The notes beneath the pieces were generated by a model that did no database searches, was not told the DNA's origin, and was given only the letters and a program-made list of their open reading frames with translations. This document shows positions 1 to 64,000 of a stretch of DNA of 64,000 bases, in pieces (the first letter of the stretch is position 1; each line of letters starts with the position of its first letter). This DNA comes from Algoriphagus winogradskyi (GTDB taxonomy: Bacteria > Bacteroidota > Bacteroidia > Cytophagales > Cyclobacteriaceae), in assembly GCF_900182815.1 (NCBI RefSeq), contig NZ_FXUA01000006.1:124001-188000 (forward strand). The letters are read 5' to 3'. The position numbers and the translations under genes were made by a program.

Positions 1-558
1 TTGTTTGTAGGTTGGTCATGCGGATCGGCTGTTCATGGAGCTTTAGAGTGGGCTAAGGATAACCTGAAGGAAGGCGATCAGATGGTGATTATTCTTCCAG
101 ATCATGGTACGCGATATCTTGGTAAAGTTTACAATGACGAGTGGATGAGAAATCATGGTTTCTTGGAAGACAAAACCTTCTCCACTGCTAGAGATATCAT
201 AGCGCAGCGAAACGGCGCTTATTCATTGGTTTCGACTTTGAAAACTGATTCAGTAAAAAGTGCGATAGGCTTGATGAATAAAACCAGTGTTTCTCAGATT
301 CCAGTGATGGAAAATGAAGAGGTAGTAGGTAGCCTGACTGATAATAAATTGCTTGCTAGAATCATTGATAACCCATCGTTGAAAGATGCTACTGTTGCTG
401 ATGTGATGGAGGATTCCATGCATTTCGTGGCATTGGATAGTACGCTAGATGTACTTTCTTCTATGGTGGAAAAGGAAAAAGCAGTGCTCGTTCGTGATGT
501 GCAAAATCAGATTCACATCATCACTAAGCATGATATATTAGAAGCTTTTACTAAGTAA
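1..558 (+). CDS. Cystathionine beta-synthase/cysteine synthase family protein, C-terminal part
   Basis: The gene is cut by the left edge; the reading frame is open from base 1, so the TTG at base 1 is probably not the start. The first ~60 residues match the end of the PLP fold-type II catalytic domain (GSA-x-hydrophobic run, then a DHGTRY motif and NDEWM, typical of bacterial cystathionine beta-synthases). They are followed by a pair of CBS domains (about residues 65-180), with the repeated pattern S-x-IPVM and V-x-DVM. The family condenses serine or O-acetylserine with homocysteine or sulfide; CBS pairs usually sense adenosyl ligands. The catalytic lysine lies outside the window, so the exact substrate cannot be judged. 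Confidence 0.85.
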   Translation: MFVGWSCGSAVHGALEWAKDNLKEGDQMVIILPDHGTRYLGKVYNDEWMRNHGFLEDKTFSTARDIIAQRNGAYSLVSTLKTDSVKSAIGLMNKTSVSQIPVMENEEVVGSLTDNKLLARIIDNPSLKDATVADVMEDSMHFVALDSTLDVLSSMVEKEKAVLVRDVQNQIHIITKHDILEAFTK

Positions 559-612
559 TTTTATTTATCTCTCTGTTGCCAATAACCATAAATTTCTTGG
601 TTTAGCAACCAG

Positions 613-672
613 GAAGACGGGAGACCGAAGAAGAATATCCTTTAGCATTGAGGCCACTTATCTCCCGTCTTC
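613..672. repeat. Palindromic intergenic element, family A (GAAGAC words), copy 1
   Basis: A perfect 12-bp inverted repeat, GAAGACGGGAGA at 613-624 and TCTCCCGTCTTC at 661-672, flanked by further degenerate GAAGAC/GTCTTC words. It sits between the CBS-domain gene and the next + strand gene. The exact 12-mer TCTCCCGTCTTC occurs again in the second copy at 15571-15582. Function is unknown; it could act as a transcript-end hairpin or be a non-autonomous mobile element. Confidence 0.6.
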
Positions 673-739
673 TGTCTTCCGTCCGCTAGATCAAAAAAAA
701 GAGGATGATGGACATCATTGCCGATATTATACATTAAAT

Positions 740-1396
740 ATGAATCAAGATAAAATTCAGCGAATCATTGATTCCGGAGTAGATTTTAACATAGGAGATA
801 TCATTGAAAAAGCCTGGGAGATGTTCAAATCCCGTGCTTTATTCCATATCGGCTTTATGGTTTTGGTTGGTGCAATTCAAGCGGGATTTACGCTTTACTT
901 AAAAGACTATACCTTTCTATATAGTATCTTCTTAGCACCTGCATTGGTCTGCGGCTTTTACTTGGTTGCTAACCGGCAAAGTCAAAAAGAATATCTTGAT
1001 TTTCAGAATTTTTTTGATGGGTTTAAATATTGGTGGAATCTGGTTATTACTAATTTGATCAGCTCTATTTTAATTGTGGGAGGTATATTGCTCCTAATAA
1101 TACCCGGGGTTTACCTGCTGGTAGGGTATTTATTCTGTCTCTTGTTTGTGATTTTTGGAGGCTTTGATTTCTGGACTTCTATGGAGCTTAGCCGTAAACT
1201 AATTCAAACAAATTGGCTGAAGTTTTTCCTATTTCTACTGGTACTTCTCGCGCTCAATATTGCAGGGTTACTCTTTTTTATTGTTGGGATTTTTGTCACT
1301 ATTCCAATGAGCTATTTAGCGATTTATATTCTCTTTGAAGAGTTGACTATCGATGCCATTGACGAAGAGCCCAAGGATAACATTATTCATGTGTAA
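740..1396 (+). CDS. Polytopic membrane protein of unknown function
   Basis: A 218-residue protein with a soluble N-terminus (about 25 residues) followed by about five or six hydrophobic segments, including a glycine/isoleucine-rich GGILLLIIPGVYLLVGYLF stretch near residues 113-131. The pattern of a short amphipathic start (FNIGDIIEKAWEMFK) and then hydrophobic hairpins resembles the membrane domain found in proteins loosely annotated as glycerophosphodiester phosphodiesterase membrane domain or DUF975-like. I cannot assign a function. Its 3' end overlaps the 3' end of the opposing plsC gene by 14 bases (convergent). Confidence 0.7.
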   Translation: MNQDKIQRIIDSGVDFNIGDIIEKAWEMFKSRALFHIGFMVLVGAIQAGFTLYLKDYTFLYSIFLAPALVCGFYLVANRQSQKEYLDFQNFFDGFKYWWNLVITNLISSILIVGGILLLIIPGVYLLVGYLFCLLFVIFGGFDFWTSMELSRKLIQTNWLKFFLFLLVLLALNIAGLLFFIVGIFVTIPMSYLAIYILFEELTIDAIDEEPKDNIIHV

Positions 1397-2111
1397 GAAG
1401 CATCGCTTCTAGTCTTGAGTGGCATTTTTCCGAAAGTTCATTTACCGCATTTTCAGAGGCTGAACTGGGCTGAATCGGTTTGGAAAAATAAATCTTGACT
1501 TTACCTGGACATATAAGAAGTGATCCCTTTTTCATCACCTTGTTGGCCCCGATAACAGCAATGGGTAGGATAGGAATGCCTGTTTCTACGGATAAACGAA
1601 ATGCCCCGGATTTGAAAGGTAGCAAAGGAGCATCACTGTCATTTCGGGTTCCTTCAGGAGCCACCACAGCCGAGATCCCTTGATTTAGAAAAACCACCAA
1701 CTGATCTATACTTTTCCTTCTTGATTCGGCATCAGTCCTATCTACCCAGATAGCAACTTTACCTACCACCCAGCCAAATAAAGGGATTTTGGATAATTCT
1801 TTCTTACCCAGCGCTCTTACTTGCTGAGGAATGGCAAGCGGAATTATAGCAGCATCCAGAAAAGAGCGATGATTGAAGATGTAGATGTAAGACTGAGATC
1901 GATCGATAAGCTCACGACCGTGGAATTCATATCGAATTCCAGATAGAAAAGACCATACCCTTGCCCAAATCCGAATAAACAAAAAAGATATTTTCCCTCC
2001 TGCTGGACTGATGCTTAAGGGGATTACGATAAAAAGCCCCAGAATCAGGAGTAGTGTAAAGAAAAGTATGATGGAGTAAATAGTAAATATTACTTGGATG
2101 ACTTTTATCAT
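1383..2111 (-). CDS. plsC: 1-acyl-sn-glycerol-3-phosphate acyltransferase (PlsC family)
   Basis: The 242-residue protein starts with a hydrophobic membrane anchor (residues 5-35) and carries the LPLAT signature motifs: NHRSFLD (HX4D, catalytic His and Asp, near residues 80-86) and APEGTR (motif III, phosphate binding, near residues 151-156). The family acylates lysophosphatidate to phosphatidate at the inner membrane in phospholipid synthesis. Length is normal for the family. It is transcribed alone on the minus strand and its upstream region contains, on the opposite strand, the attenuator of the his block. A related lyso-lipid acyltransferase of slightly different specificity is possible. 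Confidence 0.9.
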   Translation of the reverse strand: MIKVIQVIFTIYSIILFFTLLLILGLFIVIPLSISPAGGKISFLFIRIWARVWSFLSGIRYEFHGRELIDRSQSYIYIFNHRSFLDAAIIPLAIPQQVRALGKKELSKIPLFGWVVGKVAIWVDRTDAESRRKSIDQLVVFLNQGISAVVAPEGTRNDSDAPLLPFKSGAFRLSVETGIPILPIAVIGANKVMKKGSLLICPGKVKIYFSKPIQPSSASENAVNELSEKCHSRLEAMLLTHE

Positions 2112-2162
2112 TCGTCAGAATTGGTAATTTTGGGTATAATTAATCTTCACTCTTTGCTTGCA

Positions 2163-2197
2163 GGAGCCTCCGATCGTTTGGGGGCTCTGTTTTTTTT
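2163..2197 (+). terminator. Orphan intrinsic terminator upstream of plsC
   Basis: GAGCCTCC (2164-2171) pairs with GGGGGCTC (2180-2187) with one U-G wobble, followed by eight or more T residues (2190-2197). It faces the + strand, yet no + strand gene ends nearby. A TAATTTTG box at 2125-2132, which fits the Bacteroidota -7 consensus TAnnTTTG, could start a short RNA of about 60 nt ending here. Alternatively it stops antisense transcripts across plsC. Confidence 0.6.
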
Positions 2198-2232
2198 AAA
2201 GCTGCGCAAAATATAGATAGATTTTAAGGAAA

Positions 2233-2262
2233 TTGCTTTTGATGATACATTGCCTATCTTAG
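2233..2262 (+). promoter_or_regulatory. Candidate Bacteroidota-type promoter for the leader RNA
   Basis: ATTG at 2232-2235 is separated by 19 bases from TATCTTAG at 2255-2262, close to the Bacteroidota consensus (TTTG, about 19 nt, TAnnTTTG). Transcription would start near 2268, almost at the leader start codon. A second possible -7 box, TAGATTTT at 2218-2225, would give a longer 5' end. Confidence 0.4.
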
Positions 2263-2271
2263 CAGTATGAA

Positions 2272-2358
2272 ATGCAAAGAAGCATTTCAAATGAAAAAAT
2301 TCAAGTGAATCCGACACCAAGAACTTACGTACATCATTCTTACTACCATCTTCAATGA
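2272..2358 (+). CDS. Candidate leader peptide rich in Tyr and His codons
   Basis: An ATG-started ORF of 28 codons ending in TGA at 2356-2358. Its last 11 residues read TYVHHSYYHLQ, with three Tyr and three His codons packed next to the stop. Such clustering directly before an intrinsic terminator is the hallmark of a ribosome-mediated attenuator. The start codon lies in a 7-bp hairpin (GAAATGC 2269-2275 with GCATTTC 2282-2288). No Shine-Dalgarno is seen, which is normal for this phylum. A shorter overlapping ORF at 2267 in another frame is less convincing. Downstream are phhA (makes Tyr) and hisHAFIE (make His), which suits the codon content. Confidence 0.6.
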   Translation: MQRSISNEKIQVNPTPRTYVHHSYYHLQ

Positions 2359-2429
2359 AGGAATAGGATGACTATGGATTTTTGGTAAAAATATATAGAG
2401 GCCTATTCCTAGTGGAATGGGCCTTTTTT
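2359..2429 (+). promoter_or_regulatory. Transcription attenuator (antiterminator plus terminator) of the phhA-his block
   Basis: AGGAATAGG (2359-2367), starting within the leader stop codon region, is perfectly complementary over 9 bp to CCTATTCCT (2402-2410). The latter forms most of the left arm of the terminator stem. That terminator is AGGCCTATTCC (2399-2409) with GGAATGGGCCT (2414-2424), an 11-bp stem with one U-G pair, a TAGT loop and a run of six T (2424-2429). Upstream, TCTTC (2349-2353) and GAAGG (2357-2361) can form a small hairpin masking the antiterminator. The Tyr/His codons cover its left side, so ribosome stalling would free the antiterminator. This is inference from sequence. 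Confidence 0.65.
2399..2429 (+). terminator. Intrinsic terminator of the attenuator
   Basis: An 11-bp stem (2399-2409 with 2414-2424), 4-nt loop and six T residues. It lies 55 bases before the start of the hydrolase gene, so it precedes rather than follows a gene, as expected for an attenuator. Confidence 0.8.
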
Positions 2430-2483
2430 ATTTCACGGTTTTCATTAAAATTTTTATCAGTTGCTAATTCAAATTAGAACAAC

Positions 2484-3137
2484 GTGAAAATTTATGGAAT
2501 AAGCGGTTTGGGAGCTGATAAAAGAGTCTTTGAAAATATATTTCTCAATGCGGATTTTATACCGATTGATTGGATTGATCCCTTTAAGGATGAGCCCATT
2601 GAATCTTATGCTCTTAGACTTTCCTCTGAAATTGATGAAACGGAAGATTTTGGTGTTTTAGGTGTAAGTTTCGGAGGACTCATAGCTGTTGAAATGAGTA
2701 AAAAGTTGAAACCAACTCTAACTATTCTTATTTCATCAGCAGAGACAAGGAAGGATTTAAGATCAATTTTTAGATTCATAGGTAAAATTGGCTTTGTCAG
2801 GTTTCTGCCGAAGTGGGTTTTTGATCCTCCAAGAGGTTTGGCATACTACCTTTTTGGTACGGAAAACAAGACTTTGCTTCACGAGATTTTGGATGATTCT
2901 AATTTGAATTTTACCAAATGGGCTGTTAAGGAGTTGTTGAATTGGAGAAATGAACAAAAAATTGAAAGAGTTTTAAAAATTGAGGGGGCGAATGATAAGT
3001 TAATACTTCCTACAGGTGATAAAAATTCAATATTAATAGAAGGAGGAGAACATTTTATGATAGTTGATAAGGCGGAAGAAATAAGTCAGATAATTAATTC
3101 TGAGTTAGACCAAATAGCTCGAGTAAAGAATTTGTAA
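2484..3137 (+). CDS. Alpha/beta hydrolase
   Basis: A 217-residue protein with GTG as the likely start. It begins with the YGISGLGADKR oxyanion-type segment common in small alpha/beta hydrolases of Bacteroidota. It has the nucleophile elbow GVSFGG (Ser62), a likely acid at Asp171 and a catalytic His at 190 in GGEHF. The substrate is unknown. The gene is visibly more AT-rich than phhA and the his genes that follow, which may reflect later insertion between the attenuator and phhA. It is followed by phhA after 28 bases on the same strand, so co-transcription is likely. Confidence 0.8.
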   Translation: MKIYGISGLGADKRVFENIFLNADFIPIDWIDPFKDEPIESYALRLSSEIDETEDFGVLGVSFGGLIAVEMSKKLKPTLTILISSAETRKDLRSIFRFIGKIGFVRFLPKWVFDPPRGLAYYLFGTENKTLLHEILDDSNLNFTKWAVKELLNWRNEQKIERVLKIEGANDKLILPTGDKNSILIEGGEHFMIVDKAEEISQIINSELDQIARVKNL

Positions 3138-3165
3138 TAATCGAAACAGAATATACCCAAATACC

Positions 3166-3951
3166 ATGAACGCAAACACAAAACAAAAAAACTGGGTCTT
3201 TAGTGATCCCCGACTCCAAAAGCTTAAGCAGGAGTATGAATCTTACACAGAGGAGGACTTCAAAGTATGGAAAATTCTCTTCGAGCGACAGATGCCGAAT
3301 CTACCAAAGGCCGCTTCCAAAGCTTATCTGGAAGGTGTGGAGATGGTGAAGTTTTCTGCTGATAGAATCGCCAATTTCGAAGAACTAAATCAGGTTTTAG
3401 CAAAAAGCACTGGATGGGAAGTGCAGGTGGTTCCGGGCCTCATCGATGATGACCTGTTCTTTGGCTTGCTGAATAACAGAAGGTTTCCATCTTCTACTTG
3501 GCTTCGCACGATGGAGCAGCTTGATTATCTGGAAGAACCTGATATGTTTCATGACGCTTTTGCTCATATGCCCTTGCTGACTAATCAACCTTATGTAGAC
3601 TTTCTAGAAAAGCTCGCAGGGATTGCTTTGAAGCACATTGATAACCCTTGGGCGATACAATTGCTTAGCAGGATCTATTGGTTTACCATAGAATTTGGGT
3701 TGATTCGTGAGGATGGTGAATTAAAAATATACGGCGCGGGGATCCTAAGTTCGGCAGGAGAGACTAAATTCAGCCTTTCAAATGAACCAGCCCATCTGAA
3801 ATATGATGTTCGAAGGATAATGAATCAGGAATACTGGAAAGATCGCTTTCAGGATAAATACTTTGTGATCGAGAATTACGAGCAACTGTATGAGTCGCTG
3901 CCTGAAATAGAGGAGGTTCTTGAGGAGATGCTTTTAGAAAAAAGGAAATAG
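3166..3951 (+). CDS. phhA: Phenylalanine 4-monooxygenase
   Basis: The 261-residue protein matches the catalytic domain of bacterial aromatic amino acid hydroxylases, without the regulatory ACT domain of animal enzymes. The iron ligands are visible: His129 and His134 in the FHDAFAHMPLL motif and Glu176 in WFTIEFGLI. The enzyme uses tetrahydropterin and O2 to convert phenylalanine to tyrosine. It lies between a hydrolase and hisH. Together with the upstream Tyr/His leader this suggests that tyrosine supply is controlled with histidine synthesis, which is an inference. A hairpin element fills the 72-base gap to hisH. Confidence 0.93.
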   Translation: MNANTKQKNWVFSDPRLQKLKQEYESYTEEDFKVWKILFERQMPNLPKAASKAYLEGVEMVKFSADRIANFEELNQVLAKSTGWEVQVVPGLIDDDLFFGLLNNRRFPSSTWLRTMEQLDYLEEPDMFHDAFAHMPLLTNQPYVDFLEKLAGIALKHIDNPWAIQLLSRIYWFTIEFGLIREDGELKIYGAGILSSAGETKFSLSNEPAHLKYDVRRIMNQEYWKDRFQDKYFVIENYEQLYESLPEIEEVLEEMLLEKRK

Positions 3952-3956
3952 ACATT

Positions 3957-4020
3957 AGACGTTAGACATAAGATGAGAGACTACTATTCTTGAATCTTGT
4001 GTCTAGCGTCTTGATACTTA
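3957..4020. repeat. Palindromic intergenic element, family B, copy 1
   Basis: AGACGTTAGACATAAGAT (3957-3974) pairs with 3994-4011 over 18 positions; both mismatches would be G-U pairs in RNA of the + strand. The 19 bases at 4002-4020 recur exactly, in inverted orientation, at 6503-6521 between hisF and hisIE. The element fills the phhA-hisH gap. Confidence 0.65.
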
Positions 4021-4023
4021 AAA

Positions 4024-4620
4024 ATGAAAATAGCAGTCATTAAATATAATTCCGGCAATGTGCAGTCGGTGCTCTATGCTTTGGAGAGGCTAGGTGCAAA
4101 CGCTGAATTGACGGATGATCCAGAAGTAATCCGAGCCGCGGATAAAGTGATTTTCCCTGGTCAAGGCGAAGCTAGTACAGCAATGCGGTACTTGAAGGAG
4201 CGAAAGCTTGATACCTTGATCAAAGACCTGAAACAGCCTTTTCTAGGTGTTTGTCTGGGCTTGCAATTGCTTTGTGAGCATTCTGAAGAAAACGATACCG
4301 AGTGTTTGGGGGTTTTTCCCGTGAAGGTGAAGCGCTTTGTTCCAGAGAATTCTCAGGAATTCAAAGTGCCACATGTGGGCTGGAATGAATTGGAGAATCT
4401 TGCGGATATTCCACTCTTGAAAGACTTGCCTGCAGAGCCATTTGTATATTATGTGCACAGCTTTTATGCTGAGTTGAGCGATTTAACGATAGCTCAGACC
4501 CATTATATTCATGATTTCTCAGCCATGCTACATCGAGATAATTATTATGCTATTCAGGCACATCCTGAGAAAAGCGGTTTAGTAGGAGAGAAATTATTAA
4601 GCAATTTCCTCAGTATTTAA
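4024..4620 (+). CDS. hisH: Imidazole glycerol phosphate synthase, glutaminase subunit
   Basis: A 198-residue class I glutamine amidotransferase. The triad is visible: Cys77 in GVCLGLQLL, and His180 and Glu182 in QAHPEKSG. HisH hydrolyses glutamine and channels ammonia to HisF for step five of histidine synthesis. It is the first of four his genes on this strand (hisH, hisA, hisF, hisIE); the early genes hisG, hisD, hisC and hisB are not in the window. The gap to hisA carries a palindromic insertion. Confidence 0.95.
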   Translation: MKIAVIKYNSGNVQSVLYALERLGANAELTDDPEVIRAADKVIFPGQGEASTAMRYLKERKLDTLIKDLKQPFLGVCLGLQLLCEHSEENDTECLGVFPVKVKRFVPENSQEFKVPHVGWNELENLADIPLLKDLPAEPFVYYVHSFYAELSDLTIAQTHYIHDFSAMLHRDNYYAIQAHPEKSGLVGEKLLSNFLSI

Positions 4621-4634
4621 AGCCAATTATTTTC

Positions 4635-4765
4635 GATTTACGAATTACGAGATTGGCTTGAACCTCAATCAACATTCCCAATTCTTAACATCTCGAAGGG
4701 CTAAGTATGGGTAGGATGTGGAAAACTACAATTGAGCTCGTAAATCCCATATCGTAAATCGTAAT
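4635..4765. repeat. MITE-like palindromic element, family C, copy 1 (hisH-hisA gap)
   Basis: About 130 bp with terminal inverted repeats of about 35 bp built from TTTACGAATTACGA words: the left end GATTTACGAATTACGAGATT is mirrored by a right end containing CTCGTAAAT and CGTAAATCGTAAT. The inner part (ACCTCAATC-ACATT, CGAAGGG-TAA) is shared with a second copy at 5529-5668 in the same orientation. No coding capacity. The ends suggest a small non-autonomous mobile element or a hairpin family. Confidence 0.7.
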
Positions 4766-4801
4766 TTTCAAATCTTTCACTATTAAAACATTCCAATCCT
4801 A

Positions 4802-5518
4802 ATGTATATTATTCCAGCAATCGACCTCATCGGAGGCAAGTGCGTCCGACTTAGTCAGGGCGATTACAGCAGCAAAAAAGAATACCATGACGATCCGTTG
4901 GAAATGGCCAAGCGCTTTGAAGGCGCCGGTATTCAACGATTACATCTGGTGGATTTGGATGGAGCCAAGGCTAAAAAGATTGTGAATGCGGATGTTTTGC
5001 AGAGAATCAGCTCAGGAACAAGCCTACAAGTTGATTTTGGAGGAGGGATTCAAGCGGATGAGGAAATCGAAAAAGCATTTAGCCTCGGAGCCAAGCAGGT
5101 GACAGGAGGAAGCATTGCAGTGAAGAATGCAGCGCTCTTTGGAAGCTGGATCACAAACTATGGTTCTGAGAAAATAATACTGGGTGCTGATGCAAAAAAT
5201 AGAAAAATCGCTGTTGGAGGTTGGGAAGAAACTACTTCCGTGGATTTGATTCCTTTTATCAAAGACTATGTCGCTAAAGGAATTAGCTATGTGATCTGTA
5301 CTGATGTGGCAAAAGATGGTTTGCTTCAAGGGCCATCTACGGATTTATACAAAGAGATTTTAGAAGAAATCCCTGGCGTAAAATTGATCGCAAGTGGCGG
5401 TGTTTCCTCAGTTAAAGATCTGGAAGAACTGGAAAAAATCGGTGTCTATGGGACGATAGTTGGAAAGGCGTATTATGAGGGAAGAGTGACGTTGGAGGAA
5501 TTGGCGGCGTTTGTTTGA
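4802..5518 (+). CDS. hisA: Phosphoribosylformimino-5-aminoimidazole carboxamide ribotide isomerase
   Basis: A 238-residue (beta/alpha)8 barrel beginning MYIIPAIDLIGGKCVRL. Asp8 is the family's catalytic acid/base, and a second Asp lies in the ILGADAKN segment. Phosphate-binding loops VDFGGGI and IASGGV are visible. HisA performs the Amadori rearrangement (ProFAR to PRFAR), the step before HisHF. It is normal in length and lies in a + strand series with hisH and hisF, separated from each by similar palindromic elements. Confidence 0.95.
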   Translation: MYIIPAIDLIGGKCVRLSQGDYSSKKEYHDDPLEMAKRFEGAGIQRLHLVDLDGAKAKKIVNADVLQRISSGTSLQVDFGGGIQADEEIEKAFSLGAKQVTGGSIAVKNAALFGSWITNYGSEKIILGADAKNRKIAVGGWEETTSVDLIPFIKDYVAKGISYVICTDVAKDGLLQGPSTDLYKEILEEIPGVKLIASGGVSSVKDLEELEKIGVYGTIVGKAYYEGRVTLEELAAFV

Positions 5519-5528
5519 TTTACTAGTG

Positions 5529-5668
5529 TATTTACGAATTACGATTTTGGATTTACGAGATTGAATTGAACCTCAATCGACATTTCTAATTCTGACTATC
5601 CTGAAGGGTTAAATATTGGGATAATGCTTAACACTAAAATTGATCTCGTAAATCGTACTTCGTAAATC
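5529..5668. repeat. MITE-like palindromic element, family C, copy 2 (hisA-hisF gap)
   Basis: Same architecture and orientation as the element at 4635-4765: left end ATTTACGAATTACGA, a repeated ATTTACGAGATTGAATT segment, and right end CTCGTAAATCGTA-CTTCGTAAATC. The inner words ACCTCAATCGACATT and CTGAAGGGTTAA match copy 1. The two copies differ at many positions, so they are not a recent duplication. Confidence 0.7.
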
Positions 5669-5683
5669 AAAAATTTTAAGTTC

Positions 5684-5724
5684 GAATGAATAATGCCGAA
5701 TAATGAATATTGAAGTTTTGAATA
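5684..5724. repeat. Degenerate AATGAATAATG-word element, family D, copy 1
   Basis: The stretch runs CGAATGAATAATGCCGAATAATGAATATTGAAG in pieces: repeated GAATAATG/GAATATTG words directly before hisF. A similar run in the opposite orientation is at 46847-46879. It may be part of the same class of word-built intergenic repeats as families A to C. Confidence 0.4.
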
Positions 5725-5731
5725 CTATAAA

Positions 5732-6487
5732 ATGTTAACAAAGAGAATAATTCCCTGCCTAGATATCAAAGAAGGCCGAACGGTTAAAGGAGTGAACTTT
5801 GTGGAGCTTCGTGATGCGGGTGACCCGGTGGAGTTGGCGAAGATCTACTCTGACGAAGGGGCTGACGAATTAGTGTTTTTGGATATCACTGCAACGGTGG
5901 ATAAGCGTAAAACCTTAGCGGAATTGGTGACAAAAGTGGCCAAAGCAATCAATATTCCTTTTACAGTAGGCGGAGGGATTTCTACTGTGGAGGATGTAAA
6001 AGTATTGCTTAATGCTGGAGCAGATAAGATTTCCATCAATTCTTCGGCAGTGAAAAACCCACAGATCATCAATGAAATGGCAGCTGAATTCGGTTCTCAA
6101 TGCATTGTGGTTGCTATCGATACTAGAAATGTGGATGGAATTGACTTTGTACATACACATGGGGGGAGAAAGGCAACTTTGCTGAAAACTCAGGAGTGGG
6201 CTCAGGAAGTGTGTGATCGTGGAGCTGGAGAGATTCTGCTGACTTCCATGGATCATGACGGGACAAAGTCAGGATTTTCCAATGAGCTTTTGGCGGAAAT
6301 TTCATCTGCGCTCTCCATTCCTGTGATTGCTTCAGGCGGTGCCGGTACGATGGGACATTTCAAAGATGTGTTTACCTTTGGCAAAGCAGATGCAGCTTTG
6401 GCGGCAAGCATTTTTCACTTTAAGGAAATTGGGATTCCTGAGTTGAAGAGGTATCTCTCCGATTCTGAAATCAGTATAAGGAAGTAA
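5732..6487 (+). CDS. hisF: Imidazole glycerol phosphate synthase, cyclase subunit
   Basis: A 251-residue (beta/alpha)8 barrel beginning [16 protein letters not shown]. The catalytic aspartates Asp11 and Asp130 (VVAID130) are present, as are the phosphate-binding VGGGI and ASGGAG loops. HisF uses ammonia from HisH to convert PRFAR to imidazole glycerol phosphate and AICAR. Length is standard. It follows hisA after a 213-base gap filled by two palindromic repeats. Confidence 0.96.
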
Positions 6488-6489
6488 AA

Positions 6490-6535
6490 GAGACATAAGA
6501 CATAAGTATCAAGACGCTAGATTCTAGATCTGATA
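6490..6535. repeat. Palindromic intergenic element, family B, copy 2
   Basis: Contains the 19 bases of 4002-4020 as an exact inverted copy (6503-6521, TAAGTATCAAGACGCTAGA) next to GACATAAGACATAAG words and TAGATTCTAGATC. It sits in the hisF-hisIE gap. Confidence 0.55.
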
Positions 6536-6659
6536 AAGTAAGAAATGGAGCCTGTGTCAGACTGAGCATCCCGTATAGCTACCGGGATCGAAGTCAAGTA
6601 AATACTACAAATTAATAAACAAAACCTTCGGGGTTTTGAAAACCTCAAAGGTTAGAAAT

Positions 6660-7259
6660 ATGAACATAGATTTTAAAAAAATGGATGGTTTGGTGCCGGC
6701 TATAGTGCAAGACGCGATATCTGGCAAAGTGCTAATGCAGGGCTACATGAATGAAGAGGCTTTAGCAAAAACCAAGGAAACCAATCAGGTTACATTTTTC
6801 AGCCGTAGCAAAAACCGTCTTTGGACTAAAGGGGAAACTTCCGGTAATTTTATGGAGTTGGTAAGCATTTCAGTTGATTGTGATGGAGATTCAATTTTAG
6901 TAAAAGCCAATCCAATAGGCCCTGTGTGTCATACAGGAGCGGATACCTGTTTTGATGAGGTGAATTCATCCAAAACTGGATTTATAGATCAATTGAGAGC
7001 GATTATCAAAGACCGCAAAAACAACCCAACTGATAAGTCTTATACTGCTTCTCTTTTCGCCAAAGGCATCAACAAAGTTGCGCAAAAGGTAGGTGAGGAA
7101 GCTGTGGAGATTGTGATCGAAGCTAAGGATGACAATAAGGAGCTATTTATGGGAGAGGCGGCGGATTTGCTTTATCACTACCTAGTTTTGCTGGAAGCGA
7201 AGGGGTATGAGTTAGATGAGGTAATGGACGTACTGATTGATCGGCATAGGAAGAAATAG
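6660..7259 (+). CDS. hisIE: Bifunctional phosphoribosyl-AMP cyclohydrolase / phosphoribosyl-ATP pyrophosphatase
   Basis: The ATG at 6660 is preferred to the TTG at 6636 because homologous proteins start near NIDFKKMDGLVPA. The N-terminal half (about 1-105) is the HisI cyclohydrolase with VTFFSRSKNRLWTKGETSG and the zinc site around DCDGDS and CHTGADTCF. The C-terminal half (about 115-199) is the HisE pyrophosphatase with the EEAVEIVIEAK helix and EAADLLYHYLVLL. The fusion catalyses steps two and three of histidine synthesis. It ends three bases before the converging S41 protease gene. Confidence 0.95.
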   Translation: MNIDFKKMDGLVPAIVQDAISGKVLMQGYMNEEALAKTKETNQVTFFSRSKNRLWTKGETSGNFMELVSISVDCDGDSILVKANPIGPVCHTGADTCFDEVNSSKTGFIDQLRAIIKDRKNNPTDKSYTASLFAKGINKVAQKVGEEAVEIVIEAKDDNKELFMGEAADLLYHYLVLLEAKGYELDEVMDVLIDRHRKK

Positions 7260-7262
7260 CGA

Positions 7263-8582
7263 TCAATAAGCTGGGAATTCCTGCTCTAAACCTTTAAACT
7301 GATCAATCATTTCCCATTTTGGTCTGTAAAAAGAACTGACAAGCCTTCCACCCACATTTCCATTTTCAATCACGCTAAGTGCAGCTGCTAACCGAAGATC
7401 GTTTTGGTTTCCCCAGTTAAACTGTGGGGTGTCTCCGACGGCGAAGTCCGCTGGGAATCCATCAAAGTATTCAGCTTTACCTTCTGAATTTGCAGTGGCA
7501 AATGTGATTGGTACCAACTCCACATTGTTATCCTTTAATGTGTTGTTGTAGTTAGAAAGGGGGAAAGATCCCACAGGCTTACCAAAGGTGTTGTCTCCGA
7601 CTAGGGTGATATCAAAGTACGGGTTCAATGAATTAATGACCAATTCGGACGCTGAGGCAGAGCCTCTTGAAGTAATGAAGATCAGTTTGTCTAAATTCAA
7701 ATTTCCAATTTTCTTGAAATTCACAGATTTCTCAAGATTAGTTTTTAAGGAATTCAATTTGTTCTTGTACATCAATTGATCCGAATTGGAAGTCTGAATC
7801 AGGTAATTATTGATTTGTTCTGCGACTGCTACCGAGCCTCCACCATTGTATCTTAAGTCAATGATCAACTCCTCAATTCCTGCATCCGTGAAAAACGCCA
7901 TTGATTCATCTACCTCCAGACTTTTGGTGGGAGACTGACCTGCCGTAGCTTTAAAACTTTGGTACACCCAGTATCCTACTTTTTTACCTTTTACATCTAT
8001 GATTTCTTTATGCAATACCGAGTTGGATTGGTACTCAGCTTTCATATTTGATCTAGTGGTAGTAGAACCATCCGGTAATTTGAAGGTGAAGGAATTGGTA
8101 ATCCCTGGATCGGAAGGCCCTAGCTGAAAATCATACCCTCCCGTGCTTGTTTTGTAAGCTGATATGGGCTTTCCATTTATTTCCAAAATTTCCCAACCAC
8201 GCTGCCAGCCATCAAGACCTGCAGGAGCTTGATCATAAACAAAAGTTAAATACAATCTCTCAGTGGCATCGAAAGCAAAACCAAAACCATGACCTGCATT
8301 TCTTCCTACAAAGGCATTATTAAAAGCTTCCTGGGTAGTAAGGTAGGAGAATCTATCCAGTGGCTTGAAAATTATTGCATCTAGAAATTCCTCATTGGAA
8401 GAATAATTAGCAGTGTTGACAACAGCCGGAAGTTCCTGATTCCAGAAATACCATTCTTGCATAGATTCAAAAATAGCACCTCTTACTAGTTCGGATTGGG
8501 GGTCAGGAACGATCTCCTCCTTATCCCGGCATGACCAAAAGAGAATGACTACTAGTCCGAAAATCCATTTTGAGTTTTTCAT
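7263..8582 (-). CDS. S41 family (C-terminal processing) peptidase, lipoprotein
   Basis: A 439-residue protein with a lipoprotein-type signal (FWSC, then RDKEE, which resembles Bacteroidota surface-export signals). A PDZ-like region follows (about 110-200) and then the S41 fold. The catalytic pair is intact: Ser in RGSASASEL (about residue 306) and Lys in NTFGK 25 residues later. The YNGGG motif that forms the oxyanion region is also present. The enzyme probably degrades or trims exported proteins; no specific substrate is evident. It is convergent with hisIE and 59 bases downstream of the Dabb gene on the same strand. Confidence 0.88.
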   Translation of the reverse strand: MKNSKWIFGLVVILFWSCRDKEEIVPDPQSELVRGAIFESMQEWYFWNQELPAVVNTANYSSNEEFLDAIIFKPLDRFSYLTTQEAFNNAFVGRNAGHGFGFAFDATERLYLTFVYDQAPAGLDGWQRGWEILEINGKPISAYKTSTGGYDFQLGPSDPGITNSFTFKLPDGSTTTRSNMKAEYQSNSVLHKEIIDVKGKKVGYWVYQSFKATAGQSPTKSLEVDESMAFFTDAGIEELIIDLRYNGGGSVAVAEQINNYLIQTSNSDQLMYKNKLNSLKTNLEKSVNFKKIGNLNLDKLIFITSRGSASASELVINSLNPYFDITLVGDNTFGKPVGSFPLSNYNNTLKDNNVELVPITFATANSEGKAEYFDGFPADFAVGDTPQFNWGNQNDLRLAAALSVIENGNVGGRLVSSFYRPKWEMIDQFKGLEQEFPAY

Positions 8583-8641
8583 AAGGCCATGCTTAGCTGT
8601 TGTTTAATTAAATACGAGTAAGAGGTGCTTTTAGATCTTAA

Positions 8642-9034
8642 TTAGATCGCAATATCGTATACCTGGACTTTTTTCCACATGTGTGAGTATTTGTCTATAA
8701 ACTCCAAATGTAGAGGATCTGTTTGGTATACCAGCTGATCTTCTAAACTGTCAAAATATGCTGTGCAAGCAACTTGGAAGCTATGGTCCACTACGTCTCT
8801 ATCTTCTGTGGCGGCTGGCGTACCTGCTACGAATTTGCCGACAGTTTTACATCTACCCAGCATAGGCACTGCTTCGGTAAGAAACTCTTGTGTATTGGCT
8901 GTGTCATGTAGCCAAAAATATACTTGATGAATCATTTTCTGTTTTGCCATTTCTTTAGCGATTGAGGTTATAGGTAAGACAGCAGTGGCACTTGCCACGC
9001 CGATTGTTTTAATAAATTGTCGTCTTGTCTTCAT
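8642..9034 (-). CDS. Dabb (stress-responsive alpha/beta barrel) domain protein with Tat signal
   Basis: A 130-residue protein with a twin-arginine signal at its N-terminus (RRQFIK followed by a hydrophobic stretch to about residue 25). The Dabb fold covers residues 33-130, starting IHQVYFWLHD and containing the DHSFQVACTAYFDSLEDQLVYQTDPLHLEF pattern in pieces (helix-strand core and YxTDPxH). Dabb proteins are small dimeric barrels, some acting as cyclases or oxygenases, and many have no known role. Export of a folded Dabb domain by Tat is common in Bacteroidota. Confidence 0.85.
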   Translation of the reverse strand: MKTRRQFIKTIGVASATAVLPITSIAKEMAKQKMIHQVYFWLHDTANTQEFLTEAVPMLGRCKTVGKFVAGTPAATEDRDVVDHSFQVACTAYFDSLEDQLVYQTDPLHLEFIDKYSHMWKKVQVYDIAI

Positions 9035-9200
9035 TTGATTTGGTTTTAGGCTTAAGGCTTAGAAGGTTTATTCTTACGGACAAATATTGGTTTGAACCGT
9101 GATTCTAAAGATAAATATTTAAATTACTTTTAAATAATTGGTTAGTATTAAGCCTGCCATTTCCATCATAAACCTCTCTTTACTTTTAATAATCAGCAGT

Positions 9201-10187
9201 ATGAATTATAGAATTTTAGGCAAAACCGGTTGGAAAATTTCTGAAATAGGACTGGGAACCTGGCAAGTTGGAGGTGGCTGGGGAAGTCCTTTTGATCCAA
9301 AAATTGCAGAAGAAATTCTTCATACTGCATTTGACAAAGGAATTAATTTTGTTGATACAGCTGATGTATATGATGCTGGACTTAGTGAATCTGCAGTGGG
9401 AGATGCGGTGCGCCAGCGTAGTGAAAAGATCTATGTAGCTACTAAATGTGGGAGACGCATACAACCACATATCAATGAAACGTATTCTATCGAAAAACTA
9501 CGCCGTCATGTGGAGGATAGTCTGAGGAATACAGGGTTGAATCGTCTGGATTTGATTCAGCTGCATTGCCCGCCTACTTCTGTATATAATAGGGATGAGG
9601 TTTTTGGTTTGTTTGAGAAGTTGAGAGCGGAAGGGAAGATTGCAGCTATGGGCGTTAGTGTAGAGAAAGTAGAGGAGGCTAAGATGGCTATGGAGTATGA
9701 GATTGTCTCTACAGTACAAGTAATTTTCAATATGTTTCGGCAAAAACCAGCGGAAGAGCTTTTTAGTCATGCGGCGTCAAAAGATGTAGGCTTGATCGTC
9801 CGGGTTCCTTTAGCTAGTGGTTTGCTTTCAGGAAAAATTACTCCGGAGACAAATTTTTCTAAAGATGATCACCGCCATTTCAATCGGGAAGGAAAAGCAT
9901 TTGATAAGGGGGAGACATTTTCTGGAGTTCCTTTGGAAAAGGGTTTTGCGGCTATGGAAGAGCTACGGGATCTATTCAAAGGAGAAGGGACATTAGCTGC
10001 GATTGCGCTGCGATGGGTATTGATGTATAAAGAAGTGAGTGTGGTGATCCCCGGAGCATCAAAGTCCTCTCAATTAGAATCAAACGTAGCTGCCGGTCAA
10101 TTGCCTCCGCTAACTAATGAACAGATGGTGGCTGTCAAGACTATTTATGATAAATACGTCCGTGAGGAGGTTCATGGACAATGGTAA
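9201..10187 (+). CDS. Aldo/keto reductase
   Basis: The ATG at 9201 (MNYRILGKTG) is chosen over the upstream TTG at 9138, which would add a non-conserved hydrophobic stretch. The 328-residue protein has the AKR catalytic tetrad Asp52, Tyr57, Lys82 and His122, in DTADVYDAG, ATKCG and LIQLHCPP, and the NADPH-binding VIPGASK segment near the C-terminus. It reduces aldehydes or ketones with NAD(P)H; the physiological substrate is unknown. Its stop codon overlaps the start of the SIMPL gene (ATGGTAA), so the two are likely co-translated. Confidence 0.92.
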   Translation: MNYRILGKTGWKISEIGLGTWQVGGGWGSPFDPKIAEEILHTAFDKGINFVDTADVYDAGLSESAVGDAVRQRSEKIYVATKCGRRIQPHINETYSIEKLRRHVEDSLRNTGLNRLDLIQLHCPPTSVYNRDEVFGLFEKLRAEGKIAAMGVSVEKVEEAKMAMEYEIVSTVQVIFNMFRQKPAEELFSHAASKDVGLIVRVPLASGLLSGKITPETNFSKDDHRHFNREGKAFDKGETFSGVPLEKGFAAMEELRDLFKGEGTLAAIALRWVLMYKEVSVVIPGASKSSQLESNVAAGQLPPLTNEQMVAVKTIYDKYVREEVHGQW

Positions 10188-10915
10188 AGCAAAACAAACT
10201 ATTACATATGACTGCGATAAAAAAAGCTCGCTTGTTTTTGATATTATTATTCATCAGTACTTCAGTTGTCAATGCCCAAAACACTACAATTTCGGTAGAA
10301 GGTACTGGTGAAATTAGTGAAAAGCCGGATGTAGGATTTTTGAATATTACTGTTGAGACGAAAGATCCAAAGTTTGGAGGAGCCATCACCCAGCTCAATA
10401 CGAAGACCGACAGCTTGTATGCTATACTTTCTGAGTTGGGGTTTGAAAAAGAAAAAATCAAAACCTCAGACTTCAATGTTCGGGAAAATTTTGTGTTTTC
10501 AAACGATACGCGTTCCAACGATGGATTTATCGGGGTTCAACGGATTGAAGCTGAATTCCCTTTTTCCAAAGAACAATTAGGAACCATAATTAATCGCTTT
10601 GCTGATGGAGGAACAAGTACGCAGTTTAATTTTAGGTTTGGCATCTCGGATGAGAAACTGAAAGTAATTAAAAACGAACTGATCAAAGCGGCTATTCAGG
10701 ATGCGACGTTTAAAGCTGAGCTAATTGCCCAATCCACAGGGAAAACTCTCGGAGAAATAGAAGAAATCACTTACTCAAAGGCTGACCGTGTACCTGGAAT
10801 AATGCTAAGAGGAACCTCTGTAGGGTACGGTTCGAGCCAAAGTCAATCAGCAGGCTTTGAAATCAAATCTATTGATCTGACAGACACCATTCTGATCAAG
10901 TGGGAGGTTAAATAA
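10181..10915 (+). CDS. SIMPL domain (DUF541) exported protein
   Basis: Translation could begin at 10181, overlapping the upstream stop, or at the ATG at 10208. Both give a signal peptide (ARLFLILLFISTSVVNAQ) and a mature part starting NTTISVEGTGEIS, the hallmark of the SIMPL family. The domain runs to the end (about 28-244) with the typical E..KIKTSDFNV and YSKADR segments. Family members are periplasmic or outer-membrane-associated and of poorly known role; some protect against oxidative or envelope stress. Confidence 0.87.
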   Translation: MVKQNKLLHMTAIKKARLFLILLFISTSVVNAQNTTISVEGTGEISEKPDVGFLNITVETKDPKFGGAITQLNTKTDSLYAILSELGFEKEKIKTSDFNVRENFVFSNDTRSNDGFIGVQRIEAEFPFSKEQLGTIINRFADGGTSTQFNFRFGISDEKLKVIKNELIKAAIQDATFKAELIAQSTGKTLGEIEEITYSKADRVPGIMLRGTSVGYGSSQSQSAGFEIKSIDLTDTILIKWEVK

Positions 10916-11016
10916 GTGTTCACGTGGTCATGACTCTTTGGGATTAATATGAAATGTGATTTTAATTAGGTGTCCGCTTTATAATTTCAATTGGCATTTG
11001 TGGTTGACAAAACCAC

Positions 11017-11049
11017 AAAAAAATCCCTCAAACTTTCGTCTGAGGGATT
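11017..11049 (-). terminator. Intrinsic terminator of typA
   Basis: AATCCCTCA (11022-11030) pairs perfectly with TGAGGGATT (11041-11049). Read on the minus strand, the stem is followed by a run of seven T (A residues at 11017-11023 on +). It lies 28 bases past the typA stop. Confidence 0.85.
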
Positions 11050-11076
11050 CAATATAGTATTGACTCTACGTTCTAA

Positions 11077-12882
11077 TTAAGAATCTTTTTTCGCCATTCT
11101 TGTTCTTTCGCCTTCGTCCAAATAGATTTTTCTCATTCGGATAGACTTAGGAGTGATTTCTAGGTACTCATCCTTTTGGATGTATTCCATAGACTCTTCC
11201 AGAGAGAACTTCTTAGCTGGAACAATTCTCACGTTGTCATCAGAACCTGAAGCACGCATGTTAGTCAATTTCTTGCCTTTCTGCACGTTTACCACGATGT
11301 CATTATCACGGGAGTTTTCTCCGATTACCTGACCTGTGTAAAGCTCATCTCCTGGATCTACGAAGAAAGTACCTCTGTCTTGAAGTTTGTCAATCGCGTA
11401 AGCAGTACACTGACCACCTTCCATAGATATCAACGAACCATTGGTACGACCTGGCATAGTGCCTTTGAAAGGTTCGTAAGCAGTGAATCTGTGGTTCATA
11501 ATTGCTTCACCCTGCGTAGCAGTAAGCATGTTGTTTCTTAAACCGATCAAGCCTCTTGAAGGAATGTTGAATTCCAAGTGCTGAAGATCTCCTTTTGGCT
11601 CCATGATTAGCAGCTCGCCTTTACGCTGAGTAGCCAATTCAATCACCTTGCCAGCTGTCTCCTGAGGTACGTCTACTACCAAAGTTTCGATAGGCTCACA
11701 TTTCACACCATCGATTTCTTTGAAGATTACTTGTGGCTGACCTACCTGAAGTTCGTAACCTTCTCTTCTCATCGTTTCAATCAAAACAGACAAGTGAAGG
11801 ATACCACGACCGTAAACCAAGAACTTGTCTTCAGAGTCAGTTGGCTCCACACGAAGTGCCAAGTTTTTCTCAGTCTCTTTCATCAAACGGTCTCTCAAGT
11901 GTCGGGAAGTCACGAATTTTCCTTCTTTACCGAAGAATGGAGAGTTGTTGATGGTAAAAAGCATGTTCATCGTAGGCTCATCAATAGAGATTCTTGGAAG
12001 AGCTTCTTGATTTTCCACGTCAGAGATAGTATCACCGATTTCGAAATCATCGATACCAGTTACGGCACAAATATCTCCTGCAAATGCTTCTTCTACGCTA
12101 GCTTTGCCAAGACCTTCAAAGGTGTGAAGTTCTTTCACTTTCATTTTCTTCACAGTGCCATCAGCTTTCATCAGGGCGATTTGCTGATTTACTTTGATCG
12201 TACCTCTCTTGATACGACCGATAGCGATACGACCTACGAAGCTGGAGTAATCCAAAGAAGTGATCTGCATCTGAAGTGTACCTTCATCGATTTTTGGAGC
12301 TGGGATATGATCCACGATCGCATCCAGCAAAGGAATGATAGAATCGGTTGGGTTTTTCCAATCAGGACCCATCCAGTTTTGCTTAGCAGAACCGTAAAGC
12401 GTTTGGAATTCCAATTGCTCTTCAGTAGCGTCCAAGTTGAACATCAATTCCCATACTGACTCGTGAACTTCGTCAGGGCGACAGTTTTCCTTATCTACTT
12501 TGTTTACAACTACGATAGGAGTCAAGCCTAGGTCAAGTGCCTTACCCAATACAAATCGGGTTTGCGGCATAGGACCTTCAAACGCATCCACTAAAAGAAT
12601 TACGCCATCAGCCATTTTCAATACACGCTCTACTTCACCTCCGAAATCGGCGTGACCAGGTGTGTCGATAATGTTGATTTTAGTGTCTCTGTATCGAACC
12701 GATACGTTTTTGGAAAGGATAGTAATTCCTCTTTCACGCTCTAGGTCATTGTTATCAAGAATCAAGTCGTCAAACTGTTGATTCTCTCTAAAGATCTTAG
12801 ATGCATGGATGATTTTATCCACGAGTGTAGTTTTGCCGTGGTCAACGTGTGCGATGATCGCGATATTCCGAATATTCTGCAT
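11077..12882 (-). CDS. typA: Translational GTPase TypA/BipA
   Basis: A 601-residue protein, the usual length. G-domain motifs are clear: [10 protein letters not shown] (G1), RGITI (G2), DTPGHADF (G3) and NKVD (G4), followed by EF-G-like domains 2, 3 and 5 and the BipA-specific C-terminus. TypA is a ribosome-binding GTPase that helps 50S assembly and growth under stress or cold. It is transcribed alone with its own terminator. The long antisense ORF opposite it is a shadow of the coding strand. Confidence 0.97.
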
Positions 12883-13033
12883 GGTTTGCCTGATTGAAGG
12901 CGCAAAAGTACAAATAATATTTTGGAGTAAGGTTATGGAATTATAAAATCTAAGGTTAAAAGTCTGAAATCCCGTGAATTGAATAGTGTTCTTGATGCAG
13001 TTAGGCTTTTGGCAGCCTGCCTGTACGAATCAA

Positions 13034-13732
13034 TTATGATTCATAAATCGCCTGAAGTTTTCTGGTTTCAGCGATGGATCTGTCCAGCACTTTAGGTAAA
13101 AGAAAAATTGATAAAAATGATATGGCTATAAGCAGAATGCCAATTACCATTAAAACTCCTTTGAAAGTAAAATTTATAACGTAACCTGGGTTCTCAAAAA
13201 ATCTTAAACCGTTTACATTGAGTTGCAAAAAGAAATTAAGGATTAGCATAAAATTGTTAGTGCTTTTATATGCCACATAGTTCTCAAGACTTTTATTCAC
13301 CCTATAGTATCTTGCAGCAATAAAAATTAGTCCTGCGAAAAAGAAAAGAACAGCCCAGACGGGTAATGTCAGTTCATCCCCAAACGGTCTTGTATTAACA
13401 CTCAGCCAATACAGAATAAATCCAATCCCTGCAGGGTAAATGATTCTGTGGCTCGTGAAAAAATCCACAAACTCTTCCCAAAAAAATCTTCGATAGCGTC
13501 TTTCTATACTTTTGGTATAAGACTCAGCCAGATCAGAAAACCCAAAAATCCCAAATTCACCGTGGACTTTGCGGAAAGCATCGTCTAGTGACAGTGTTGG
13601 GTTTTCCTCCAAAAGCATTTCCACCTTGCAGGCTACATGATCCAGGATCTCATATTGCAAATCGATCTCAGGATAGCCTTTATAGGAAATCAGTTTTTTG
13701 AGGGTGTCAATTTGGGAAGGGGATAATTTCAT
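13034..13732 (-). CDS. HAAS-like membrane protein, third of three paralogues
   Basis: A 232-residue protein with an N-terminal helical domain (1-85). Its pattern LSPSQIDTLKKLI..EIDLQYEILDHVACKVE.....SLDDAFRKVHGEFG resembles the HAAS/DUF1700-type helical domains that accompany PadR regulators. Four hydrophobic segments follow (about 105-220). It overlaps the preceding gene by four bases (ATGA). The domain is probably an intracellular signalling or antagonist module coupled to the PadR repressor; this is inference from family association. Confidence 0.7.
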   Translation of the reverse strand: MKLSPSQIDTLKKLISYKGYPEIDLQYEILDHVACKVEMLLEENPTLSLDDAFRKVHGEFGIFGFSDLAESYTKSIERRYRRFFWEEFVDFFTSHRIIYPAGIGFILYWLSVNTRPFGDELTLPVWAVLFFFAGLIFIAARYYRVNKSLENYVAYKSTNNFMLILNFFLQLNVNGLRFFENPGYVINFTFKGVLMVIGILLIAISFLSIFLLPKVLDRSIAETRKLQAIYES

Positions 13733-14352
13733 ACAAGCTGTACTCTTTTGACTGTTCCTGAAAGTACTCTAAATCCTGCAACTAATAGGAGGCAAAACCA
13801 AAAGGCAAAGGCATATAACAAGGATTGATTGCTAAATCCAGTCCATTGCAACCATTCTGTTTGCAATGCAAACTGACTTAGCATCGCGACCATAAACAAT
13901 GTATTTCCTGCAGCTACAGTTTGAGAATTTTTGAGCAAGCTGGTTCTGATCAATCCAAATATAGCAATCACTAGAAACGTTAAAATAAAGCTTGTCTTCA
14001 AAACCCGCTCTGCGAATTCAGGCGTATAGGTGGAGAAAAGATTAACAATACCCCCAATTAGGTAGGTCATGAACATTACTTTAAAGAGTAGCCAAAAAGA
14101 AAGCATTTTTTTGAAAATAGCTTTCAGCATTCCTACATGACTTTGAAGTAGGAGAGTTCGTTGAAATTTCTTCTGGTCAAATTCATTAAGTTTTTCTTGG
14201 AGCAGTATATCGAAGGATGTGCTCCCGTCCATCTTTTCTTCAATCTCAGTTGCAAAGTGATCTACTAATTCCATTCTAATGTCATCATAGAAGATGTTAC
14301 CGCAGGAAAGAGAAGACTGAATTTGTGCGATTTGGTCGGAGGTGAGTTTCAA
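13729..14352 (-). CDS. HAAS-like membrane protein, second of three paralogues
   Basis: A 207-residue protein with the same layout as its neighbours. It has an N-terminal helical domain (LTSDQIAQIQSSL...YDDIRMELVDHFATEIEEKM...LLQEKLNEF, residues 1-70) and then four hydrophobic helices (about 85-200). It overlaps both neighbours by four bases, indicating translational coupling. The motif D-H-[FVY] in the first domain is shared by all three paralogues (LVDHFAT, ILDHVAC, IYDHYVS). Function unknown. Confidence 0.7.
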   Translation of the reverse strand: MKLTSDQIAQIQSSLSCGNIFYDDIRMELVDHFATEIEEKMDGSTSFDILLQEKLNEFDQKKFQRTLLLQSHVGMLKAIFKKMLSFWLLFKVMFMTYLIGGIVNLFSTYTPEFAERVLKTSFILTFLVIAIFGLIRTSLLKNSQTVAAGNTLFMVAMLSQFALQTEWLQWTGFSNQSLLYAFAFWFCLLLVAGFRVLSGTVKRVQLV

Positions 14353-15029
14353 ATTAGTGCGGTTTTAGTTTTGAGTTTCCAGGCTTCATAAAGCGTCAGG
14401 GAATAGCTTACGTATATAAAGGACAATATTAATGTTCCAGCTATGAAATAAGGACTCTCCAAATAATTAGGCACATCAAAAACTTTTGGAAGCAAAATCA
14501 TCAAATTAAATGAAGAAGTAATCAGAGAGAGCTGCATCATGATAGAAGCTAAAAGAGAAGATTGAATCACTTTTGGGCTAGCAATCATTTGTTTGATCTT
14601 CGATACTTTTTTAAAAGACCCATAGAAAATCCAAGCTGATAGAATCACAATTGCCACAATTGGAATGATCAAAAGTTGCACTTTGGTTTTGTTGGCAACA
14701 TCCATCCAAAAGAGGAAATAAATGACTAGGAACACAGAGGTAATTAGAAATCTTGGCCACGTGAAGTAGGTCTTGAAAATTGACCACTGAAGATTAAAGA
14801 TCTCCTTTTTTGTTTCCTTGATGAATTTCGCCTGAAGCGCATGACAATAGGAGTAGTTGAATTTTTCTTCCAACTCAACCAGTTCTGCTTCGAATTCCGT
14901 GCTTTCAAAACTCTCCAGATGGCTTACATAGTGATCATAAATTTCCACTAGAATTTCCGCTGAAGTCAATTCCTTGGCTGCAATAGCTCTTTTTACCTGA
15001 TCAAGTTCTGGTGCTGAAAGCTGTCTCAT
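14349..15029 (-). CDS. HAAS-like membrane protein, first of three paralogues
   Basis: A 226-residue protein with an N-terminal helical domain (LSAPELDQVKRAIAAKEL..EILVEIYDHYVSHLESF, residues 1-75) and about four transmembrane segments. It begins 11 bases after the PadR stop codon on the same strand, so the four genes form one operon. The three paralogues are similar in layout but much diverged in sequence, suggesting an old tandem duplication. Function unknown beyond the PadR link. Confidence 0.7.
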   Translation of the reverse strand: MRQLSAPELDQVKRAIAAKELTSAEILVEIYDHYVSHLESFESTEFEAELVELEEKFNYSYCHALQAKFIKETKKEIFNLQWSIFKTYFTWPRFLITSVFLVIYFLFWMDVANKTKVQLLIIPIVAIVILSAWIFYGSFKKVSKIKQMIASPKVIQSSLLASIMMQLSLITSSFNLMILLPKVFDVPNYLESPYFIAGTLILSFIYVSYSLTLYEAWKLKTKTALI

Positions 15030-15040
15030 ATTAAAAAAAA

Positions 15041-15388
15041 TTAAATGTTAAAACCAGGTTTAAGGTCTGGAGTAAGGATACGCTGGAGATTTTCCACGAA
15101 GCCCTGCAACTCAGACATCTTACTCGTCACTTCTTTTTGTCCGTCTTTGGTTAAGCTATAATATTTCCGCACGCGGTTGTCAACCTGCTGAATCTCGGTG
15201 CTAAGCAATCCCTCAGCTTCCAGCTTGTGCAGCGCAGGGTAGAGTGCGCCTTCGGTGATTTTGATTTCCCCGGCAGTCAGTTCCTTTACCCGCTGGGTGA
15301 TTTCATAGCCATACATCTTTTCGTTCTCCTCGAGTAGCTTGAGAATGATGGTTTGGAGCGAGCCTTTGATCAGATTATTGTTCGTCAT
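15041..15388 (-). CDS. PadR family transcriptional regulator
   Basis: A 115-residue winged-helix protein of the short PadR type. KGSLQTIILKLLEENEKMYGYEITQRVKEL is the typical first helix-turn region (residues 8-37, given here in sense only). ITEGALYPALHKLEAEGLL is the recognition helix and wing, and YYSLTKDGQKEV follows. PadR proteins repress their own operon and respond to small ligands or envelope stress. It heads a four-gene operon with three HAAS-like membrane proteins and has an inverted repeat 31-49 bases upstream. Confidence 0.92.
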   Translation of the reverse strand: MTNNNLIKGSLQTIILKLLEENEKMYGYEITQRVKELTAGEIKITEGALYPALHKLEAEGLLSTEIQQVDNRVRKYYSLTKDGQKEVTSKMSELQGFVENLQRILTPDLKPGFNI

Positions 15389-15418
15389 GAATTTGCTGTA
15401 TTACCTAGCGTCACCAAA

Positions 15419-15437
15419 TATATAAAAATATTATATA
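15419..15437. promoter_or_regulatory. Candidate PadR operator (TATATAA-N5-TTATATA)
   Basis: A perfect 7-bp inverted repeat, TATATAA (15419-15425) and TTATATA (15431-15437), extended by ACAT. It lies just upstream of padR, in the position expected of an autoregulatory site; PadR operators are typically AT-rich with ATAT/ACAT ends. Binding is inferred. Confidence 0.5.
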
Positions 15438-15513
15438 CATAAGATTCTGAGGTATTTGTTTTTTTTATTAAACTTTGGTAGAAATTAGAAGAGTGTGATT
15501 TTACTTGTTGAAA

Positions 15514-15583
15514 AAGAGACAGAAGACCGAAGACAGAAGACAGAAAACCGAAGCGGGCTTCTGTCGTCGGTCTCCCGTCTTCC
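15514..15583. repeat. Palindromic intergenic element, family A, copy 2
   Basis: A tandem run of GAAGACNG words (left arm about 15514-15539) is mirrored by CTTCTGTCGTCGGTCTCCCGTCTTCC (right arm 15558-15583, quoted only in outline). The 12-mer TCTCCCGTCTTC at 15571-15582 is identical to 661-672. The element sits between the divergent padR and glutaminase genes. Confidence 0.65.
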
Positions 15584-15637
15584 AGCTTTTCTCACAAATC
15601 TCTTTCTTTCTCTCCCAATTTTCCACACTTTTCCAGA

Positions 15638-16552
15638 ATGGACTACCAGCAGCTAATCGAAGAAGTTTATAATGAGGTGCAAGAAGAGAATCTTAAGGGA
15701 AAAGTCGCCGACTACATACCTGAAATCGCCAATGTAGATCCAAATCAGTTTGGGATAGCGTTGGTGGACCTCAAAGGCAATGTTTACGGCGTAGGAGATT
15801 ATCAGGTCCCATTTTCTATCCAGAGCATCAGCAAGGTTCATACCCTCACCATGGTTTTTCATCGCTTTAATTCGAAGCTATGGACTCGCGTGAATGTGGA
15901 GCCCAGCGGTGATCCCTTTAATTCCATTGCTCAGCTTGAATATGAGAAGGGAATTCCGAGAAACCCATTTATCAATGCCGGAGCTTTGGTTATTACCGAT
16001 GCCTTGTGTAGTAAGTTTGAAAGCCCCATTGAGCAGATTACTGATTTTATAAATGAGCTGGCTGGAGAGACCTGTGTGAAAATCAATCCAGATGTCAAGA
16101 ATTCGGAAAAAGCCCATGGGGAGCGGAACACTGCTTTGGCCTATTTTCTGAAATCATTCAAAAACTTTGACAATCCAATTGATGAAGTGTTGGAAGTGTA
16201 TTTTTCTCACTGTGCCATGGAGATGAGTTGCGTTGATCTGGCCAAATCCTTTTCCTTTCTAGCAAATGACGGGTACTCCATTTTCGCCAACCGTCAAATC
16301 CTATCAGAGAGCCATGCAAGACGTGTGAATGCTGTGATGCTCACATGCGGTTTTTACGATGAAGCTGGCGAATTTGCTTTTCGGGTGGGAATGCCCGGGA
16401 AATCTGGGGTAGGAGGTGGAGTAGCCGCCGTAATGCCGCATAAGTTCAGCATTGCCGTGTGGAGTCCTGAATTGAATGAAAAGGGCAATTCAGTCAAGTC
16501 TATCCGTGCATTGGAGCTTTTGACGGATAAGCTAGCCTTTTCATTATTCTAG
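15638..16552 (+). CDS. glsA: Glutaminase A
   Basis: A 304-residue serine-dependent glutaminase of the standard bacterial length. The catalytic Ser63 and Lys66 sit in FSIQSISKV. Further family motifs are EPSGDPFNS, NPFINAGA, the catalytic-tyrosine neighbourhood DGYSIFAN, and GMPGKSGVGGG near the C-terminus. It converts glutamine to glutamate and ammonia in the cytosol. Its stop overlaps the convergent YciI-like gene by four bases. Confidence 0.95.
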   Translation: MDYQQLIEEVYNEVQEENLKGKVADYIPEIANVDPNQFGIALVDLKGNVYGVGDYQVPFSIQSISKVHTLTMVFHRFNSKLWTRVNVEPSGDPFNSIAQLEYEKGIPRNPFINAGALVITDALCSKFESPIEQITDFINELAGETCVKINPDVKNSEKAHGERNTALAYFLKSFKNFDNPIDEVLEVYFSHCAMEMSCVDLAKSFSFLANDGYSIFANRQILSESHARRVNAVMLTCGFYDEAGEFAFRVGMPGKSGVGGGVAAVMPHKFSIAVWSPELNEKGNSVKSIRALELLTDKLAFSLF

Positions 16553-17004
16553 ATTTCGACTTTTGCCACTTTACTGTGAAGGTCGCTCATTAGCATCAGG
16601 GCTGCCGAACCATACCATTCTTTCAGATCCATTTTGAGTACTCCAGCTTTTATGGCAGGATCAGTAGCTGTGAGTTCTTCTGCCTCTTCCACGCTTTCCA
16701 CAGCGAAGAAGAAGAGTCCACGCAATTCTTCATTTCCGAAGAATGGGCCCGCCATGACCATTTTACCTTCCTTAGCCAGTCGATTGATATTTGCCATATG
16801 TCCGGCTTGGATTTCTGCTCGCTGCTCATCTGAATACTCAGTGACACGGTCTCCCCGGTATAGGAATGCGATCACGTATTTCTTCATTCCATAGTCATCG
16901 GCGCCTACTTCTTTCGCAAGGGCTTCGTCGTAGGTGGAGGTTTGTGCTATGGCAAAATAACTAGCAGTGAATGCAAGGATCAGGGTAAAGAATAGCTTTT
17001 TCAT
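16549..17004 (-). CDS. Exported YciI-like protein
   Basis: The ATG at 17004 is taken as the start; an in-frame TTG two codons earlier is possible. About 151 residues: a signal peptide (KKLFFTLILAFTASYFAIAQ) followed by a YciI-type domain (about 45-135) with the family's H-x-A/G-N-I and AGPF motif (GHMANINRLAKEGKMVMAGPF in part) and the DPAIKAG segment. YciI-like folds often lack proven activity. Export is unusual for the fold but common in this phylum. Confidence 0.82.
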   Translation of the reverse strand: MKKLFFTLILAFTASYFAIAQTSTYDEALAKEVGADDYGMKKYVIAFLYRGDRVTEYSDEQRAEIQAGHMANINRLAKEGKMVMAGPFFGNEELRGLFFFAVESVEEAEELTATDPAIKAGVLKMDLKEWYGSAALMLMSDLHSKVAKVEI

Positions 17005-17177
17005 TTTCAAATTTAGTTATCCGGAGACTTGATTAGCCGTTAAAAGTAAGAAATAAGTAGGTAAGGTTTTTTAACTAACTGATTAAGAAAAATTTAGACT
17101 TGAAGTTTAGGGTTGATTATCCTCAGCTGTATTTTTGATTAACTAATTCTTTTACTAACCTTCCTATACAACTTGTC

Positions 17178-17885
17178 ATGAAACACTCACTACTGTTCAT
17201 CGTATTCCTATACTTTTCAGTTTCAGCCTTAGCACAGCGAAATATTTCCATTGAAATAAGCGCTGGGGCTATTAGCTCTTTTTCTACTGCCACAAATTCT
17301 GTGGATGGGAGTAAAGTGCCTATGGATAACAGTATTGGGGCAAATGCGGGGTTAAGTCTTTTATTTCCAATTTCTGAAAAATGGGATTTGTACTCAGAAT
17401 TTGGGTTTTACAGAAATGGGATGAGAAATGAGATTAAAAATCCAACAAATGAATTTTATCTTTTCCGCTCCCTAGTTCCGCCAGCGTACACCCCTTCCTT
17501 TTCCATAGGAGGGAGGTATAATTTTACTATTAAAAAGCAGGATTTCTACGTCCAGCCCGGATTGACACTTTCTACCAGTACTTCACTTGGTGCGATGAAT
17601 GGCTTTGAGGGTTCAGGAGAATCCAGCCTTCAGCAAATCAATAGGATCGGCACCGCTATTAGAGTAGATGTAGGTAAGAAGTTTATGACGAAGAAAGAGA
17701 ATTATTTTTTGGTAGGGTTGAGATACCAACAGGGAATTACCGGATTGAACAACTATACCAATCCATTGATGTCTAATTCTGTTCAGATCGGTGAAGTTAC
17801 ACAAGTTACCAAGGGTAGTTATTTCGGGATTTTTGTAGGCTATGGTCTGAATACCGGAAATTGGAGAAAGTCTTCTAAGAAGTAA
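17178..17885 (+). CDS. Outer membrane beta-barrel protein
   Basis: A 235-residue protein with a signal peptide ending SALAQ and an alternating, aromatic-rich beta-strand pattern through the rest (ISIEISAGAISSF, WDLYSEFGFYRNG, YFLVGLRYQQGI, SYFGIFVGYGLN). This is typical of small porin-like or PorT-like outer membrane proteins. No specific family can be named. It is monocistronic, with over 1 kb of gene-free DNA after it. Confidence 0.7.
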   Translation: MKHSLLFIVFLYFSVSALAQRNISIEISAGAISSFSTATNSVDGSKVPMDNSIGANAGLSLLFPISEKWDLYSEFGFYRNGMRNEIKNPTNEFYLFRSLVPPAYTPSFSIGGRYNFTIKKQDFYVQPGLTLSTSTSLGAMNGFEGSGESSLQQINRIGTAIRVDVGKKFMTKKENYFLVGLRYQQGITGLNNYTNPLMSNSVQIGEVTQVTKGSYFGIFVGYGLNTGNWRKSSKK

Positions 17886-18989
17886 TTGTTGAATATTCTA
17901 AAATCAAATCTTCCTAGGTGAGGCAAGCTAATTACTCACCTGAAAGAGGTCACTAGGATTGCTGATAAGTAACCTTCATACTTGGTGTTTCTGTGTAAAA
18001 CCAAGGTGATTTTCACTTCAAAGATTCTGTTAGTTCCCGTTTTCTAAGGGCGGATTGTAATCCCCGATATGCAGCCTAAAGTGTCTGGAAAATGCTGCTG
18101 AAATTGATGCCTCGGTTTTGATCTTGAAATTATTTTTGGAGATGTAAATGGAGCTAAAAAAGGAGAAGAAAATGGCCGATAAATCTTCGGGTATTAGATC
18201 GCAATTTAAACGCTAAGCAGGCTTGGGATTTCGTTTACTTATTAGGTATTTATTCCCACATTGGGAAAACAGGAGGGCGGGTTGAGTAAGATTCCAGTGG
18301 GACAGGATCCATAGGTTGGGTAAAAAGGAGAGTTAAGAAAGGACAATCCGAATTATATAATCAAAGCGTGTTGGCTCTGTATTTCATGATTTTTTCTCTC
18401 AACCTACTTCTGACATGTGCTGTTTGCTAACTCTTTTTCTGAGCAGATTTTTATTCGGTATACAAGGGTGGAAGAGTAGAATTGATCATTCAGTTGCTGT
18501 CAATTCTTAATTTATTTTGAAATGATTTCGAACGTTTAACAGCGGTGAAAACTCAAAATGCAGACTCTGATTTAGGGTGAAATTGGAATTTTTCTTTGCA
18601 AAATATTCTACGGTTTGCTAAAAGCTGATCTAATTGGAGATTCTTCGAAAGGATTCAGAATTGTCAGTATGGTTAAGAAGCTTTACTTTTTAATTTGTGT
18701 GTTAATAAGCTGATTATATGATTATTAAGTCGTATTTAGGTCTATCATAATTTGTCTTAGCTAAAAAGATTAGTCTCGCCTAAAAATTGTCACGCTTCTG
18801 AAAAAGGATCATTTCGACGAGCAGAACGTTAAACATTCACATTCCTAAATTTTTTATCAGATAAACCAGTTCCTGTGAGCACCAAGTGTTTTGTATGGGT
18901 CAAGAGTAATGCATGAGATTATGACTTTTGAGGTAGATTTTTTTAATCTTCGTATTATTAACTCACAACCCTAACTGTTAACTTCCTCG
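17886..18989. other. Gene-free stretch of about 1.1 kb
   Basis: No convincing ORF on either strand. A weak hairpin AGGTGAG/CTCACCT lies just after the outer membrane gene (about 17920-17944). A short palindrome-like run GGGCGGATTGTAATCCCC occurs near 18049-18066. On the minus strand 18058-18180 reads as about 40 open codons containing SAAFSRHFRLHIGDYNPP, perhaps a gene remnant or a repeat; I do not recognise it. The remainder shows nothing I can interpret, which is odd in an otherwise dense region. Confidence 0.5.
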
Positions 18990-19361
18990 ATGCAAATATC
19001 CCCGATCAAAAAAATACTTTTACTAGATGACGATAGGATCCAAAAAATTTTAACAGAGAAGCGTTTGTTAAAAATTAATTCGGGAACTGAATTTGTGTAT
19101 TTCGATACGCCAAGTAAAGCCTTGGAATATCTTAAGACAGCTCATGTGGACCTTCTGTTAGTAGATCTGAATTTACCGGAAATGAGCGGTTGGGATTTTG
19201 TAGATGAGGTAGAAAAAGTAAGTCCAGAATCACGGATAATCTTACAATCAGGGTCAGTGGATCGGGAGGAGTTTGAGCGTGCAAATGCAGATAAAAGAAT
19301 CAGTGAAATTTTCGAAAAGCCACTAAGTGATTCAGACTTAAGATCAATCCTTGGACTTTGA
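18990..19361 (+). CDS. Single-domain response regulator
   Basis: A 123-residue receiver domain with no output domain. The acidic pocket DDD (residues 13-15), phosphoacceptor Asp59 in LLLVDLNLPEMSGWDF and the Lys in FEKPLSD are all present. CheY-like single-domain regulators act by protein-protein contact or in phosphorelays. No kinase lies beside it. It is 60 bases upstream of mlaE on the same strand and could be transcribed with the lipid-transport operon, though a link is not shown. Confidence 0.88.
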   Translation: MQISPIKKILLLDDDRIQKILTEKRLLKINSGTEFVYFDTPSKALEYLKTAHVDLLLVDLNLPEMSGWDFVDEVEKVSPESRIILQSGSVDREEFERANADKRISEIFEKPLSDSDLRSILGL

Positions 19362-19421
19362 GGCATATGACACCCATCCTTTTGAATAATTTAATTAATT
19401 TCGAGCCATCAGAAAGAATGT

Positions 19422-20219
19422 ATGACTGAAAAAGCAGAAGACAGAAAGCCCCTGCTTTCAAAGAAAATAGATAGGTTTTTTACCGGATTGGCGGACGCTT
19501 GGAATTTTGTAAGGCGATTCTTCAAGGAGGTATTTGTACCACCTTATGAATTTAAGGAGGTCATTCACCAATGTTACCGTATAGGGGTTGAATCGTTACC
19601 CTTGATTTCACTTACAGGGTTCATTGTAGGTATCGTATTTACTAACCAATCCAGACCTTCCCTTTCAGAATTTGGAGCTACTTCATGGTTGCCATCGCTG
19701 ATTTCCATTGCGGTAGTTCGGGCCATGGGACCACTAGTTACTGCACTGATTGCTGCCGGTAAGGTAGGATCCAGTATAGGTGCTGAGATTGGCTCGATGA
19801 AGGTGACTGAGCAAATTGATGCGATGGAGGTATCCGCGACGAATCCTTTTAATTTCCTCGTAGTGACGCGGGTGATCGCAACCACTCTGATGATACCATT
19901 GCTTGTGATGTACACAGACTTTGTAGCCCTAATGGGGTCGTTTCTTAGTGTAAGTGCTAATGAGAAAGTGAGTTTGACCACTTTCTTTGTTCAGGTATTT
20001 GAATCTATTTCATTTCTGGACATCATTTCTTCGGTATTGAAGTCAATTTTATTCGGCTTTACCATAGGAATAGTGGGCTGTTACAAGGGATATAATTCAT
20101 CCAAAGGAACAGAAGGTGTAGGCCGGGCGGCAAATGCAGCAGTGGTTATGGCGATGTTCCTAATATTTATAGAAGAACTGTTGGTTCTTCAGATCGTTAA
20201 CGCAATCCGAGCATTTTAA
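19422..20219 (+). CDS. mlaE: MlaE-type ABC transporter permease
   Basis: A 265-residue protein with about five transmembrane segments and the MlaE signatures VRAMGPLVTALIAAGKVGSSIGAEIGSM (in part) and the E-Q-I-D-A-M-E-V coupling helix. It is followed after two bases by an ATPase and then an MCE-domain protein, the usual order of a lipid-trafficking ABC system. In Gram-negative bacteria the complex moves phospholipids between inner and outer membranes to keep outer-membrane asymmetry. Confidence 0.93.
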   Translation: MTEKAEDRKPLLSKKIDRFFTGLADAWNFVRRFFKEVFVPPYEFKEVIHQCYRIGVESLPLISLTGFIVGIVFTNQSRPSLSEFGATSWLPSLISIAVVRAMGPLVTALIAAGKVGSSIGAEIGSMKVTEQIDAMEVSATNPFNFLVVTRVIATTLMIPLLVMYTDFVALMGSFLSVSANEKVSLTTFFVQVFESISFLDIISSVLKSILFGFTIGIVGCYKGYNSSKGTEGVGRAANAAVVMAMFLIFIEELLVLQIVNAIRAF

Positions 20220-20221
20220 TC

Positions 20222-20974
20222 ATGGAAGAGAAGGTTGTAGAAATTCGCGGTTTGGAGAAGTCTTTTGGGGACTTAGATGTATTGAAAGGGGTTGATCTGG
20301 ATCTACACAAGGGAGAAAACCTTGTGGTTTTAGGTAAATCAGGATCTGGAAAGTCAGTTCTAATCAAGATAATGGTTGGGCTTTTAAAACAGGATACTGG
20401 ATCTATGAATGTGCTGGGTAAGGAAGTTTCCACCTTAAGCACAAGAGAATTGAACGCTTTGCGTCTGAGAATTGGGTTTTCATTCCAAAACTCAGCGCTA
20501 TATGATAGTATGACAGTTCGTGAAAACATGGAGTTTCCCTTGGTGAGGAATATAAAGAACCTGACTAAGAAAGAAATCACCATGAAAATCGAAGGTTTGC
20601 TGGATAGTGTGGGTTTACCTCAATCTATCAACCAAATGCCATCAGAGCTTTCCGGAGGTCAAAAGAAAAGAATAGGTGTTGCGCGTACGTTGATTTTGGA
20701 GCCTGAAATAATGCTTTATGATGAACCAACGGCAGGATTGGATCCTATTACATGCGGAGAGATCAATAGCCTTATCACGCAAGTACGAGAGGAGTATAAT
20801 ACCTCATCCATCGTTATTACTCACGATTTGACCTGTGCTAAAGATACAGGGGATCGTATGGCAGTATTGTTGGATGGACAGTTTGACGCTGTCGGAACTT
20901 TTGAGGAGGTCTTTCCTCACGCAGAAGACAAACGCATAAAATCATTTTACGATTATAATTTCATCAACTCATGA
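20222..20974 (+). CDS. mlaF: MlaF-type ABC transporter ATP-binding protein
   Basis: A 250-residue ABC ATPase. Walker A is GKSGSGKS (residues 38-45), the signature is LSGGQKKRIGVAR, Walker B is IMLYDEPTAGLDP, and the H-loop is ITHDL. The QNSALYDSMTVREN Q-loop region is typical of MlaF/MkL ATPases. It drives the MlaE permease. Its stop overlaps the next gene by four bases (ATGA), so mlaF and the MCE gene are translationally coupled. Confidence 0.94.
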   Translation: MEEKVVEIRGLEKSFGDLDVLKGVDLDLHKGENLVVLGKSGSGKSVLIKIMVGLLKQDTGSMNVLGKEVSTLSTRELNALRLRIGFSFQNSALYDSMTVRENMEFPLVRNIKNLTKKEITMKIEGLLDSVGLPQSINQMPSELSGGQKKRIGVARTLILEPEIMLYDEPTAGLDPITCGEINSLITQVREEYNTSSIVITHDLTCAKDTGDRMAVLLDGQFDAVGTFEEVFPHAEDKRIKSFYDYNFINS

Positions 20975-21948
20975 GAGGGGAAAATAAAAGATCAGTCATA
21001 GTTGGCATTTTTGTCTTTTTAGGCATTGCTATCCTGGTTGCAGGTGTTTTGACACTTGGTGGCCAGCAGAAAAAATTTGTAAAGGCGATTCAGCTAAAAG
21101 CTGTTTTCGATGATATTGGAGGTCTTCAGACTGGAAACAACATCTGGTTTTCCGGTGTGAAGATCGGTACTGTTCGTAAAATCAATTTTTACGGAGATTC
21201 TCAGGTAGAAATTGAAATGAACGTGGAGGAAGAAGTGGTGGAATTTATTAGAAAGGATTCGAAAGCCACTATCAGCTCTGATGGATTGATTGGTAACAAG
21301 ATCATCGTCATCTATGGCGGTACTACTTTGGCACCACCAGTAGAGGATGGTGATAGACTGGAATCAGTGATGCCATTGGATACAGACCAGATGATGGAAA
21401 CGCTGCAGGTGAATAATGAGAATCTAGTAGAAATCACAGGCAACCTTAAAAACCTGACTAGCAAACTTGCTGCTGGTGATGGCATGGTGGGTGCGGCGTT
21501 GACCGACTCCTTAATGGCAGAAAGCTTCAGAGCGATAGTTAGAAATTTGGATCAAGCATCCATCAATAGCAATCGTATGATTGCTGAGTTGAATAAGTTT
21601 ACTTCGAAATTGAATCAGGAGGGAAATCTCTTTAATGATCTAGTGACCGATACTACCATGGCTAATGAGTTGAAGCAAACAATGGAAAGCTTCAAGCAAA
21701 CAGCGGCTAATTCTGAAGAAATGACTCAGAAGCTGAGCGCGATTACTGATAAGTTCAACGATCCTAATAATTCTTTGGGAATGCTTTTAAATGATCCTGA
21801 ATTCGCTGAGACCTTGAAAAGCACCTTGGAAAATACCGATTCAGCTACTTATAACTTGAACCGTGGAATGGAAGCCTTGGAATATACCTGGCCATTCAAC
21901 AAAGGTTTTAAGAGAAAGGCAAAAGCTGCAGAAAAGGCAGACAACTAA
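20971..21948 (+). CDS. mlaD: MlaD family MCE-domain protein
   Basis: A 325-residue protein with an N-terminal transmembrane anchor (KRSVIVGIFVFLGIAILVAGVLTL), one MCE domain (about 40-120, with FDDIGGLQTGNNIWFSGVKIG in part) and a long helical C-terminal region (about 135-300) rich in N and E. MCE proteins form hexameric lipid-carrying rings in the periplasm and substrate-binding parts of the Mla complex. The extended C-terminal helix is typical of single-MCE proteins of Bacteroidota. Confidence 0.92.
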   Translation: MRGENKRSVIVGIFVFLGIAILVAGVLTLGGQQKKFVKAIQLKAVFDDIGGLQTGNNIWFSGVKIGTVRKINFYGDSQVEIEMNVEEEVVEFIRKDSKATISSDGLIGNKIIVIYGGTTLAPPVEDGDRLESVMPLDTDQMMETLQVNNENLVEITGNLKNLTSKLAAGDGMVGAALTDSLMAESFRAIVRNLDQASINSNRMIAELNKFTSKLNQEGNLFNDLVTDTTMANELKQTMESFKQTAANSEEMTQKLSAITDKFNDPNNSLGMLLNDPEFAETLKSTLENTDSATYNLNRGMEALEYTWPFNKGFKRKAKAAEKADN

Positions 21949-21954
21949 CAGAAA

Positions 21955-23019
21955 TTAGTCTTTATCATTTTCATCGAGCCCGCGGGAAATCTTTTCGCGG
22001 GCTTCTTCTTTTTCTTCCCCATTTGCTTTAATTGTTTCTGTATCGTTTGTCGGTGTCAACACAGCCTTCAATGAAATAGGGAAGTGATCTGATCCTATAC
22101 CTTTTTGAACTTTTAGACTAGCCACCCCAAAGTGCTTGCTTAAAAAGATATGATCCAATGGCCATCTGAAAAGTGGGACTTTCGCATGAAAGGTGTTAAA
22201 TAAACCTCTGCCACGACGAGGGTCAGCCATTTCAGAATTTTTCAAAAACAGCTCCGTAGTGTAGCTCCACGCCACATCATTCAAGTCTCCTATGACCAGA
22301 GATGGCTTCGGGTTGGCCTTTGATTTTTTTCCAACCATCAATATTTCTGCATCTCTTTCCGTACTTTTTTCATTTTCGCCCGGCACGGGAGGAGTTGGGT
22401 GAATCGCATAAATGGTAATTATTTCCCCATTTCGAAGCTTTATATCTAATTCCAACGAAGGAATTTCTTCATTGATCAGGTAATTTATTTCCTGTCTCAC
22501 AATTTCCATTCGGGTATAAAGTAGCAATCCGTAGGTATTATCTAGCGGGATTTTAATCTGAGTTGGATAATCATTTTCTATTTCAGAAAGGCCTCTTTCC
22601 CATGCCTTATCCGTCTCCACAAAAAATATTAAATCTGGGTTTACTGAATTGACTAGTGCGACAGCTTTCTCATAGTGTTTGTTGTATTGATAGACATTTC
22701 CCACCAAAAGGCTGATGCCTGACTGTTCGTTGTAGGATACCGTTTCGATCATTTTTTTTCCAAAAGGACTGAAAGGCCAGACTTTGGTACTCAGGTAGAT
22801 AGCTGAAATTCCCAGTGCAGTAATCCAGAAATACGCCTCAAGTGAAACTGACCAGCCAAGGGAACTGATCCAACAAACCGTCAATCCAATGATGATGACC
22901 AATTTCTGCAGTCTTGGATAGTCAAAAATACGTACCCACCAGTAATCCAGCTTGACTAAAGGGAAAAATGTAGCGAATATAAAAAAGACACTGAATACTT
23001 GAAGGATGAGGTAACCCAT
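21955..23019 (-). CDS. Endonuclease/exonuclease/phosphatase family membrane protein
   Basis: A 354-residue protein. Two or three N-terminal transmembrane segments (residues 1-85) precede an EEP domain (about 100-330). Visible motifs are LLVGNVYQYN, VETDKAWE (acidic metal ligand), AIHPTPP, VIGDLNDVAWS (the family GDFN motif) and DHIFLSKHF...GSDHFPI with the catalytic Asp-His at the end. The active site faces the periplasm if the N-terminus anchors in the inner membrane. Substrate is unknown; DNA, phospholipid or other phosphodiesters are all possible. The charged tail RGLDENDKD covers the mla terminator. Confidence 0.88.
   Translation of the reverse strand: MGYLILQVFSVFFIFATFFPLVKLDYWWVRIFDYPRLQKLVIIIGLTVCWISSLGWSVSLEAYFWITALGISAIYLSTKVWPFSPFGKKMIETVSYNEQSGISLLVGNVYQYNKHYEKAVALVNSVNPDLIFFVETDKAWERGLSEIENDYPTQIKIPLDNTYGLLLYTRMEIVRQEINYLINEEIPSLELDIKLRNGEIITIYAIHPTPPVPGENEKSTERDAEILMVGKKSKANPKPSLVIGDLNDVAWSYTTELFLKNSEMADPRRGRGLFNTFHAKVPLFRWPLDHIFLSKHFGVASLKVQKGIGSDHFPISLKAVLTPTNDTETIKANGEEKEEAREKISRGLDENDKD
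21977..22010 (+). terminator. Terminator of the mla operon, inside the opposing gene
   Basis: AGCCCGCG (21977-21984) pairs perfectly with CGCGGGCT (21996-22003), followed by a T-rich tract on the + strand. It lies 28 bases past the mlaD stop and within the last codons of the convergent minus-strand gene, so the same bases encode the latter's C-terminus. Confidence 0.65.
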
Positions 23020-23169
23020 GTAAAAATTTGATTTTCTTAAGTTAAATTAAAGATGAATAATCGGCCTGCAAAATGGGGAAACTTTATTTCAAATGTAAAG
23101 TATGGAATCCTAAGCAGGAATTTTGAGTTAGTTAAGTGAATCTATTTTTAACCTTAGCCCATAGCAAAC

Positions 23170-25947
23170 ATGAGTCAAGACCCATTCCAGATTAAAACTA
23201 CATTGAAAACTTCAAAAGGAGATCATACATTTTGGAGTTTAGAGAAATTAGATGCTAGCGGTCATTCGGTAAAGCACTTACCTTTTTCAATCCGGATTTT
23301 ATTGGAAAATGCGCTGAGAAATTTTGATGATTTTGCGATTACTAAAGAGCATCTTGAAACCTTGATGAATTGGTCACCGCAACCCTCCGATAAAGATGTC
23401 CCATTTAAACCTGCTCGAGTTCTGATGCAGGATTTTACAGGAGTTCCGGCGGTGGTGGATATAGCATCCTTACGTTCGGAAGCGCATCGAAAGGGTAAAG
23501 ATGCAAGTACAATTAATCCATTGATTCCAGTAGATCTTGTCATAGATCACTCGGTGCAGGTGGATTATTTTGGGACTAATTACAGTTATCAAAAGAATGT
23601 AGAAAAGGAATACGAACGGAATTCTGAGCGCTACAAATTCCTGAAATGGGCACAAAAAACCTTTAATAACTTTTCAGTGGTGCCTCCAGGTATGGGGATC
23701 TGCCACCAGGTAAACTTAGAATATTTAGCTCAGGGAGTAATTGAGCGAGATGGGATGGTTTTTCCAGATACGCTTGTCGGGACAGATTCCCACACACCTA
23801 TGGTGAATGGAATCGGAGTAGTAGGCTGGGGAGTAGGAGGAATTGAAGCGGAAGCAGCTATTCTAGGTCAGCCCATTTACTTTATTATGCCTGAAGTGGT
23901 CGGCCTGAAGTTGACTGGTAATTTGCCGGCAGGTACCACGGCTACGGATATGGTATTGACCATTACGGAGTTACTTAGAAGAAACAGCGTAGTGGGTAAG
24001 TTTGTAGAGGTATTTGGGCCAGGTTTGGATAATCTTTCCGTCCCTGACAGAGCTACCATTGCCAATATGTCTCCGGAATTTGGCTGTACTGTGACTTACT
24101 TCCCGATTGATGATCGTACGTTGGATTATATGGGAAAAACCAATCGCTCAGCTGATCAGATCAAATTGGTGGAGGATTATTGCAAGGCCAACATGCTTTG
24201 GAGAAAAGACGAGGATCTGATCAATTACAGTTCTGTAGTGGAATTGGATTTGGGAACCGTTGAAGCTACTGTTTCCGGCCCAAAACGTCCACAGGATAAG
24301 ATTTTGGTGAGAGATTTCAAACCGAAATTCGGAGAGCTCTTGGAGTCAGTTCATGGTCGTCAATATATTCCTATCGATAAGCGAGAAGAAGTATCCCGTT
24401 TCCTTGAAGAAGGAGGAGGACAAACTGAAGATCAATCGGGAGTTGAGGCACCTGCAGAGACCGAGATCAAAACTAAGATTAAAAATGGTCTGAAGACTGT
24501 TTCAGTTAATCTTCATAACGAGAAATTTGAATTGTATGATGGCTCTATCGTCATCGCAGCAATTACATCCTGTACCAATACTTCCAATCCTTCCGTAATG
24601 CTTGGAGCAGGATTAGTGGCCAGAAAAGCGCGGGAATTGGGATTGGATGTGAAGCCTTGGGTGAAAACTTCCTTGGCTCCAGGATCGAAGGTGGTGACCG
24701 ATTACTTGGAGAAATCAGAGTTACTTGAAGACTTAGAGGCGCTAAAATTCCACACCGTGGGTTATGGCTGTACTTCTTGTATTGGTAACTCAGGACCGCT
24801 TCCGAGACACATTGCGAAAGCAGTGGAGGATAACGACCTAGTCGTAGCTTCTGTCCTTTCCGGAAATAGAAACTTTGAAGCCAGGGTGCACCCGCAGGTG
24901 AAAATGAATTACCTCATGTCGCCTATGCTAGTGGTAGTTTATGCCATTGCAGGTCGTGTGGACGTGGATTTATATAATGAGCCGATTGGCTACGATCCGA
25001 ATTTGGAACCTGTATTTATGAAGGATATCTGGCCAACTAATGAGGAAATAGCTGAGGTTGCCAGAAAAGTCCTTACACCAGATGATTATGAAAAAAGCTA
25101 CGGTGAGATTTTCGAAGGAAATGACATTTGGAAAGAATTACAATCCGGTGAAGGAGAAATCTATCCTTGGGATGATAGCAGTACCTACATCAAGGAAGCG
25201 CCATTTTTCAAGGGGATTGCGGTAGATGTACCAGAACCTAAAAACATTACAAACGCAAGAGTTCTTTTGAAACTGGGTGACTCTATCACTACAGATCATA
25301 TTTCTCCGGCAGGATCTTTCAGACCTGATACTCCTGCGGGAAAATACCTAAACGGAAGAGGAGTGGAGCGACCGGACTTCAATTCCTATGGTTCGCGGAG
25401 AGGAAATGACGAGGTGATGGTTCGTGGTACTTTTGCCAACGTTCGTATTAAAAACCAATTAAGTACCCAAGAAGGTGGGTTTACTACTTATGTTCCTTCC
25501 GGGGAAGAAATGAGTGTATTCGAAGCTTCTGAGAAATATCAGGCAGCTTGCGTGCCTTTAGTAGTCTTAGCTGGAAAAGAATATGGATCAGGATCTTCAC
25601 GTGACTGGGCTGCAAAGGGAACCAACTTACTTGGCATCAAAGCCGTAATTGCTGAAAGCTATGAACGTATTCACCGAAGTAATTTGGTGGGAATGGGAGT
25701 CTTGCCACTTCAGTTCATGCCAGGTGAAACTGCCGAGAGTCTAGGTTTAAGTGGAAAAGAGGAATTCACTATTACCGGAATTGAGGATGGACTGAAGCCT
25801 TCGCAGAAATTCGAAGTCATTGTCACTTCAGAATCTCAGGAGAAGAAAATTCAAGTACGCTCGAGACTGGATTCAGAAGTTGAGATTGCTTACTACAAGC
25901 ATGGCGGAATTCTGAATTATGTATTGAGGGATTTCTTGAAGGATTAG
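23170..25947 (+). CDS. acnA: Aconitate hydratase A
   Basis: A 925-residue aconitase of the AcnA/IRP1 type. The [4Fe-4S] ligands Cys468 (TSCTNTSN), Cys534 and Cys537 (GCTSCIGN) are present, as are the C-terminal swivel domain and the GSSRDWAAKG active-site loop. It isomerises citrate and isocitrate in the TCA cycle. Length is slightly above the usual about 900 because of a charged linker near residues 415-440 (GGGQTEDQSGVEAPAETE). It is transcribed alone and followed by a bidirectional terminator. Confidence 0.97.
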   Translation: MSQDPFQIKTTLKTSKGDHTFWSLEKLDASGHSVKHLPFSIRILLENALRNFDDFAITKEHLETLMNWSPQPSDKDVPFKPARVLMQDFTGVPAVVDIASLRSEAHRKGKDASTINPLIPVDLVIDHSVQVDYFGTNYSYQKNVEKEYERNSERYKFLKWAQKTFNNFSVVPPGMGICHQVNLEYLAQGVIERDGMVFPDTLVGTDSHTPMVNGIGVVGWGVGGIEAEAAILGQPIYFIMPEVVGLKLTGNLPAGTTATDMVLTITELLRRNSVVGKFVEVFGPGLDNLSVPDRATIANMSPEFGCTVTYFPIDDRTLDYMGKTNRSADQIKLVEDYCKANMLWRKDEDLINYSSVVELDLGTVEATVSGPKRPQDKILVRDFKPKFGELLESVHGRQYIPIDKREEVSRFLEEGGGQTEDQSGVEAPAETEIKTKIKNGLKTVSVNLHNEKFELYDGSIVIAAITSCTNTSNPSVMLGAGLVARKARELGLDVKPWVKTSLAPGSKVVTDYLEKSELLEDLEALKFHTVGYGCTSCIGNSGPLPRHIAKAVEDNDLVVASVLSGNRNFEARVHPQVKMNYLMSPMLVVVYAIAGRVDVDLYNEPIGYDPNLEPVFMKDIWPTNEEIAEVARKVLTPDDYEKSYGEIFEGNDIWKELQSGEGEIYPWDDSSTYIKEAPFFKGIAVDVPEPKNITNARVLLKLGDSITTDHISPAGSFRPDTPAGKYLNGRGVERPDFNSYGSRRGNDEVMVRGTFANVRIKNQLSTQEGGFTTYVPSGEEMSVFEASEKYQAACVPLVVLAGKEYGSGSSRDWAAKGTNLLGIKAVIAESYERIHRSNLVGMGVLPLQFMPGETAESLGLSGKEEFTITGIEDGLKPSQKFEVIVTSESQEKKIQVRSRLDSEVEIAYYKHGGILNYVLRDFLKD

Positions 25948-26036
25948 GGGAGTTGGGTGTTGGTTGTCGGATGACCGATGCAAGCCTCTGCTAGTTTTGA
26001 GCTTGGCTTTAATTAGTTTTGGCTCTTTTGAAATCA

Positions 26037-26064
26037 CAAAACCCGTCAGAAATGGCGGGTTTTG
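26037..26064. terminator. Bidirectional terminator between acnA and a small minus-strand gene
   Basis: CAAAACCCG (26037-26045) pairs with CGGGTTTTG (26056-26064), giving T or A tracts on both sides, between convergent genes. Confidence 0.75.
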
Positions 26065-26081
26065 TTGGTTGTATAACTTTG

Positions 26082-26237
26082 TTATTGAGTACGTAAGATT
26101 CCCCATAGAATTACCAGAATCAGCGAGGCGACGGTTAGAATTGTTAACGCAATTGACTCAAGTTTCCTTGATTGCTCTCGCTGTTTAACTACCAATCTTC
26201 TCAGTTCGTATTGATTTAATTTTTCGTTTTTCTCCAT
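26082..26237 (-). CDS. Small single-pass membrane protein (51 aa)
   Basis: An ATG-started ORF of 51 codons. It has a charged helix (EKNEKLNQYELRRLVVKQRE...) followed by one hydrophobic segment (SIALTILTVASLILVILWGI) near the C-terminus. It starts 17 bases after the stop of the TonB-like gene on the same strand and is followed by the bidirectional terminator, as a last cistron would be. No family is recognised and no Shine-Dalgarno is seen. Confidence 0.6.
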   Translation of the reverse strand: MEKNEKLNQYELRRLVVKQREQSRKLESIALTILTVASLILVILWGILRTQ

Positions 26238-26254
26238 TTAAAATCACTGAAAGA

Positions 26255-27022
26255 CTAATCCAGCTTAAACCTTACCGGAATATATAACCAGGCATCTATC
26301 GTATTTCCATCATGGTTAGTAGCAGGAGTAATTTCTCCCTCATATTTACTGGCTGCCTGAAGTGCTTCTAGCGCCAAAGATTCACTTACATTTTCTGGAT
26401 TGGCTAACTCGAAACCACCATGCTCACCAAATTCATTTACATACATCCCAAGAATAGCGGTTCCTTCTTCTCTATCTCTCCGAGCTAATGCAGGGTATTT
26501 CAGGTTTTGCATCAGTGTTTGATTCCAAAGATCCTGATTTAGTTTTGGCTTTGGCTCAAACACATTTTCATCTGCAGTAATTACTTCCTCACTACCTGCC
26601 TTTCTGATTTCAAAGTTCTTTTCACCCTGAAAAAGCACTTCGCCTATTTTTTCGCCCTTGGAATAGTATATAGCATGGTAGAAACCATTGTTGCGATTCT
26701 TGATTTTCTTGGAAGTCAACTTCCCATTTTCATCATAAGTCTCTGTGTTTTCCTCAGGAAAATCCCCCTCTTGGTTATGACCATATCGGGTAACTTTAAC
26801 TATTTGATTTTTCAGATTGAAAATGCGCTCTATGGATGTGCTGTCGCTAAGATTGACAATAATTCCTTTGTAGAAATAATTGATGGTATCGGCCTCGGCT
26901 ATCGGGTAGAAATGCTTATTCAATCGGACTATTTGGGTATCCTGAGATTTATAAAGCGAGGAGCTAAGTCCAAGAAAGGCTGTTATTAGGAGAAAAAATC
27001 GAAAGGTATTTTTGAACGCCAT
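26255..27022 (-). CDS. TonB C-terminal domain protein, exported
   Basis: A 255-residue protein with an N-terminal signal or anchor (FRFFLLITAFLGLSSSLYK). A middle region has MORN-like or toxin_YwqK-like repeats (YDENGKLTSKKIKNRNNGFY, in part). The C-terminal TonB fold (about 175-255) contains NLKYPALARRDREEGTAILGMYV (in part) and the IPVRFKL end. Bacteroidota have many such TonB-like domains outside classical TonB, and most are of unknown role. There is no proline-rich linker, so it is unlikely to be the main energy transducer. Confidence 0.82.
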   Translation of the reverse strand: MAFKNTFRFFLLITAFLGLSSSLYKSQDTQIVRLNKHFYPIAEADTINYFYKGIIVNLSDSTSIERIFNLKNQIVKVTRYGHNQEGDFPEENTETYDENGKLTSKKIKNRNNGFYHAIYYSKGEKIGEVLFQGEKNFEIRKAGSEEVITADENVFEPKPKLNQDLWNQTLMQNLKYPALARRDREEGTAILGMYVNEFGEHGGFELANPENVSESLALEALQAASKYEGEITPATNHDGNTIDAWLYIPVRFKLD

Positions 27023-27175
27023 ATTTGATTGACTAATAGTAAAGTTTAATTATAATCAAACAAATCTGAAATTGAAAACCATTTGAACTAAAGCCTATGT
27101 CTCACTTTAATTCAAATCTCTTTTATCCCTGAAGTAAAACCTTATTTTTGTGACTCATTCCTATCAAACAAACCA

Positions 27176-28822
27176 ATGAACGCAATTAATCCCACTAGCA
27201 CATCAGCCTGGGCAAGATTAAAACAACTTGCTGAAGAACATAAAGACATGACCATTCTATCTCAATTTGATCAGCCGGAGCGCTTTGATAAGTTGAGTAT
27301 TTCGATGGAAGATATTCTGGTAGATTTTTCGAAGAATAGAGTAAATCAGGACATCCTTGATGCACTTTATGATTTGGCTAATGAGTGCAACCTACATGAG
27401 GCGGTTGAAGATATGTTTACTGGAAAGCCTATCAATGTCACTGAAGGGAGGGCGGTATTGCATACTGCGCTGAGAAATCCTGCGGATGAGACTGTACTTC
27501 TGGATGGACATAATATCATGGAAGATATCTCTGCTGTCTTGAAAAAAATGAAGATTTTCGCAGATAAAATCCAAAATAAACAATGGCTTGGCTACACAGG
27601 TAAGCCGATCAAATCTTTGGTAAACATCGGGATTGGTGGTTCTGACCTAGGTCCGGTAATGGTGACGGAGGCCTTGAAGCCTTATCAGAACCCTGATATT
27701 GAGTGTTTCTTCGTTTCCAATGTAGATGGAACCCATATGGCCGAAACGCTTAAAAAAGTAGATCCTGAGACTACGCTATTTTTTATCGCTTCCAAGACGT
27801 TCACTACGCAGGAAACCATGACTAATGCGCATTCTGCACGTAATTGGTTCTTGGAACATGCAAAGGATGAATCTGCAGTGGCTAAGCATTTCGTGGCGCT
27901 TTCTACTAATGCCAAATCGGTAGAAGCATTTGGAATTGATACAGCAAACATGTTTGAATTCTGGGACTGGGTAGGAGGAAGGTATTCCCTTTGGTCTGCC
28001 ATTGGTTTGCCAATTGCATGTACCATCGGATTTGACAATTTCGAGAAACTACTATCTGGCGCTCATGCGATGGATAATCATTTCCGTCATACTCAGTTTG
28101 ACAGAAATATTCCGGTTGTCCTGGCGTTGATAGGTATCTGGAATACTAATTTCCTTGGTGCGAGTTCTGAAGCTATTTTGCCATACGATCAGTACATGCA
28201 CCGTTTCGCCGCCTATTTCCAGCAGGGAAATATGGAAAGCAATGGCAAGTACGTAAGTCGCTCCGGTGAAAAAGTGAATTATACTACTGGACCGATTATC
28301 TGGGGTGAGCCTGGGACAAACGGTCAGCATGCTTTTTATCAGTTGATCCATCAGGGCACACACTTGATTCCTTGTGATTTCATCGCTCCGGCGATTTCCC
28401 ATAACCCGATTGGTGATCATCATCAGAAATTGCTCTCCAACTTCTTTGCCCAGACAGAAGCCCTAATGAAAGGTAAGTCTCTCGAAGAGGTAAAAGCAGA
28501 AATGAAAGCTGCCGCTAAGTCAGACGAGCAAATCGAAGAAATCGCTCCGCATCGGGTTTTCGAAGGTAACCGTCCTACCAATTCCATTTTGGTGAAGGAA
28601 ATCACTCCTTATACCCTCGGCGCTTTGATTGCCATGTACGAACATAAAATCTTCGTTCAGGGTGTTATTTGGGATATATTCAGCTTCGATCAGTGGGGAG
28701 TGGAGCTAGGTAAGGTTCTAGCATCTGGAATTCTTCCTGAGCTTAAAGGTGATGAGGAAGTTACCGCCCACGATGGCTCTACCAATGGCTTGATCAATGC
28801 CTATAAGAAAATGAGAAAGTAA
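27176..28822 (+). CDS. pgi: Glucose-6-phosphate isomerase
   Basis: A 548-residue enzyme of the long (eubacterial/eukaryotic) type. Family motifs are [28 protein letters not shown] (PGI signature 1), the [14 protein letters not shown] catalytic region, and [11 protein letters not shown] (signature 2). It interconverts glucose-6-phosphate and fructose-6-phosphate in glycolysis. It is monocistronic, followed at about 170 bases by a hairpin terminator. Confidence 0.97.
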
Positions 28823-28889
28823 ATCTTTGATAAGATAGCTTAATTAGGTGGGTTGACCTCGGTGGCTTGTGTCCTCCATCAGTTGCCCT

Positions 28890-28939
28890 AGTTTGTGCCT
28901 GCCTTGCCGGTAGGCAGGTCTCCACAAACCACTTAACAC
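28890..28939. repeat. Nested inverted repeat after pgi
   Basis: GTTTGTG (28891-28897) with CACAAAC (28923-28929) encloses CCTGCC/GGCAGG around TTGCCGGTA. The CCTGCC..GGCAGG core recurs in a variant near 55850-55872. This kind of CCTGCCxxGGCAGG palindrome is a recurrent intergenic element type; its role is unknown. Confidence 0.5.
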
Positions 28940-28989
28940 ATTCATAGTTCCGGTCTGTAAGACACAGACCGGGGTTGAGTAATAAAACA

Positions 28990-29020
28990 AACCCCGATTC
29001 TGAAAGGAATCGGGGTTTTC
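28990..29020 (+). terminator. Terminator after pgi
   Basis: AACCCCGATTC (28990-29000) pairs perfectly with GAATCGGGGTT (29007-29017), then TTTTC. It lies 60 bases before the methyltransferase start, so it could also affect that gene. Confidence 0.7.
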
Positions 29021-29080
29021 TATTGTCGTGATTTTTGAAACATACATGAGTTATAGGAGTTAAACTTAAAAAGCTCCTAT

Positions 29081-29806
29081 ATGCAAAAGTCAGCAATCAT
29101 CTTACTACTCACTGCCTTTTTTATCCTCAATTTTTCCTGTCAGGCACAGACAACAACCGAAGATCCATACACTTTTAAAAATCCAAATTGGGATGGTTCG
29201 GGTAAAGTCTATCTGGGAAGGGAGATATCCCAAGTCATGGGTTTTGCTGGAAAGGACTGGTTGGAGCGTGCAGAACGAGCACGTGAAGAAGGTGTTGCCG
29301 ATGCATTGGAAAATCTACCGGTCACTTCCAAAAGTGTAGTTGCAGACATAGGAGCTGGTTCTGGATATTATACGTTTAGAATAGCTCCCTTAGTTAGTGA
29401 GGGCAAAGTCTATGCTGTGGATATTCAAGAAGAAGCAGTCGATTATATCCGAAATAGAAGTAATGAGCTAGGGGTTGAGAATGTGATTCCAGTGCAAGGT
29501 ACTGAGCAATCACCTAATCTGCCCGAGGGAGAAGTGGATCTGGTTATCATGGTTGACGTGTATCATGAGCTCGCGTATCCGCAGGAGATGCTTAGTGCTA
29601 TATATAAATCGCTCAAGCCAGACGGTAAAATAGTATTACTCGAATACAAAGGTGAGGATCCGAGTATTGCAATCAAGCCACTTCATAAAATGACCGAAAA
29701 GCAGGCAAAGAAGGAGTTGAAAGCTAATGGGTTTGATTTGGTGGAAAATGGAAAATTCCTACCAATTCAGCATTACCTGATTTTTGAAAAGGTAAATTCA
29801 AACTAA
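29081..29806 (+). CDS. Exported class I SAM-dependent methyltransferase
   Basis: A 241-residue protein with an N-terminal signal peptide (SAIILLLTAFFILNFSCQAQ; either a lipobox Cys or a QAQ cleavage site). A Rossmann-type methyltransferase domain follows: motif I VVADIGAGSGYYT, acidic loop end AVDIQ, and motif IV DLVIMVDVYHEL. The core looks complete and active. Methyltransferases normally need cytosolic SAM, so a secreted one is puzzling; see findings. It is divergent in function from its neighbours and convergent with the CE15 gene. Confidence 0.85.
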   Translation: MQKSAIILLLTAFFILNFSCQAQTTTEDPYTFKNPNWDGSGKVYLGREISQVMGFAGKDWLERAERAREEGVADALENLPVTSKSVVADIGAGSGYYTFRIAPLVSEGKVYAVDIQEEAVDYIRNRSNELGVENVIPVQGTEQSPNLPEGEVDLVIMVDVYHELAYPQEMLSAIYKSLKPDGKIVLLEYKGEDPSIAIKPLHKMTEKQAKKELKANGFDLVENGKFLPIQHYLIFEKVNSN

Positions 29807-29817
29807 AATTCATCCAC

Positions 29818-31179
29818 TTAATAATTGAGGCAATTTCGTTCTTCTGTCCACCGAAATTCCAATGGTTTAGAGATTACAAAAAACTTCTTCATAAACTGGA
29901 TAAAGACAGGGTAGTCAGAGGGAATAGTCCCGTGACCACCATCATGCATGTAATATCCAAGTTTGTTTTCCAGCAATGAAATGTCTCCCGGAGCAGGCAT
30001 TTCATGGTTTTTTGGACCATTTTCTCCAAATAATTCATAGACTTGGATAGCCTCCTGAGCGGCTATAAACTCACCCTTAGGGTCTGACCAATAATCCGTA
30101 TTTCCTGTTTGAAGCAGTATAGGTCGGGGGGCAATCATCGCTACGAGCGTGTGAGCATCAAAAGGAAAGTCATTTACATGCGTGGAATAGGCATGATAGT
30201 TTGGGGCAAACTGGTAGCCATACCTGGAGGAGTCAGACATATGCTTGATGTTTTCGCCATAATCCCTTCTTGCAATAGCAGCTCCACCTTCACCCGAGCA
30301 ACTGGCAATGATCATTTTGAATCTAGTATCTCTTATTCCTGTCCAGAGCACTGTCTTTCCTAATCGGGAAACACCCATTAAGGCAATGCGACTGGCATCA
30401 ATCTGCTCGTCTTTTTCAAAATAATCCATGGCTCTGCTGAGTCCCCAAGACCAAGCTGAGATTGTTCCCCACTCATCGCTTTGAGGCTCCGTTTCGCCAG
30501 GCTTGAGAAAATCCTTGCGTATTCCGTACTCAAAACCATCCTTGAAATCTGGATCTATATCTCCATAGTAAACTGTGGCGAAACCATATCCTGCGTCTAT
30601 AAATTGCTCCACATTAGTAGCCCGAAAAGCACTTGGCTGATCTGCTTTGACTTTTTCACCTGATTTATTCCACATTTCACCAACTCGTATTTCTGGATCG
30701 TTTACGGTTAGATTATTTGCAGTAAAGGAAATGGTGAAGAAAACAGGTGTTTTCTTATTAGAATTCCTGGGTAAATAAATGAGCAAATCCATTGGGTGCT
30801 CTTTGCTGTTTTCAGTTAAATATATTCTGACCTGCCTGCGAATTGCCTTGCCATTTAAAGCCTTGCTTTCTTTGTCATAAACTTCAAAGGCTATCGATTT
30901 TGGAGCAGGAGGTGTTTTTCCATATTGAAGTTCTGCAATAAAATTTAATAGTTCTGGTCTTCGCTCATGCATCCAAATCTCTGAATTAGTAACTTTTTTA
31001 CCATTCTCCAGGGTGAGTATCTCAGGTAAAGTATAAGGAGGAATGGCATCTTCATCATAATTGACAGGGAAACCGGCGACTAACTTTGGTGGCTCCTGAG
31101 TCTGCGCAATCGCTAGAATATTAGAGTAGAGAAAAATCGAGAAAGCTAGAGATATATTTATTAAAGCAGTTCTTTGCAT
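29818..31179 (-). CDS. CE15-like glucuronoyl esterase / acetyl xylan esterase-type hydrolase
   Basis: A 453-residue protein with a signal peptide (LAFSIFLYSNILAIAQ). The alpha/beta hydrolase core has the CE15 nucleophile motif GVSRLGK (usually G-x-S-R-x-G-K) followed by CSGEGGAAIARRDYGE, and a C-terminal His in HDGGHG. CE15 enzymes cleave the ester between glucuronic acid on xylan and lignin alcohols. No other polysaccharide-use genes (SusCD) are beside it, so the role here is uncertain. Confidence 0.87.
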   Translation of the reverse strand: MQRTALINISLAFSIFLYSNILAIAQTQEPPKLVAGFPVNYDEDAIPPYTLPEILTLENGKKVTNSEIWMHERRPELLNFIAELQYGKTPPAPKSIAFEVYDKESKALNGKAIRRQVRIYLTENSKEHPMDLLIYLPRNSNKKTPVFFTISFTANNLTVNDPEIRVGEMWNKSGEKVKADQPSAFRATNVEQFIDAGYGFATVYYGDIDPDFKDGFEYGIRKDFLKPGETEPQSDEWGTISAWSWGLSRAMDYFEKDEQIDASRIALMGVSRLGKTVLWTGIRDTRFKMIIASCSGEGGAAIARRDYGENIKHMSDSSRYGYQFAPNYHAYSTHVNDFPFDAHTLVAMIAPRPILLQTGNTDYWSDPKGEFIAAQEAIQVYELFGENGPKNHEMPAPGDISLLENKLGYYMHDGGHGTIPSDYPVFIQFMKKFFVISKPLEFRWTEERNCLNY

Positions 31180-31425
31180 GGTCTGGGGGTTATTGTTGCT
31201 CCAATATGTTAAATGAAATTGATTTGACTATCCTGATACAGAGGAAATTGAAGGAGAATGGTGTGACAATTAGGTGGCAATGACTTCCCTCAATTATTTA
31301 AGTGACTTGAATCTGAGCTTTTGAATAAATATGAATCGATCCAATTCTAAAATCCTATTCTTATATCTTAGCACTTCGAAAAACCTAAGGCTATTGTCCT
31401 TTCTCCATAAGAATTCCAGAAATAA

Positions 31426-32610
31426 ATGAAGCAATTATTCTCTAATCTTCTCTTCAAAGTTTTCATCGCTATCGTGTTAGGGATAGTTTTTGGTCTGTAC
31501 TTGCCGGAATCCATCAATCGGGTTTTCGCGACCTTTAATGCCTTTTTTGGTCAATTTTTGAATTTTGCCATTCCTTTGATTATCCTCGGATTGATCATGC
31601 CGGCAATCTCTGACTTGGGTAAAGGTGCCGGGAAAATACTGCTTATCACTGCCGCAATAGCTTATGGATCTACGCTGTTCTCTGGCTTTATGAGCTATTT
31701 TACCTCTTCTACTATTTTCCCATCTCTTCTAGCTTCCCATGTAAATGAAGCAGCAGAGGTAACCGAGGGAGGAAATGATTTAGTGCCTTATTTCAGTATC
31801 ACCATACCTGCCGTGATAGATGTAATGTCTGCTTTGGTTTTGGCATTTGTGATTGGATTGGGACTTTCGTATCAGGAGAATTCCACGTTGAAAAAGGTGG
31901 TAAAGGACTTTGAAACCATCATCATGCAGGTGATCGAGAATGTAATCATACCACTCTTGCCAATTTTCATCTTGGGGATTTTCGCAAATATGGCTTTCAG
32001 CGGTCAGGTTTATTCCATTTTATCTGTATTCTTGAATATCATCGGGGTGATCTTTGCCATGCATATTTTCTTGCTGATCCTTCAATATGTGATCACAGGA
32101 GCGATTGTCAAAAAGAATCCTTTTAAGTTATTGGCGACTATGATGCCGGCATATTTTACGGCTTTAGGAACACAATCCTCAGCAGCTACTATTCCAGTGA
32201 CGCTGGAGCAAGCTGAGAAAAATGGAGTTTCTCCTAAAATCGCTGGCTTTGTCATTCCACTTTGTGCAACGATTCACCTGTCAGGAAGTATCATGAAAAT
32301 CACTGCTTGTGCTATGGCTTTGATGATCTTGGAAGGCGTTCCCTTTGATTTTGGGATGTTTGCAGGATTTATTTTTATGTTGGGTATTGCAATGGTAGCA
32401 GCACCAGGAGTACCTGGAGGAGCAATTATGGCAGCAATTGGAGTACTTCAATCCATGCTTGGATTCAGCGAGGAAATGGTTGGGTTGATGATTGCACTTT
32501 ACATTGCTATGGATAGCTTTGGAACTGCCTGTAATGTTACAGGTGATGGAGCGATTGCGCTAGTGGTGGATAAAATTACTCAGGACAAAAAGTTGGATGC
32601 TGCAGCCTAA
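31426..32610 (+). CDS. Dicarboxylate/amino acid:cation symporter (DAACS family)
   Basis: A 394-residue membrane protein with about eight transmembrane helices and the DAACS hairpin motifs: AALGTQSSAATIPVTLEQA region (here TALGTQSSAATIP), FVIPLCATIHLSGS and DSFGTACNVTGDGAIAL near the C-terminus. It couples uptake of C4-dicarboxylates, glutamate or serine to Na+ or H+. The exact substrate cannot be told from the sequence. Transcribed alone. Confidence 0.92.
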   Translation: MKQLFSNLLFKVFIAIVLGIVFGLYLPESINRVFATFNAFFGQFLNFAIPLIILGLIMPAISDLGKGAGKILLITAAIAYGSTLFSGFMSYFTSSTIFPSLLASHVNEAAEVTEGGNDLVPYFSITIPAVIDVMSALVLAFVIGLGLSYQENSTLKKVVKDFETIIMQVIENVIIPLLPIFILGIFANMAFSGQVYSILSVFLNIIGVIFAMHIFLLILQYVITGAIVKKNPFKLLATMMPAYFTALGTQSSAATIPVTLEQAEKNGVSPKIAGFVIPLCATIHLSGSIMKITACAMALMILEGVPFDFGMFAGFIFMLGIAMVAAPGVPGGAIMAAIGVLQSMLGFSEEMVGLMIALYIAMDSFGTACNVTGDGAIALVVDKITQDKKLDAAA

Positions 32611-32746
32611 ACGTTGATTTATCTTAAGATTTTCATTCTGTTTTTCCAATCCGTAAGTAACTCTTTTCGCCCTTTATTGAGGGGGCAAAATACTTTCCTT
32701 TTTAAGAGACATTTTAGTTCCTGAAAAATAAGAGAAACCTAAGATT

Positions 32747-33373
32747 CTACACTAGATTATGTGCATGGGCATAGTTGACCAAACCTACCAAGGTTGAGCA
32801 TTCGATCTTTCGGAGAATATTTTTACGATGGGTTTCTACTGTTTTCTCGCTGATAAACAGTACTTCTGCGATCTGCTTTGTAGAAAAATCCCTAGCTATG
32901 AGTTTAATGATTTCTGTTTCTCGGGGTGAAAGATCGCTTTTCTCCGTAGGAGCATTAAGCTGCCTTACCAGTATCTCCGAGATTTCATCACTGAAGTACT
33001 TCTTTCCTGAAGTGACTTTGTCAAGGGCTTGCATCAAAGAAGAATGGGCATCATTTTTCAGCACAAAGCTGTCGATATTTTCCTTGAGTAAATCTCTCAC
33101 TACCGATGGGTCATCATGCATGCTGAGCACGATAACTTTGATGTCAGGATTGATGGAATGAGCGATTTTGATGATTTCCAAGCCTGAAAAATCAGGTAGC
33201 TCATAATCGGTGACAAGGATGTCAAAATCCTGAGTTTTCAGAAGTTCGATCGCTTTTTTGCCACTACTGGCTGCTGCTGCGACCTCATAGTCTTCCAGTC
33301 CGCTGAGAAGACTTTGTGTGCCTTCCAGTAAGATTTTATGATCATCTATTAAAAGTATTCGGTACTTCTTCAT
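32747..33373 (-). CDS. LuxR/NarL-family response regulator
   Basis: The start at 33373 (MKKYRILLIDDHK) is preferred to the upstream in-frame start at 33409, which adds 12 non-conserved residues. An N-terminal receiver (1-120) has Asp56 in VTDYELPD. A C-terminal LuxR-type HTH follows (LSPRETEIIKLIARDFSTKQIAEVLFISEKTVETHRKNI in part, about 145-205). It lies directly downstream of the TPR histidine kinase on the same strand, so the two form a two-component pair. The target sites are probably the ATACCTA palindromes described below. Confidence 0.93.
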   Translation of the reverse strand: MKKYRILLIDDHKILLEGTQSLLSGLEDYEVAAAASSGKKAIELLKTQDFDILVTDYELPDFSGLEIIKIAHSINPDIKVIVLSMHDDPSVVRDLLKENIDSFVLKNDAHSSLMQALDKVTSGKKYFSDEISEILVRQLNAPTEKSDLSPRETEIIKLIARDFSTKQIAEVLFISEKTVETHRKNILRKIECSTLVGLVNYAHAHNLV

Positions 33374-33449
33374 CAGTTTTTCTGTCTTACTTTTAAATAA
33401 ACGCAACATCTTTTTGTTTCAAAGTACGTTGTGTTTGGACTATGTTTCA

Positions 33450-33467
33450 ATACCTATGACTAGGTAT
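33450..33467. promoter_or_regulatory. ATACCTA-N4-TAGGTAT palindrome between kinase and regulator genes
   Basis: A perfect 7-bp inverted repeat with 4-nt spacer (ATACCTA 33450-33456, TAGGTAT 33461-33467). It overlaps the stop codon of the kinase gene and lies upstream of the regulator gene. An identical palindrome lies in the kinase's own promoter region at 35475-35492. Spacing and symmetry fit a dimeric NarL/LuxR-type regulator. Confidence 0.6.
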
Positions 33468-35454
33468 TCATCTCTACCTGAGTTGTTTTAAAGGCAAGTG
33501 ATTTGTCTAGGATAAGGGTGAGCATGGTGTTTTTTCTTCCTTGCATGGTGTCTATGTCCATTGATCCTTTAATGAGATTAAGCCGGGTATTGATATTTCT
33601 CCATCCATTTCCTTTGCTGTTTTCAAAGGTGTTTAGGTCAAACCCATTCCCATTATCTTCCACAGTGATAATGATCTCCTCCTCATGCGCGGTAAACTGA
33701 ATTAAGATCTCAGTTGCTTCGGCATACTTTAAAATATTGGATATCCACTCCTGCAAAATTCTGTAAAGTGAGATTTCAAAAACCTCATTCAACCGGGCAT
33801 CAATGCCAAATACCTGCACTTTCGCATTTACCTGGTTTGATTTGTTGATTCTAGCGATCAATTCCTGTAAAGCTGGAATTAATCCCTCCTTTGTCAGAAC
33901 CTGAGGCATGAGGTTGAAGGCGATATTACGGATCTCCCGCTGAATATCATTGAGTAAAACAGTGGAGTTGTCTACAATTTCATTTCGCACCAGCGGATCA
34001 TTGCTGGTACTCTTCAAGCCTTGGATATTCATAGTCAATGCACTCACTAATTGACCCATGCTATCGTGGAGGTCGGAAGCAAAACGCTTTCTTTCCTTCT
34101 CCTCGCTGGAAATCACCGCTTGAATTTGAGCTTCGCGAAGTCTGGTTTTTTGCTCACTAAGAACCTTTTGCTGGCTGATTCTGGATTGCTTTCTCCAGAG
34201 ATAAAACACCAACAGTAGGAGAAGTAAGACAAAGAATAAGGCTAGGATAATGATGAAATTCCGCTGATTGGTAGCCTGCTGTAGACTATTCTCCTGATCC
34301 AATAAAATGATTTGTTGGTCCTTCTTCTCTGTTTCATACTTGGTTTCCAGTTCTGCGATTTCTTTGTTCGTTTCGATATTCAGCAAGCTATCAGCATATA
34401 TTTTCTGAAACTTATGCGCATTCAGCGCATCCCCAAATTGATTATTTGCTTCATAGACTTCCGCCAAAAGCCCATAGCCATCCTTTAAGCGATTTAGATT
34501 ATTCAGTTTCTTCGAGAGTTCTAAACTCTGCTCAGCGAATGTAATTGCACCTCTAGTGTTTTCTCTTCTAAGCTCATTTTGAGCTAGCGAATAAAGTAGT
34601 ATAGAATAGTCATAGTCATTCTCATAGCTGCCAGAGGAATAGATCTTCATTGCCTTTTCGAAATTATTATTGGCAAGTATGTAGTCTCCTTTTTCTGAAT
34701 ATGCATGTCCCAAATCTGTGTAGATCAATGCTTGGCTTTTTGTGTCATTAGCATCAATGGCATAGGGCAGTGCTTCCTGGAAATAATAAATAGCAGAATC
34801 CTGATTATTCAAGCGATCATATACATTCCCTATGTTCAATAAAGTCTTTTGAAGATTTTGTCGGAATTGATCATCTGGAAGTGATTTTTTGAATTCCAGC
34901 GCCTCGAAATAGTAGGATTTCGCTTTGTCAAACTTTTCATTCAGGAAATGCACATTTCCAATGTTAGTCAGTACACTTCCTTTCAAGCCTTGATCTTCTA
35001 AATTATTGACAATCCGGAGTGCTTCTAATTGATATTCCAAGGAAGTATCATAATCTCCCATGTTTTGAAGGATGAGTCCCAAGTTCACAGATGTCACCGC
35101 CACACCACGTTCATTTTCGAGAGAGGAGTACAGTTCGCGCGTTTTGTCCAGGTAATAAGCTGCTGAATCGTAATCGGATTTAGCCCAAAAAACTACCCCT
35201 ACATTATTGGACGCATAAGCCTGCAAAGCTAGATATCCCTTTTTCTCTGCAATCTGAATAGACTCATAGCCATACTCCAAAGCTTTTGGAGGATCAGAGT
35301 ATTTCAAATGCCAGCATAGGTCACCCAAAACAGTTGCTTTGGTCGAATCATCTGGTTGGTTTTTTAAAATGTTTTGAAGGCTGTCGATCAGTTCAGTTTG
35401 TCCAAATGAGGCAAAACTATAGAGACAAAAAAACAAAATGCTGATAACTCTCAA
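33460..35454 (-). CDS. TPR-repeat sensor histidine kinase (NarX/HisKA_3 type)
   Basis: A 664-residue protein read from a TTG at 35454; no ATG is available in frame near the signal peptide (RVISILFFCLYSFASFGQ). About six TPR repeats occupy residues 30-370, with a transmembrane helix at about 398-420 and a short coiled coil. HisKA_3 follows with the phosphoacceptor His near 460 (FASDLHDSMGQL), then the HATPase with DNGNGFD. The TPR part is predicted periplasmic. It pairs with the LuxR regulator downstream. Confidence 0.93.
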   Translation of the reverse strand: MRVISILFFCLYSFASFGQTELIDSLQNILKNQPDDSTKATVLGDLCWHLKYSDPPKALEYGYESIQIAEKKGYLALQAYASNNVGVVFWAKSDYDSAAYYLDKTRELYSSLENERGVAVTSVNLGLILQNMGDYDTSLEYQLEALRIVNNLEDQGLKGSVLTNIGNVHFLNEKFDKAKSYYFEALEFKKSLPDDQFRQNLQKTLLNIGNVYDRLNNQDSAIYYFQEALPYAIDANDTKSQALIYTDLGHAYSEKGDYILANNNFEKAMKIYSSGSYENDYDYSILLYSLAQNELRRENTRGAITFAEQSLELSKKLNNLNRLKDGYGLLAEVYEANNQFGDALNAHKFQKIYADSLLNIETNKEIAELETKYETEKKDQQIILLDQENSLQQATNQRNFIIILALFFVLLLLLLVFYLWRKQSRISQQKVLSEQKTRLREAQIQAVISSEEKERKRFASDLHDSMGQLVSALTMNIQGLKSTSNDPLVRNEIVDNSTVLLNDIQREIRNIAFNLMPQVLTKEGLIPALQELIARINKSNQVNAKVQVFGIDARLNEVFEISLYRILQEWISNILKYAEATEILIQFTAHEEEIIITVEDNGNGFDLNTFENSKGNGWRNINTRLNLIKGSMDIDTMQGRKNTMLTLILDKSLAFKTTQVEMNT

Positions 35455-35474
35455 TGCGACAGATTTTAGCTTAT

Positions 35475-35505
35475 ATACCTACTATTAGGTATGCCAAAAT
35501 ACCTA
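35475..35505. promoter_or_regulatory. Operator-like palindrome plus extra half-site in the divergent promoter region
   Basis: ATACCTA (35475-35481), 4 nt, TAGGTAT (35486-35492), then a third half-site ATACCTA at 35499-35505. It lies between the kinase gene (minus) and the secreted-protein gene at 35576 (plus), so one regulator could control both. The same palindrome is at 33450-33467. Confidence 0.65.
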
Positions 35506-35575
35506 ATCGACCTTATTGAAACAAGGGGTATTAATTAAGTCATTTGTATGAACCAGAACATAAAAATTCGAAACC

Positions 35576-36580
35576 ATGAAAAATACTTTATTAATCTTTG
35601 CCTTTTTTGTCTGCACAATCGCAAATGGGCAACTCGTAACCAGCAAAAATCTCAGCGATAATAGCTACGGTGAAAAAAAATTGAAGGATGCTCCTAAGAA
35701 GATTTATTTAAATCAATTTAATATCAATTACCAGTTGATCGCTGCAAGTTCGGAGGCGAGTGCGGGAGGCAAGACCAGAGCAGAGATGGCTGTCGGTATG
35801 ACTGGAGTGGAGATTTCAGACATGCAGGAAATCACTGACAATGCCTACGCTATGGTCGTAAAAAGACTAACCGATGCAGGAATTGAAATTGTGACTTCCG
35901 ATGTAGCGGAGAAAACTGATTTTTATAGCGATTGGACAAAGACCCAAGGAGGAACTCCTACGAAAGCACAACTACTAGGATATGTAACTACAGCGCCTAC
36001 TGGTTTTGATTATTTCTATAAATCAATGAATAAAGACGGTAAGACCAAAGGGTCTTTTATTGTAGATACTACACCTAAATTATCCAAAGATTTGGGAGAT
36101 ATTCCCGTTTTTGAAGCGAACATCAGCTTTCAATTTGTGACTATTGAGGGGAATAGCTCTTACGTGACAGATGCTACCAAGATGAAAGGTGTGGTACAAT
36201 ACCAAATACCTGAAGTGGCTATTGCTAAATCTGCTGAAGGATTATTAGGTTCTAAAATAGAAACATCCAGAATCGCTGCACGGATTGTTTGGAAAGGTGG
36301 GATGAATGGGTCAGGAGCAAATACTATTTTGTCATATTCCCCAAAAGGTGGGATAGAAATCCCTGGCGTGATGGAAGAAAAGAAATTTAAGGAATATGTC
36401 GCGCCAGATGTGAGTTACAATACCACTTATAATGGGGTTGCGTATACCAATGATAAGGAACTCGAAGTATCTCATCAGGTAAAGGCTGATAGAGCGGCTT
36501 ACAAAGCAAAAACGCAACAAGCGCTAAATGAATATTTGAGTATGGTGGTAGATAATTTCCTAGCAAGTCTAGGGAATTGA
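35576..36580 (+). CDS. Secreted protein of unknown function, divergent from the TPR kinase
   Basis: A 334-residue protein with a signal peptide (TLLIFAFFVCTIANGQ). The rest is soluble, of mixed alpha/beta composition, with no motif I recognise. Segments such as KKIYLNQFNINYQLIAAS, AYAMVVKRLTDAGIEIVTSD and a C-terminal helix (AYKAKTQQALNEYLSMVVDNFLASL, in part) suggest a folded periplasmic or outer-membrane-associated protein. The shared operator with the TPR kinase suggests it is the main target of that system. A strong terminator follows. Confidence 0.75.
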   Translation: MKNTLLIFAFFVCTIANGQLVTSKNLSDNSYGEKKLKDAPKKIYLNQFNINYQLIAASSEASAGGKTRAEMAVGMTGVEISDMQEITDNAYAMVVKRLTDAGIEIVTSDVAEKTDFYSDWTKTQGGTPTKAQLLGYVTTAPTGFDYFYKSMNKDGKTKGSFIVDTTPKLSKDLGDIPVFEANISFQFVTIEGNSSYVTDATKMKGVVQYQIPEVAIAKSAEGLLGSKIETSRIAARIVWKGGMNGSGANTILSYSPKGGIEIPGVMEEKKFKEYVAPDVSYNTTYNGVAYTNDKELEVSHQVKADRAAYKAKTQQALNEYLSMVVDNFLASLGN

Positions 36581-36604
36581 TCAAAGAAGAAAGGAAAAAC
36601 CTTG

Positions 36605-36646
36605 GCGCCTTGAACTGAAATAAAATCAGATCAAGGCGCTTATTTT
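36605..36646 (+). terminator. Strong intrinsic terminator
   Basis: GCGCCTTGA (36605-36613) pairs with TCAAGGCGC (36631-36639), with an inner CTGA/TCAG pair, then TTATTTTT. It lies 25 bases after the secreted-protein gene. Confidence 0.85.
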
Positions 36647-36716
36647 TGTGTTGTTTCAGTTGGTAGATTCAAATACTAGGAACGGCTTCTTTACTGGTTT
36701 CTGCCAAATTATTTTT

Positions 36717-36741
36717 AAAAAAAAACACCCCATTTTGGGGT
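36717..36741 (-). terminator. Orphan hairpin with A-tract in the 36.6-36.9 kb gap
   Basis: ACCCCA (36727-36732) and TGGGGT (36736-36741) form a small stem; on the minus strand it is followed by about nine T. No minus-strand gene ends nearby. The rest of the gap (36647-36934) shows no gene. Confidence 0.4.
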
Positions 36742-36934
36742 AGAACAACCGCTTCTATCCTTATGCTTCGGTTGCCTGGGGAACAGCTAAAAAAAATCAA
36801 AATGCCCTTGCTTATCGTTTAGAAGGCTTATCTGATTTTTTAAAAGTTTTAATAAGTCTAAAGTCATCGATGGAATTGGTCTTGCTATATGACATTGAAA
36901 TGAATATTTCGCTTTTTTTATAAACATAAAAATC

Positions 36935-37282
36935 ATGAGCACTTCCAAATCAATGACTACTTATTCTCAGGTATTAAATCAATTGCCTGCAAAAGGATAT
37001 GGAAAGGAATTAACCATAAGACAAGCAGGGGCTTTGTTTGACGGATCAGACAAAATTTATCAGCCTGAGCAATTAAAGATCGTGAAGGTTTACAGGTTCG
37101 AAGGTGAATCAGATCCATCCGATATGGCTGTGATTTATTTACTTCACAGCGATACTGGTGAAAAGGGCTTTCTGCTTAATGCTTATGGAACCTATTCAGA
37201 TGAGGATAATCAGTATTACGATGACTTCATCAAAAGGGTAGCTGTAGAGGAAATTGAAGGATTGGGTAACGACCTGGAATAA
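36935..37282 (+). CDS. Small conserved Bacteroidota protein (often mislabelled phosphoribosylpyrophosphate synthetase)
   Basis: A 115-residue soluble protein: TTYSQVLNQLPAKGYGKELTI, a middle YQPEQLKIVKVYRFEG, DPSDMAVIYLLHS, and GEKGFLLNAYGTYSD. I recognise this as a small family of Bacteroidota that databases sometimes call phosphoribosylpyrophosphate synthetase, but no PRPP-binding or ATP motif is visible, so that name should not be trusted. Function unknown. It is followed 60 bases later by a small hydrophilic ORF. Confidence 0.75.
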   Translation: MSTSKSMTTYSQVLNQLPAKGYGKELTIRQAGALFDGSDKIYQPEQLKIVKVYRFEGESDPSDMAVIYLLHSDTGEKGFLLNAYGTYSDEDNQYYDDFIKRVAVEEIEGLGNDLE

Positions 37283-37342
37283 ATTTTCGGAACTGAAGAA
37301 AATTTGTTCATTTACTGATTTACATTAAAAACCACCACCAAC

Positions 37343-37567
37343 ATGCTTATTATAAACAATCAACCTACAGGGATATTTTCAGCGTATTTACTGGGAAAGA
37401 AAGAAGAAGTAGATAAAGGGACCACGCGAAAAACACCCGGGCAGTCAGGAGGAACTAGACCTCCTAAAAAAGAAGAATTCAATGAAATTGAACGGGAAAA
37501 TGACCGTAAGAATGATGTACAGGAGGAAACTGTAGATAACGAAGAGCGCGATAAGAATAAAAAATAG
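37343..37567 (+). CDS. Small hydrophilic protein of unknown function
   Basis: A 74-residue ORF with ATG start. The first 20 residues are ordinary and the rest is highly charged (KKEEVDKGTTRKTPGQSGG, then many E, N, D, K), probably disordered. It sits between the 115-aa gene and a convergent membrane-protein gene. No family is recognised; it is kept because of its position and start but may not be real. Confidence 0.45.
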   Translation: MLIINNQPTGIFSAYLLGKKEEVDKGTTRKTPGQSGGTRPPKKEEFNEIERENDRKNDVQEETVDNEERDKNKK

Positions 37568-37578
37568 GCAAGGGAGGT

Positions 37579-37911
37579 TTATTCCTCTCTAGCTGTTTTT
37601 TGCCCATCGTCCTTGCTGTTTTCCTCAATTATAGTTTTCAGCTCTTCAGCTCTTTTGGGATCACCTGCCCATTCGTATAGGTGAGATGCCTTTTCTCCTG
37701 CTTTTTCTACAAATCCAGTTTTATCTATTGTGGCTAGCCACCCAATAAACTTCCGCATTACCTTAAAATATGGAGCCATCAGCAAGGAAGAAAGTGCTAT
37801 TAGTAGCCAGCCCAATGGAATAAAGGGTAATAGCAGTGAAACTAGTCCGCCTATAAAAATAAGAGCTGCAATAGTTGGTATTAAGAGTTTTCTCACTGCG
37901 GAAAGATACAA
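37579..37911 (-). CDS. Small membrane protein (PGPGW-like)
   Basis: A 110-residue protein with two adjacent hydrophobic helices (LLIPTIAALIFIGGLVSLLLPFIPLGWLLIALSSLLMAPYFK in part, residues 8-50) and a cytosolic charged tail. The layout, with PFIPLGWLLI, resembles small inner-membrane proteins of the PGPGW/YbaN type. Function unknown. Downstream of it on the minus strand lies the + strand hydrophilic ORF; upstream is the dispersed repeat at 38065-38235. Confidence 0.65.
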   Translation of the reverse strand: MYLSAVRKLLIPTIAALIFIGGLVSLLLPFIPLGWLLIALSSLLMAPYFKVMRKFIGWLATIDKTGFVEKAGEKASHLYEWAGDPKRAEELKTIIEENSKDDGQKTAREE

Positions 37912-38064
37912 ATCCTTAGAGGAAAGGACTCAAATTCTTTTATTTGGTTAGTGGCCTCTTGACGTTTTTTTCATATCGATCCTTTCTGATATTTTCTCTG
38001 TGCTAATGAAAACTCCTCCAAGTAAAAATATAAATCCGCTGAGATAGAATTGTTTAATAGGATT

Positions 38065-38235
38065 AGCCGCAAAGATGGCAGTCACCTTGGATTCTTTGCT
38101 TATCTGGTCGGAAGAACGCTGACTCCCGCACTGGAGGGACAGACTGAAGCGGACTCAATTCTTAAGTTTAAGATACCCTTTGTTGCTTTTGATCCATACC
38201 AACACAAAAGCGCATATACATATTGGTTACTTTTC
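38065..38235 (-). repeat. Dispersed intergenic repeat, copy A
   Basis: Read on the minus strand this segment aligns with 44070-44218 on the plus strand: TATGTATA-GCGCTTTTGTG-GTATGG-AAAAGCAA, then ATCT-AAACTTAAGAAT, CCGCTT..GTC, and CCAGATAAGCAAAGAATC-AAGTGACTG--ATCTTTG. Identity is about 75 percent by eye over about 150 bp, with one gap. It fills the gap 37912-38333, which has no convincing gene. On the minus strand a short open stretch encodes IKQFYLSGFIFLLGGVFIST (about 37990-38050), possibly a gene remnant. Confidence 0.6.
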
Positions 38236-38333
38236 ACTGGGACTTAGGTACTAGCATGGAAGCAAATACTTTTGCTGCGAGGTTACTTTTCGAGACTTTT
38301 CAAATTAGTGAGTCAAATTCAGTCACTTATAGG

Positions 38334-40007
38334 TTATTGTCTAAACCCTGGCCCTCTAACCACTTGACCTGGGAATGCTCCTGTATGTTCGCCATTTTCG
38401 AGCACTGCTGTTCCGTTCACGAGAACGTGTACCATACCAGTGGCATATTGCATAGGCTCCTCAAAGCTCGCATGATCTTGGATTTGAGCAGGGTCAAAAA
38501 TTGCCAAATCTGCAAAATATCCTTCTTTCAATGCACCACGTTTTTTGATTTTCAAGTTGGTAGCAGGCAAAGTTGTCAATTTGTAAATAGCTTCTTCTAA
38601 TGTGATCACCTTTTCCTCACGAACATATTTGCCGAGAACCCTGGCAAAATTCCCAAAGGCTCTAGGGTGGTAGCTTGACTTGAGAAATACTCCTTCTATG
38701 GAGTAGGAGCCAGCATCTGAGCCAAAACTCATATAGGGAAGTGCTAGTTGTTTTTTTACATTTTCTTCAGACATCAGGAAATAGATGGTTCCAACCCGGC
38801 TTCCATCCTGAACGACCAAATCCATAGCAGTTTCTTCAGGAGAAAGTTGTCTTAGCTCCGCCACTTCCGCCAAGGTCTTTCCAGTGAGGTATTTCAAACT
38901 GTCATTTTTAAATCCAACTAAAATCATTTTCTCAGGTCCTTCTACCGCTTGCATCAGACTTTCCCATTCATCGGTAGGAGTCTTCATTTCCTGAAGTACC
39001 TTTTTACGGATAAAAGGGTCCTGCAAGCGCTCAGCCCATTTATTATAGCCGCCTTCTTGTACCCATGGAGGCATCGCAGCATCTAAACCAGTGGCTCCAG
39101 CGATGTAGGTGTACATATCAGTAGTGATCTCTAAACCGGCAACTCTTGCCGAATCTATCTTGGCAACCACCGCATCATATTTACCCCAATTAGCTTGTCC
39201 GCTTTCCTTCAAATGGTAAACTTCTGCCCTGATGTTAGCTTCACTAGCAATTCGGATCAATTCGTCCAAGCTTTCCAGAAGCCTGCCTCCTTCACTTCTC
39301 ATATGTGAAATATACATGCCATCGTAGGCTGCAGCTACCTTGCAGAGTTCTATTAGTTCTTCGGTACTTGCATAAAAAGCTGGCGCATAGATCAAGGAAG
39401 ACCCCACGCCTAATGCACCTTCTTCCATAGCCTGCCTAACCAGGGATTTCATGGATTCCAATTCTTCTGCCGTTGGAGCTCTGTCTTCGTATCCAAGTTC
39501 ATGGATTCTCACTGTGGTGGCGCCTATGAAGGAAGCCACGTTTGTAGAAACACCTTTTTTCACAAGAAAATCAAGGTATTCACTGAGCGTCCTCCAGCTG
39601 ATCGGGTATTTAATGTCTCCCTGTGATTTTTCCTCATCCACTTTCATTTCTTCATTGAGAGGGCCCATGGACCAGCCTTCACCAAATACTTCCAAAGTAA
39701 CGCCTTGTCGAATATCGCTTTGAGATCTACCGTCTTCGATCAAAGACTCTGTAGCCCAGCTCAACATATTGATAAAGCCTGGAGCCACCACCAAACCAGT
39801 AGCGTCTATTTCCGAGTTCCCAATTGCATCTTGAAGATTCCCGATGGCAGCTATGGTATCTCCCCGTATTCCTATATCTCCCACATAGCTAGAATTTCCA
39901 GATCCATCTACGATTTGACCATTTTTGATCAGGATATCGTAGGATTCAGAATTGGAACAGCTGAAAAAAAGGTTGGCTATTGCGAGAAAAAAAAGGAAAG
40001 GTTTCAT
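38334..40007 (-). CDS. N-acyl-D-amino-acid deacylase / D-aminoacylase-type amidohydrolase, lipoprotein
   Basis: A 557-residue protein with a lipoprotein signal (FLAIANLFFSC). An amidohydrolase barrel follows: GQIVDGSGN and DIGIRGDTIAAIG (N-terminal beta-sandwich), VVAPGFIN (metal site region), HMRSEG and YHLKESG (His and carboxylated Lys/His ligands) and SDAGSY near the C-terminus. These match the D-aminoacylase/dihydroorotase-like group. Such enzymes release D-amino acids from N-acyl forms, perhaps from cell-wall turnover. Transcribed alone. Confidence 0.9.
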   Translation of the reverse strand: MKPFLFFLAIANLFFSCSNSESYDILIKNGQIVDGSGNSSYVGDIGIRGDTIAAIGNLQDAIGNSEIDATGLVVAPGFINMLSWATESLIEDGRSQSDIRQGVTLEVFGEGWSMGPLNEEMKVDEEKSQGDIKYPISWRTLSEYLDFLVKKGVSTNVASFIGATTVRIHELGYEDRAPTAEELESMKSLVRQAMEEGALGVGSSLIYAPAFYASTEELIELCKVAAAYDGMYISHMRSEGGRLLESLDELIRIASEANIRAEVYHLKESGQANWGKYDAVVAKIDSARVAGLEITTDMYTYIAGATGLDAAMPPWVQEGGYNKWAERLQDPFIRKKVLQEMKTPTDEWESLMQAVEGPEKMILVGFKNDSLKYLTGKTLAEVAELRQLSPEETAMDLVVQDGSRVGTIYFLMSEENVKKQLALPYMSFGSDAGSYSIEGVFLKSSYHPRAFGNFARVLGKYVREEKVITLEEAIYKLTTLPATNLKIKKRGALKEGYFADLAIFDPAQIQDHASFEEPMQYATGMVHVLVNGTAVLENGEHTGAFPGQVVRGPGFRQ

Positions 40008-40293
40008 GGAGTTGATTTTATTTTTTGAGGGGAAAAGTATGGTCTTTTTAGCCTTAGTGTATTCATAGTCAGGCTAAAAATTATGATCTTCTTGACCATT
40101 ATTCTCTGAAGTTACTATCTTTTCAATAATGGCAAAACTGAAAAATCCTCCTTTTGCTTAAAAGTCTTTCCAGACACAAGTTAACTTCTGGCTAATTACG
40201 CAGCTGTGGATTGATTACAATTCCTGCGTTATTTATCATTGGAGATTCAATGTTTTGGTTGCCAATTCGTAGTTTAGAGTAAAATATCTAGCT

Positions 40294-41031
40294 ATGCTTA
40301 CCTTACAGGAAATCGAATTTTTGGAAACTTATGGCTACCTTAATTTGGGTCAGCTACTGACCGACGAAGAGGTCAAAAAAATCAATGATAGAGTAGCCGA
40401 TTTGATGCAGTCTGAAGGTGAAAATGCAGGGGCAGAATTGGCAGAATCAAAATATATCCGACACCCAAAAGAGGAAGGAGCGGACCGCCTAGCTGATTTG
40501 GTAAATAAGGGGCCGATCTTTGATGTTTTTTACACCCATCCTCGAGTGCTGGCAGGTATTGAAGCTGTTTTGGGGCAGCAATATAAGCTTTCCTCTCTCA
40601 ATTACAGGGCTGCAAAACCTAGTATGGGCCTTCAGAAACTCCATGTCGATTGGAAGAATACAGTAGTCAATGGAGCCTACAAAGTTTGTAACAGCATTTG
40701 GCTTTTGGATGACTTTACAGAGAATAATGGTTCAACACGGATCGTACCAAAGTCCCATAAACTAAGTGCTCTTCCCGATGAAGTGATGGCTAATCCTTTG
40801 GACAAGCATCCCGATGAAATCCGGATTATCGCGCCTGCAGGCTCGGTCTTCATCTTTAATTCCCACGTATGGCATGGGGGCACCATGAATGAGACAGAAA
40901 ATGTAAGAAGGAGCATTCACAGTTATTTCTGCAGTAGAGAGCAACCTCAGCAAATCGATCAAAAGAGGTACATCACTGAGGAGACTTTACAGAGGATTGG
41001 CGAAATGGGAAGGTGGACTTTGGATGTTTGA
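40294..41031 (+). CDS. Phytanoyl-CoA dioxygenase (PhyH) family protein
   Basis: A 245-residue Fe(II)/2-oxoglutarate oxygenase with the facial triad His117 and Asp119 (LHVDW) and His194 (HVWHGG), followed by the 2-oxoglutarate-binding Arg in NVRRSIHSYF. The family hydroxylates diverse small molecules; the substrate is unknown. The helical C-terminus (about 220-245) is typical of bacterial members. It stands alone between two minus-strand genes. Confidence 0.9.
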   Translation: MLTLQEIEFLETYGYLNLGQLLTDEEVKKINDRVADLMQSEGENAGAELAESKYIRHPKEEGADRLADLVNKGPIFDVFYTHPRVLAGIEAVLGQQYKLSSLNYRAAKPSMGLQKLHVDWKNTVVNGAYKVCNSIWLLDDFTENNGSTRIVPKSHKLSALPDEVMANPLDKHPDEIRIIAPAGSVFIFNSHVWHGGTMNETENVRRSIHSYFCSREQPQQIDQKRYITEETLQRIGEMGRWTLDV

Positions 41032-41100
41032 GAATAGCTGAGATGGTCAATAAAACAAGTCATTCTTAAATCAGTTTCTCAACCTTAAACAGGAAATTAA

Positions 41101-42291
41101 CTATTGCCTTTCTATATACATCACAGCCGAGTCTTCTACGTATTTGGCAGGATTGAAGCTGGAGTAGAATTTGTTTCTAAGGTTATTAAGGGGGCTATTC
41201 ATTGCCATTATTTTAGAGGTAAATTCTAAAGGGAATTTTGCTGGGTCAGAATAATTCTTCAAGAGAGTATCGTATTGATCAATATTAGCCAGCATTCTCG
41301 TAGTGAGCTGACCAAATCTAAGTCGTAACGACTGGACTTTATACATGTAAGTTTCTACCTGACCGAGCCATTTTCCTTTAGTGTCAGGTGATTTATCCAA
41401 ATATGAGATCTTATCTGAAATTGATTTTCTACACTCATTCTTGAATTGCTCTCTCTCAGAGTCAAGTGTGGCTTTTAGATATCTACTTTCAAAACGCTGT
41501 TTATCAATGCCAAAATAGCTCATTTGCTCATTTAGCAACAGCGCATTTTCCTTCTGAAGTTGCTCTAGTTCCTGATTGATTAGATTCCATTCATGATCTA
41601 TGATTGACTTTTGCTGCTCAAATTGACTGGAGATAGTCAATATTCTAAGCATTTCTGGAGTCTTATCGTATAGGTCTTTTTCCTTTTTACCTAGCGTTCC
41701 GATAAGACTGGTGACTCCGGAAATTGCGGTGTTCACCATTGTTCCATATAAGGGCACGGTAGAAGATGCCGTGGAAATCAATGAAAGTGAATTTTGAAGT
41801 AAACCAGACATGGCATCTGATTTACCATCTTTCTCATACCATTTATCAAACTCAGTTTTCCAAGTCGTAAAGGACTTGTATTGCTGGATTTTGCCAATGC
41901 TTCCCAACTGATCAAAAAATGACTGTGAGGTAAGAAATAGCTCTAGAGGCTGTATGTCCCGTTGGATGCTCAGCAATTCTGTGAAAGCGAGCTGTCCGTT
42001 AAGATTTATCTTGGTTTTAGGAGCTTCTTCCAGGATTTTTAACCTTGTATCTAGCGCGAATTGGAGTTTTTCCATATCCTCAATTTTTTCCTTATCCGAA
42101 GCTGTTTTGTTGTCAGTGGCTGCGAGCTTTTCAGTGAGTCGATTTACAATCTCTTCGTTATTTTTCAGCTTTTCATTGAGCTCCTTCAGTTGATTATCAC
42201 GATCCGTTTTGATTTGCTCGGTTATTTCTGTCTGAGCTTGCGCAAAAGCGGTTGTAATCAGAAATAGGAAGAGAAAGAGAGGTGTTTTCAT
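41101..42291 (-). CDS. Exported coiled-coil protein of unknown function
   Basis: A 396-residue protein with a signal peptide (FLFLFLITTAFAQAQ) and a long heptad-rich stretch (residues 20-90: IKTDRDNQLKELNEKLKNNEEIV in part, and NKTASDKEKIEDMEKLQFALDTRL). A helical middle part contains a glycine/threonine-rich hydrophobic segment (SSTVPLYGTMVNTAISGVTSLIGTLGKK, in part), and a second coiled coil lies near 215-250. This resembles an elongated periplasmic helical protein; a membrane-insertion hairpin cannot be excluded. No family is recognised and no partner gene is adjacent. Confidence 0.72.
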   Translation of the reverse strand: MKTPLFLFLFLITTAFAQAQTEITEQIKTDRDNQLKELNEKLKNNEEIVNRLTEKLAATDNKTASDKEKIEDMEKLQFALDTRLKILEEAPKTKINLNGQLAFTELLSIQRDIQPLELFLTSQSFFDQLGSIGKIQQYKSFTTWKTEFDKWYEKDGKSDAMSGLLQNSLSLISTASSTVPLYGTMVNTAISGVTSLIGTLGKKEKDLYDKTPEMLRILTISSQFEQQKSIIDHEWNLINQELEQLQKENALLLNEQMSYFGIDKQRFESRYLKATLDSEREQFKNECRKSISDKISYLDKSPDTKGKWLGQVETYMYKVQSLRLRFGQLTTRMLANIDQYDTLLKNYSDPAKFPLEFTSKIMAMNSPLNNLRNKFYSSFNPAKYVEDSAVMYIERQ

Positions 42292-42457
42292 GTTTTTCTC
42301 AATATTAGAATAGAAAAGGGTGCTGTAGTTTTTTGCAAATTTCTCTTAGCTAAATCTAAGCCAATTTAGACGCCTCAATGCTTATGCGTAAAACGGGAAT
42401 TTAAAAGCCAACTGAAGATAGGTTTCCATTGGAAATCAGGCCCCTGAAAAGTAATTC

Positions 42458-42718
42458 TTAGAAGCTCTTGTAAGCAAATAGGGCTGCAGCGAGATCTTCG
42501 TTTGCTAATCCAGCAGATTTGAAAAGGGTGATTTCTTCTCTTGAGCTTCTACCTGGGTGAATTCCTTTTACTAATTCGACAATATCCGCTTTCACATCAA
42601 CTTCCGTGATGGTTCCCTCCGCAATAGGTATAGCAAGTTCACCTGTTTCATAAAGCGCCCCAGCTCGGAAATCCACAAAGATGCTGCTCTTTCGAATGGC
42701 ATCATTATGGATAATCAT
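42458..42718 (-). pseudogene. C-terminal remnant of ornithine cyclodeaminase / mu-crystallin family gene
   Basis: An 86-codon ORF whose sequence (SIFVDFRAGALYETGEL, GIHPGRSSREEITLFKSAGLANEDLAAA) matches the last quarter of ornithine cyclodeaminases, which are normally about 310-330 residues. The N-terminal substrate and NAD-binding parts are missing. Eight bases upstream on the same strand is the stop codon of a histidine kinase gene, so the front of the gene seems to have been replaced or deleted. It may still be translated but should be inactive. Confidence 0.75.
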
Positions 42719-42726
42719 AAAATCTA

Positions 42727-43800
42727 TTAACTAATCGGTTTTTTTAGTGGTATGCTGAAGAAAAAGTTAGAGCCGTTGTTTTTAGAACTTTTTACACCAA
42801 TTTGCCCCTGATGTAACCTGATAATCTGTCTGGAAATCGCCAAGCCTAATCCGGTACTTTCCTCACCTTCAGTTGGTCTGGAGCTTGTTTTTTGGAAATA
42901 GTTAAAAAGGTTTTGCTGCTCTGGCTCTGAAATCCCAATTCCATTATCTATAACTTCCGTGAGTAATTCGTGTGTTTTGGTTACAGAGACCTTTACTAAA
43001 ACTGCCGTATTTCTATTAGAGTACTTAACTGCGTTAGATAAAAAATTGCCAATTACTTCACTCAAATAATGTTCGTCAAAATCTGAAAATAGCTGATCTT
43101 TCTCCACCTCAAGTGAGATATCAATGTCCTTGTTTTTTGCCAAAATTTGATTGATATGAACCTGATTCGTGATAAACGAAATATAGTCCTGCGTCTTGTA
43201 AGTTAGTGAGAGTTGACCAGCTTCAATTTTTGAAACATCCAGTAAGTTTCTAACCACTGTGATGCTATTGCTACTCGTTGTTTTGATAATATTCAGGATC
43301 TCTGTTACTTCAGAATTGAACTCTTCCTTATAATCATCAATTAAAATTTCAGAAAAGGCATGAATGATGCCTAGCGGACCTTTTATGTCGTGCGCAGCTA
43401 TTCCAATAAACTTATTTTTTTCATTATTGATGGCTTTCAAATGGCCATTTAACGACTTAAGTTTCTGTTCATTTGCCTTCAGGTAATATAACAGTAAGCC
43501 TACCGAAATAAAGAATGCAAGTCGTACTACGGCGTTCCAAACTGGAAAGAAAAGTAAGGTGTATTCTCTGGTAAGGTATTCGGAAACAAACCATTCAATT
43601 GATGCCAAGGTAGAGCAAAAGATAATTGCTGACACATTTGCTTTAGGAGAAATGGATAATGCAGCTATTGGAAGAAGGTAAAAAAATGAAAAGCCAAATT
43701 CATCTCCTGTTATATAATCTATATAACCAATGAATAGAATTTTTAGGATTGCTACTGGTAGACTGATGTATTTATTTTTGATTTTATCTATTAAACTCAT
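42727..43800 (-). CDS. Membrane sensor histidine kinase
   Basis: A 357-residue kinase. About four N-terminal transmembrane helices (residues 12-108) form the sensor and there is no periplasmic domain. HisKA has phosphoacceptor His137 (FIGIAAHDIKGPL), and the HATPase has DNGIGI, the G2 box GLGLAI and N box GNFLSNAVKYSNR. The final SIPLKKP is the usual C-terminus. No response regulator is adjacent. It sits directly before the cyclodeaminase remnant, and its upstream gap (43801-44378) carries a dispersed repeat. Confidence 0.93.
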   Translation of the reverse strand: MSLIDKIKNKYISLPVAILKILFIGYIDYITGDEFGFSFFYLLPIAALSISPKANVSAIIFCSTLASIEWFVSEYLTREYTLLFFPVWNAVVRLAFFISVGLLLYYLKANEQKLKSLNGHLKAINNEKNKFIGIAAHDIKGPLGIIHAFSEILIDDYKEEFNSEVTEILNIIKTTSSNSITVVRNLLDVSKIEAGQLSLTYKTQDYISFITNQVHINQILAKNKDIDISLEVEKDQLFSDFDEHYLSEVIGNFLSNAVKYSNRNTAVLVKVSVTKTHELLTEVIDNGIGISEPEQQNLFNYFQKTSSRPTEGEESTGLGLAISRQIIRLHQGQIGVKSSKNNGSNFFFSIPLKKPIS

Positions 43801-44069
43801 TTCATTTTTTTAAAAGTCTACCCTAAAAAGTAGATTTAAGCTTACCGTAATAACTAAGGGCGTTTTCTGTACCATGTTTTGGGAGATCAATTAGTTGAGT
43901 CAGTTCAACTTCCTAATTCTCTCTGATTTAGCGCGGACGAATATCTTCAGATAACTTCCAATTGCAATACCTTTTATTATGTTTTTTACTGGAAAATTCC
44001 TTTGTTCTCATCAAGGAGCCTCAGGATTAAAAAATCGGATTAAGCTTAATAATTGGCAAAAATCTAAGT

Positions 44070-44218
44070 AAGTAAATATGTATAGCCGCTTTTGTGCCAG
44101 TATGGGGTCTAAAGCAAAAAGGATATCTAAAACTTAAGAATGGAGGCCGCTTTGGTCATGAGGCATCGGTCTTCCTGCCAGATAAGCAAAGAATCGAAAG
44201 TGACTGGAATCTTTGAGA
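44070..44218 (+). repeat. Dispersed intergenic repeat, copy B
   Basis: Plus-strand counterpart of 38065-38235. Shared blocks include AATATGTATA, CGCTTTTGTG, AAACTTAAGAAT, CCAGATAAGCAAAGAATC and GTGACTG. The ORF at 44140-44364 that crosses it is not conserved in frame in copy A, so it is not counted as a gene. The rest of the gap 43801-44378 shows nothing I can identify. Confidence 0.6.
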
Positions 44219-44378
44219 ACAATTATATAAGTAAATCATTGCACTTTCATGAGGCCATCGAACAGCCTTCTCTTTCTAAGAACAAGCTGAACACACCCAG
44301 ACAGACAGATAAATTTCAAATCAAGTTTGCAGTTTTGGAGTCAGTTTTTGAAATAGTATTGTAGCTTAAAGAAAAAAG

Positions 44379-45173
44379 TTGAAAAATACCTACCCTTTCG
44401 ACCCATTCATCAAACATCACCTGATTATCGCTCTAGGTCTGGCAATCTGGATATTTATTTTCTTGTTTTTCACAGAGCCCCTTGACGTAGGACAGCTTCC
44501 TGAAGTCGATAAACTGAAGTTTCTGCCGATTTATGGGTTGTTCGGGGCGGTAGGGTATTTACTTTGTCTTCCTATTCAATCATGGCTAGCCAGAAAAGAA
44601 GGGAGGTGGCATCTTCGCTCAGAGCTAATTTTTATGGTCACGTTGATTTTGATCGGGTTTGTTACTACATGGTTGGTTTATTTTTATATCGTGATGGATG
44701 CAAATCCTTACGCCTACACCATTGACTATTTTGCGAAAGCTATCTATCTGCCGGCAGCATTGACAGTATTTCCCATTCTGGCAATCGGTCGCTGGTCTTT
44801 TGGGAAATACAAAGAGAAACAACTGGAAAAGGATAAAATAGAGATTCGTGGAGTGGGCAATTTTGAAGGACTGCGACTGCAAAGGGAGGATTTGATTTAC
44901 ATACAATCTTCCGATAATTACATAGAGGTTTTTTTCAAAGAGGGTGAAAATTTAAAAACACAATTGATCCGGAATAAACTTTCTACCATAGAGGAACAAC
45001 TCCCAGAACTGATCCGAACGCATCGCTCTTTTTTGATCAATCCAGCTCATTTTAATCAGTGGAAAACTGGCAATAGGAAATTGTTTATCCGGCTAAGTGA
45101 AGGGATAGAAGTGCCTGTCTCCAAGACTTACTTGGAGTCCTTGAAAGCTGCGGTAAATTTCACCACAGAATAG
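44379..45173 (+). CDS. LytTR-domain membrane-bound transcription regulator
   Basis: A 264-residue protein starting at a TTG (44379). Four transmembrane helices (residues 12-145) precede a cytosolic LytTR DNA-binding domain (about 165-260, with LRLQREDLIYIQSSDNYIEVFF, in part, RTHRSFLINPAHF and VPVSKTYLESLKAA). This architecture is common in Bacteroidota as a one-component regulator. It is followed 89 bases later by an S41-family gene on the same strand, a likely target or operon partner. Confidence 0.9.
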   Translation: MKNTYPFDPFIKHHLIIALGLAIWIFIFLFFTEPLDVGQLPEVDKLKFLPIYGLFGAVGYLLCLPIQSWLARKEGRWHLRSELIFMVTLILIGFVTTWLVYFYIVMDANPYAYTIDYFAKAIYLPAALTVFPILAIGRWSFGKYKEKQLEKDKIEIRGVGNFEGLRLQREDLIYIQSSDNYIEVFFKEGENLKTQLIRNKLSTIEEQLPELIRTHRSFLINPAHFNQWKTGNRKLFIRLSEGIEVPVSKTYLESLKAAVNFTTE

Positions 45174-45262
45174 CGCACTTTCGCCACAATCCCTGTTTAT
45201 TGTCTTCAGAGGTAGATTTGAGTTTGTATGTTTGAATCAGTCAAACACATAATTCAATCTCT

Positions 45263-46507
45263 ATGAAAAAGGTATTCATCTTAATGCTGCTGCTTAATTT
45301 CAACTTAAAGTTGGCAGCACAACCCAATTGCGATTGCGCATCCGAACTGGATTTTGTATATGAGCAAGTCCAGACAACCGCTTCATTCAAGGACCAGATC
45401 AGAGGCGATAAGAAGGCGAAATTCGAGGAGAATTACTTAAGCTTAAGAGCTCAGATGAATGAGGAGCTGAGTAAATTGGATTGCTTTTGGGCACTGAATC
45501 AACTGATGTACATGGTGCAGGACAAGCATGTTGCGCTCACTGAGAATCCCTTGGGGCTATCGGAGAAAAGTCTTCAGGATTCTAGTTTCTTAGCAGAATA
45601 TAGAGACAGTCATGCGTTTAAAAATTTCCCTAAGACCGACAGAAATGTGGCCAATTTGGCAAAAAGTCTGGAAGGGAAAAGACTGGATGAGGTAGAAGGA
45701 ATTTATAAAATTGGCAGCAAGCTAAAGATGGGAGTGTATCGCGTTACTCCAGACAGTTTGGTGGGGGTGATTCTATCATCGCAAGTTGAAATCTGGGAGC
45801 CGGGGCAAATCTTCGCTTACCTCAAGCACTCCAACATCGAGTCACATTACGACATCATCCACTATGGAACGAGCCAGAAAAACCTCAAATTCTCAAAAGC
45901 TCAATTCTTTGACCATGGGATGCTATTCCCTTCTGTGTTGAAGGAAGACCTTGAAAGCAACTATGCATGGATAGATAAGCCGGAGGAGGAAGCATATCAA
46001 CTTTCCCACTTGACGGATGATGTTCAGTACGTTTGGCTTAATAGTTTTAACCGAGTAACCAAGCCAGCAGAACGGGATGCGCTTATCGCCGAGATCCCGA
46101 GAGGCCTTACCGCAAAGAATCTGATCATTGATCTCAGAAACAATGGGGGTGGAGCGGACAAAATTTCGCTTCCAATACTTAAGGAACTGAAAAAGAAGAA
46201 GGTTAACATCTATGTGCTCACCAATTTTTTTACTGGATCCAATGCTGAAATGACTACCGTACGTCTGAAGGATGATTTTGATGCCATTCAACTCGGACAG
46301 AGGACTTATGGTGCCATTAGCTACGGGTCAAATTATGGTAAAAGCTATAATTCGCCTTCTGGTCTTTTTAATTTTTATCCTACCGATATGCGTCAGCGAG
46401 AATTTATCGCCTATGAAGAGGTGGGAGTGCAGCCGGACGTTAAGCTGAATCAGGAATCGGATTGGGTGAGGCAGACGGTAGCATACATCCAATCTACAAA
46501 TGACTAA
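45263..46507 (+). CDS. S41-family peptidase homologue lacking the catalytic lysine
   Basis: A 414-residue exported protein (signal VFILMLLLNFNLKLAAQ) with an N-terminal Cys-containing segment (NCDCASEL). The tail-specific protease fold covers about 230-410. The nucleophile Ser326 is retained in TGSNAEM and the oxyanion motif in RNNGGG. But the position 25 residues later, Lys in active S41 proteases (TFGK), is Ala351 here (TYGA). The neighbour-independent S41 at 7263-8582 keeps both residues. It is therefore either inactive, a binding protein, or a different catalytic subclass. Confidence 0.87.
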   Translation: MKKVFILMLLLNFNLKLAAQPNCDCASELDFVYEQVQTTASFKDQIRGDKKAKFEENYLSLRAQMNEELSKLDCFWALNQLMYMVQDKHVALTENPLGLSEKSLQDSSFLAEYRDSHAFKNFPKTDRNVANLAKSLEGKRLDEVEGIYKIGSKLKMGVYRVTPDSLVGVILSSQVEIWEPGQIFAYLKHSNIESHYDIIHYGTSQKNLKFSKAQFFDHGMLFPSVLKEDLESNYAWIDKPEEEAYQLSHLTDDVQYVWLNSFNRVTKPAERDALIAEIPRGLTAKNLIIDLRNNGGGADKISLPILKELKKKKVNIYVLTNFFTGSNAEMTTVRLKDDFDAIQLGQRTYGAISYGSNYGKSYNSPSGLFNFYPTDMRQREFIAYEEVGVQPDVKLNQESDWVRQTVAYIQSTND

Positions 46508-46571
46508 GCGCTAATTGATTATCATAAGTGAAAAAGGGTTGAAGTGTTTGACGACGAGTTAATCCTAGAAA

Positions 46572-46597
46572 AGGCTGTCCTTCGGGACGGTCTTTTT
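46572..46597 (+). terminator. Intrinsic terminator with TTCG tetraloop
   Basis: AGGCTGTCC (46572-46580), TTCG loop, GGACGGTCT (46585-46593), two G-U pairs, then five T. It follows the S41 homologue. Confidence 0.85.
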
Positions 46598-46675
46598 GCT
46601 CTTTCGTTGATTCCAGTTAAAAAACAGAACATGCGAAAACGTAAGGACTTTACACCTACTATTTGAACGTGGACC

Positions 46676-46815
46676 AGGACTAGTTGTAGTTTATAACTAC
46701 AGCTTTATTTCTTTCCGAATTTGTAAATCGTTTGATTCGAATTATTTTCTTTAGATGGGTGTAGTTGCAAACTCACCCAGTGCTATCACTATCTGACTAC
46801 ACCCAGAAGGGGCGA
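46676..46815. repeat. Family F hairpin words (GTAGTT..AACTAC / ACTACACCCAG)
   Basis: GTAGTT-TAT-AACTAC near 46685-46699, then a GGGTGTAGTT..AACTCACCC stem near 46754-46776 and ACTACACCCAG at about 46796-46806. Related words occur at 54936-55130, 59806-59870, 60690-60750 and 62048-62170. It occupies the gap between the S41 homologue and the TIR gene. Confidence 0.5.
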
Positions 46816-46846
46816 TGAAGGTTGTAAAGTGTTCTTTACTTCAATA

Positions 46847-46879
46847 TTCGACCTTCATTATTCATCATTCGATAGTTTC
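46847..46879. repeat. Family D words, copy 2
   Basis: CAATATTCGACCTTCATTATTCATCATTCG in outline: the reverse complement resembles the GAATAATG/GAATATTG run at 5684-5724. Degenerate TTTCGTA/TCGTATTTCG words (46890-46935) follow and resemble family C ends. Confidence 0.35.
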
Positions 46880-46969
46880 TACTCCCATTTCGTACCTCGT
46901 ATTTCAAATTACCCTGCCTCTCGTATTTCGACAATCGCATTTCCAAAATCCCACTTCCAAACTTCCCCC

Positions 46970-47881
46970 TCACCCAATATACTCTCTCAATTCTCCTTCT
47001 ATCCCCACAGGAAAGCCTTTTTTCTCTTCTACGCCCACGTAGACCAAACAGCTGGAAGGAGTGCTTTCAAAGATGCCTTTGAACTTTGCGAGCCATAATT
47101 CTAAGTGGGCTTTCAGTTCTTTGAGCCTAGGGATATCAGAAAGGAGCGCTCGGTTTTGCTTGAGTAGATCCAAAGCAGATTGATTGTATTCCGCTAAAAC
47201 ATTGGAGGTGTAAGCCCGAATCGTACGATGAAGAATGAGTTCATCTGCTGTCATCTGATCAAAATACTCATGAAAAAATTCCTCGTATTGAAGGCGCTTG
47301 GTATTTGGTATTCGGTTTTTGAGCTTTTGGGCAAGTTTGTTTCGGAGTTTTACCTGAGCTTGGAAAGTAGTCCAGGCAGTATCCAGAATTTCCAATAAAC
47401 TTTCAGCGACTTCTTTAGATGAAAGACCTGTATGCTTCTGAGAGGGTGCTTCTGATCCTGGAAACTCAGCCTTACTCCAATCAAATGGGTTTTCTTTGGC
47501 TACAGCATCCAAGATCAATCGCTTGGAAGTTTCCTGATCCTTGCCCACCACATCCACATAGACAATAGATCGCAGCATTTTTGGTACTTCGCCAGGTTTC
47601 ACCTTGATAGGAATAATGGCCCGGTTTACGCCAGTTGGGTCGGAGTGAAATGCCGCGCCCCACTCGGGCATAGTGAAAATAGATGCAAAATAGGCAGCAG
47701 AATATACGGCTATCGTTTTATTGGCTTCTGTAGCTTTGAGCATTTCAAACACGAAATTGGAACCCGGCCGAAAGTCCTTTGCCTGCAAAACAGTGGTGTA
47801 GCCAGCCTCTTCGAGGATTTTGCTGATCCAAATAGCCCACTGAACATCATTTGCAGTATAGCTTATGAAAAAATCTTTCAT
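46970..47881 (-). CDS. TIR-domain protein with helical C-terminal domain
   Basis: A 303-residue protein. The TIR domain (1-140) starts KDFFISYTANDVQWAIWISKILEEAGY (in part) and has the conserved Glu73 in TMPEWGAAF, the position of the catalytic Glu in NAD-cleaving TIRs. A C-terminal helical domain (about 170-290) ends with SSCLVYVGVEEKKGFP. Bacterial TIR proteins often act as immune NADases, but some have other roles. No partner defence gene is adjacent: the 3' neighbour is a repeat-filled gap and the divergent neighbour is a J-domain protein. Function is inferred only from the fold. Confidence 0.85.
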   Translation of the reverse strand: MKDFFISYTANDVQWAIWISKILEEAGYTTVLQAKDFRPGSNFVFEMLKATEANKTIAVYSAAYFASIFTMPEWGAAFHSDPTGVNRAIIPIKVKPGEVPKMLRSIVYVDVVGKDQETSKRLILDAVAKENPFDWSKAEFPGSEAPSQKHTGLSSKEVAESLLEILDTAWTTFQAQVKLRNKLAQKLKNRIPNTKRLQYEEFFHEYFDQMTADELILHRTIRAYTSNVLAEYNQSALDLLKQNRALLSDIPRLKELKAHLELWLAKFKGIFESTPSSCLVYVGVEEKKGFPVGIEGELREYIG

Positions 47882-48085
47882 GGTCTGTTAGTTAAAAGTC
47901 TGATATTCTGTTAATCGCCTTTGCGAGCATTTGAATAAATATAGGAATTTAAGGTTTGAGTTTTTTAGGGTTGTGCGATTCAAAGTTTAGCGTAGTAAAA
48001 ATGGAGTTGCTATATAAAGGCAAGATTAAGTAGCAATTACCGTCAAATAAAAACCTACTTTTGCGGCCGCAAAGAAAAAACACGA

Positions 48086-48535
48086 ATGAAACGCATCAAC
48101 GAATACAAGAAGCTCTTTGGAGTAGAAAAAGAAATCGATTTGGCAACTCTTAAGAAGACTTACCGCAACTTGGTGAAGGAGTGGCATCCTGACAAATTCC
48201 AAGATGGCGATGCGATGAAAGTGGAGGCGGAGCTTCAAAGTAGAAGGATTATAGATGGGTATCATTTTTTAGTGAGTATTGCTCCAGAGACCCATACAGC
48301 TAACCTAGATGCATACACAGAGACGATCAATGTTGCGGGAATTGCTGATTATCATCACAAGGGTATGGTATTGGAAATCACGTTTGTGGATGGGAATACC
48401 TACGAATACTTTGGTGTGACTCCACAGGTTTTTCAAAAAATGATCAATAGCGACAAAATCAACCGCTTTGCCAAGCGTGCTATCTACCCAAATTATACCT
48501 ATAGAAAGTCTAAGAAAAGCTCGGAGCAGGAGTAG
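48086..48535 (+). CDS. J-domain / KTSC-domain fusion protein
   Basis: A 149-residue protein. The N-terminal half is a J domain (residues 1-65) with the HPD motif at 34-36, but shorter than typical DnaJ J domains. The C-terminal half (about 78-145) matches the KTSC fold: NVAGIADYHHKGMVLEITFVDG (in part), YEYFGVTPQVFQKMIN and FAKRAIYPNYTY. KTSC is a small domain found in phage and bacterial proteins of unknown role. The J domain suggests it recruits Hsp70. Start ATG fits; a GCGGCCGC sequence lies upstream. Confidence 0.85.
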   Translation: MKRINEYKKLFGVEKEIDLATLKKTYRNLVKEWHPDKFQDGDAMKVEAELQSRRIIDGYHFLVSIAPETHTANLDAYTETINVAGIADYHHKGMVLEITFVDGNTYEYFGVTPQVFQKMINSDKINRFAKRAIYPNYTYRKSKKSSEQE

Positions 48536-48730
48536 GAGTTGTGAGCAGTTGGTAGTAAGGTTGCAAAGTGGGGAGAAGGAGGTAGGAAAATAGTAGGTGG
48601 AAAATTTTGAAGTTGGATGTTATTGATTCAGTCATAAAGTGCCTTTAGATGGGTATAGATTGAGAAGGCGCATCTGTCTCCTTTGTATGGTATAATCGGT
48701 AGAAAGTTTAGGAAGTGGGGCCAGCTTTTT

Positions 48731-49462
48731 TTACTTCAAATAATCAATCAAGAAGCCAATCATTACTACTGTTATTGAAAAAGTTAAGAAGCCAAGGAGG
48801 TAGGCGGAAAATGCTTTTAAATAGTTGAAGATCTTCTTTTTATCGAAGAATTGTCCTATGGCCCAAGCAATGTATACTATTCCTATTAACATGCCTTTGT
48901 CGATTATTCTTAGACCGCTTAGACCATCAATTATTCCAAAAAAGGCAAAGAAGAGCATTCCCATTCCCATTGTAAAACAGAGCAGAATGAGGATTTCAAA
49001 ATAGTTGTAACCGTATTTTCTAAAGAAAATCTTGATCCATAGCGCGATAAATAAGGCCATGACAATATTGGCGTAACCGTAGTTATTTGACACCCACTCA
49101 AAGATCTGTGAATTGGTAGAATCGTCCGCCTGTGAATAGTTCACATAGCCATCTTCAAAATTTAATAACTGTTGGAACAGGGTGTAGATCAATGAACAGA
49201 CTATTATAAAGACAATAGGTTTTACGATTCGGTTTCTATCCTCCAGGATAAATTCCTGAACTGTTTTACCCGGTCGCAAGAGCAGTTCTTTAACTGTATA
49301 TAAAATACCTTTATCAAAATTGAGAACACTTCCGATCTCATTGAACACGTATTTTCTATCAATCCTTTTTAGCTCTACAGGTGCGCCACAGTAAAAACAA
49401 TAACTACCACTTAGCTTGGTTTCGCACTTTTTGCAATACCCTAGACTATTTTGATCCTGCAT
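48731..49462 (-). CDS. DUF3667 membrane protein with zinc ribbon
   Basis: A 243-residue protein with an N-terminal double CxxC zinc ribbon (CKKCETKLSGSYCFYCG) and the conserved DUF3667 segment (FNFDKGILYTVKELLLRPGKTVQEFI in part, DRNRIVKPIVF). Four or five transmembrane helices follow. The family is widespread in Bacteroidota and of unknown function. Transcribed alone, upstream of pseudogene remnants on the same strand. Confidence 0.85.
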   Translation of the reverse strand: MQDQNSLGYCKKCETKLSGSYCFYCGAPVELKRIDRKYVFNEIGSVLNFDKGILYTVKELLLRPGKTVQEFILEDRNRIVKPIVFIIVCSLIYTLFQQLLNFEDGYVNYSQADDSTNSQIFEWVSNNYGYANIVMALFIALWIKIFFRKYGYNYFEILILLCFTMGMGMLFFAFFGIIDGLSGLRIIDKGMLIGIVYIAWAIGQFFDKKKIFNYLKAFSAYLLGFLTFSITVVMIGFLIDYLK

Positions 49463-49473
49463 GCAGTTTTGTC

Positions 49474-49815
49474 TTAAACTATATAAATGATTGATACTTC
49501 CAGTTCCCTAAAATATATAAATAGTGGTTCAAATAAAATCTCTTTGGGGGGTATAAGGTTGGGAAGTAGCGAGTTGTTGGATGTTAAGCGGGGAGAAAGT
49601 TCCATGTCCTTAAGCTGAATTTCCTGCTTTAATTTCTCGGTCTTTAGCTTTAGAAATTGAGTTTGAGTATTCTTAAGTTCCTTGCCCTTTTCCTGAATCA
49701 CCTGAGTGGAGGCAAATTTGATCAATTTTTCCTTCTTGTTGTACCTTTCAATAAATCAGATAGGTGGTCAATATCAACAGCAGCAAATAGACAAAGAAGC
49801 TGCTTTCAATCGGAA
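49474..49815 (-). pseudogene. Frameshifted remnant of a two-component-type Y_Y_Y sensor/regulator
   Basis: The minus strand encodes a transmembrane helix (FVYLLLLILTTYLIY, about 49757-49800). After a one-base frameshift a coiled coil follows (YNKKEKLIKFASTQVIQEKG and LKLKTEKLKQEIQLKDMEL, 49590-49750). This order (helix, then KNEKLE/EIxxKxxEL coiled coil) is typical of the region after the Y_Y_Y domain in Bacteroidota propeller sensors or LuxR-type regulators. The N-terminal sensor and the C-terminal output domains are missing. The 83-codon ORF at 49474-49725 alone should not be called a gene. Confidence 0.5.
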
Positions 49816-49821
49816 GCAGCT
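49798..49821. terminator. Hairpin beside the sensor remnant
   Basis: AAGCTGCTT (49798-49806) pairs with AAGCAGCTT (49814-49822). On the minus strand it follows a short open stretch ending TDSFTWQLKFK-stop (49833-49880), perhaps the 3' end of another lost gene. Confidence 0.45.
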
Positions 49822-50015
49822 TATTTGAATTTTAATTGCCAGGTAAACGAATCGGTATAGTGGGTACTGGCAAAGTTCATGGGATAGTTCAAGATATTTG
49901 AAAAAATGGAATCCTTTTAACAGAAAGGTCGTTTTAACATTGCGATGATTTGCTTGCTTGCTAAGCGGTAGCAGATAGGAAAATCATTATTTTTGCAGCA
50001 CCTAATCACCACTAC

Positions 50016-50474
50016 ATGTTCTTGGAAATAATTATCGCCATGCTTTGGAGCATTTCTCCATTTGGAGAGGCGAAACTAGGTATTCCTTACGCGTTACTAA
50101 ATGATATAAATATCTATTTAGCTTTTGCACTTTGCTTTGTTGCAAATGTGTTGGTATTCCCTGTTATGTCATTTTTTTTGGACGTAGTTAATCGTTATTT
50201 CTTGCGATGGTATCATTACAAGAAGGCGGCAATTTTTGTAGGGCGTAGAGCAAAAGCGGGTGCTGGTAAAAATGTCCAAAAATATGGGTTTTGGGGTCTT
50301 ATGTTTTTTGTTTTGCTTCCAATTCCGGGCACTGGAGTCTATGCCGGTACTATCGCAGGTTATCTTTTCGGGATGGATAAGAAAAAGGCTTTTTTGGCAA
50401 ATACCATAGGTATTTTTATCTCCTGTGTTATTGTGTGGGTGACTACTGTTATAGCTATCGGAGGGTTTAAATAA
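50016..50474 (+). CDS. Small multi-drug export family (COG2426) membrane protein
   Basis: A 152-residue membrane protein with four helices and the family pattern SPFGEAKLGIPYAL near the start, VGRRAKAGAGKNVQKYGFWGL in the middle, then LPIPGTGVYAGTIAGYLFGM. Members are annotated as small multidrug export or DedA-distant proteins; transport has not been well proven. ATG start. Monocistronic, with a 220-base gap and a terminator after it. Confidence 0.87.
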   Translation: MFLEIIIAMLWSISPFGEAKLGIPYALLNDINIYLAFALCFVANVLVFPVMSFFLDVVNRYFLRWYHYKKAAIFVGRRAKAGAGKNVQKYGFWGLMFFVLLPIPGTGVYAGTIAGYLFGMDKKKAFLANTIGIFISCVIVWVTTVIAIGGFK

Positions 50475-50691
50475 TTTCAATTGGTAAGCATAGGAAACCG
50501 TATTTGTTGCCGGCAATTTTAGTGGATTACATTTGGTGAAGGGTTTTTTGAACTACCCTCAGTGGGCGTAAATTTATACTACAGATCCTGCCCTTGGCAC
50601 TCTGAGCTCGTTGACTCATTTTCTTTCACCCAGAATTGCATTCTCGGCTTCTACTTGGTTCGCCTTTGGCAAGATGAGAAATCCCAATTAA

Positions 50692-50723
50692 AAAAGGCTG
50701 AACCCCTTAGGATTCAGCCTTTT
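50692..50723. terminator. Bidirectional terminator before the sugar isomerase 3' end
   Basis: AAAAGGCTGAA (50692-50702) pairs with TTCAGCCTTTT (50713-50723). T-rich on both sides, between convergent genes. Confidence 0.8.
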
Positions 50724-50746
50724 TGCTATTAAGATTACTTCGAAAT

Positions 50747-51580
50747 CTATTCTTTAGTCGTTTCAATCACTCCCCGAAAATACCCTATGGATTCGGCAAT
50801 CCCCATAAATGGATTGTTCTGATTCCTCTCATGCTCCAGACTGCATACGCCTGTGTAACCAACTTTTCTGATCATTCTTACCATTGCAGGAAAGTCGATG
50901 ACCCCACGTCCTACTTCGAGTGAATATCCATCTTTGGTAGGGGCTGTTACATCTTTAATGTGCATATCGAATACGCGGGTGTGGTATTTTTCCATATCGG
51001 CTACTGGGTCCTTTCCATTTCTTGTGTCGTGGCCAATGTCCAGACACATGCCAATTCTAGGATCTAGATCTTTGGTGTGGTTCCAAACATCGTCGGCATC
51101 CTGATAGATTTTAATATCCGGCCCGTGCAAATGAATGGCGAATTTGAAATCATACTCCTTCACCTTTTTATCAACGTAAGGAAGCAGCTCCACATTGGGA
51201 ACGCCCACGATCAGTTTTACCCCAACTCTTTTTGCATAGTCAAAGGCCTTATCGATTTCGGCCTCAGATTTCATGTAGATCGGACCAACAGCATATCCTG
51301 TGATATCATTGGCTTTCAGTTTTTCATGAAAAGCAGCAATTTCATCATCTGTGCTTGTCATTGGCAAATGAAAATCCTTGATGCAGAGATAATGAACATC
51401 CAAGGCTTTCAATGTTTCGAGTGTCTTGTCCAGATCAAACTTCACAAAGGTGTAGCCTGCAATCCCAACTTTGAATGTTTCGCCTGTTTCAGGCGGTAGC
51501 TGTGGTCCAGGCCTACTGTCCTGTGCTTTGCAAACTATCAGGGAGAAGGCGAGTAAAAGGGTTAATAGAGTTGATTTCAT
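50747..51580 (-). CDS. Exported sugar phosphate isomerase/epimerase-like protein (AP endonuclease family 2 fold)
   Basis: The ATG at 51580 (KSTLLTLLLAFSLIVCKAQ signal) is preferred to 51625. 277 residues. The TIM-barrel domain has the metal-binding residues in LCIKDFHLP, KFAIHLHGPD, GMCLDIGHDT, DMHIKDV and GVCSLEHE, all typical of xylose-isomerase-like epimerases. Many exported members in Bacteroidota and Planctomycetes act on unknown sugars. Transcribed alone. Confidence 0.9.
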   Translation of the reverse strand: MKSTLLTLLLAFSLIVCKAQDSRPGPQLPPETGETFKVGIAGYTFVKFDLDKTLETLKALDVHYLCIKDFHLPMTSTDDEIAAFHEKLKANDITGYAVGPIYMKSEAEIDKAFDYAKRVGVKLIVGVPNVELLPYVDKKVKEYDFKFAIHLHGPDIKIYQDADDVWNHTKDLDPRIGMCLDIGHDTRNGKDPVADMEKYHTRVFDMHIKDVTAPTKDGYSLEVGRGVIDFPAMVRMIRKVGYTGVCSLEHERNQNNPFMGIAESIGYFRGVIETTKE

Positions 51581-51765
51581 GTAAATTATTTTAGGAATTA
51601 TTATCAGCCAATTTAGTAAATGCATAGCAAAGAGCGGTCTTGAGTTTTGCCAATACTACGGAATCGTTTGTTTTGGTTAGGGGGAGTGCGAATGGGTGGA
51701 AGGTGAAAAAGGTTGGGAATAACTACAATCTACACTCAGTCCTTTTGGATGAATAGATATGGCCC

Positions 51766-51946
51766 GTCCCACTGGGACTTTGCCAGATGATAGTGCTATC
51801 AATTTTTCCAGAGGTTGAAACCGTCCCGATGGGACTGATAAATGATATTTTGTGGAATTAATGCCTTTTGGCATGACAGATCTTTTAGCCGGCCATTTCC
51901 ATGGCTGGTAAAAAAAATCAAATAGTTGGCAAAATGTCATAGGCAT
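51766..51946. repeat. REP-like array of short palindromes, array 1
   Basis: Five hairpins in about 180 bp: GTCCCACTGGGAC (51766-51778), GTCCCGATGGGAC (51823-51835), ATGCCTTTTGGCAT (51861-51874), GCCATTTCCATGGC within 51888-51909, and ATGTCATAGGCAT (51934-51946). The last two kinds recur in array 2 at 58870-59171. A RAYT tail lies about 50 bases further on. The ORF at 51677-51973 is a translation of this array, not a gene. Confidence 0.7.
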
Positions 51947-51993
51947 GGCCGATATCAAGTCTGCACCATTCAAAAATATCAGTGAGAGAGAAG

Positions 51994-52080
51994 GAACCAG
52001 AAGATTACCTGTATTCCAGTGTTAGGAATCCCGCCACGGCCAGGAACTCTGGATTGAAAGGTTTGATTGAGGTGGACTAT
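51994..52080 (+). pseudogene. C-terminal tail of a REP-associated tyrosine transposase (RAYT), remnant 1
   Basis: In frame the plus strand reads EPEDYLYSSVRNP followed by GLKGLIEVDY, the ending of RAYT (Y1_Tnp, PF01797) proteins. The catalytic HUH and tyrosine regions are absent. A 21-base insert with the start of a CCCGCC palindrome separates the two blocks. It directly follows hairpin array 1. Confidence 0.65.
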
Positions 52081-52121
52081 GGTTCTGTTCAGAACAAAAA
52101 AAATGTACTTAGTTTAAAACA

Positions 52122-52153
52122 ATAACGGTTTGAGTTAATACCCAAACCGTTAT
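52122..52153 (-). terminator. Terminator of the doxX-nmrA unit
   Basis: ATAACGGTTTG (52122-52132) pairs perfectly with CAAACCGTTAT (52143-52153), followed on the minus strand by TTGTTTTAAA. It lies 29 bases past the NmrA gene stop. Confidence 0.75.
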
Positions 52154-52182
52154 AATATTTTATGGTTGACTGTTCGACCTTT

Positions 52183-53052
52183 TTAGGAAGCATACACTTT
52201 GGTCAAAAATTCCTTCGCTGTGATAGGTTTCCTTCCCAGGATTTTTTCTAAATCCGAATTTTCAACTGTGAATTCTCCTTGTTTGATAGCTGCCGAAAAT
52301 CCTGCAAACATCCCTATATATTCTGAGGGAACATTTGCTTTAGTTAAGGTTTCCACATAGACCTCTTGGCTCGGACTGTGGTATGGGATCTCTTTTCCAA
52401 CGACTTCACTTATGATTCCAGCCATTTCCGGAATAGATACATTTTCGCTGTTGCTAAAATTGTAGGTTTTGTTTTCGTGCCCTTCGGTCATTAAAATATT
52501 AGCGGTAGCTTCTGCCATATCCACTCTTAGTGCAAAGGCAGCTTTGGTGTCTCCTGCTGGTAAAAATATACCTGATTCCACTACTTTATCACCAAAAAAC
52601 ATGGGTAGCATATCCATATACAAACTGTTTCTCAAAATTGTATAGTCTAATCCGCTACTTTTTAAACAATTTTCGGTAGCAATATGAGTGGCAGAAACAA
52701 AAGTGATAGGAGATGTTTCAGTTTCGTTTTTACGCTCAAAACTCGTGTATATGATGTGGTTGACACCAGCCTCTTTCGCAGCGTTCACGGCGTTTTGATG
52801 TTGCTTGTCACGGTTTACCATGTCAGAACCTGAAATCAGAAGTAATTTGTCAATACCTTCAAAAGCCTCAACTAATTGTGTGTAATTGTCATAATCACCG
52901 ACTCTGACCGCAATTCCTTTTTCTTTTAAACCGGAAGCCTTTTCTTCATTCCTTACTAATGCAACGATGTTTGAGGAAGAGAAACCTTTTTGAAGTAAGA
53001 AATCGATGGTTGATTTACCGTAATTTCCTGTTGCGCCTGTTATTAAAACCAT
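52183..53052 (-). CDS. NmrA-like NAD(P)-binding SDR protein
   Basis: The ATG at 53052 (MVLITGATGNYGKS) is the natural start; the upstream in-frame start at 53118 would overlap the doxX gene. 289 residues with the glycine-rich GATGNYG motif and an atypical SDR fold (LLLISGSDMVNRDKQHQNAVNAAKEAGV in part). It resembles NAD(P)H:quinone oxidoreductase 2-like or NmrA redox-sensing proteins. It follows doxX on the same strand, and a Crp-type regulator is further upstream, so a redox-responsive unit is plausible. Confidence 0.9.
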   Translation of the reverse strand: MVLITGATGNYGKSTIDFLLQKGFSSSNIVALVRNEEKASGLKEKGIAVRVGDYDNYTQLVEAFEGIDKLLLISGSDMVNRDKQHQNAVNAAKEAGVNHIIYTSFERKNETETSPITFVSATHIATENCLKSSGLDYTILRNSLYMDMLPMFFGDKVVESGIFLPAGDTKAAFALRVDMAEATANILMTEGHENKTYNFSNSENVSIPEMAGIISEVVGKEIPYHSPSQEVYVETLTKANVPSEYIGMFAGFSAAIKQGEFTVENSDLEKILGRKPITAKEFLTKVYAS

Positions 53053-53078
53053 AATGAATTTGTTTTGATTAAACTGTC

Positions 53079-53483
53079 TTATTTGGAAGTGATAGCGGCT
53101 TTCTTCGTTCTGCCCCAAGCTACAAAAACAGCAAGTGCAAGGAAGAATATGTTCATGCCGATAAGTGATGCTTCGCCTCTGGATATATGAAAAATGCTGG
53201 CAGCTATCATTAATACAATGACTCCGTAGGCTGCAAAAACGGTTAGTTTTGGCTGTATTCTTAAAGCCGCCGGTAAAACGATACCTATGCCGCCAAGTAA
53301 ATCAATGATACCCGTGAATTTTAATAACCCAGGATTATCAAGTGCCCAAGGCAACATTTCGGCGGTTTGTTCAATTGGTTGAAATAATTTGGTGAAACCT
53401 GCCCAAATTAAGGTTAGAGAAATTAACCCTTGAGCTACCCATAAAGCAATGGTTAGCCCTTTTGATTTTGCTGTTGTTGTCAT
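53079..53483 (-). CDS. DoxX family membrane protein
   Basis: A 134-residue protein with four transmembrane helices and DoxX-family segments (QGLISLTLIWAGFTKLFQP in part, LKFTGIIDLLGGIGIVLPA). DoxX proteins are implicated in thiol or quinone redox systems, but roles are varied. It ends 26 bases before the NmrA-like start, so the two are probably co-transcribed. Alternative names in databases include DoxX-like and terminal quinol oxidase subunit. Confidence 0.87.
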   Translation of the reverse strand: MTTTAKSKGLTIALWVAQGLISLTLIWAGFTKLFQPIEQTAEMLPWALDNPGLLKFTGIIDLLGGIGIVLPAALRIQPKLTVFAAYGVIVLMIAASIFHISRGEASLIGMNIFFLALAVFVAWGRTKKAAITSK

Positions 53484-53558
53484 TTTTATCTTTTAATTGT
53501 TTTTACACAACAAAGGTGGGTACAATAAAAAAGATAAAAATTAAGGTATCTTAAGAAA

Positions 53559-54077
53559 TCACTTTTGGGCTAATTTTCGCCTGACATCGCTTAAATATTC
53601 GGGCGTCATTCCTAGATAGGAAGCGATTAGTTTAAGTGGAAGTCTTTGAATCAGTGTGGGGTAGGTTTCTATGAAATCCATATACCGCTCTTCGGCGGTG
53701 GCACTTAATAAGTTAATTAAGCGCTTATTGGTTGTAATTAAATTATTGACTAGTTTTTTATTTTGTTCAAGCAAATCACCATGATCCAACTGACTTATAT
53801 CGTTGTAAGTTGAGGAAGTAAGAAATGCCACCTCACTGTCTTCAATCGCATCTATGAATATATTGGATGGCTTTTGGTTCATGAAACTGTCCATATCGGT
53901 CATTATCCAGTCCTCAGAGGCAAAGTGTAGAATGTGTTCTTTTCCTGATTTATCGATTACATAGCTTTTTAAACAACCTTTAATTACCTTATAAACGGAT
54001 CTGCAAGAATCTCCTTTGGACAGGAGAATTGTTCCTTTAGGTATTTTTTTAGTCTGTAAATTGTCAAATAGCTTCAT
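53559..54077 (-). CDS. Crp/Fnr-family regulator
   Basis: A 172-residue protein. The cyclic-nucleotide-binding fold covers residues 5-120 (ILLSKGDSCRSVYKVIKGCLKSY in part), and a HTH covers about 140-172 (LPLKLIASYLGMTPEYLSDVRRKL in part). It is short for a Crp protein but typical of Bacteroidota Crp/Fnr-like regulators without the second wing. It lies 75 bases upstream of doxX on the same strand and probably controls it. Confidence 0.9.
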   Translation of the reverse strand: MKLFDNLQTKKIPKGTILLSKGDSCRSVYKVIKGCLKSYVIDKSGKEHILHFASEDWIMTDMDSFMNQKPSNIFIDAIEDSEVAFLTSSTYNDISQLDHGDLLEQNKKLVNNLITTNKRLINLLSATAEERYMDFIETYPTLIQRLPLKLIASYLGMTPEYLSDVRRKLAQK

Positions 54078-54491
54078 TTATAATGATATGATTTAAAATG
54101 TTGGCTTATGCTTGAAAGCCAATTTTCTTATCACCAAATCCGATTGGCCTATTGCGATTATCCCCATATAGACCAATGACTTTTTGGTTGTTTCGAAAGC
54201 CAAATTAAGAATTTCGACCATGATTATCTTCGGGCTTTGGGTAGTTCCAGAATTATTTTTGTTTTTAATCCCAGGAATTCCGGGTCCCAATTACTAGGAT
54301 TTTATTTATCGTCCAATTTCTGGATTGAAGATTTGTGTTGCAATGACACATGAAAAAGCTGAAAGACCAGAGTCGTGATCCTGATAAGGTTTCTTTTCCA
54401 GGTAGGAATATTTATTGATGTTATTACTGCATAATGATTTGGGCGGAGGTACAAACTATACTCAGACCAGTGCTAAAAAGTGGATTGTTAA
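54078..54491. other. Gene-free gap with degenerate repeat words
   Basis: No convincing gene. The 65-codon minus ORF at 54093-54290 has no recognisable features. GGTACAAACTATACTCAGACCAGTGC near 54446-54471 (outline) is a degenerate form of the family F word CAAACTACACCCAGTGC. Confidence 0.5.
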
Positions 54492-54845
54492 TCAATTTTC
54501 AATGTTTTGAAATTTCAGCAAAATATGTTTTTTTGAGTTAACAGTTAAAGTGTCCGAGCCGGAGTTTTTTTGAAGTTCATCTCCTATAATAAAGTTCCCT
54601 TGGAGTTCATCTCCCATAGCTGGAGCCGAAATTATTTGGTTCGTCAAAACGATTAAATAGTCTCCGTGATTATATAAACTGAAAAGGACTCTTCCTTTGA
54701 TTTCCGTATCGCGTTGGAGTTGAGTTCCGGTTATAAACAGGACCATGATAAGAATGAAGATCCCTACAAAAGTAATCATGATGACTCTACTTCCGCGCCT
54801 TTTAATCTTCTCCTTCCTTTCTTCAGTTTCTTGATTTAGATACAT
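54492..54845 (-). CDS. Small membrane-anchored protein of unknown function
   Basis: A 117-residue protein with a charged N-terminus (EERKEKIKRRGSR), one transmembrane helix (VIMITFVGIFILIMVLFIT, about 22-40) and a beta-rich extracytoplasmic part (KGRVLFSLYNHGDYLIVLTNQII, in part). No family is recognised. It stands alone between two repeat-bearing gaps. Confidence 0.6.
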   Translation of the reverse strand: MYLNQETEERKEKIKRRGSRVIMITFVGIFILIMVLFITGTQLQRDTEIKGRVLFSLYNHGDYLIVLTNQIISAPAMGDELQGNFIIGDELQKNSGSDTLTVNSKKHILLKFQNIEN

Positions 54846-54935
54846 TCTACTCGAAAAGATTAGATAGTGATATTAATTAAGGAGAGCTTGCAATTTCTCC
54901 CAAATATAAAGATCAATTGCAAATTGATAAGGATA

Positions 54936-55130
54936 GGAAGGCGTAGTTACAAACTACCTTTAGATAAAGATCGGACTACACCCAGACGTGCGATTATTGG
55001 TAGTGCTGTTAAACCAATTAAAAATTGGTAAAGATATTTGGGTAGGACAAGGCGTTAAAAAATCATTGTGTGAATGATTTTAGCCTTGGGCCGGTTTGCA
55101 GGGCGGGCAAACTACACCCAGTGCCATGGG
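54936..55130 (+). repeat. Family F element, long copy 1
   Basis: Starts with AAGGCGTAGTTACAAACTACC and ACTACACCCAGACG. It then contains the about 95-bp unit ATTTGGGTAGGACAAGGCGT..TTTTAGCC..GGG.GGCAAACTACACCCAGTGCCA that recurs at 62048-62140 in the same orientation. The hairpin AAAATCATT (55059-55067) / AATGATTTT (55073-55081) has a compensatory change in the other copy. Confidence 0.7.
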
Positions 55131-55188
55131 GGATTTTGCTCAATTCTATTAAGATGACTTCTCTGAATTAATAATCATATGTTTAGCT

Positions 55189-55767
55189 TTATAATCCCTT
55201 TTCTCCGAGCTTTTCGACTTTCCTCAGCCATTTTACTCTGAACTCTTCTTTGGAAAGTCGTATGGGGCCGATGGCTGTTGTGTGTACCTTTTTTACCCCG
55301 ATGTAATTCAGTGTCACCTTTTTGATTGCATTATGACTTGGGCTGCTATAGACCAATTTGTAATACCAATCGGGCTGATCTAAGGTGCAAATTATTCTTG
55401 CAGTTTTGCCTGTAAAATGCTTATCCCACCATAAGGAATTTTCTCGTTTGCTAAATGCAAATCCGGGAAGTAATACTCTGTCCAAAAAACCTTTCATCAT
55501 TGCAGGTACAGAGCCCCACCAAACCGGATAAATCCAAACGAAGTGCTCAGCCCATTTTAATTTCTCTTGGGCATCCAATAAATCCGGTTCCAGTTCAGTT
55601 CGTTTTCTATAGCCAAATTGTAGGTTTGGGTTGAATTCCAAATCTCTGATATTAATTTCCTTGATTTCAGCATTCAACTTTTCCGTACCTATTTTATAGG
55701 CTTTGGATAATCCATAATTGAAGCTTTCCGCATCCGGATGACCATTTATGATTAGAATCTTTTTCAT
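55189..55767 (-). CDS. NAD(P)H-dependent oxidoreductase (flavodoxin-like, NQO1/MdaB type)
   Basis: A 192-residue flavoprotein. It begins KKILIINGHPDAESFNYGLSKAY (in part), the FMN/FAD phosphate-binding loop, and has WAEHFVWIYPVWWGSVPAMMKGFLDRVLLPGFAF (in part) around the flavin and substrate site. Members reduce quinones or nitro compounds by two electrons. A Crp/Fnr regulator is encoded two genes upstream on the same strand. Confidence 0.92.
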   Translation of the reverse strand: MKKILIINGHPDAESFNYGLSKAYKIGTEKLNAEIKEINIRDLEFNPNLQFGYRKRTELEPDLLDAQEKLKWAEHFVWIYPVWWGSVPAMMKGFLDRVLLPGFAFSKRENSLWWDKHFTGKTARIICTLDQPDWYYKLVYSSPSHNAIKKVTLNYIGVKKVHTTAIGPIRLSKEEFRVKWLRKVEKLGEKGL

Positions 55768-55886
55768 GTGTTTATAAAGTTATTGTTTAAAGCCATGTGG
55801 AATCTAGCAGGGTGAATAATCATCATCCCATGATGAATCGCTTTCTTCATACCTGTCTGCCTCAGGCAGGTTCGATTTCATGGCAA

Positions 55887-56225
55887 TCAGAATATAGGTT
55901 TCAGCTTTTCTTCATAAAAAGTCCCTGTCAAATTCTCTGTTTTGAAAAAATGATAGAGCATGAAACAAGCAGGTACTGTTAAAAAAACGGTACAAACAGC
56001 GAAGGTGAAAATACTGCAAAAAAGCGCTAAGGCTCTAGTAGCGATTTTCCCAATATAAAAGACTAGATCTTCTTGATCTCCCAAAAAATAATGATATACA
56101 GAAATTGCATAGGCATAAAAGCGAAGTGATGTTTCATAGATCAGCCAACCTGGGTAAAACCACTTTCGGATAGGCTCCCACCATTTTCCCCACATTGATG
56201 TAGGTAGTTTGTTGTTTTCTTCCAT
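55887..56225 (-). CDS. Membrane protein of unknown function
   Basis: A 112-residue protein with a tryptophan-rich N-terminus (MWGKWWEPIRKWFYPGWLIYE, in part) and two hydrophobic segments (about 35-60 and 70-95). It lies between the Crp/Fnr gene (56 bases upstream) and the NQO gene on the same strand, so it may share a transcript with them. No family is recognised. A CCTGTCTGCCTCAGGCAGG palindrome lies in the gap after it (55850-55870). Confidence 0.65.
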   Translation of the reverse strand: MEENNKLPTSMWGKWWEPIRKWFYPGWLIYETSLRFYAYAISVYHYFLGDQEDLVFYIGKIATRALALFCSIFTFAVCTVFLTVPACFMLYHFFKTENLTGTFYEEKLKPIF

Positions 56226-56281
56226 TTTTTGATTCTTTTTCCAAAGGTCATTTTAATGGCAGAGCTTTCATTTGATATAGA

Positions 56282-56863
56282 TCAAGTCCTATTTTTTGGG
56301 CTTCTTATTCTGCTCAAGGTCTCAAGTGTGATCCCCAGATAGGAAGCAATATGGGTAAGTGGAATTCTGTTGGTGATATCAGGATGGAGACTTAGCAAAT
56401 GCTTATAGCGTTCTTCTGCCTTGTTGAATTGGATGGTATAAAGCCTTTCGCATAGACCTAGCATGGTCTCGGTCACGACCTTGCTGACAAAGCGCTCAAA
56501 GTCATGATACTTGTGGGAAAGGCGCTCAAAGGTGTCTTTTGAAAATTCGAGAACTATCGAGTCTTCTAAAAATTCAACATAATGAGGGCTGGGTTTTGAG
56601 CTAAAAAAACTTACTATGGAGGCCATAAATTGGTTTTCAAAAGCAAACCAATCAGAAATATCTTTTCCGTCTTTTAAATAGTATGCACGTGCACAGCCTT
56701 CTACAATCAAATAAGCTTTTTCAGAATACTGCCCTTCCCGGACGACTATCTCACCTTTTTTAAATGTGCTGATTTTTGAATTGACAATAAGATCATGCTG
56801 GCATGCTAAGGAAAGTGGCGAATAAAAATCGCCAATTCGAGTGATTGTTTTTTCAAATTCCAT
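56282..56863 (-). CDS. Crp/Fnr-family regulator
   Basis: The ATG at 56863 (MEFEKTITRIGDF) is preferred to 56926. 193 residues with the cyclic nucleotide-binding fold (15-130; IVVREGQYSEKAYLIVEGCARAY in part). The HTH is at the C-terminus (IPLTHIASYLGITLETLSRIR, in part). It resembles the family that drives divergent or downstream oxidoreductase genes in Bacteroidota and probably controls the two genes after it. Confidence 0.9.
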   Translation of the reverse strand: MEFEKTITRIGDFYSPLSLACQHDLIVNSKISTFKKGEIVVREGQYSEKAYLIVEGCARAYYLKDGKDISDWFAFENQFMASIVSFFSSKPSPHYVEFLEDSIVLEFSKDTFERLSHKYHDFERFVSKVVTETMLGLCERLYTIQFNKAEERYKHLLSLHPDITNRIPLTHIASYLGITLETLSRIRSPKNRT

Positions 56864-57022
56864 AGTTGGGTTTGTGACTGGATAAAATTTGAGCTTCAGC
56901 CACTTCCTAAAGTTAATAAAATACAAAAAATTAGTTATTAACTAGGCCTATCATAATGATTCTTCTTCGTTGAGTGAGCGTAAGATATTGGAGTAATTAT
57001 TAAAAAAAGATTATTATTCAAA

Positions 57023-57691
57023 TTACACAATTCCCAGATAAACAGAATCCGATAAATCTTTCTTTTTCGTCCACGGGTTCTCTTGGCTGAAGGCAATCCA
57101 GGCATGCCATTTTGTATGGTCTAACACACTTGAAACCGGTAGAACATGACTTCCTTTATCTCTGGTATTCCCGAGGAACTCCCATTCTGAACCGCTTTGA
57201 ATTCCTTCAGATGAAAGCAGGAAGACAAACACATTATCATAAGGGGTTGCAGCTGCCTGCCAGGAATTATCTGTCCAAGTGAATTTTATTCCTTCAGGAA
57301 CCCGTTCTACTTTAGGATCTTGAGGTCCTAGAAGGCTTCCCCGACTGACTTTCACTAAACTGATATCCAGCATTTTTGATGCAGTAGTGCCTTCGAATTT
57401 GAAGGAGTTTTTCATGGTATAAGAAACTGCCGCATGATACGGTCTGCTAGCTCCATTTTCGAAGTTCTGATAGCCAAAACGTAATACATGTGCGATATTC
57501 TTCAGGAACTTTTGCGTCTGGGTAGTGACCGATTGGGAGTTGCGCTTTCTTTCAGATGTTTTCGCTTTGGTAGTTTTACTTTGTTTACCGGGTTTCCTGC
57601 GGCTATATGTTTTCCCACCCACTTTGTAGAAAACCAATTCTCCCACGCTTCCAGATAGCCCCTCTAGTATGGAGTTAGTGATCCTTGCCAT
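57023..57691 (-). CDS. DUF6266 family protein
   Basis: A 222-residue protein. The N-terminus (ARITNSILEGLSGSVGELVFYKV, in part, then GGKTYSRRKPGKQSKTTKAKTSERKRNSQ) matches DUF6266, a Bacteroidota family of proteins with a lysine/arginine-rich N-terminal region. Function unknown. It is preceded by a long near-perfect palindrome (57781-57825). It is flanked by an unknown minus-strand gene and the Crp regulator. Confidence 0.85.
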   Translation of the reverse strand: MARITNSILEGLSGSVGELVFYKVGGKTYSRRKPGKQSKTTKAKTSERKRNSQSVTTQTQKFLKNIAHVLRFGYQNFENGASRPYHAAVSYTMKNSFKFEGTTASKMLDISLVKVSRGSLLGPQDPKVERVPEGIKFTWTDNSWQAAATPYDNVFVFLLSSEGIQSGSEWEFLGNTRDKGSHVLPVSSVLDHTKWHAWIAFSQENPWTKKKDLSDSVYLGIV

Positions 57692-57780
57692 ATGCTTACT
57701 GTTTGATTTACAGATGAATATAGGTTTTTGTGTGAAATAGCACTAGAAAAATCTTTTAAAAAATTATGTTTTAGCATAGA

Positions 57781-57825
57781 ATAAACAGTGTAAGAGCAAT
57801 ATATTATTGTTCTTATACTGTTTAT
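57781..57825. promoter_or_regulatory. 21-bp-arm palindrome upstream of the DUF6266 gene
   Basis: ATAAACAGTGTAAGAGCAATA (57781-57801) and its partner (57805-57825) are complementary except at two positions, with a 3-nt spacer. Both exceptions would be G-U pairs in a + strand RNA, so the structure may work as RNA on that strand rather than as a protein operator, although an operator is also possible. Confidence 0.6.
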
Positions 57826-57960
57826 AGATTGGTTTACTATTGGTCATGATATGGTTTAATTATTTGAAATGTATCCCTTATTAGGGTTGGATTTGTAAAA
57901 TGTGGATAGGCTTGATACCGGGAAGATGACAGGCAAGGGTGGAGGGTCAATAGTGCTAGT

Positions 57961-58674
57961 TTACCCTGCAGGAAGCTGATCGTTACCATTTTGACTCCGC
58001 ACATAGATCAGATGGCTGGACTCGAGAATAATTGTAAAAATTCTTAAATCTAAATGTGAATTCCAAAGTTGGGTTTTATCAACTTTTAAATTAGCTGAGA
58101 CACATTTACCCCAGGTTCTAAAGGTATCCAGAAGCTCTTGGATCGGGGTGTCAAAAAAAATGGCTTGCAAATTTAGGCAGGGATCTTTGCAGTCTTGTGG
58201 GTCATGAGAATTTAGGAGATAAGGGAAGATAGTTTCAAGGTTCCTGCCTTTGTTAAGCACTTTTTTTGGGACCATGTTTTCTTTGGATATCTTTTCAACC
58301 TTCCAGCATATTTTTGATTCATTTCGGATAAGATAAGCTGCCTCCAAAAGGCGTGAAAATTGGATAATGAAATAGATACTTTGTTCTTTTACGTTCCACG
58401 ACAGGGGTGGGATATCATAGGCAACTTTTAAAGCCATATCTTCTATTGCGATTTTAGCCTTAGGTAATGGATACTCCGTCTCAAAGAACTGAGAGAATAC
58501 CTGAATTGGGTTTTGTTCTTCTTCCTTAGATAGGTGCTGTGGAATAAACAACTGCACTGTAGTATAAGTGTTGACCTCAGAAGCAATGATAGTTCTGCTT
58601 CCATTGCCGATGTTGTAATTGGTGACATAGTTCATAGAGATTGACTTTTGGATTAGACATGCATCCAAATTCAT
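57961..58674 (-). CDS. Protein of unknown function
   Basis: About 237 residues from the ATG at 58674; a GTG at 58683 and an ATG at 58635 are alternatives. No signal peptide or transmembrane segment. The sequence is of mixed fold with a conserved-looking region DPCLNLQAIFFDTPIQELLDTF (in part) and a C-terminal strand-rich part (LWNSHLDLRIFTIILESSHLIYV). I do not recognise a family. It is located between the DUF6266 gene and hairpin array 2. Confidence 0.6.
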   Translation of the reverse strand: MNLDACLIQKSISMNYVTNYNIGNGSRTIIASEVNTYTTVQLFIPQHLSKEEEQNPIQVFSQFFETEYPLPKAKIAIEDMALKVAYDIPPLSWNVKEQSIYFIIQFSRLLEAAYLIRNESKICWKVEKISKENMVPKKVLNKGRNLETIFPYLLNSHDPQDCKDPCLNLQAIFFDTPIQELLDTFRTWGKCVSANLKVDKTQLWNSHLDLRIFTIILESSHLIYVRSQNGNDQLPAG

Positions 58675-58869
58675 AGGATTCACCGGGGTGAACTATTCCA
58701 TGAAGGAATATCCCATTCTGGAAAAGGAATAGTTTATTCAGGTGGGTTGTCTCTCATGATTCATGGTATTAGGAGTATTTCGTATGGGTAGAAAATTAAA
58801 ACTCAGAAAGGGGAGACTACGATAGTGTAATTGTGAAATCAGTTCCTTTCCGATTCCGTTCTAGCATCA

Positions 58870-59171
58870 ATGCCGTAGGCATGACCGATCCTGTAGCCAG
58901 CCATTTCAATGGCTGGTAAAATGATAAACCCATGATTTATGAAATGCCATAGGCATGGCCGATATTAAAAAATACACCACAAACCATAAATCATTCGTCC
59001 TACAACCTTGTCAGCTAAACACTTTGGGTAGATCTCATGAAATGAGCTCAGAGCTGGATAGCAGGACAGCTGCGCAGTTCGACCACCTTCGGGGTCATGG
59101 GGTATCATACATTTGCCCTCATAGCCACGGGTTTCACCCGTGGTTATTCATGGTTCGATCCCGTTGGGATC
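58870..59171. repeat. REP-like array of short palindromes, array 2
   Basis: Hairpins ATGCCGTAGGCAT (58870-58882), CCAGCCATTTCAATGGCTGG (58897-58916), ATGCCATAGGCAT (58944-58956), CCACGGGTTTCACCCGTGG (59125-59143) and GATCCCGTTGGGATC (59157-59171), with a GACC..GGGTC pair near 59080. The first three kinds match array 1 in order and orientation. It fills the 650-base gap before the XRE gene. Confidence 0.75.
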
Positions 59172-59333
59172 ATGATATGATGAATGTCAATTCTTTATTA
59201 CATTTCCCGACACCTTTTGTCTCGTTTTATCAGGCTATACCTCCATTTCCTTGCTGATCTCATCACTAAGGAATAAATTAGTCTAAACACTTTGGGGAGA
59301 TTTTCTTAATTTCCCTTTCTAATACTTCAGACT

Positions 59334-59741
59334 ATGAACGAAAAAATTCACCACGGCAGGAATATCAAGCGTTTTCGTGAGATGATGGGCATCAAACAGG
59401 AATCGCTGGCCTTCGAACTCGGGCCTGACTGGTCCCAGAAGAAAATCAGCCTGCTGGAGCAAAAGGAAGAAGTGGAGGAGGAGCTCTTGCGTCAGGTGGC
59501 TGAGATTTTAAAGGTTCCGGCGGAAGCGATTAAGAATTTTTCTGATGAAAATGTGATTAATTTCTTCAACTATTTTAATGATCAAAGTGCCAATAATGGT
59601 GCTATCCATGCTTCCAATTGCACCTTTAATGCATTGGATAAGGTTTTTGAGGTAATTGAAGAAAATAAAAAGCTTTATGAACGCCTCTTGGAATCCGAGC
59701 GGGAAAAGGTGGAGTTATTGAAAAAGATGATTGAGAAATAG
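59334..59741 (+). CDS. XRE-family helix-turn-helix protein with coiled-coil tail
   Basis: A 135-residue protein. The HTH covers residues 8-65 (GRNIKRFREMMGIKQESLAFELG, in part, QKKISLLEQKE). A helical tail follows (INFFNYFNDQSANNG, then ENKKLYERLLESEREKVELLKKMIEK, in part). The family is common in Bacteroidota and usually a small transcriptional regulator; DNA target unknown. The first half is richer in GC than neighbouring genes. It follows hairpin array 2 and precedes family F words. Confidence 0.87.
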   Translation: MNEKIHHGRNIKRFREMMGIKQESLAFELGPDWSQKKISLLEQKEEVEEELLRQVAEILKVPAEAIKNFSDENVINFFNYFNDQSANNGAIHASNCTFNALDKVFEVIEENKKLYERLLESEREKVELLKKMIEK

Positions 59742-59805
59742 GAACCTCATTGAACCTAATTAATTCAAAAAAGAGCTTTTATATAGAGAGAATTACAAAT
59801 TCTGA

Positions 59806-59870
59806 AGGGTAGGAAGGCGTAGTTGAAAGCAACGTCTAGTGGCTTCAACGCTTAGTCTTCGATCAGTGGG
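59806..59870. repeat. Family F words, short copy
   Basis: GGTAGGAAGGCGTAGTTG and following GAAAGCAACG resemble the start of the element at 54936. No long unit is present here. Confidence 0.4.
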
Positions 59871-59967
59871 GATATAAATAACTGATTTTTTTAAAAAAAT
59901 TGTGATCTCTAGGTAAAAAATTATATTTACATTAATCAGTTAATTTTTAAACTTTAGTTTACCCATT

Positions 59968-60456
59968 ATGAAAAAGATAAAACTGTCAAGTATTTATTTC
60001 CTTGCATCAATTCTATTTGTGTCATGCGTAGGATCTAGGTCACTTCAAGAGACTCCACCACCAAAAATAGCCACATTTGAGAATGACCATGATAAAGAGC
60101 GAAATTATGTATTAGCAAATGAATGGATGGTTGAAACTTTTAATAATGCTGAAAGTGTCATTCAATTTACAGACAAGGAATCAGGTACAATTAAGGGAAA
60201 ATACATTGTAAGACCTGGGTATGTTAGCACTAGTCCTTACGTTGCTTCAAGAGATGCATTGTATTCTATTATTACATTAAGAGTAAAAGAGAAAGGATGT
60301 AGAATAGAAGTTGATCCGCCAAATGGCCAGTTTTATTCGCAGAAGAGTATGGGGACTGAACTAGGTTATACTACTGCAATGTTTGAAGAAGATGCGAATA
60401 AACTTATTGACGATTTCAAAAGCAGAATGTTAGGAGCATCCACTACTGATTGGTAA
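59968..60456 (+). CDS. DUF4468-like lipoprotein
   Basis: A 162-residue protein with a lipoprotein signal (SIYFLASILFVSC). The mature part contains NEWMVETFNNAESVIQFTDKESGTIKGKY (in part), a pattern typical of DUF4468 domain proteins, which have a beta-rich fold with TBP-like topology. Function unknown; they occur on the cell surface or in the periplasm of Bacteroidota. ATG start, with TTTACC-like AT-rich upstream region. Alone on its transcript. Confidence 0.8.
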   Translation: MKKIKLSSIYFLASILFVSCVGSRSLQETPPPKIATFENDHDKERNYVLANEWMVETFNNAESVIQFTDKESGTIKGKYIVRPGYVSTSPYVASRDALYSIITLRVKEKGCRIEVDPPNGQFYSQKSMGTELGYTTAMFEEDANKLIDDFKSRMLGASTTDW

Positions 60457-60689
60457 AGTTTAACTAATAAAAGTGTTTTCTTTATTTATTTGGAATTCAG
60501 TTAGAGAACTTGGAAGGGAAATAGAATGGTAGGACTCCTGCGATTTGGTTAGTACATAATAGTCGTTAGAGTTCTCAAGGATAAGATTGATGGCTCCAGT
60601 TCACTAGGCGCCATTGATAATTTTGTAAATTCTAATTTTAAGAGGTTTTATACATGCTGCTCAACGCTTATTTTTTATCGGTGAAGATA

Positions 60690-60755
60690 ATGGGGCAGGC
60701 AAACTAGCCTTAGAAAACAATTCAACTACAACCAGACGGGGTGAGCATATTGATC
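60690..60755. repeat. Family F words in the 60.5-60.8 kb gap
   Basis: GGGGCAGGCAAACTAGCC and CAACTACAACCAGACGGGG resemble parts of 55095-55125 and 54960-54990. The remaining gap shows no gene. Confidence 0.4.
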
Positions 60756-60831
60756 GTTGGTACGATTAGAATTACTATAAGAGTAGGCGAGGTTAGATGA
60801 AAATTTTAATATATTGCTTAAAAGCCACGTT

Positions 60832-61671
60832 ATGCCAAACCTCATTGTAGAAGTTTTAGAAAGATTCCCACTTTATCAAAAAGCTGAACTAGATAAAGAA
60901 GAATTAATCTTTTTCCCTAGTGGACTTCACGAATTAGGTTTTAATTGTTTTTGTAAGAGATGTGATATTGAAACTACTCATAAGTTGGTTTCTGAACTAC
61001 GTTTCAGAATTTCGGTAGAAAAACATCCCGAAACAGGATATTTAATGGATTTGATTGATAATGATGGCTTCTTTGAATTTCAAGAATATTTTAAAGCTCC
61101 ATGTCAAAAGTGTAGGTTTGAATATATTACATTAAGCTTGCGAGTATTTTCTGATAAATCTATTAATAAGCCTGAACATAAAATTTTTGCTTTGAAAACT
61201 GGTCAATACCCACCCTTTAACAACAAATTAAACCCTGATGTACTGAAAGTATTATCAAAAGAAGGCCGGAAATTGTATCAAAAAGCTATGAATCTCTATG
61301 GCAATGCATATGGAATTGGATGCATGGTTTATTTGCGCAGAATTGTAGAGGAAGAGGTGTTATTAGTTTTGAAAAATGTAATTACTAAAGAACAATCTGA
61401 AGTGTTAGAAGAAATTGAAAATCAACATAAGGGAATTGAAAAAAAGAAAGTTTATGAATTTGCAAACTCCTTAATTCCTGAAACAATGGCTTCCCTTGGT
61501 AATAATCCTATTTCGAAACTTTGGGATATTTCTTCTACAGCTATTCATTCAATGACCGATGAAGAATCAATGGAAAAATGTTCTGATATGATAGCTTTGT
61601 TAAATTTCGTACTGCTTCAACTTCAAGCGGAAAATCAATCATATAAGGAAATTAAGAGAATCTTAAAATAA
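60832..61671 (+). CDS. DUF4145-domain protein with zinc ribbon
   Basis: The ATG at 60832 (MPNLIVEVLERF) is preferred over the TTG at 60814. 279 residues. Two CxxC pairs (FCKRCDIE and PCQKCRFE) form a probable zinc ribbon near residues 35-95, followed by a helical DUF4145-like region (about 140-279; YGIGCMVYLRRIVEEE, ISSTAIHSMTDEESMEKC). DUF4145 domains occur in defence-associated nucleases and standalone proteins; no nuclease is visible here. It is AT-rich relative to core genes, consistent with accessory DNA. Confidence 0.75.
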   Translation: MPNLIVEVLERFPLYQKAELDKEELIFFPSGLHELGFNCFCKRCDIETTHKLVSELRFRISVEKHPETGYLMDLIDNDGFFEFQEYFKAPCQKCRFEYITLSLRVFSDKSINKPEHKIFALKTGQYPPFNNKLNPDVLKVLSKEGRKLYQKAMNLYGNAYGIGCMVYLRRIVEEEVLLVLKNVITKEQSEVLEEIENQHKGIEKKKVYEFANSLIPETMASLGNNPISKLWDISSTAIHSMTDEESMEKCSDMIALLNFVLLQLQAENQSYKEIKRILK

Positions 61672-61792
61672 ACTGAATTCTCAAACAATTCATTTATTGA
61701 TTTTTGACTCAGTATGTAATATTTACTTTGATTCTATCCACTCTCTCCAGAAAAGTTGGCGGGAATGGCTATAAATAGTTTTTGATTATCAT

Positions 61793-62011
61793 ATGAAATT
61801 CAACAAGAGGTCTGGTGACTTACAGTTTTGGACGCATGATAATCATGCGATCGAACTTCATCGTCCGAGAATCATAGAAAGTCGAATGAAGTATATTCAC
61901 GATAATCCTGTAAGATCTGGAATTGTAGAAAAGCCGGAAGATTATTTGTATTCGAGCGCCAGGAATCCCGCCACGGCGGGCAAGTTACTCGGGATTGAAA
62001 GGTTTGATTGA
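61793..62011 (+). pseudogene. C-terminal part of a REP-associated tyrosine transposase (RAYT), remnant 2
   Basis: The open frame reads KRSGDLQFWTHDNHAIELHRP, then KYIHDNPVRSGIVEKPEDYLYSSARNP, the conserved C-terminal half of RAYT (Y1 transposase) proteins. The HUH and catalytic Tyr region is missing. The palindrome CCCGCC-AC-GGCGGG is inserted after SSARN and shifts the frame; the true ending GLKGLIEVDYW-stop continues in another frame to about 62026. Family F repeat follows within 25 bases. Confidence 0.8.
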
Positions 62012-62047
62012 GGTTGATTATTGGTAACGAATGAAATTGCTATCAAA

Positions 62048-62170
62048 AAGTTATTTGGGTAGGACAAGGCGTAAAAAACATCCTGTGAATGTTTTTAGCC
62101 ATGGGGCAGCTTGTAGGGCAGGCAAACTACACCCAGTGCCACGAGCGATCAAACTACGCCGAGAGGGGGA
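62048..62170 (+). repeat. Family F element, long copy 2
   Basis: Matches 55030-55125: TTATTTGGGTAGGACAAGGC, TTTTTAGCC, GGCAAACTACACCCAGTGCCA. Its hairpin AAAAACAT (62074-62081) / ATGTTTTT (62089-62096) replaces a T-A pair of copy 1 with an A-T pair. It follows the RAYT remnant. Confidence 0.7.
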
Positions 62171-62194
62171 GGTTGATTTTACATTACGATTATT

Positions 62195-62761
62195 TTAATG
62201 ATCAAATTCTATTTCCAATTTTTGAGGTGCAAATGAAAAAGGATTGACACTTCCTCTAATCATTATTCGTAGATTGATGGACATATCCATGACTTCTTTT
62301 ATTCTATTTTCATCTGCCATAGGAATGTTCAATTTAAAATTTTTCGAACTTAACGATTGAATAACAATTTGACCTCTGGAGAAATCTTGTTCGAAAGTCT
62401 TTATGTGTTTTCCACTTTCTGGGTTTTTAAAAACTGTAAATACTGTTTCTATTATTATTGGAAAATTGCTTTTATTATGGATTTGATATGGAATTTCAAG
62501 TTTATATTCTTCTTGAAATTCACCAGTGAATTGGTCATGACCTTTATACTCATAGTACTTCGCAACTAGAACAAATGCGCCAATATCAAGTCTGTTTGCT
62601 CTTTCTAATGCCTGAGATTCTCTCCTGTCCCTACGAAAGTGCATAAGAAATACACCTCCAGATATCAGCAATCCAATAACTGAGATAATGATTGCCAAAA
62701 AGTTAATGAATGCAATTGAAGTTTCTGCGTTTTGCACCCCAAGTGATAGTGAGTCTTCCAT
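62195..62761 (-). CDS. Membrane-anchored protein of unknown function
   Basis: A 188-residue protein with one N-terminal transmembrane helix (AFINFLAIIISVIGLLISGGVFLMHF, in part, about 17-42) and a soluble beta-rich C-terminal part. No family is recognised. It is AT-rich, as is the RelA/SpoT-domain gene upstream of it on the same strand (180 bases away). The two may form one accessory unit. Confidence 0.65.
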   Translation of the reverse strand: MEDSLSLGVQNAETSIAFINFLAIIISVIGLLISGGVFLMHFRRDRRESQALERANRLDIGAFVLVAKYYEYKGHDQFTGEFQEEYKLEIPYQIHNKSNFPIIIETVFTVFKNPESGKHIKTFEQDFSRGQIVIQSLSSKNFKLNIPMADENRIKEVMDMSINLRIMIRGSVNPFSFAPQKLEIEFDH

Positions 62762-62941
62762 TCTGAAAATTAGTAATTCAATTTGACAGCTTCAAGTATC
62801 TGATATTATTAAAGCAATTTCAAATTTGTCAGAATCTGAAAGCATATTTACAAACTCACTCCTAGATCTAGTTAAAGCACTACGAAAAACCAGTAGAGGC
62901 AACAATTGTTTTCACTTCAACAAAATGCTGAAGACTAATAA

Positions 62942-63970
62942 TTATTTTGGTTTTTGGATTTGAGGTTTCTTATTTGCAGTGCCTTTGTTCGAAGGAATTG
63001 TTCTATCGTCTAACATACTCATTAACCAATATAAGGCGGCACCAGGAATGAATGTTTTAGGCTTTGGATCCGCTCTGGATTGGAATTCTTTATTTGCATA
63101 GTTAATTAATTCATCCTTATTTTCTGCCAATAAGTCATCTAATTGTTTTACAGATACTATTTTCATCTTTTGAAGATAAGGTAATACAGCGTCCGGTACA
63201 ACAGATGAATCTGAACTAGTTCCTCTTTTGCAAATAACGCTTTCAAATAAATGCTCAATGCTAATTAATGTTTTACTTTCTTTAATAAAGGCTATAATAG
63301 CCGATTTGTCAATCTTTATAGTAGAAGAAGGAGTAGTAATTTGTTGTTTAATTAATAACTCATGCTCGGAAATTTCCTTTCTTAGTTTTGAAAATTCAAT
63401 ATCGGCTTGTTCTAAAAGTGCAGCTACTCTGTAAAATGTCCTCTTTGCGGATTCTGGAATTTCACTCTCTCCTTTGTATCCTAGATCGTGTTCAATTTCT
63501 GCCCAAGAATGTTGGAGAATACTTCGAATTTGAACCTCGAATTTTAATGTTTTAAATTTCTTGTATTCCGTTAGTGCTAAACGTTCTTTATTTAGTGATG
63601 CTACATAATGTAGGCTTCTGTATCCAAATTTATCTGCTTCAACTTGACGTTTATCTACTGAGTTAGGATAGTCAATCTCAAATTCTTTTTTTAATATTTC
63701 TGCAACTTTATCTATGTCATCTTCGAAATAAGTGATAATCCTAAGGCCAACTATGTCTGTGATATCCTTTATGGAAGTATACTTATTGCTCTTTCTTAAT
63801 AGCTTGTTAGATAGACTGTCTTTGTTTTTAACTCTAAAATTAATTTGATGGGGATTAAGCTCCTTTCCTATTAGAGATTTAGTTAGTGTATGAATAACTT
63901 CCCCAAACTCTTCCAGCAAGAATTTTTCACTATCATAATCTTTTAAAATTGTGGCTGATTTTTTTTTCAT
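62942..63970 (-). CDS. RelA/SpoT nucleotidyltransferase-domain protein with C-terminal extension
   Basis: A 342-residue protein. The synthetase domain (about 35-200) has ITDIVGLRIITYFEDDID (in part), FGYRSLHY, and VQIRSILQHSWAEIEHDLGYK, the conserved (p)ppGpp synthetase motifs including the E-x-Q-x-R core. There is no hydrolase domain. A C-terminal extension of about 130 residues after a coiled region (PYLQKMKIVSVKQLDDLLAE) is of unknown fold. It could be a small alarmone synthetase or a toxic RelA-like enzyme; the sequence does not decide this. The upstream region lies outside the window. Confidence 0.83.
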   Translation of the reverse strand: MKKKSATILKDYDSEKFLLEEFGEVIHTLTKSLIGKELNPHQINFRVKNKDSLSNKLLRKSNKYTSIKDITDIVGLRIITYFEDDIDKVAEILKKEFEIDYPNSVDKRQVEADKFGYRSLHYVASLNKERLALTEYKKFKTLKFEVQIRSILQHSWAEIEHDLGYKGESEIPESAKRTFYRVAALLEQADIEFSKLRKEISEHELLIKQQITTPSSTIKIDKSAIIAFIKESKTLISIEHLFESVICKRGTSSDSSVVPDAVLPYLQKMKIVSVKQLDDLLAENKDELINYANKEFQSRADPKPKTFIPGAALYWLMSMLDDRTIPSNKGTANKKPQIQKPK

Positions 63971-64000
63971 TCTATAATGAGTTTGAGCAATTGAAAGTAG

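Follow-up and report, generated by a model that had tools for sequence, protein, structure and literature searches.

A conserved, putative leader-peptide attenuator with mixed His and Tyr codons upstream of phhA and hisHAFIE in Algoriphagus

The window analyzed here, a 64-kb stretch of DNA from Algoriphagus winogradskyi (genome size, 4.97 Mb), carries on its plus strand a set of biosynthetic genes in which phhA, whose product makes Tyr, is followed by hisH, hisA, hisF, and hisIE. The original prediction had placed an attenuator ahead of these genes. All five gene assignments passed NCBIfam cut-offs (phhA just missed that of TIGR01267). The element does not directly precede phhA in this species, as another open reading frame (ORF) lies in between. 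The features of the locus are as follows.

2233-2262, +: candidate promoter, read from sequence (TTG at 2233-2235, 19 nt, TATCTTAG at 2255-2262)
2267-2308, +: 13-codon mini-ORF, MKCKEAFQMKKFK, seen by eye; its stop overlaps the leader start as GTGA
2305-2358, +: leader peptide gene, GTG start, 17 codons, VNPTPRTYVHHSYYHLQ, from an alignment of 39 genomes
2316-2340, +: segment 1 (protector), pairing with parts of 2365-2386 in minimum free energy (MFE) folds
2326-2349, +: candidate control codons Tyr-Val-His-His-Ser-Tyr-Tyr-His, from codon conservation in 39 genomes
2359-2367, +: segment 2, AGGAATAGG, the antiterminator 5' arm, immediately 3' of the stop codon
2372-2398, +: antiterminator inner helix, CTATGGATTTTTGG with TAAAAATATATAG, in folds of a transcript ending at 2412 and of 2358-2412 alone
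2397-2429, +: intrinsic terminator (segments 3:4) and T-run, -21.3 kcal/mol
2402-2410, +: segment 3, CCTATTCCT, common to antiterminator and terminator
2484-3137, +: ORF of 217 amino acids, alpha/beta-hydrolase-like by eye only
3166-3951, +: phhA, phenylalanine 4-monooxygenase (NF008877, E 1.2e-80, over cut-off)
4024-4620, +: hisH (TIGR01855, over cut-off)
4802-5518, +: hisA (TIGR00007, over cut-off)
5732-6487, +: hisF (TIGR00735, over cut-off)
6660-7259, +: hisIE (NF002747, over cut-off)

Neither NCBIfam nor Pfam gave a match (E 0.001) to the ORF at 2484-3137. By its position, this ORF would be the first gene controlled by the attenuator. It separates the leader from phhA by 862 nt, whereas the other 38 aligned genomes have 169-344 nt between the two and no room for this ORF. 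Upstream of the attenuator, a DAHP synthase gene was present within 13 of the 24 leader-bearing loci among the first 30 that we read (confirmed for L004 with NF006421 and PF00793), and trpA lies 5' of that gene in some of the loci reaching that far. A terminator-like site was also seen at 2163-2188, near the attenuator. On the other side, a 141-nt direct repeat (4631-4771 and 5539-5679; 76% identical) fills much of the hisH-hisA and hisA-hisF gaps.

A 28-codon leader ORF at 2272-2358 had been proposed. That frame exists and does end in TYVHHSYYHLQ, with three Tyr and three His codons, but the alignment places the start at the GTG at 2305, which leaves a leader of 17 codons. A start at ATG 2272 was rejected on the grounds that the upstream codons are unconserved and that locus L002 has an in-frame stop shortly 5' of its GTG (by eye). 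Across the 39 genomes, the start codon is ATG in 29 and GTG in 10, and the sequence upstream of it is not conserved. The mini-ORF may serve translational coupling into the leader, a role suggested by the stop/start overlap, which recurs in L002 with a 13-codon ORF that also has a GTG start (by eye). The sequence at 2233-2262 is probably the promoter of the attenuator and resembles the Bacteroidota -33/-7 consensus. A TAnnTT box ending 2-9 nt 5' of the leader start was found in 31 of 39 genomes (mean for shuffled upstream regions, 4.0), and the box combined with a TTG 17-23 nt upstream was found in 29 of 39 (shuffled mean, 0.6). The box mostly ends 4 nt 5' of the start codon; the window and L002 fall outside the 31 genomes, with the box end 42 nt 5' of the leader start. 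Given this consensus and this position of the box, transcription would begin at or near the leader AUG, so that the leader mRNA is perhaps leaderless in most of the genus.

Directly downstream of the leader, two of the predicted structural elements hold exactly as proposed: AGGAATAGG is the perfect complement of CCTATTCCT, and the latter forms part of the left arm of a terminator hairpin (2397-2426) with 13 pairs and a 4-nt loop, followed by a T-run. The proposed his/trp-type geometry was likewise borne out. The attenuator region folds much better than its own shuffles (z, -4.83; 0/200 shuffles equally good), and a scan of both strands of the 64-kb window for a short ORF, a 9-mer ≤25 nt from its stop, and a perfect complement of this 9-mer acting as terminator left arm returned this one site and none in 20 dinucleotide shuffles of the window, with a rule that was composed after the site was known. 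No match to any Rfam covariance model, His_leader and T-box included, reached the gathering score in the whole window. In the predicted folds, the 1:2, 2:3, and 3:4 helices are mutually exclusive, with segment 2 beside the stop codon. The TTTTTGG of the antiterminator inner helix also pairs with segment 1, and 2358-2412 alone folds at -17.5 kcal/mol.

Equilibrium folding of the full transcript was tried and discarded as a switch model: the terminator formed every time, with a probability of 0.999 regardless of the position of the ribosome. We therefore folded partial transcripts, ending at 2412 (before segment 4 has been made), with a 29-nt ribosome footprint blocked. Here, a ribosome stalled at His 2332 or Tyr 2341 gave an antiterminator probability of 0.999; the value was 0.62 for a stall at the last His (2347) and 0.0 for a ribosome on the stop codon. 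Since the full-length equilibrium is always the terminator, and since just 6 of 39 genomes have an antiterminator more stable than the terminator, antitermination would have to be kinetic, decided during transcription. The same holds for the protective hairpin. An untranslated transcript forms the 1:2 hairpin when it ends at 2398 but prefers the antiterminator (0.94) when it ends at 2412, so that the hairpin could protect only kinetically; this preference is a weak point of the modeled equilibrium picture.

We propose the following mechanism. With both charged tRNAs plentiful, the ribosome would reach the stop codon at 2356-2358 and cover AGGAATAGG, and the terminator at 2397-2426 would form. 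With His or Tyr in short supply, it would stall within YVHHSYYH and cover segment 1, leaving segment 2 free; the latter could then capture CCTATTCCT before the right arm of the terminator is made, and transcription would proceed into the extra ORF, phhA, and hisHAFIE. Without translation, the 1:2 hairpin would be expected to hold segment 2, allowing termination.

Conservation was assessed in two sets of Algoriphagus genomes. A search of 58 genomes located phhA in 45, and among 30 loci read, the leader was recognized in 24 by the loose motif PxPR. In addition, a DNA pattern encoding PTPRTxxHH was present once in each of the 24 same-genus genomes in an order-wide sample of 390; 15 of these were new, yielding an alignment of 39 distinct genomes, the window's genome included. 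Four matches to the same pattern outside the genus, in two genomes (G062 and G403), were judged chance from the matched letters. The leader was also present in the named Algoriphagus records L304 (Algoriphagus aquimarinus), L306, L307, L315, and L323, with the leader of G028 being the same as that of L304. Among the 33 loci of the genus in the larger survey described below, six were without a leader. In one of these (L011), the locus runs into the end of its contig. The other five (L025, L026, L028, L029, and L030), from incomplete genomes of 2.2-2.8 Mb, keep trpA-phhA-hisH but have no leader and, by eye, no terminator, and seem to have lost the leader.

The leader is conserved as a coding sequence, with purifying selection on the peptide. 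Within codons 2-12, 10 of 11 third positions are variable, against 4 of 22 first and second positions (p 1e-4, unadjusted for relatedness), and the PxPR set of 24 genomes gives 9 of 11 against 4 of 22 (p 7e-4, likewise unadjusted). The conserved YxHH-type codons that had been named as the decisive check are present. His-His occupies codons 10-11 in 39 of 39 genomes, a pair that the search itself had built in, together with PTPRT, for 15 of them, and in 24 of 24 of those found with PxPR only; codon 13 or 14 encodes Tyr, which no search pattern demanded, in every one of the 39 and in 24 of 24 of the PxPR set. Codons 13 and 14 are both Tyr or His in 34 of 39 genomes.

The second part of that check, compensatory change in the two arms, was also borne out. 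The 8-nt core of the antiterminator is paired in all 39 genomes (312/312 cells), under a search pattern for arm 2 that allowed only purines at the three variable sites and that no sequence failed (0/39). Its variation is mostly A-T to G-U, with one A-T to G-C double change, in L048, where a three-way compensatory change (GGAGTAGG / CCTACTCC / GGGGTAGG) is matched in the terminator right arm. Each core pair of the terminator is kept in 28 to 39 of the 39 genomes. Segment 1 folds at -16.25 kcal/mol with its native partners and at -15.28 kcal/mol with swapped ones (0/10000 swaps as low), and the third base of Thr7 tracks its partner, GGTTT accompanying ACC in 21 of 21 genomes and non-ACC codons in 1 of 18; neither comparison across the 39 genomes is corrected for relatedness.

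A chance arrangement, or the ordinary and nonregulatory terminator of an upstream gene, has next to no probability and is refuted on sequence grounds: while the site at 2163-2188 shows that such hairpins occur nearby, the full arrangement is found in none of the 20 window shuffles, is conserved in 39 genomes with compensatory change, and has counterparts in other genera, with leader and terminator at the same place. With an ORF that varies as a translated sequence does, His and Tyr codons conserved near its 3' end, exclusive helices beside its stop, and an intrinsic terminator 5' of the first structural gene, the structural features expected of an attenuator appear in the sequence and its predicted folds, and, judged by its sequence, the element is almost certainly a conserved leader-peptide attenuator.

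What the leader senses was addressed outside the genus. phhA was searched in 30 genomes of the family (24 matched), 395 of the phylum (128), a further sample of 216 of the family (141), and 213 of the order (129), samples that overlap; 160 further regions were retrieved, and 240 loci were examined. With 27 PTPRT-type loci set apart, 213 remained, 77 with hisH or hisA downstream of phhA (linked) and 136 without, where "unlinked" means that his genes were unseen in a downstream flank of mostly about 1.3-1.5 kb. A first leader-calling script, which required perfect terminator stems, missed many leaders; its replacement tolerates one mismatch or bulge and calls a leader when Tyr and His together make up ≥4 of 10 residues and a terminator follows the stop. 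This yielded 38 leaders, 23 linked and 15 unlinked. Since both scripts select ORFs for the highest content of Tyr, His, Phe, and Trp, aromatic/His leaders are found by design, and the test concerns only His content versus linkage. Under this strict rule, 54 of the 77 linked and 121 of the 136 unlinked loci were without a leader, so leaders are often absent or missed.

The unlinked leaders are near-pure Tyr runs (e.g., NSKYYYYYYYRI), whereas leaders of loci in which hisH follows phhA have His mixed in (e.g., KYHSYYYHF). A cut-off of at least two His in the best 10 residues, picked after the data had been seen, was reached by 21 of 23 linked leaders and 1 of 15 unlinked ones; the mean number of His was 2.39 versus 0.47, and the rank test, which is free of any threshold, gave p 2.6e-6. 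At least one His was found in 22 of 23 versus 6 of 15 (p 2.5e-4) and, counted by genus, in 12 of 13 versus 5 of 10 (p 0.05). Phylogenetic regression over the phhA tree, with 43 rows that include 5 from the window's genus, gave +1.97 ± 0.46 His (p 1.1e-4) at lambda 1, i.e., full Brownian motion, and smaller p values at lower lambda, on a tree with long branches and 16 weak forks. An independent-pairs test had two supported pairs, which is too few, and was not significant for either measure (two or more His, 1.7 in the same direction and 0.0 in the opposite; one or more, 0.6 and 0.0). Two genera that contain both linkage states agree with the rule: g40 (linked L143, HYYYYH, and L158, HYYYYYH; unlinked L075 and L150, TYYYYYQ) and g5 (linked L218, TYHYAYYH; unlinked L251, KYYYYL). 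Exceptions in the strict set are L202 (linked, no His), L253 (linked, one His), and L244 (unlinked, two His), with L137 (linked, one His) as an exception outside it. L153 and L156, both in the linked set, share an identical leader.

Excluded from the 38, because no terminator was found under the rule, were L059, L112, L124, L154, and L158 (linked, ≥2 His), L137, and L186 and L227 (unlinked, no His in the Tyr stretch), as were other terminator-less ORFs judged spurious by eye; L221 (unlinked, no His in the Tyr stretch) was called by the first script only. A scan of at least 80 phhA loci from named records added at least 12 unlinked leaders among the records listed, and none of the 12 had two or more His (0 to 1 each). 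They include three Hymenobacter leaders, one from a Chitinophagales MAG, and one from a Sphingomonas (L361), which lies outside Bacteroidota. The linked leaders among the records listed were of the PTPRT type or repeats of known ones. Left out of the 12 were L301 and L309, with leaders identical to those of L075 and L081, and three loci with no terminator: L325 (one His), L354 (MVHHTDYYV, two His), and L372 (four His, no Tyr). The pure-Tyr leaders of L079 and L081 precede phhA, an aminotransferase gene (PF00155), and a prephenate dehydrogenase gene (L181 is alike by eye), and that of L099 precedes phhA and a pterin-4a-carbinolamine dehydratase gene, as expected for what would be a Tyr sensor. 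At a glance, the genes behind other unlinked phhA copies are varied.

The correlation of leader His codons with his linkage across genera favors the proposal, made from the window's sequence, that both amino acids are read. We consider it likely that the element is a ribosome-mediated transcription attenuator in which a single leader reads charged tRNA-His and charged tRNA-Tyr; we infer the stalling, the antitermination, and the response to both amino acids from sequence and folds. The linkage pattern further suggests that His codons were gained by, or lost from, a Tyr sensor as his genes joined or left the operon.

An unlikely alternative, though the best of those considered, is that the switch in this genus senses His only, with an otherwise unchanged mechanism and with Tyr codons that are relics of an ancestral Tyr leader. 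Among the candidate control codons, no pair other than His-His is invariant; codon 8 encodes Tyr in 22 genomes and Phe in 17, only one to three Tyr codons are left in the leaders of the genus, and L126, from another genus of the family, has HHHH with one Tyr farther upstream. What speaks for the reading of both amino acids instead is that a Tyr is kept at codon 13 or 14 in every one of the 39 genomes even though its position moves, that each of the 23 his-linked leaders from other genera retains one or more Tyr, and that, in the folds, segment 2 is released by a stall at Tyr 2341 just as it is by one at His.

Somewhat less likely still is arrest by the nascent peptide. In TnaC, the peptide itself brings about a ligand-responsive stall, and an NPTPRT-VHHS peptide could similarly halt the ribosome in answer to a ligand rather than for want of a charged tRNA. 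NPTPRT is near-invariant (a single Ser at codon 2) and HHS is invariant as amino acids within the genus while third bases vary, which also holds in the looser PxPR set; moreover, none of the predicted helices includes Asn2-Pro3, in the leader start (2305-2325 in the window), residues that a sensor of codons alone would not need. CCA-AGA-AC, on the other hand, is accounted for by segment 1 pairing, and by eye no peptide is evident that is common to leaders outside the genus beyond their Tyr/His runs; neither NPTPRT nor HHS was seen in those leaders.

Sensing of Tyr only, with His codons that are neutral or kept for the pairing of CATCAT with GGATGA in the 1:2 hairpin, is very improbable. phhA leaders without his genes behind them are mostly near-pure Tyr, and part of CATCATTCT does lie within the 1:2 stem of the window's MFE fold, but both His codons vary between CAT and CAC among the 39 genomes, and His codons track his linkage across genera whose leaders share little else.

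Returning to the attenuator that reads both amino acids, we speculate, at somewhat less than even chances, that the phhA leaders of Bacteroidota were rewritten at operon rearrangements, with His codons where hisHAFIE lies behind phhA and none where it does not; that the result is an AND-type repressor of two pathways, off only when both amino acids suffice; and that the conserved Algoriphagus peptide is, in addition, perhaps a partial arrest peptide on a leaderless mRNA. If true, one attenuator would integrate two unrelated amino-acid signals, and the leader family would amount to a natural experiment in which the input codons of a sensor follow the gene content of its operon.

The element is similar to the hisL attenuator of enterobacteria (His_leader in Rfam) in its short leader ORF, its control codons just before the stop, its 1:2, 2:3, and 3:4 helices, and its intrinsic terminator with a biosynthetic operon downstream. 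It differs in having mixed His/Tyr codons instead of a His run, a mixed operon, no Rfam match at gathering score, a Bacteroidota-type candidate promoter, and, in most of the genus, perhaps a leaderless mRNA. Attenuators with control codons for more than one amino acid in a single leader occur in the enterobacterial thr (Thr and Ile) and ilv (Ile, Val, and Leu) operons; there, however, a single branched pathway connects the amino acids, whereas the His and Tyr pathways are unrelated and are joined here only by operon structure. Outside Proteobacteria, leader-peptide attenuation is likewise seen in Firmicutes, another phylum, where the matched passages of PMC9413887 and PMC2965389 describe leader peptides for His only, before his and hisS/hisZ genes. 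Matched passages of other papers describe classical leaders in Shewanella (PMC2659441), the absence, in Actinobacteria, of a conserved RNA element ahead of His or Tyr operons (PMC1262725), and leader genes of Bacteroidetes only with regard to their distance from the next gene (PMC4833913). The passages of the open-licence matches listed, a scope outside which most subscription papers fall, report no Tyr/His leader, no phhA Tyr attenuator, and no hisG His attenuator of Bacteroidota, and a 2010 review (Lopatovskaya et al., cited in PMC4833913) may contain an earlier description.

In the window's genome, hisG lies on a separate contig (L280, G000:C4) and has a leader of its own, MENSNRNIDFLATAHQGNLMHHFHHSS, ending in MHHFHHSS and a stop. 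Both leaders are His-rich and precede his genes, but that of hisG has His and Phe and no Tyr (by eye). By eye, the hairpin downstream of the hisG leader has no clear T-run, so the output mechanism may differ. Eight of 30 hisG loci have a leader ending in HHFHHSS or HHLHHSS. In four phhA-unlinked genomes (G283, G304, G805, and G850), hisG and hisH share an operon and a strand at a distance of about 4.2 kb, with a HisB-like C terminus just 5' of hisH (by eye), and all four hisG leaders (L273, L282, L294, and L272, respectively) have a His run and no Tyr run. In the window's genome, hisG and hisHAFIE each lie behind a His-containing leader, with Tyr codons only at the part joined to phhA. If true, the proposed reading of both amino acids would also suggest leader-peptide attenuators for Tyr at phhA and for His at hisG in Bacteroidota.

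Finally, the region upstream of phhA in Sphingomonas parva (L361) holds a Tyr-rich ORF, TVYSYYYAPGTG, and after it a hairpin resembling a terminator, and Tyr leaders of phhA may occur in Alphaproteobacteria as well.
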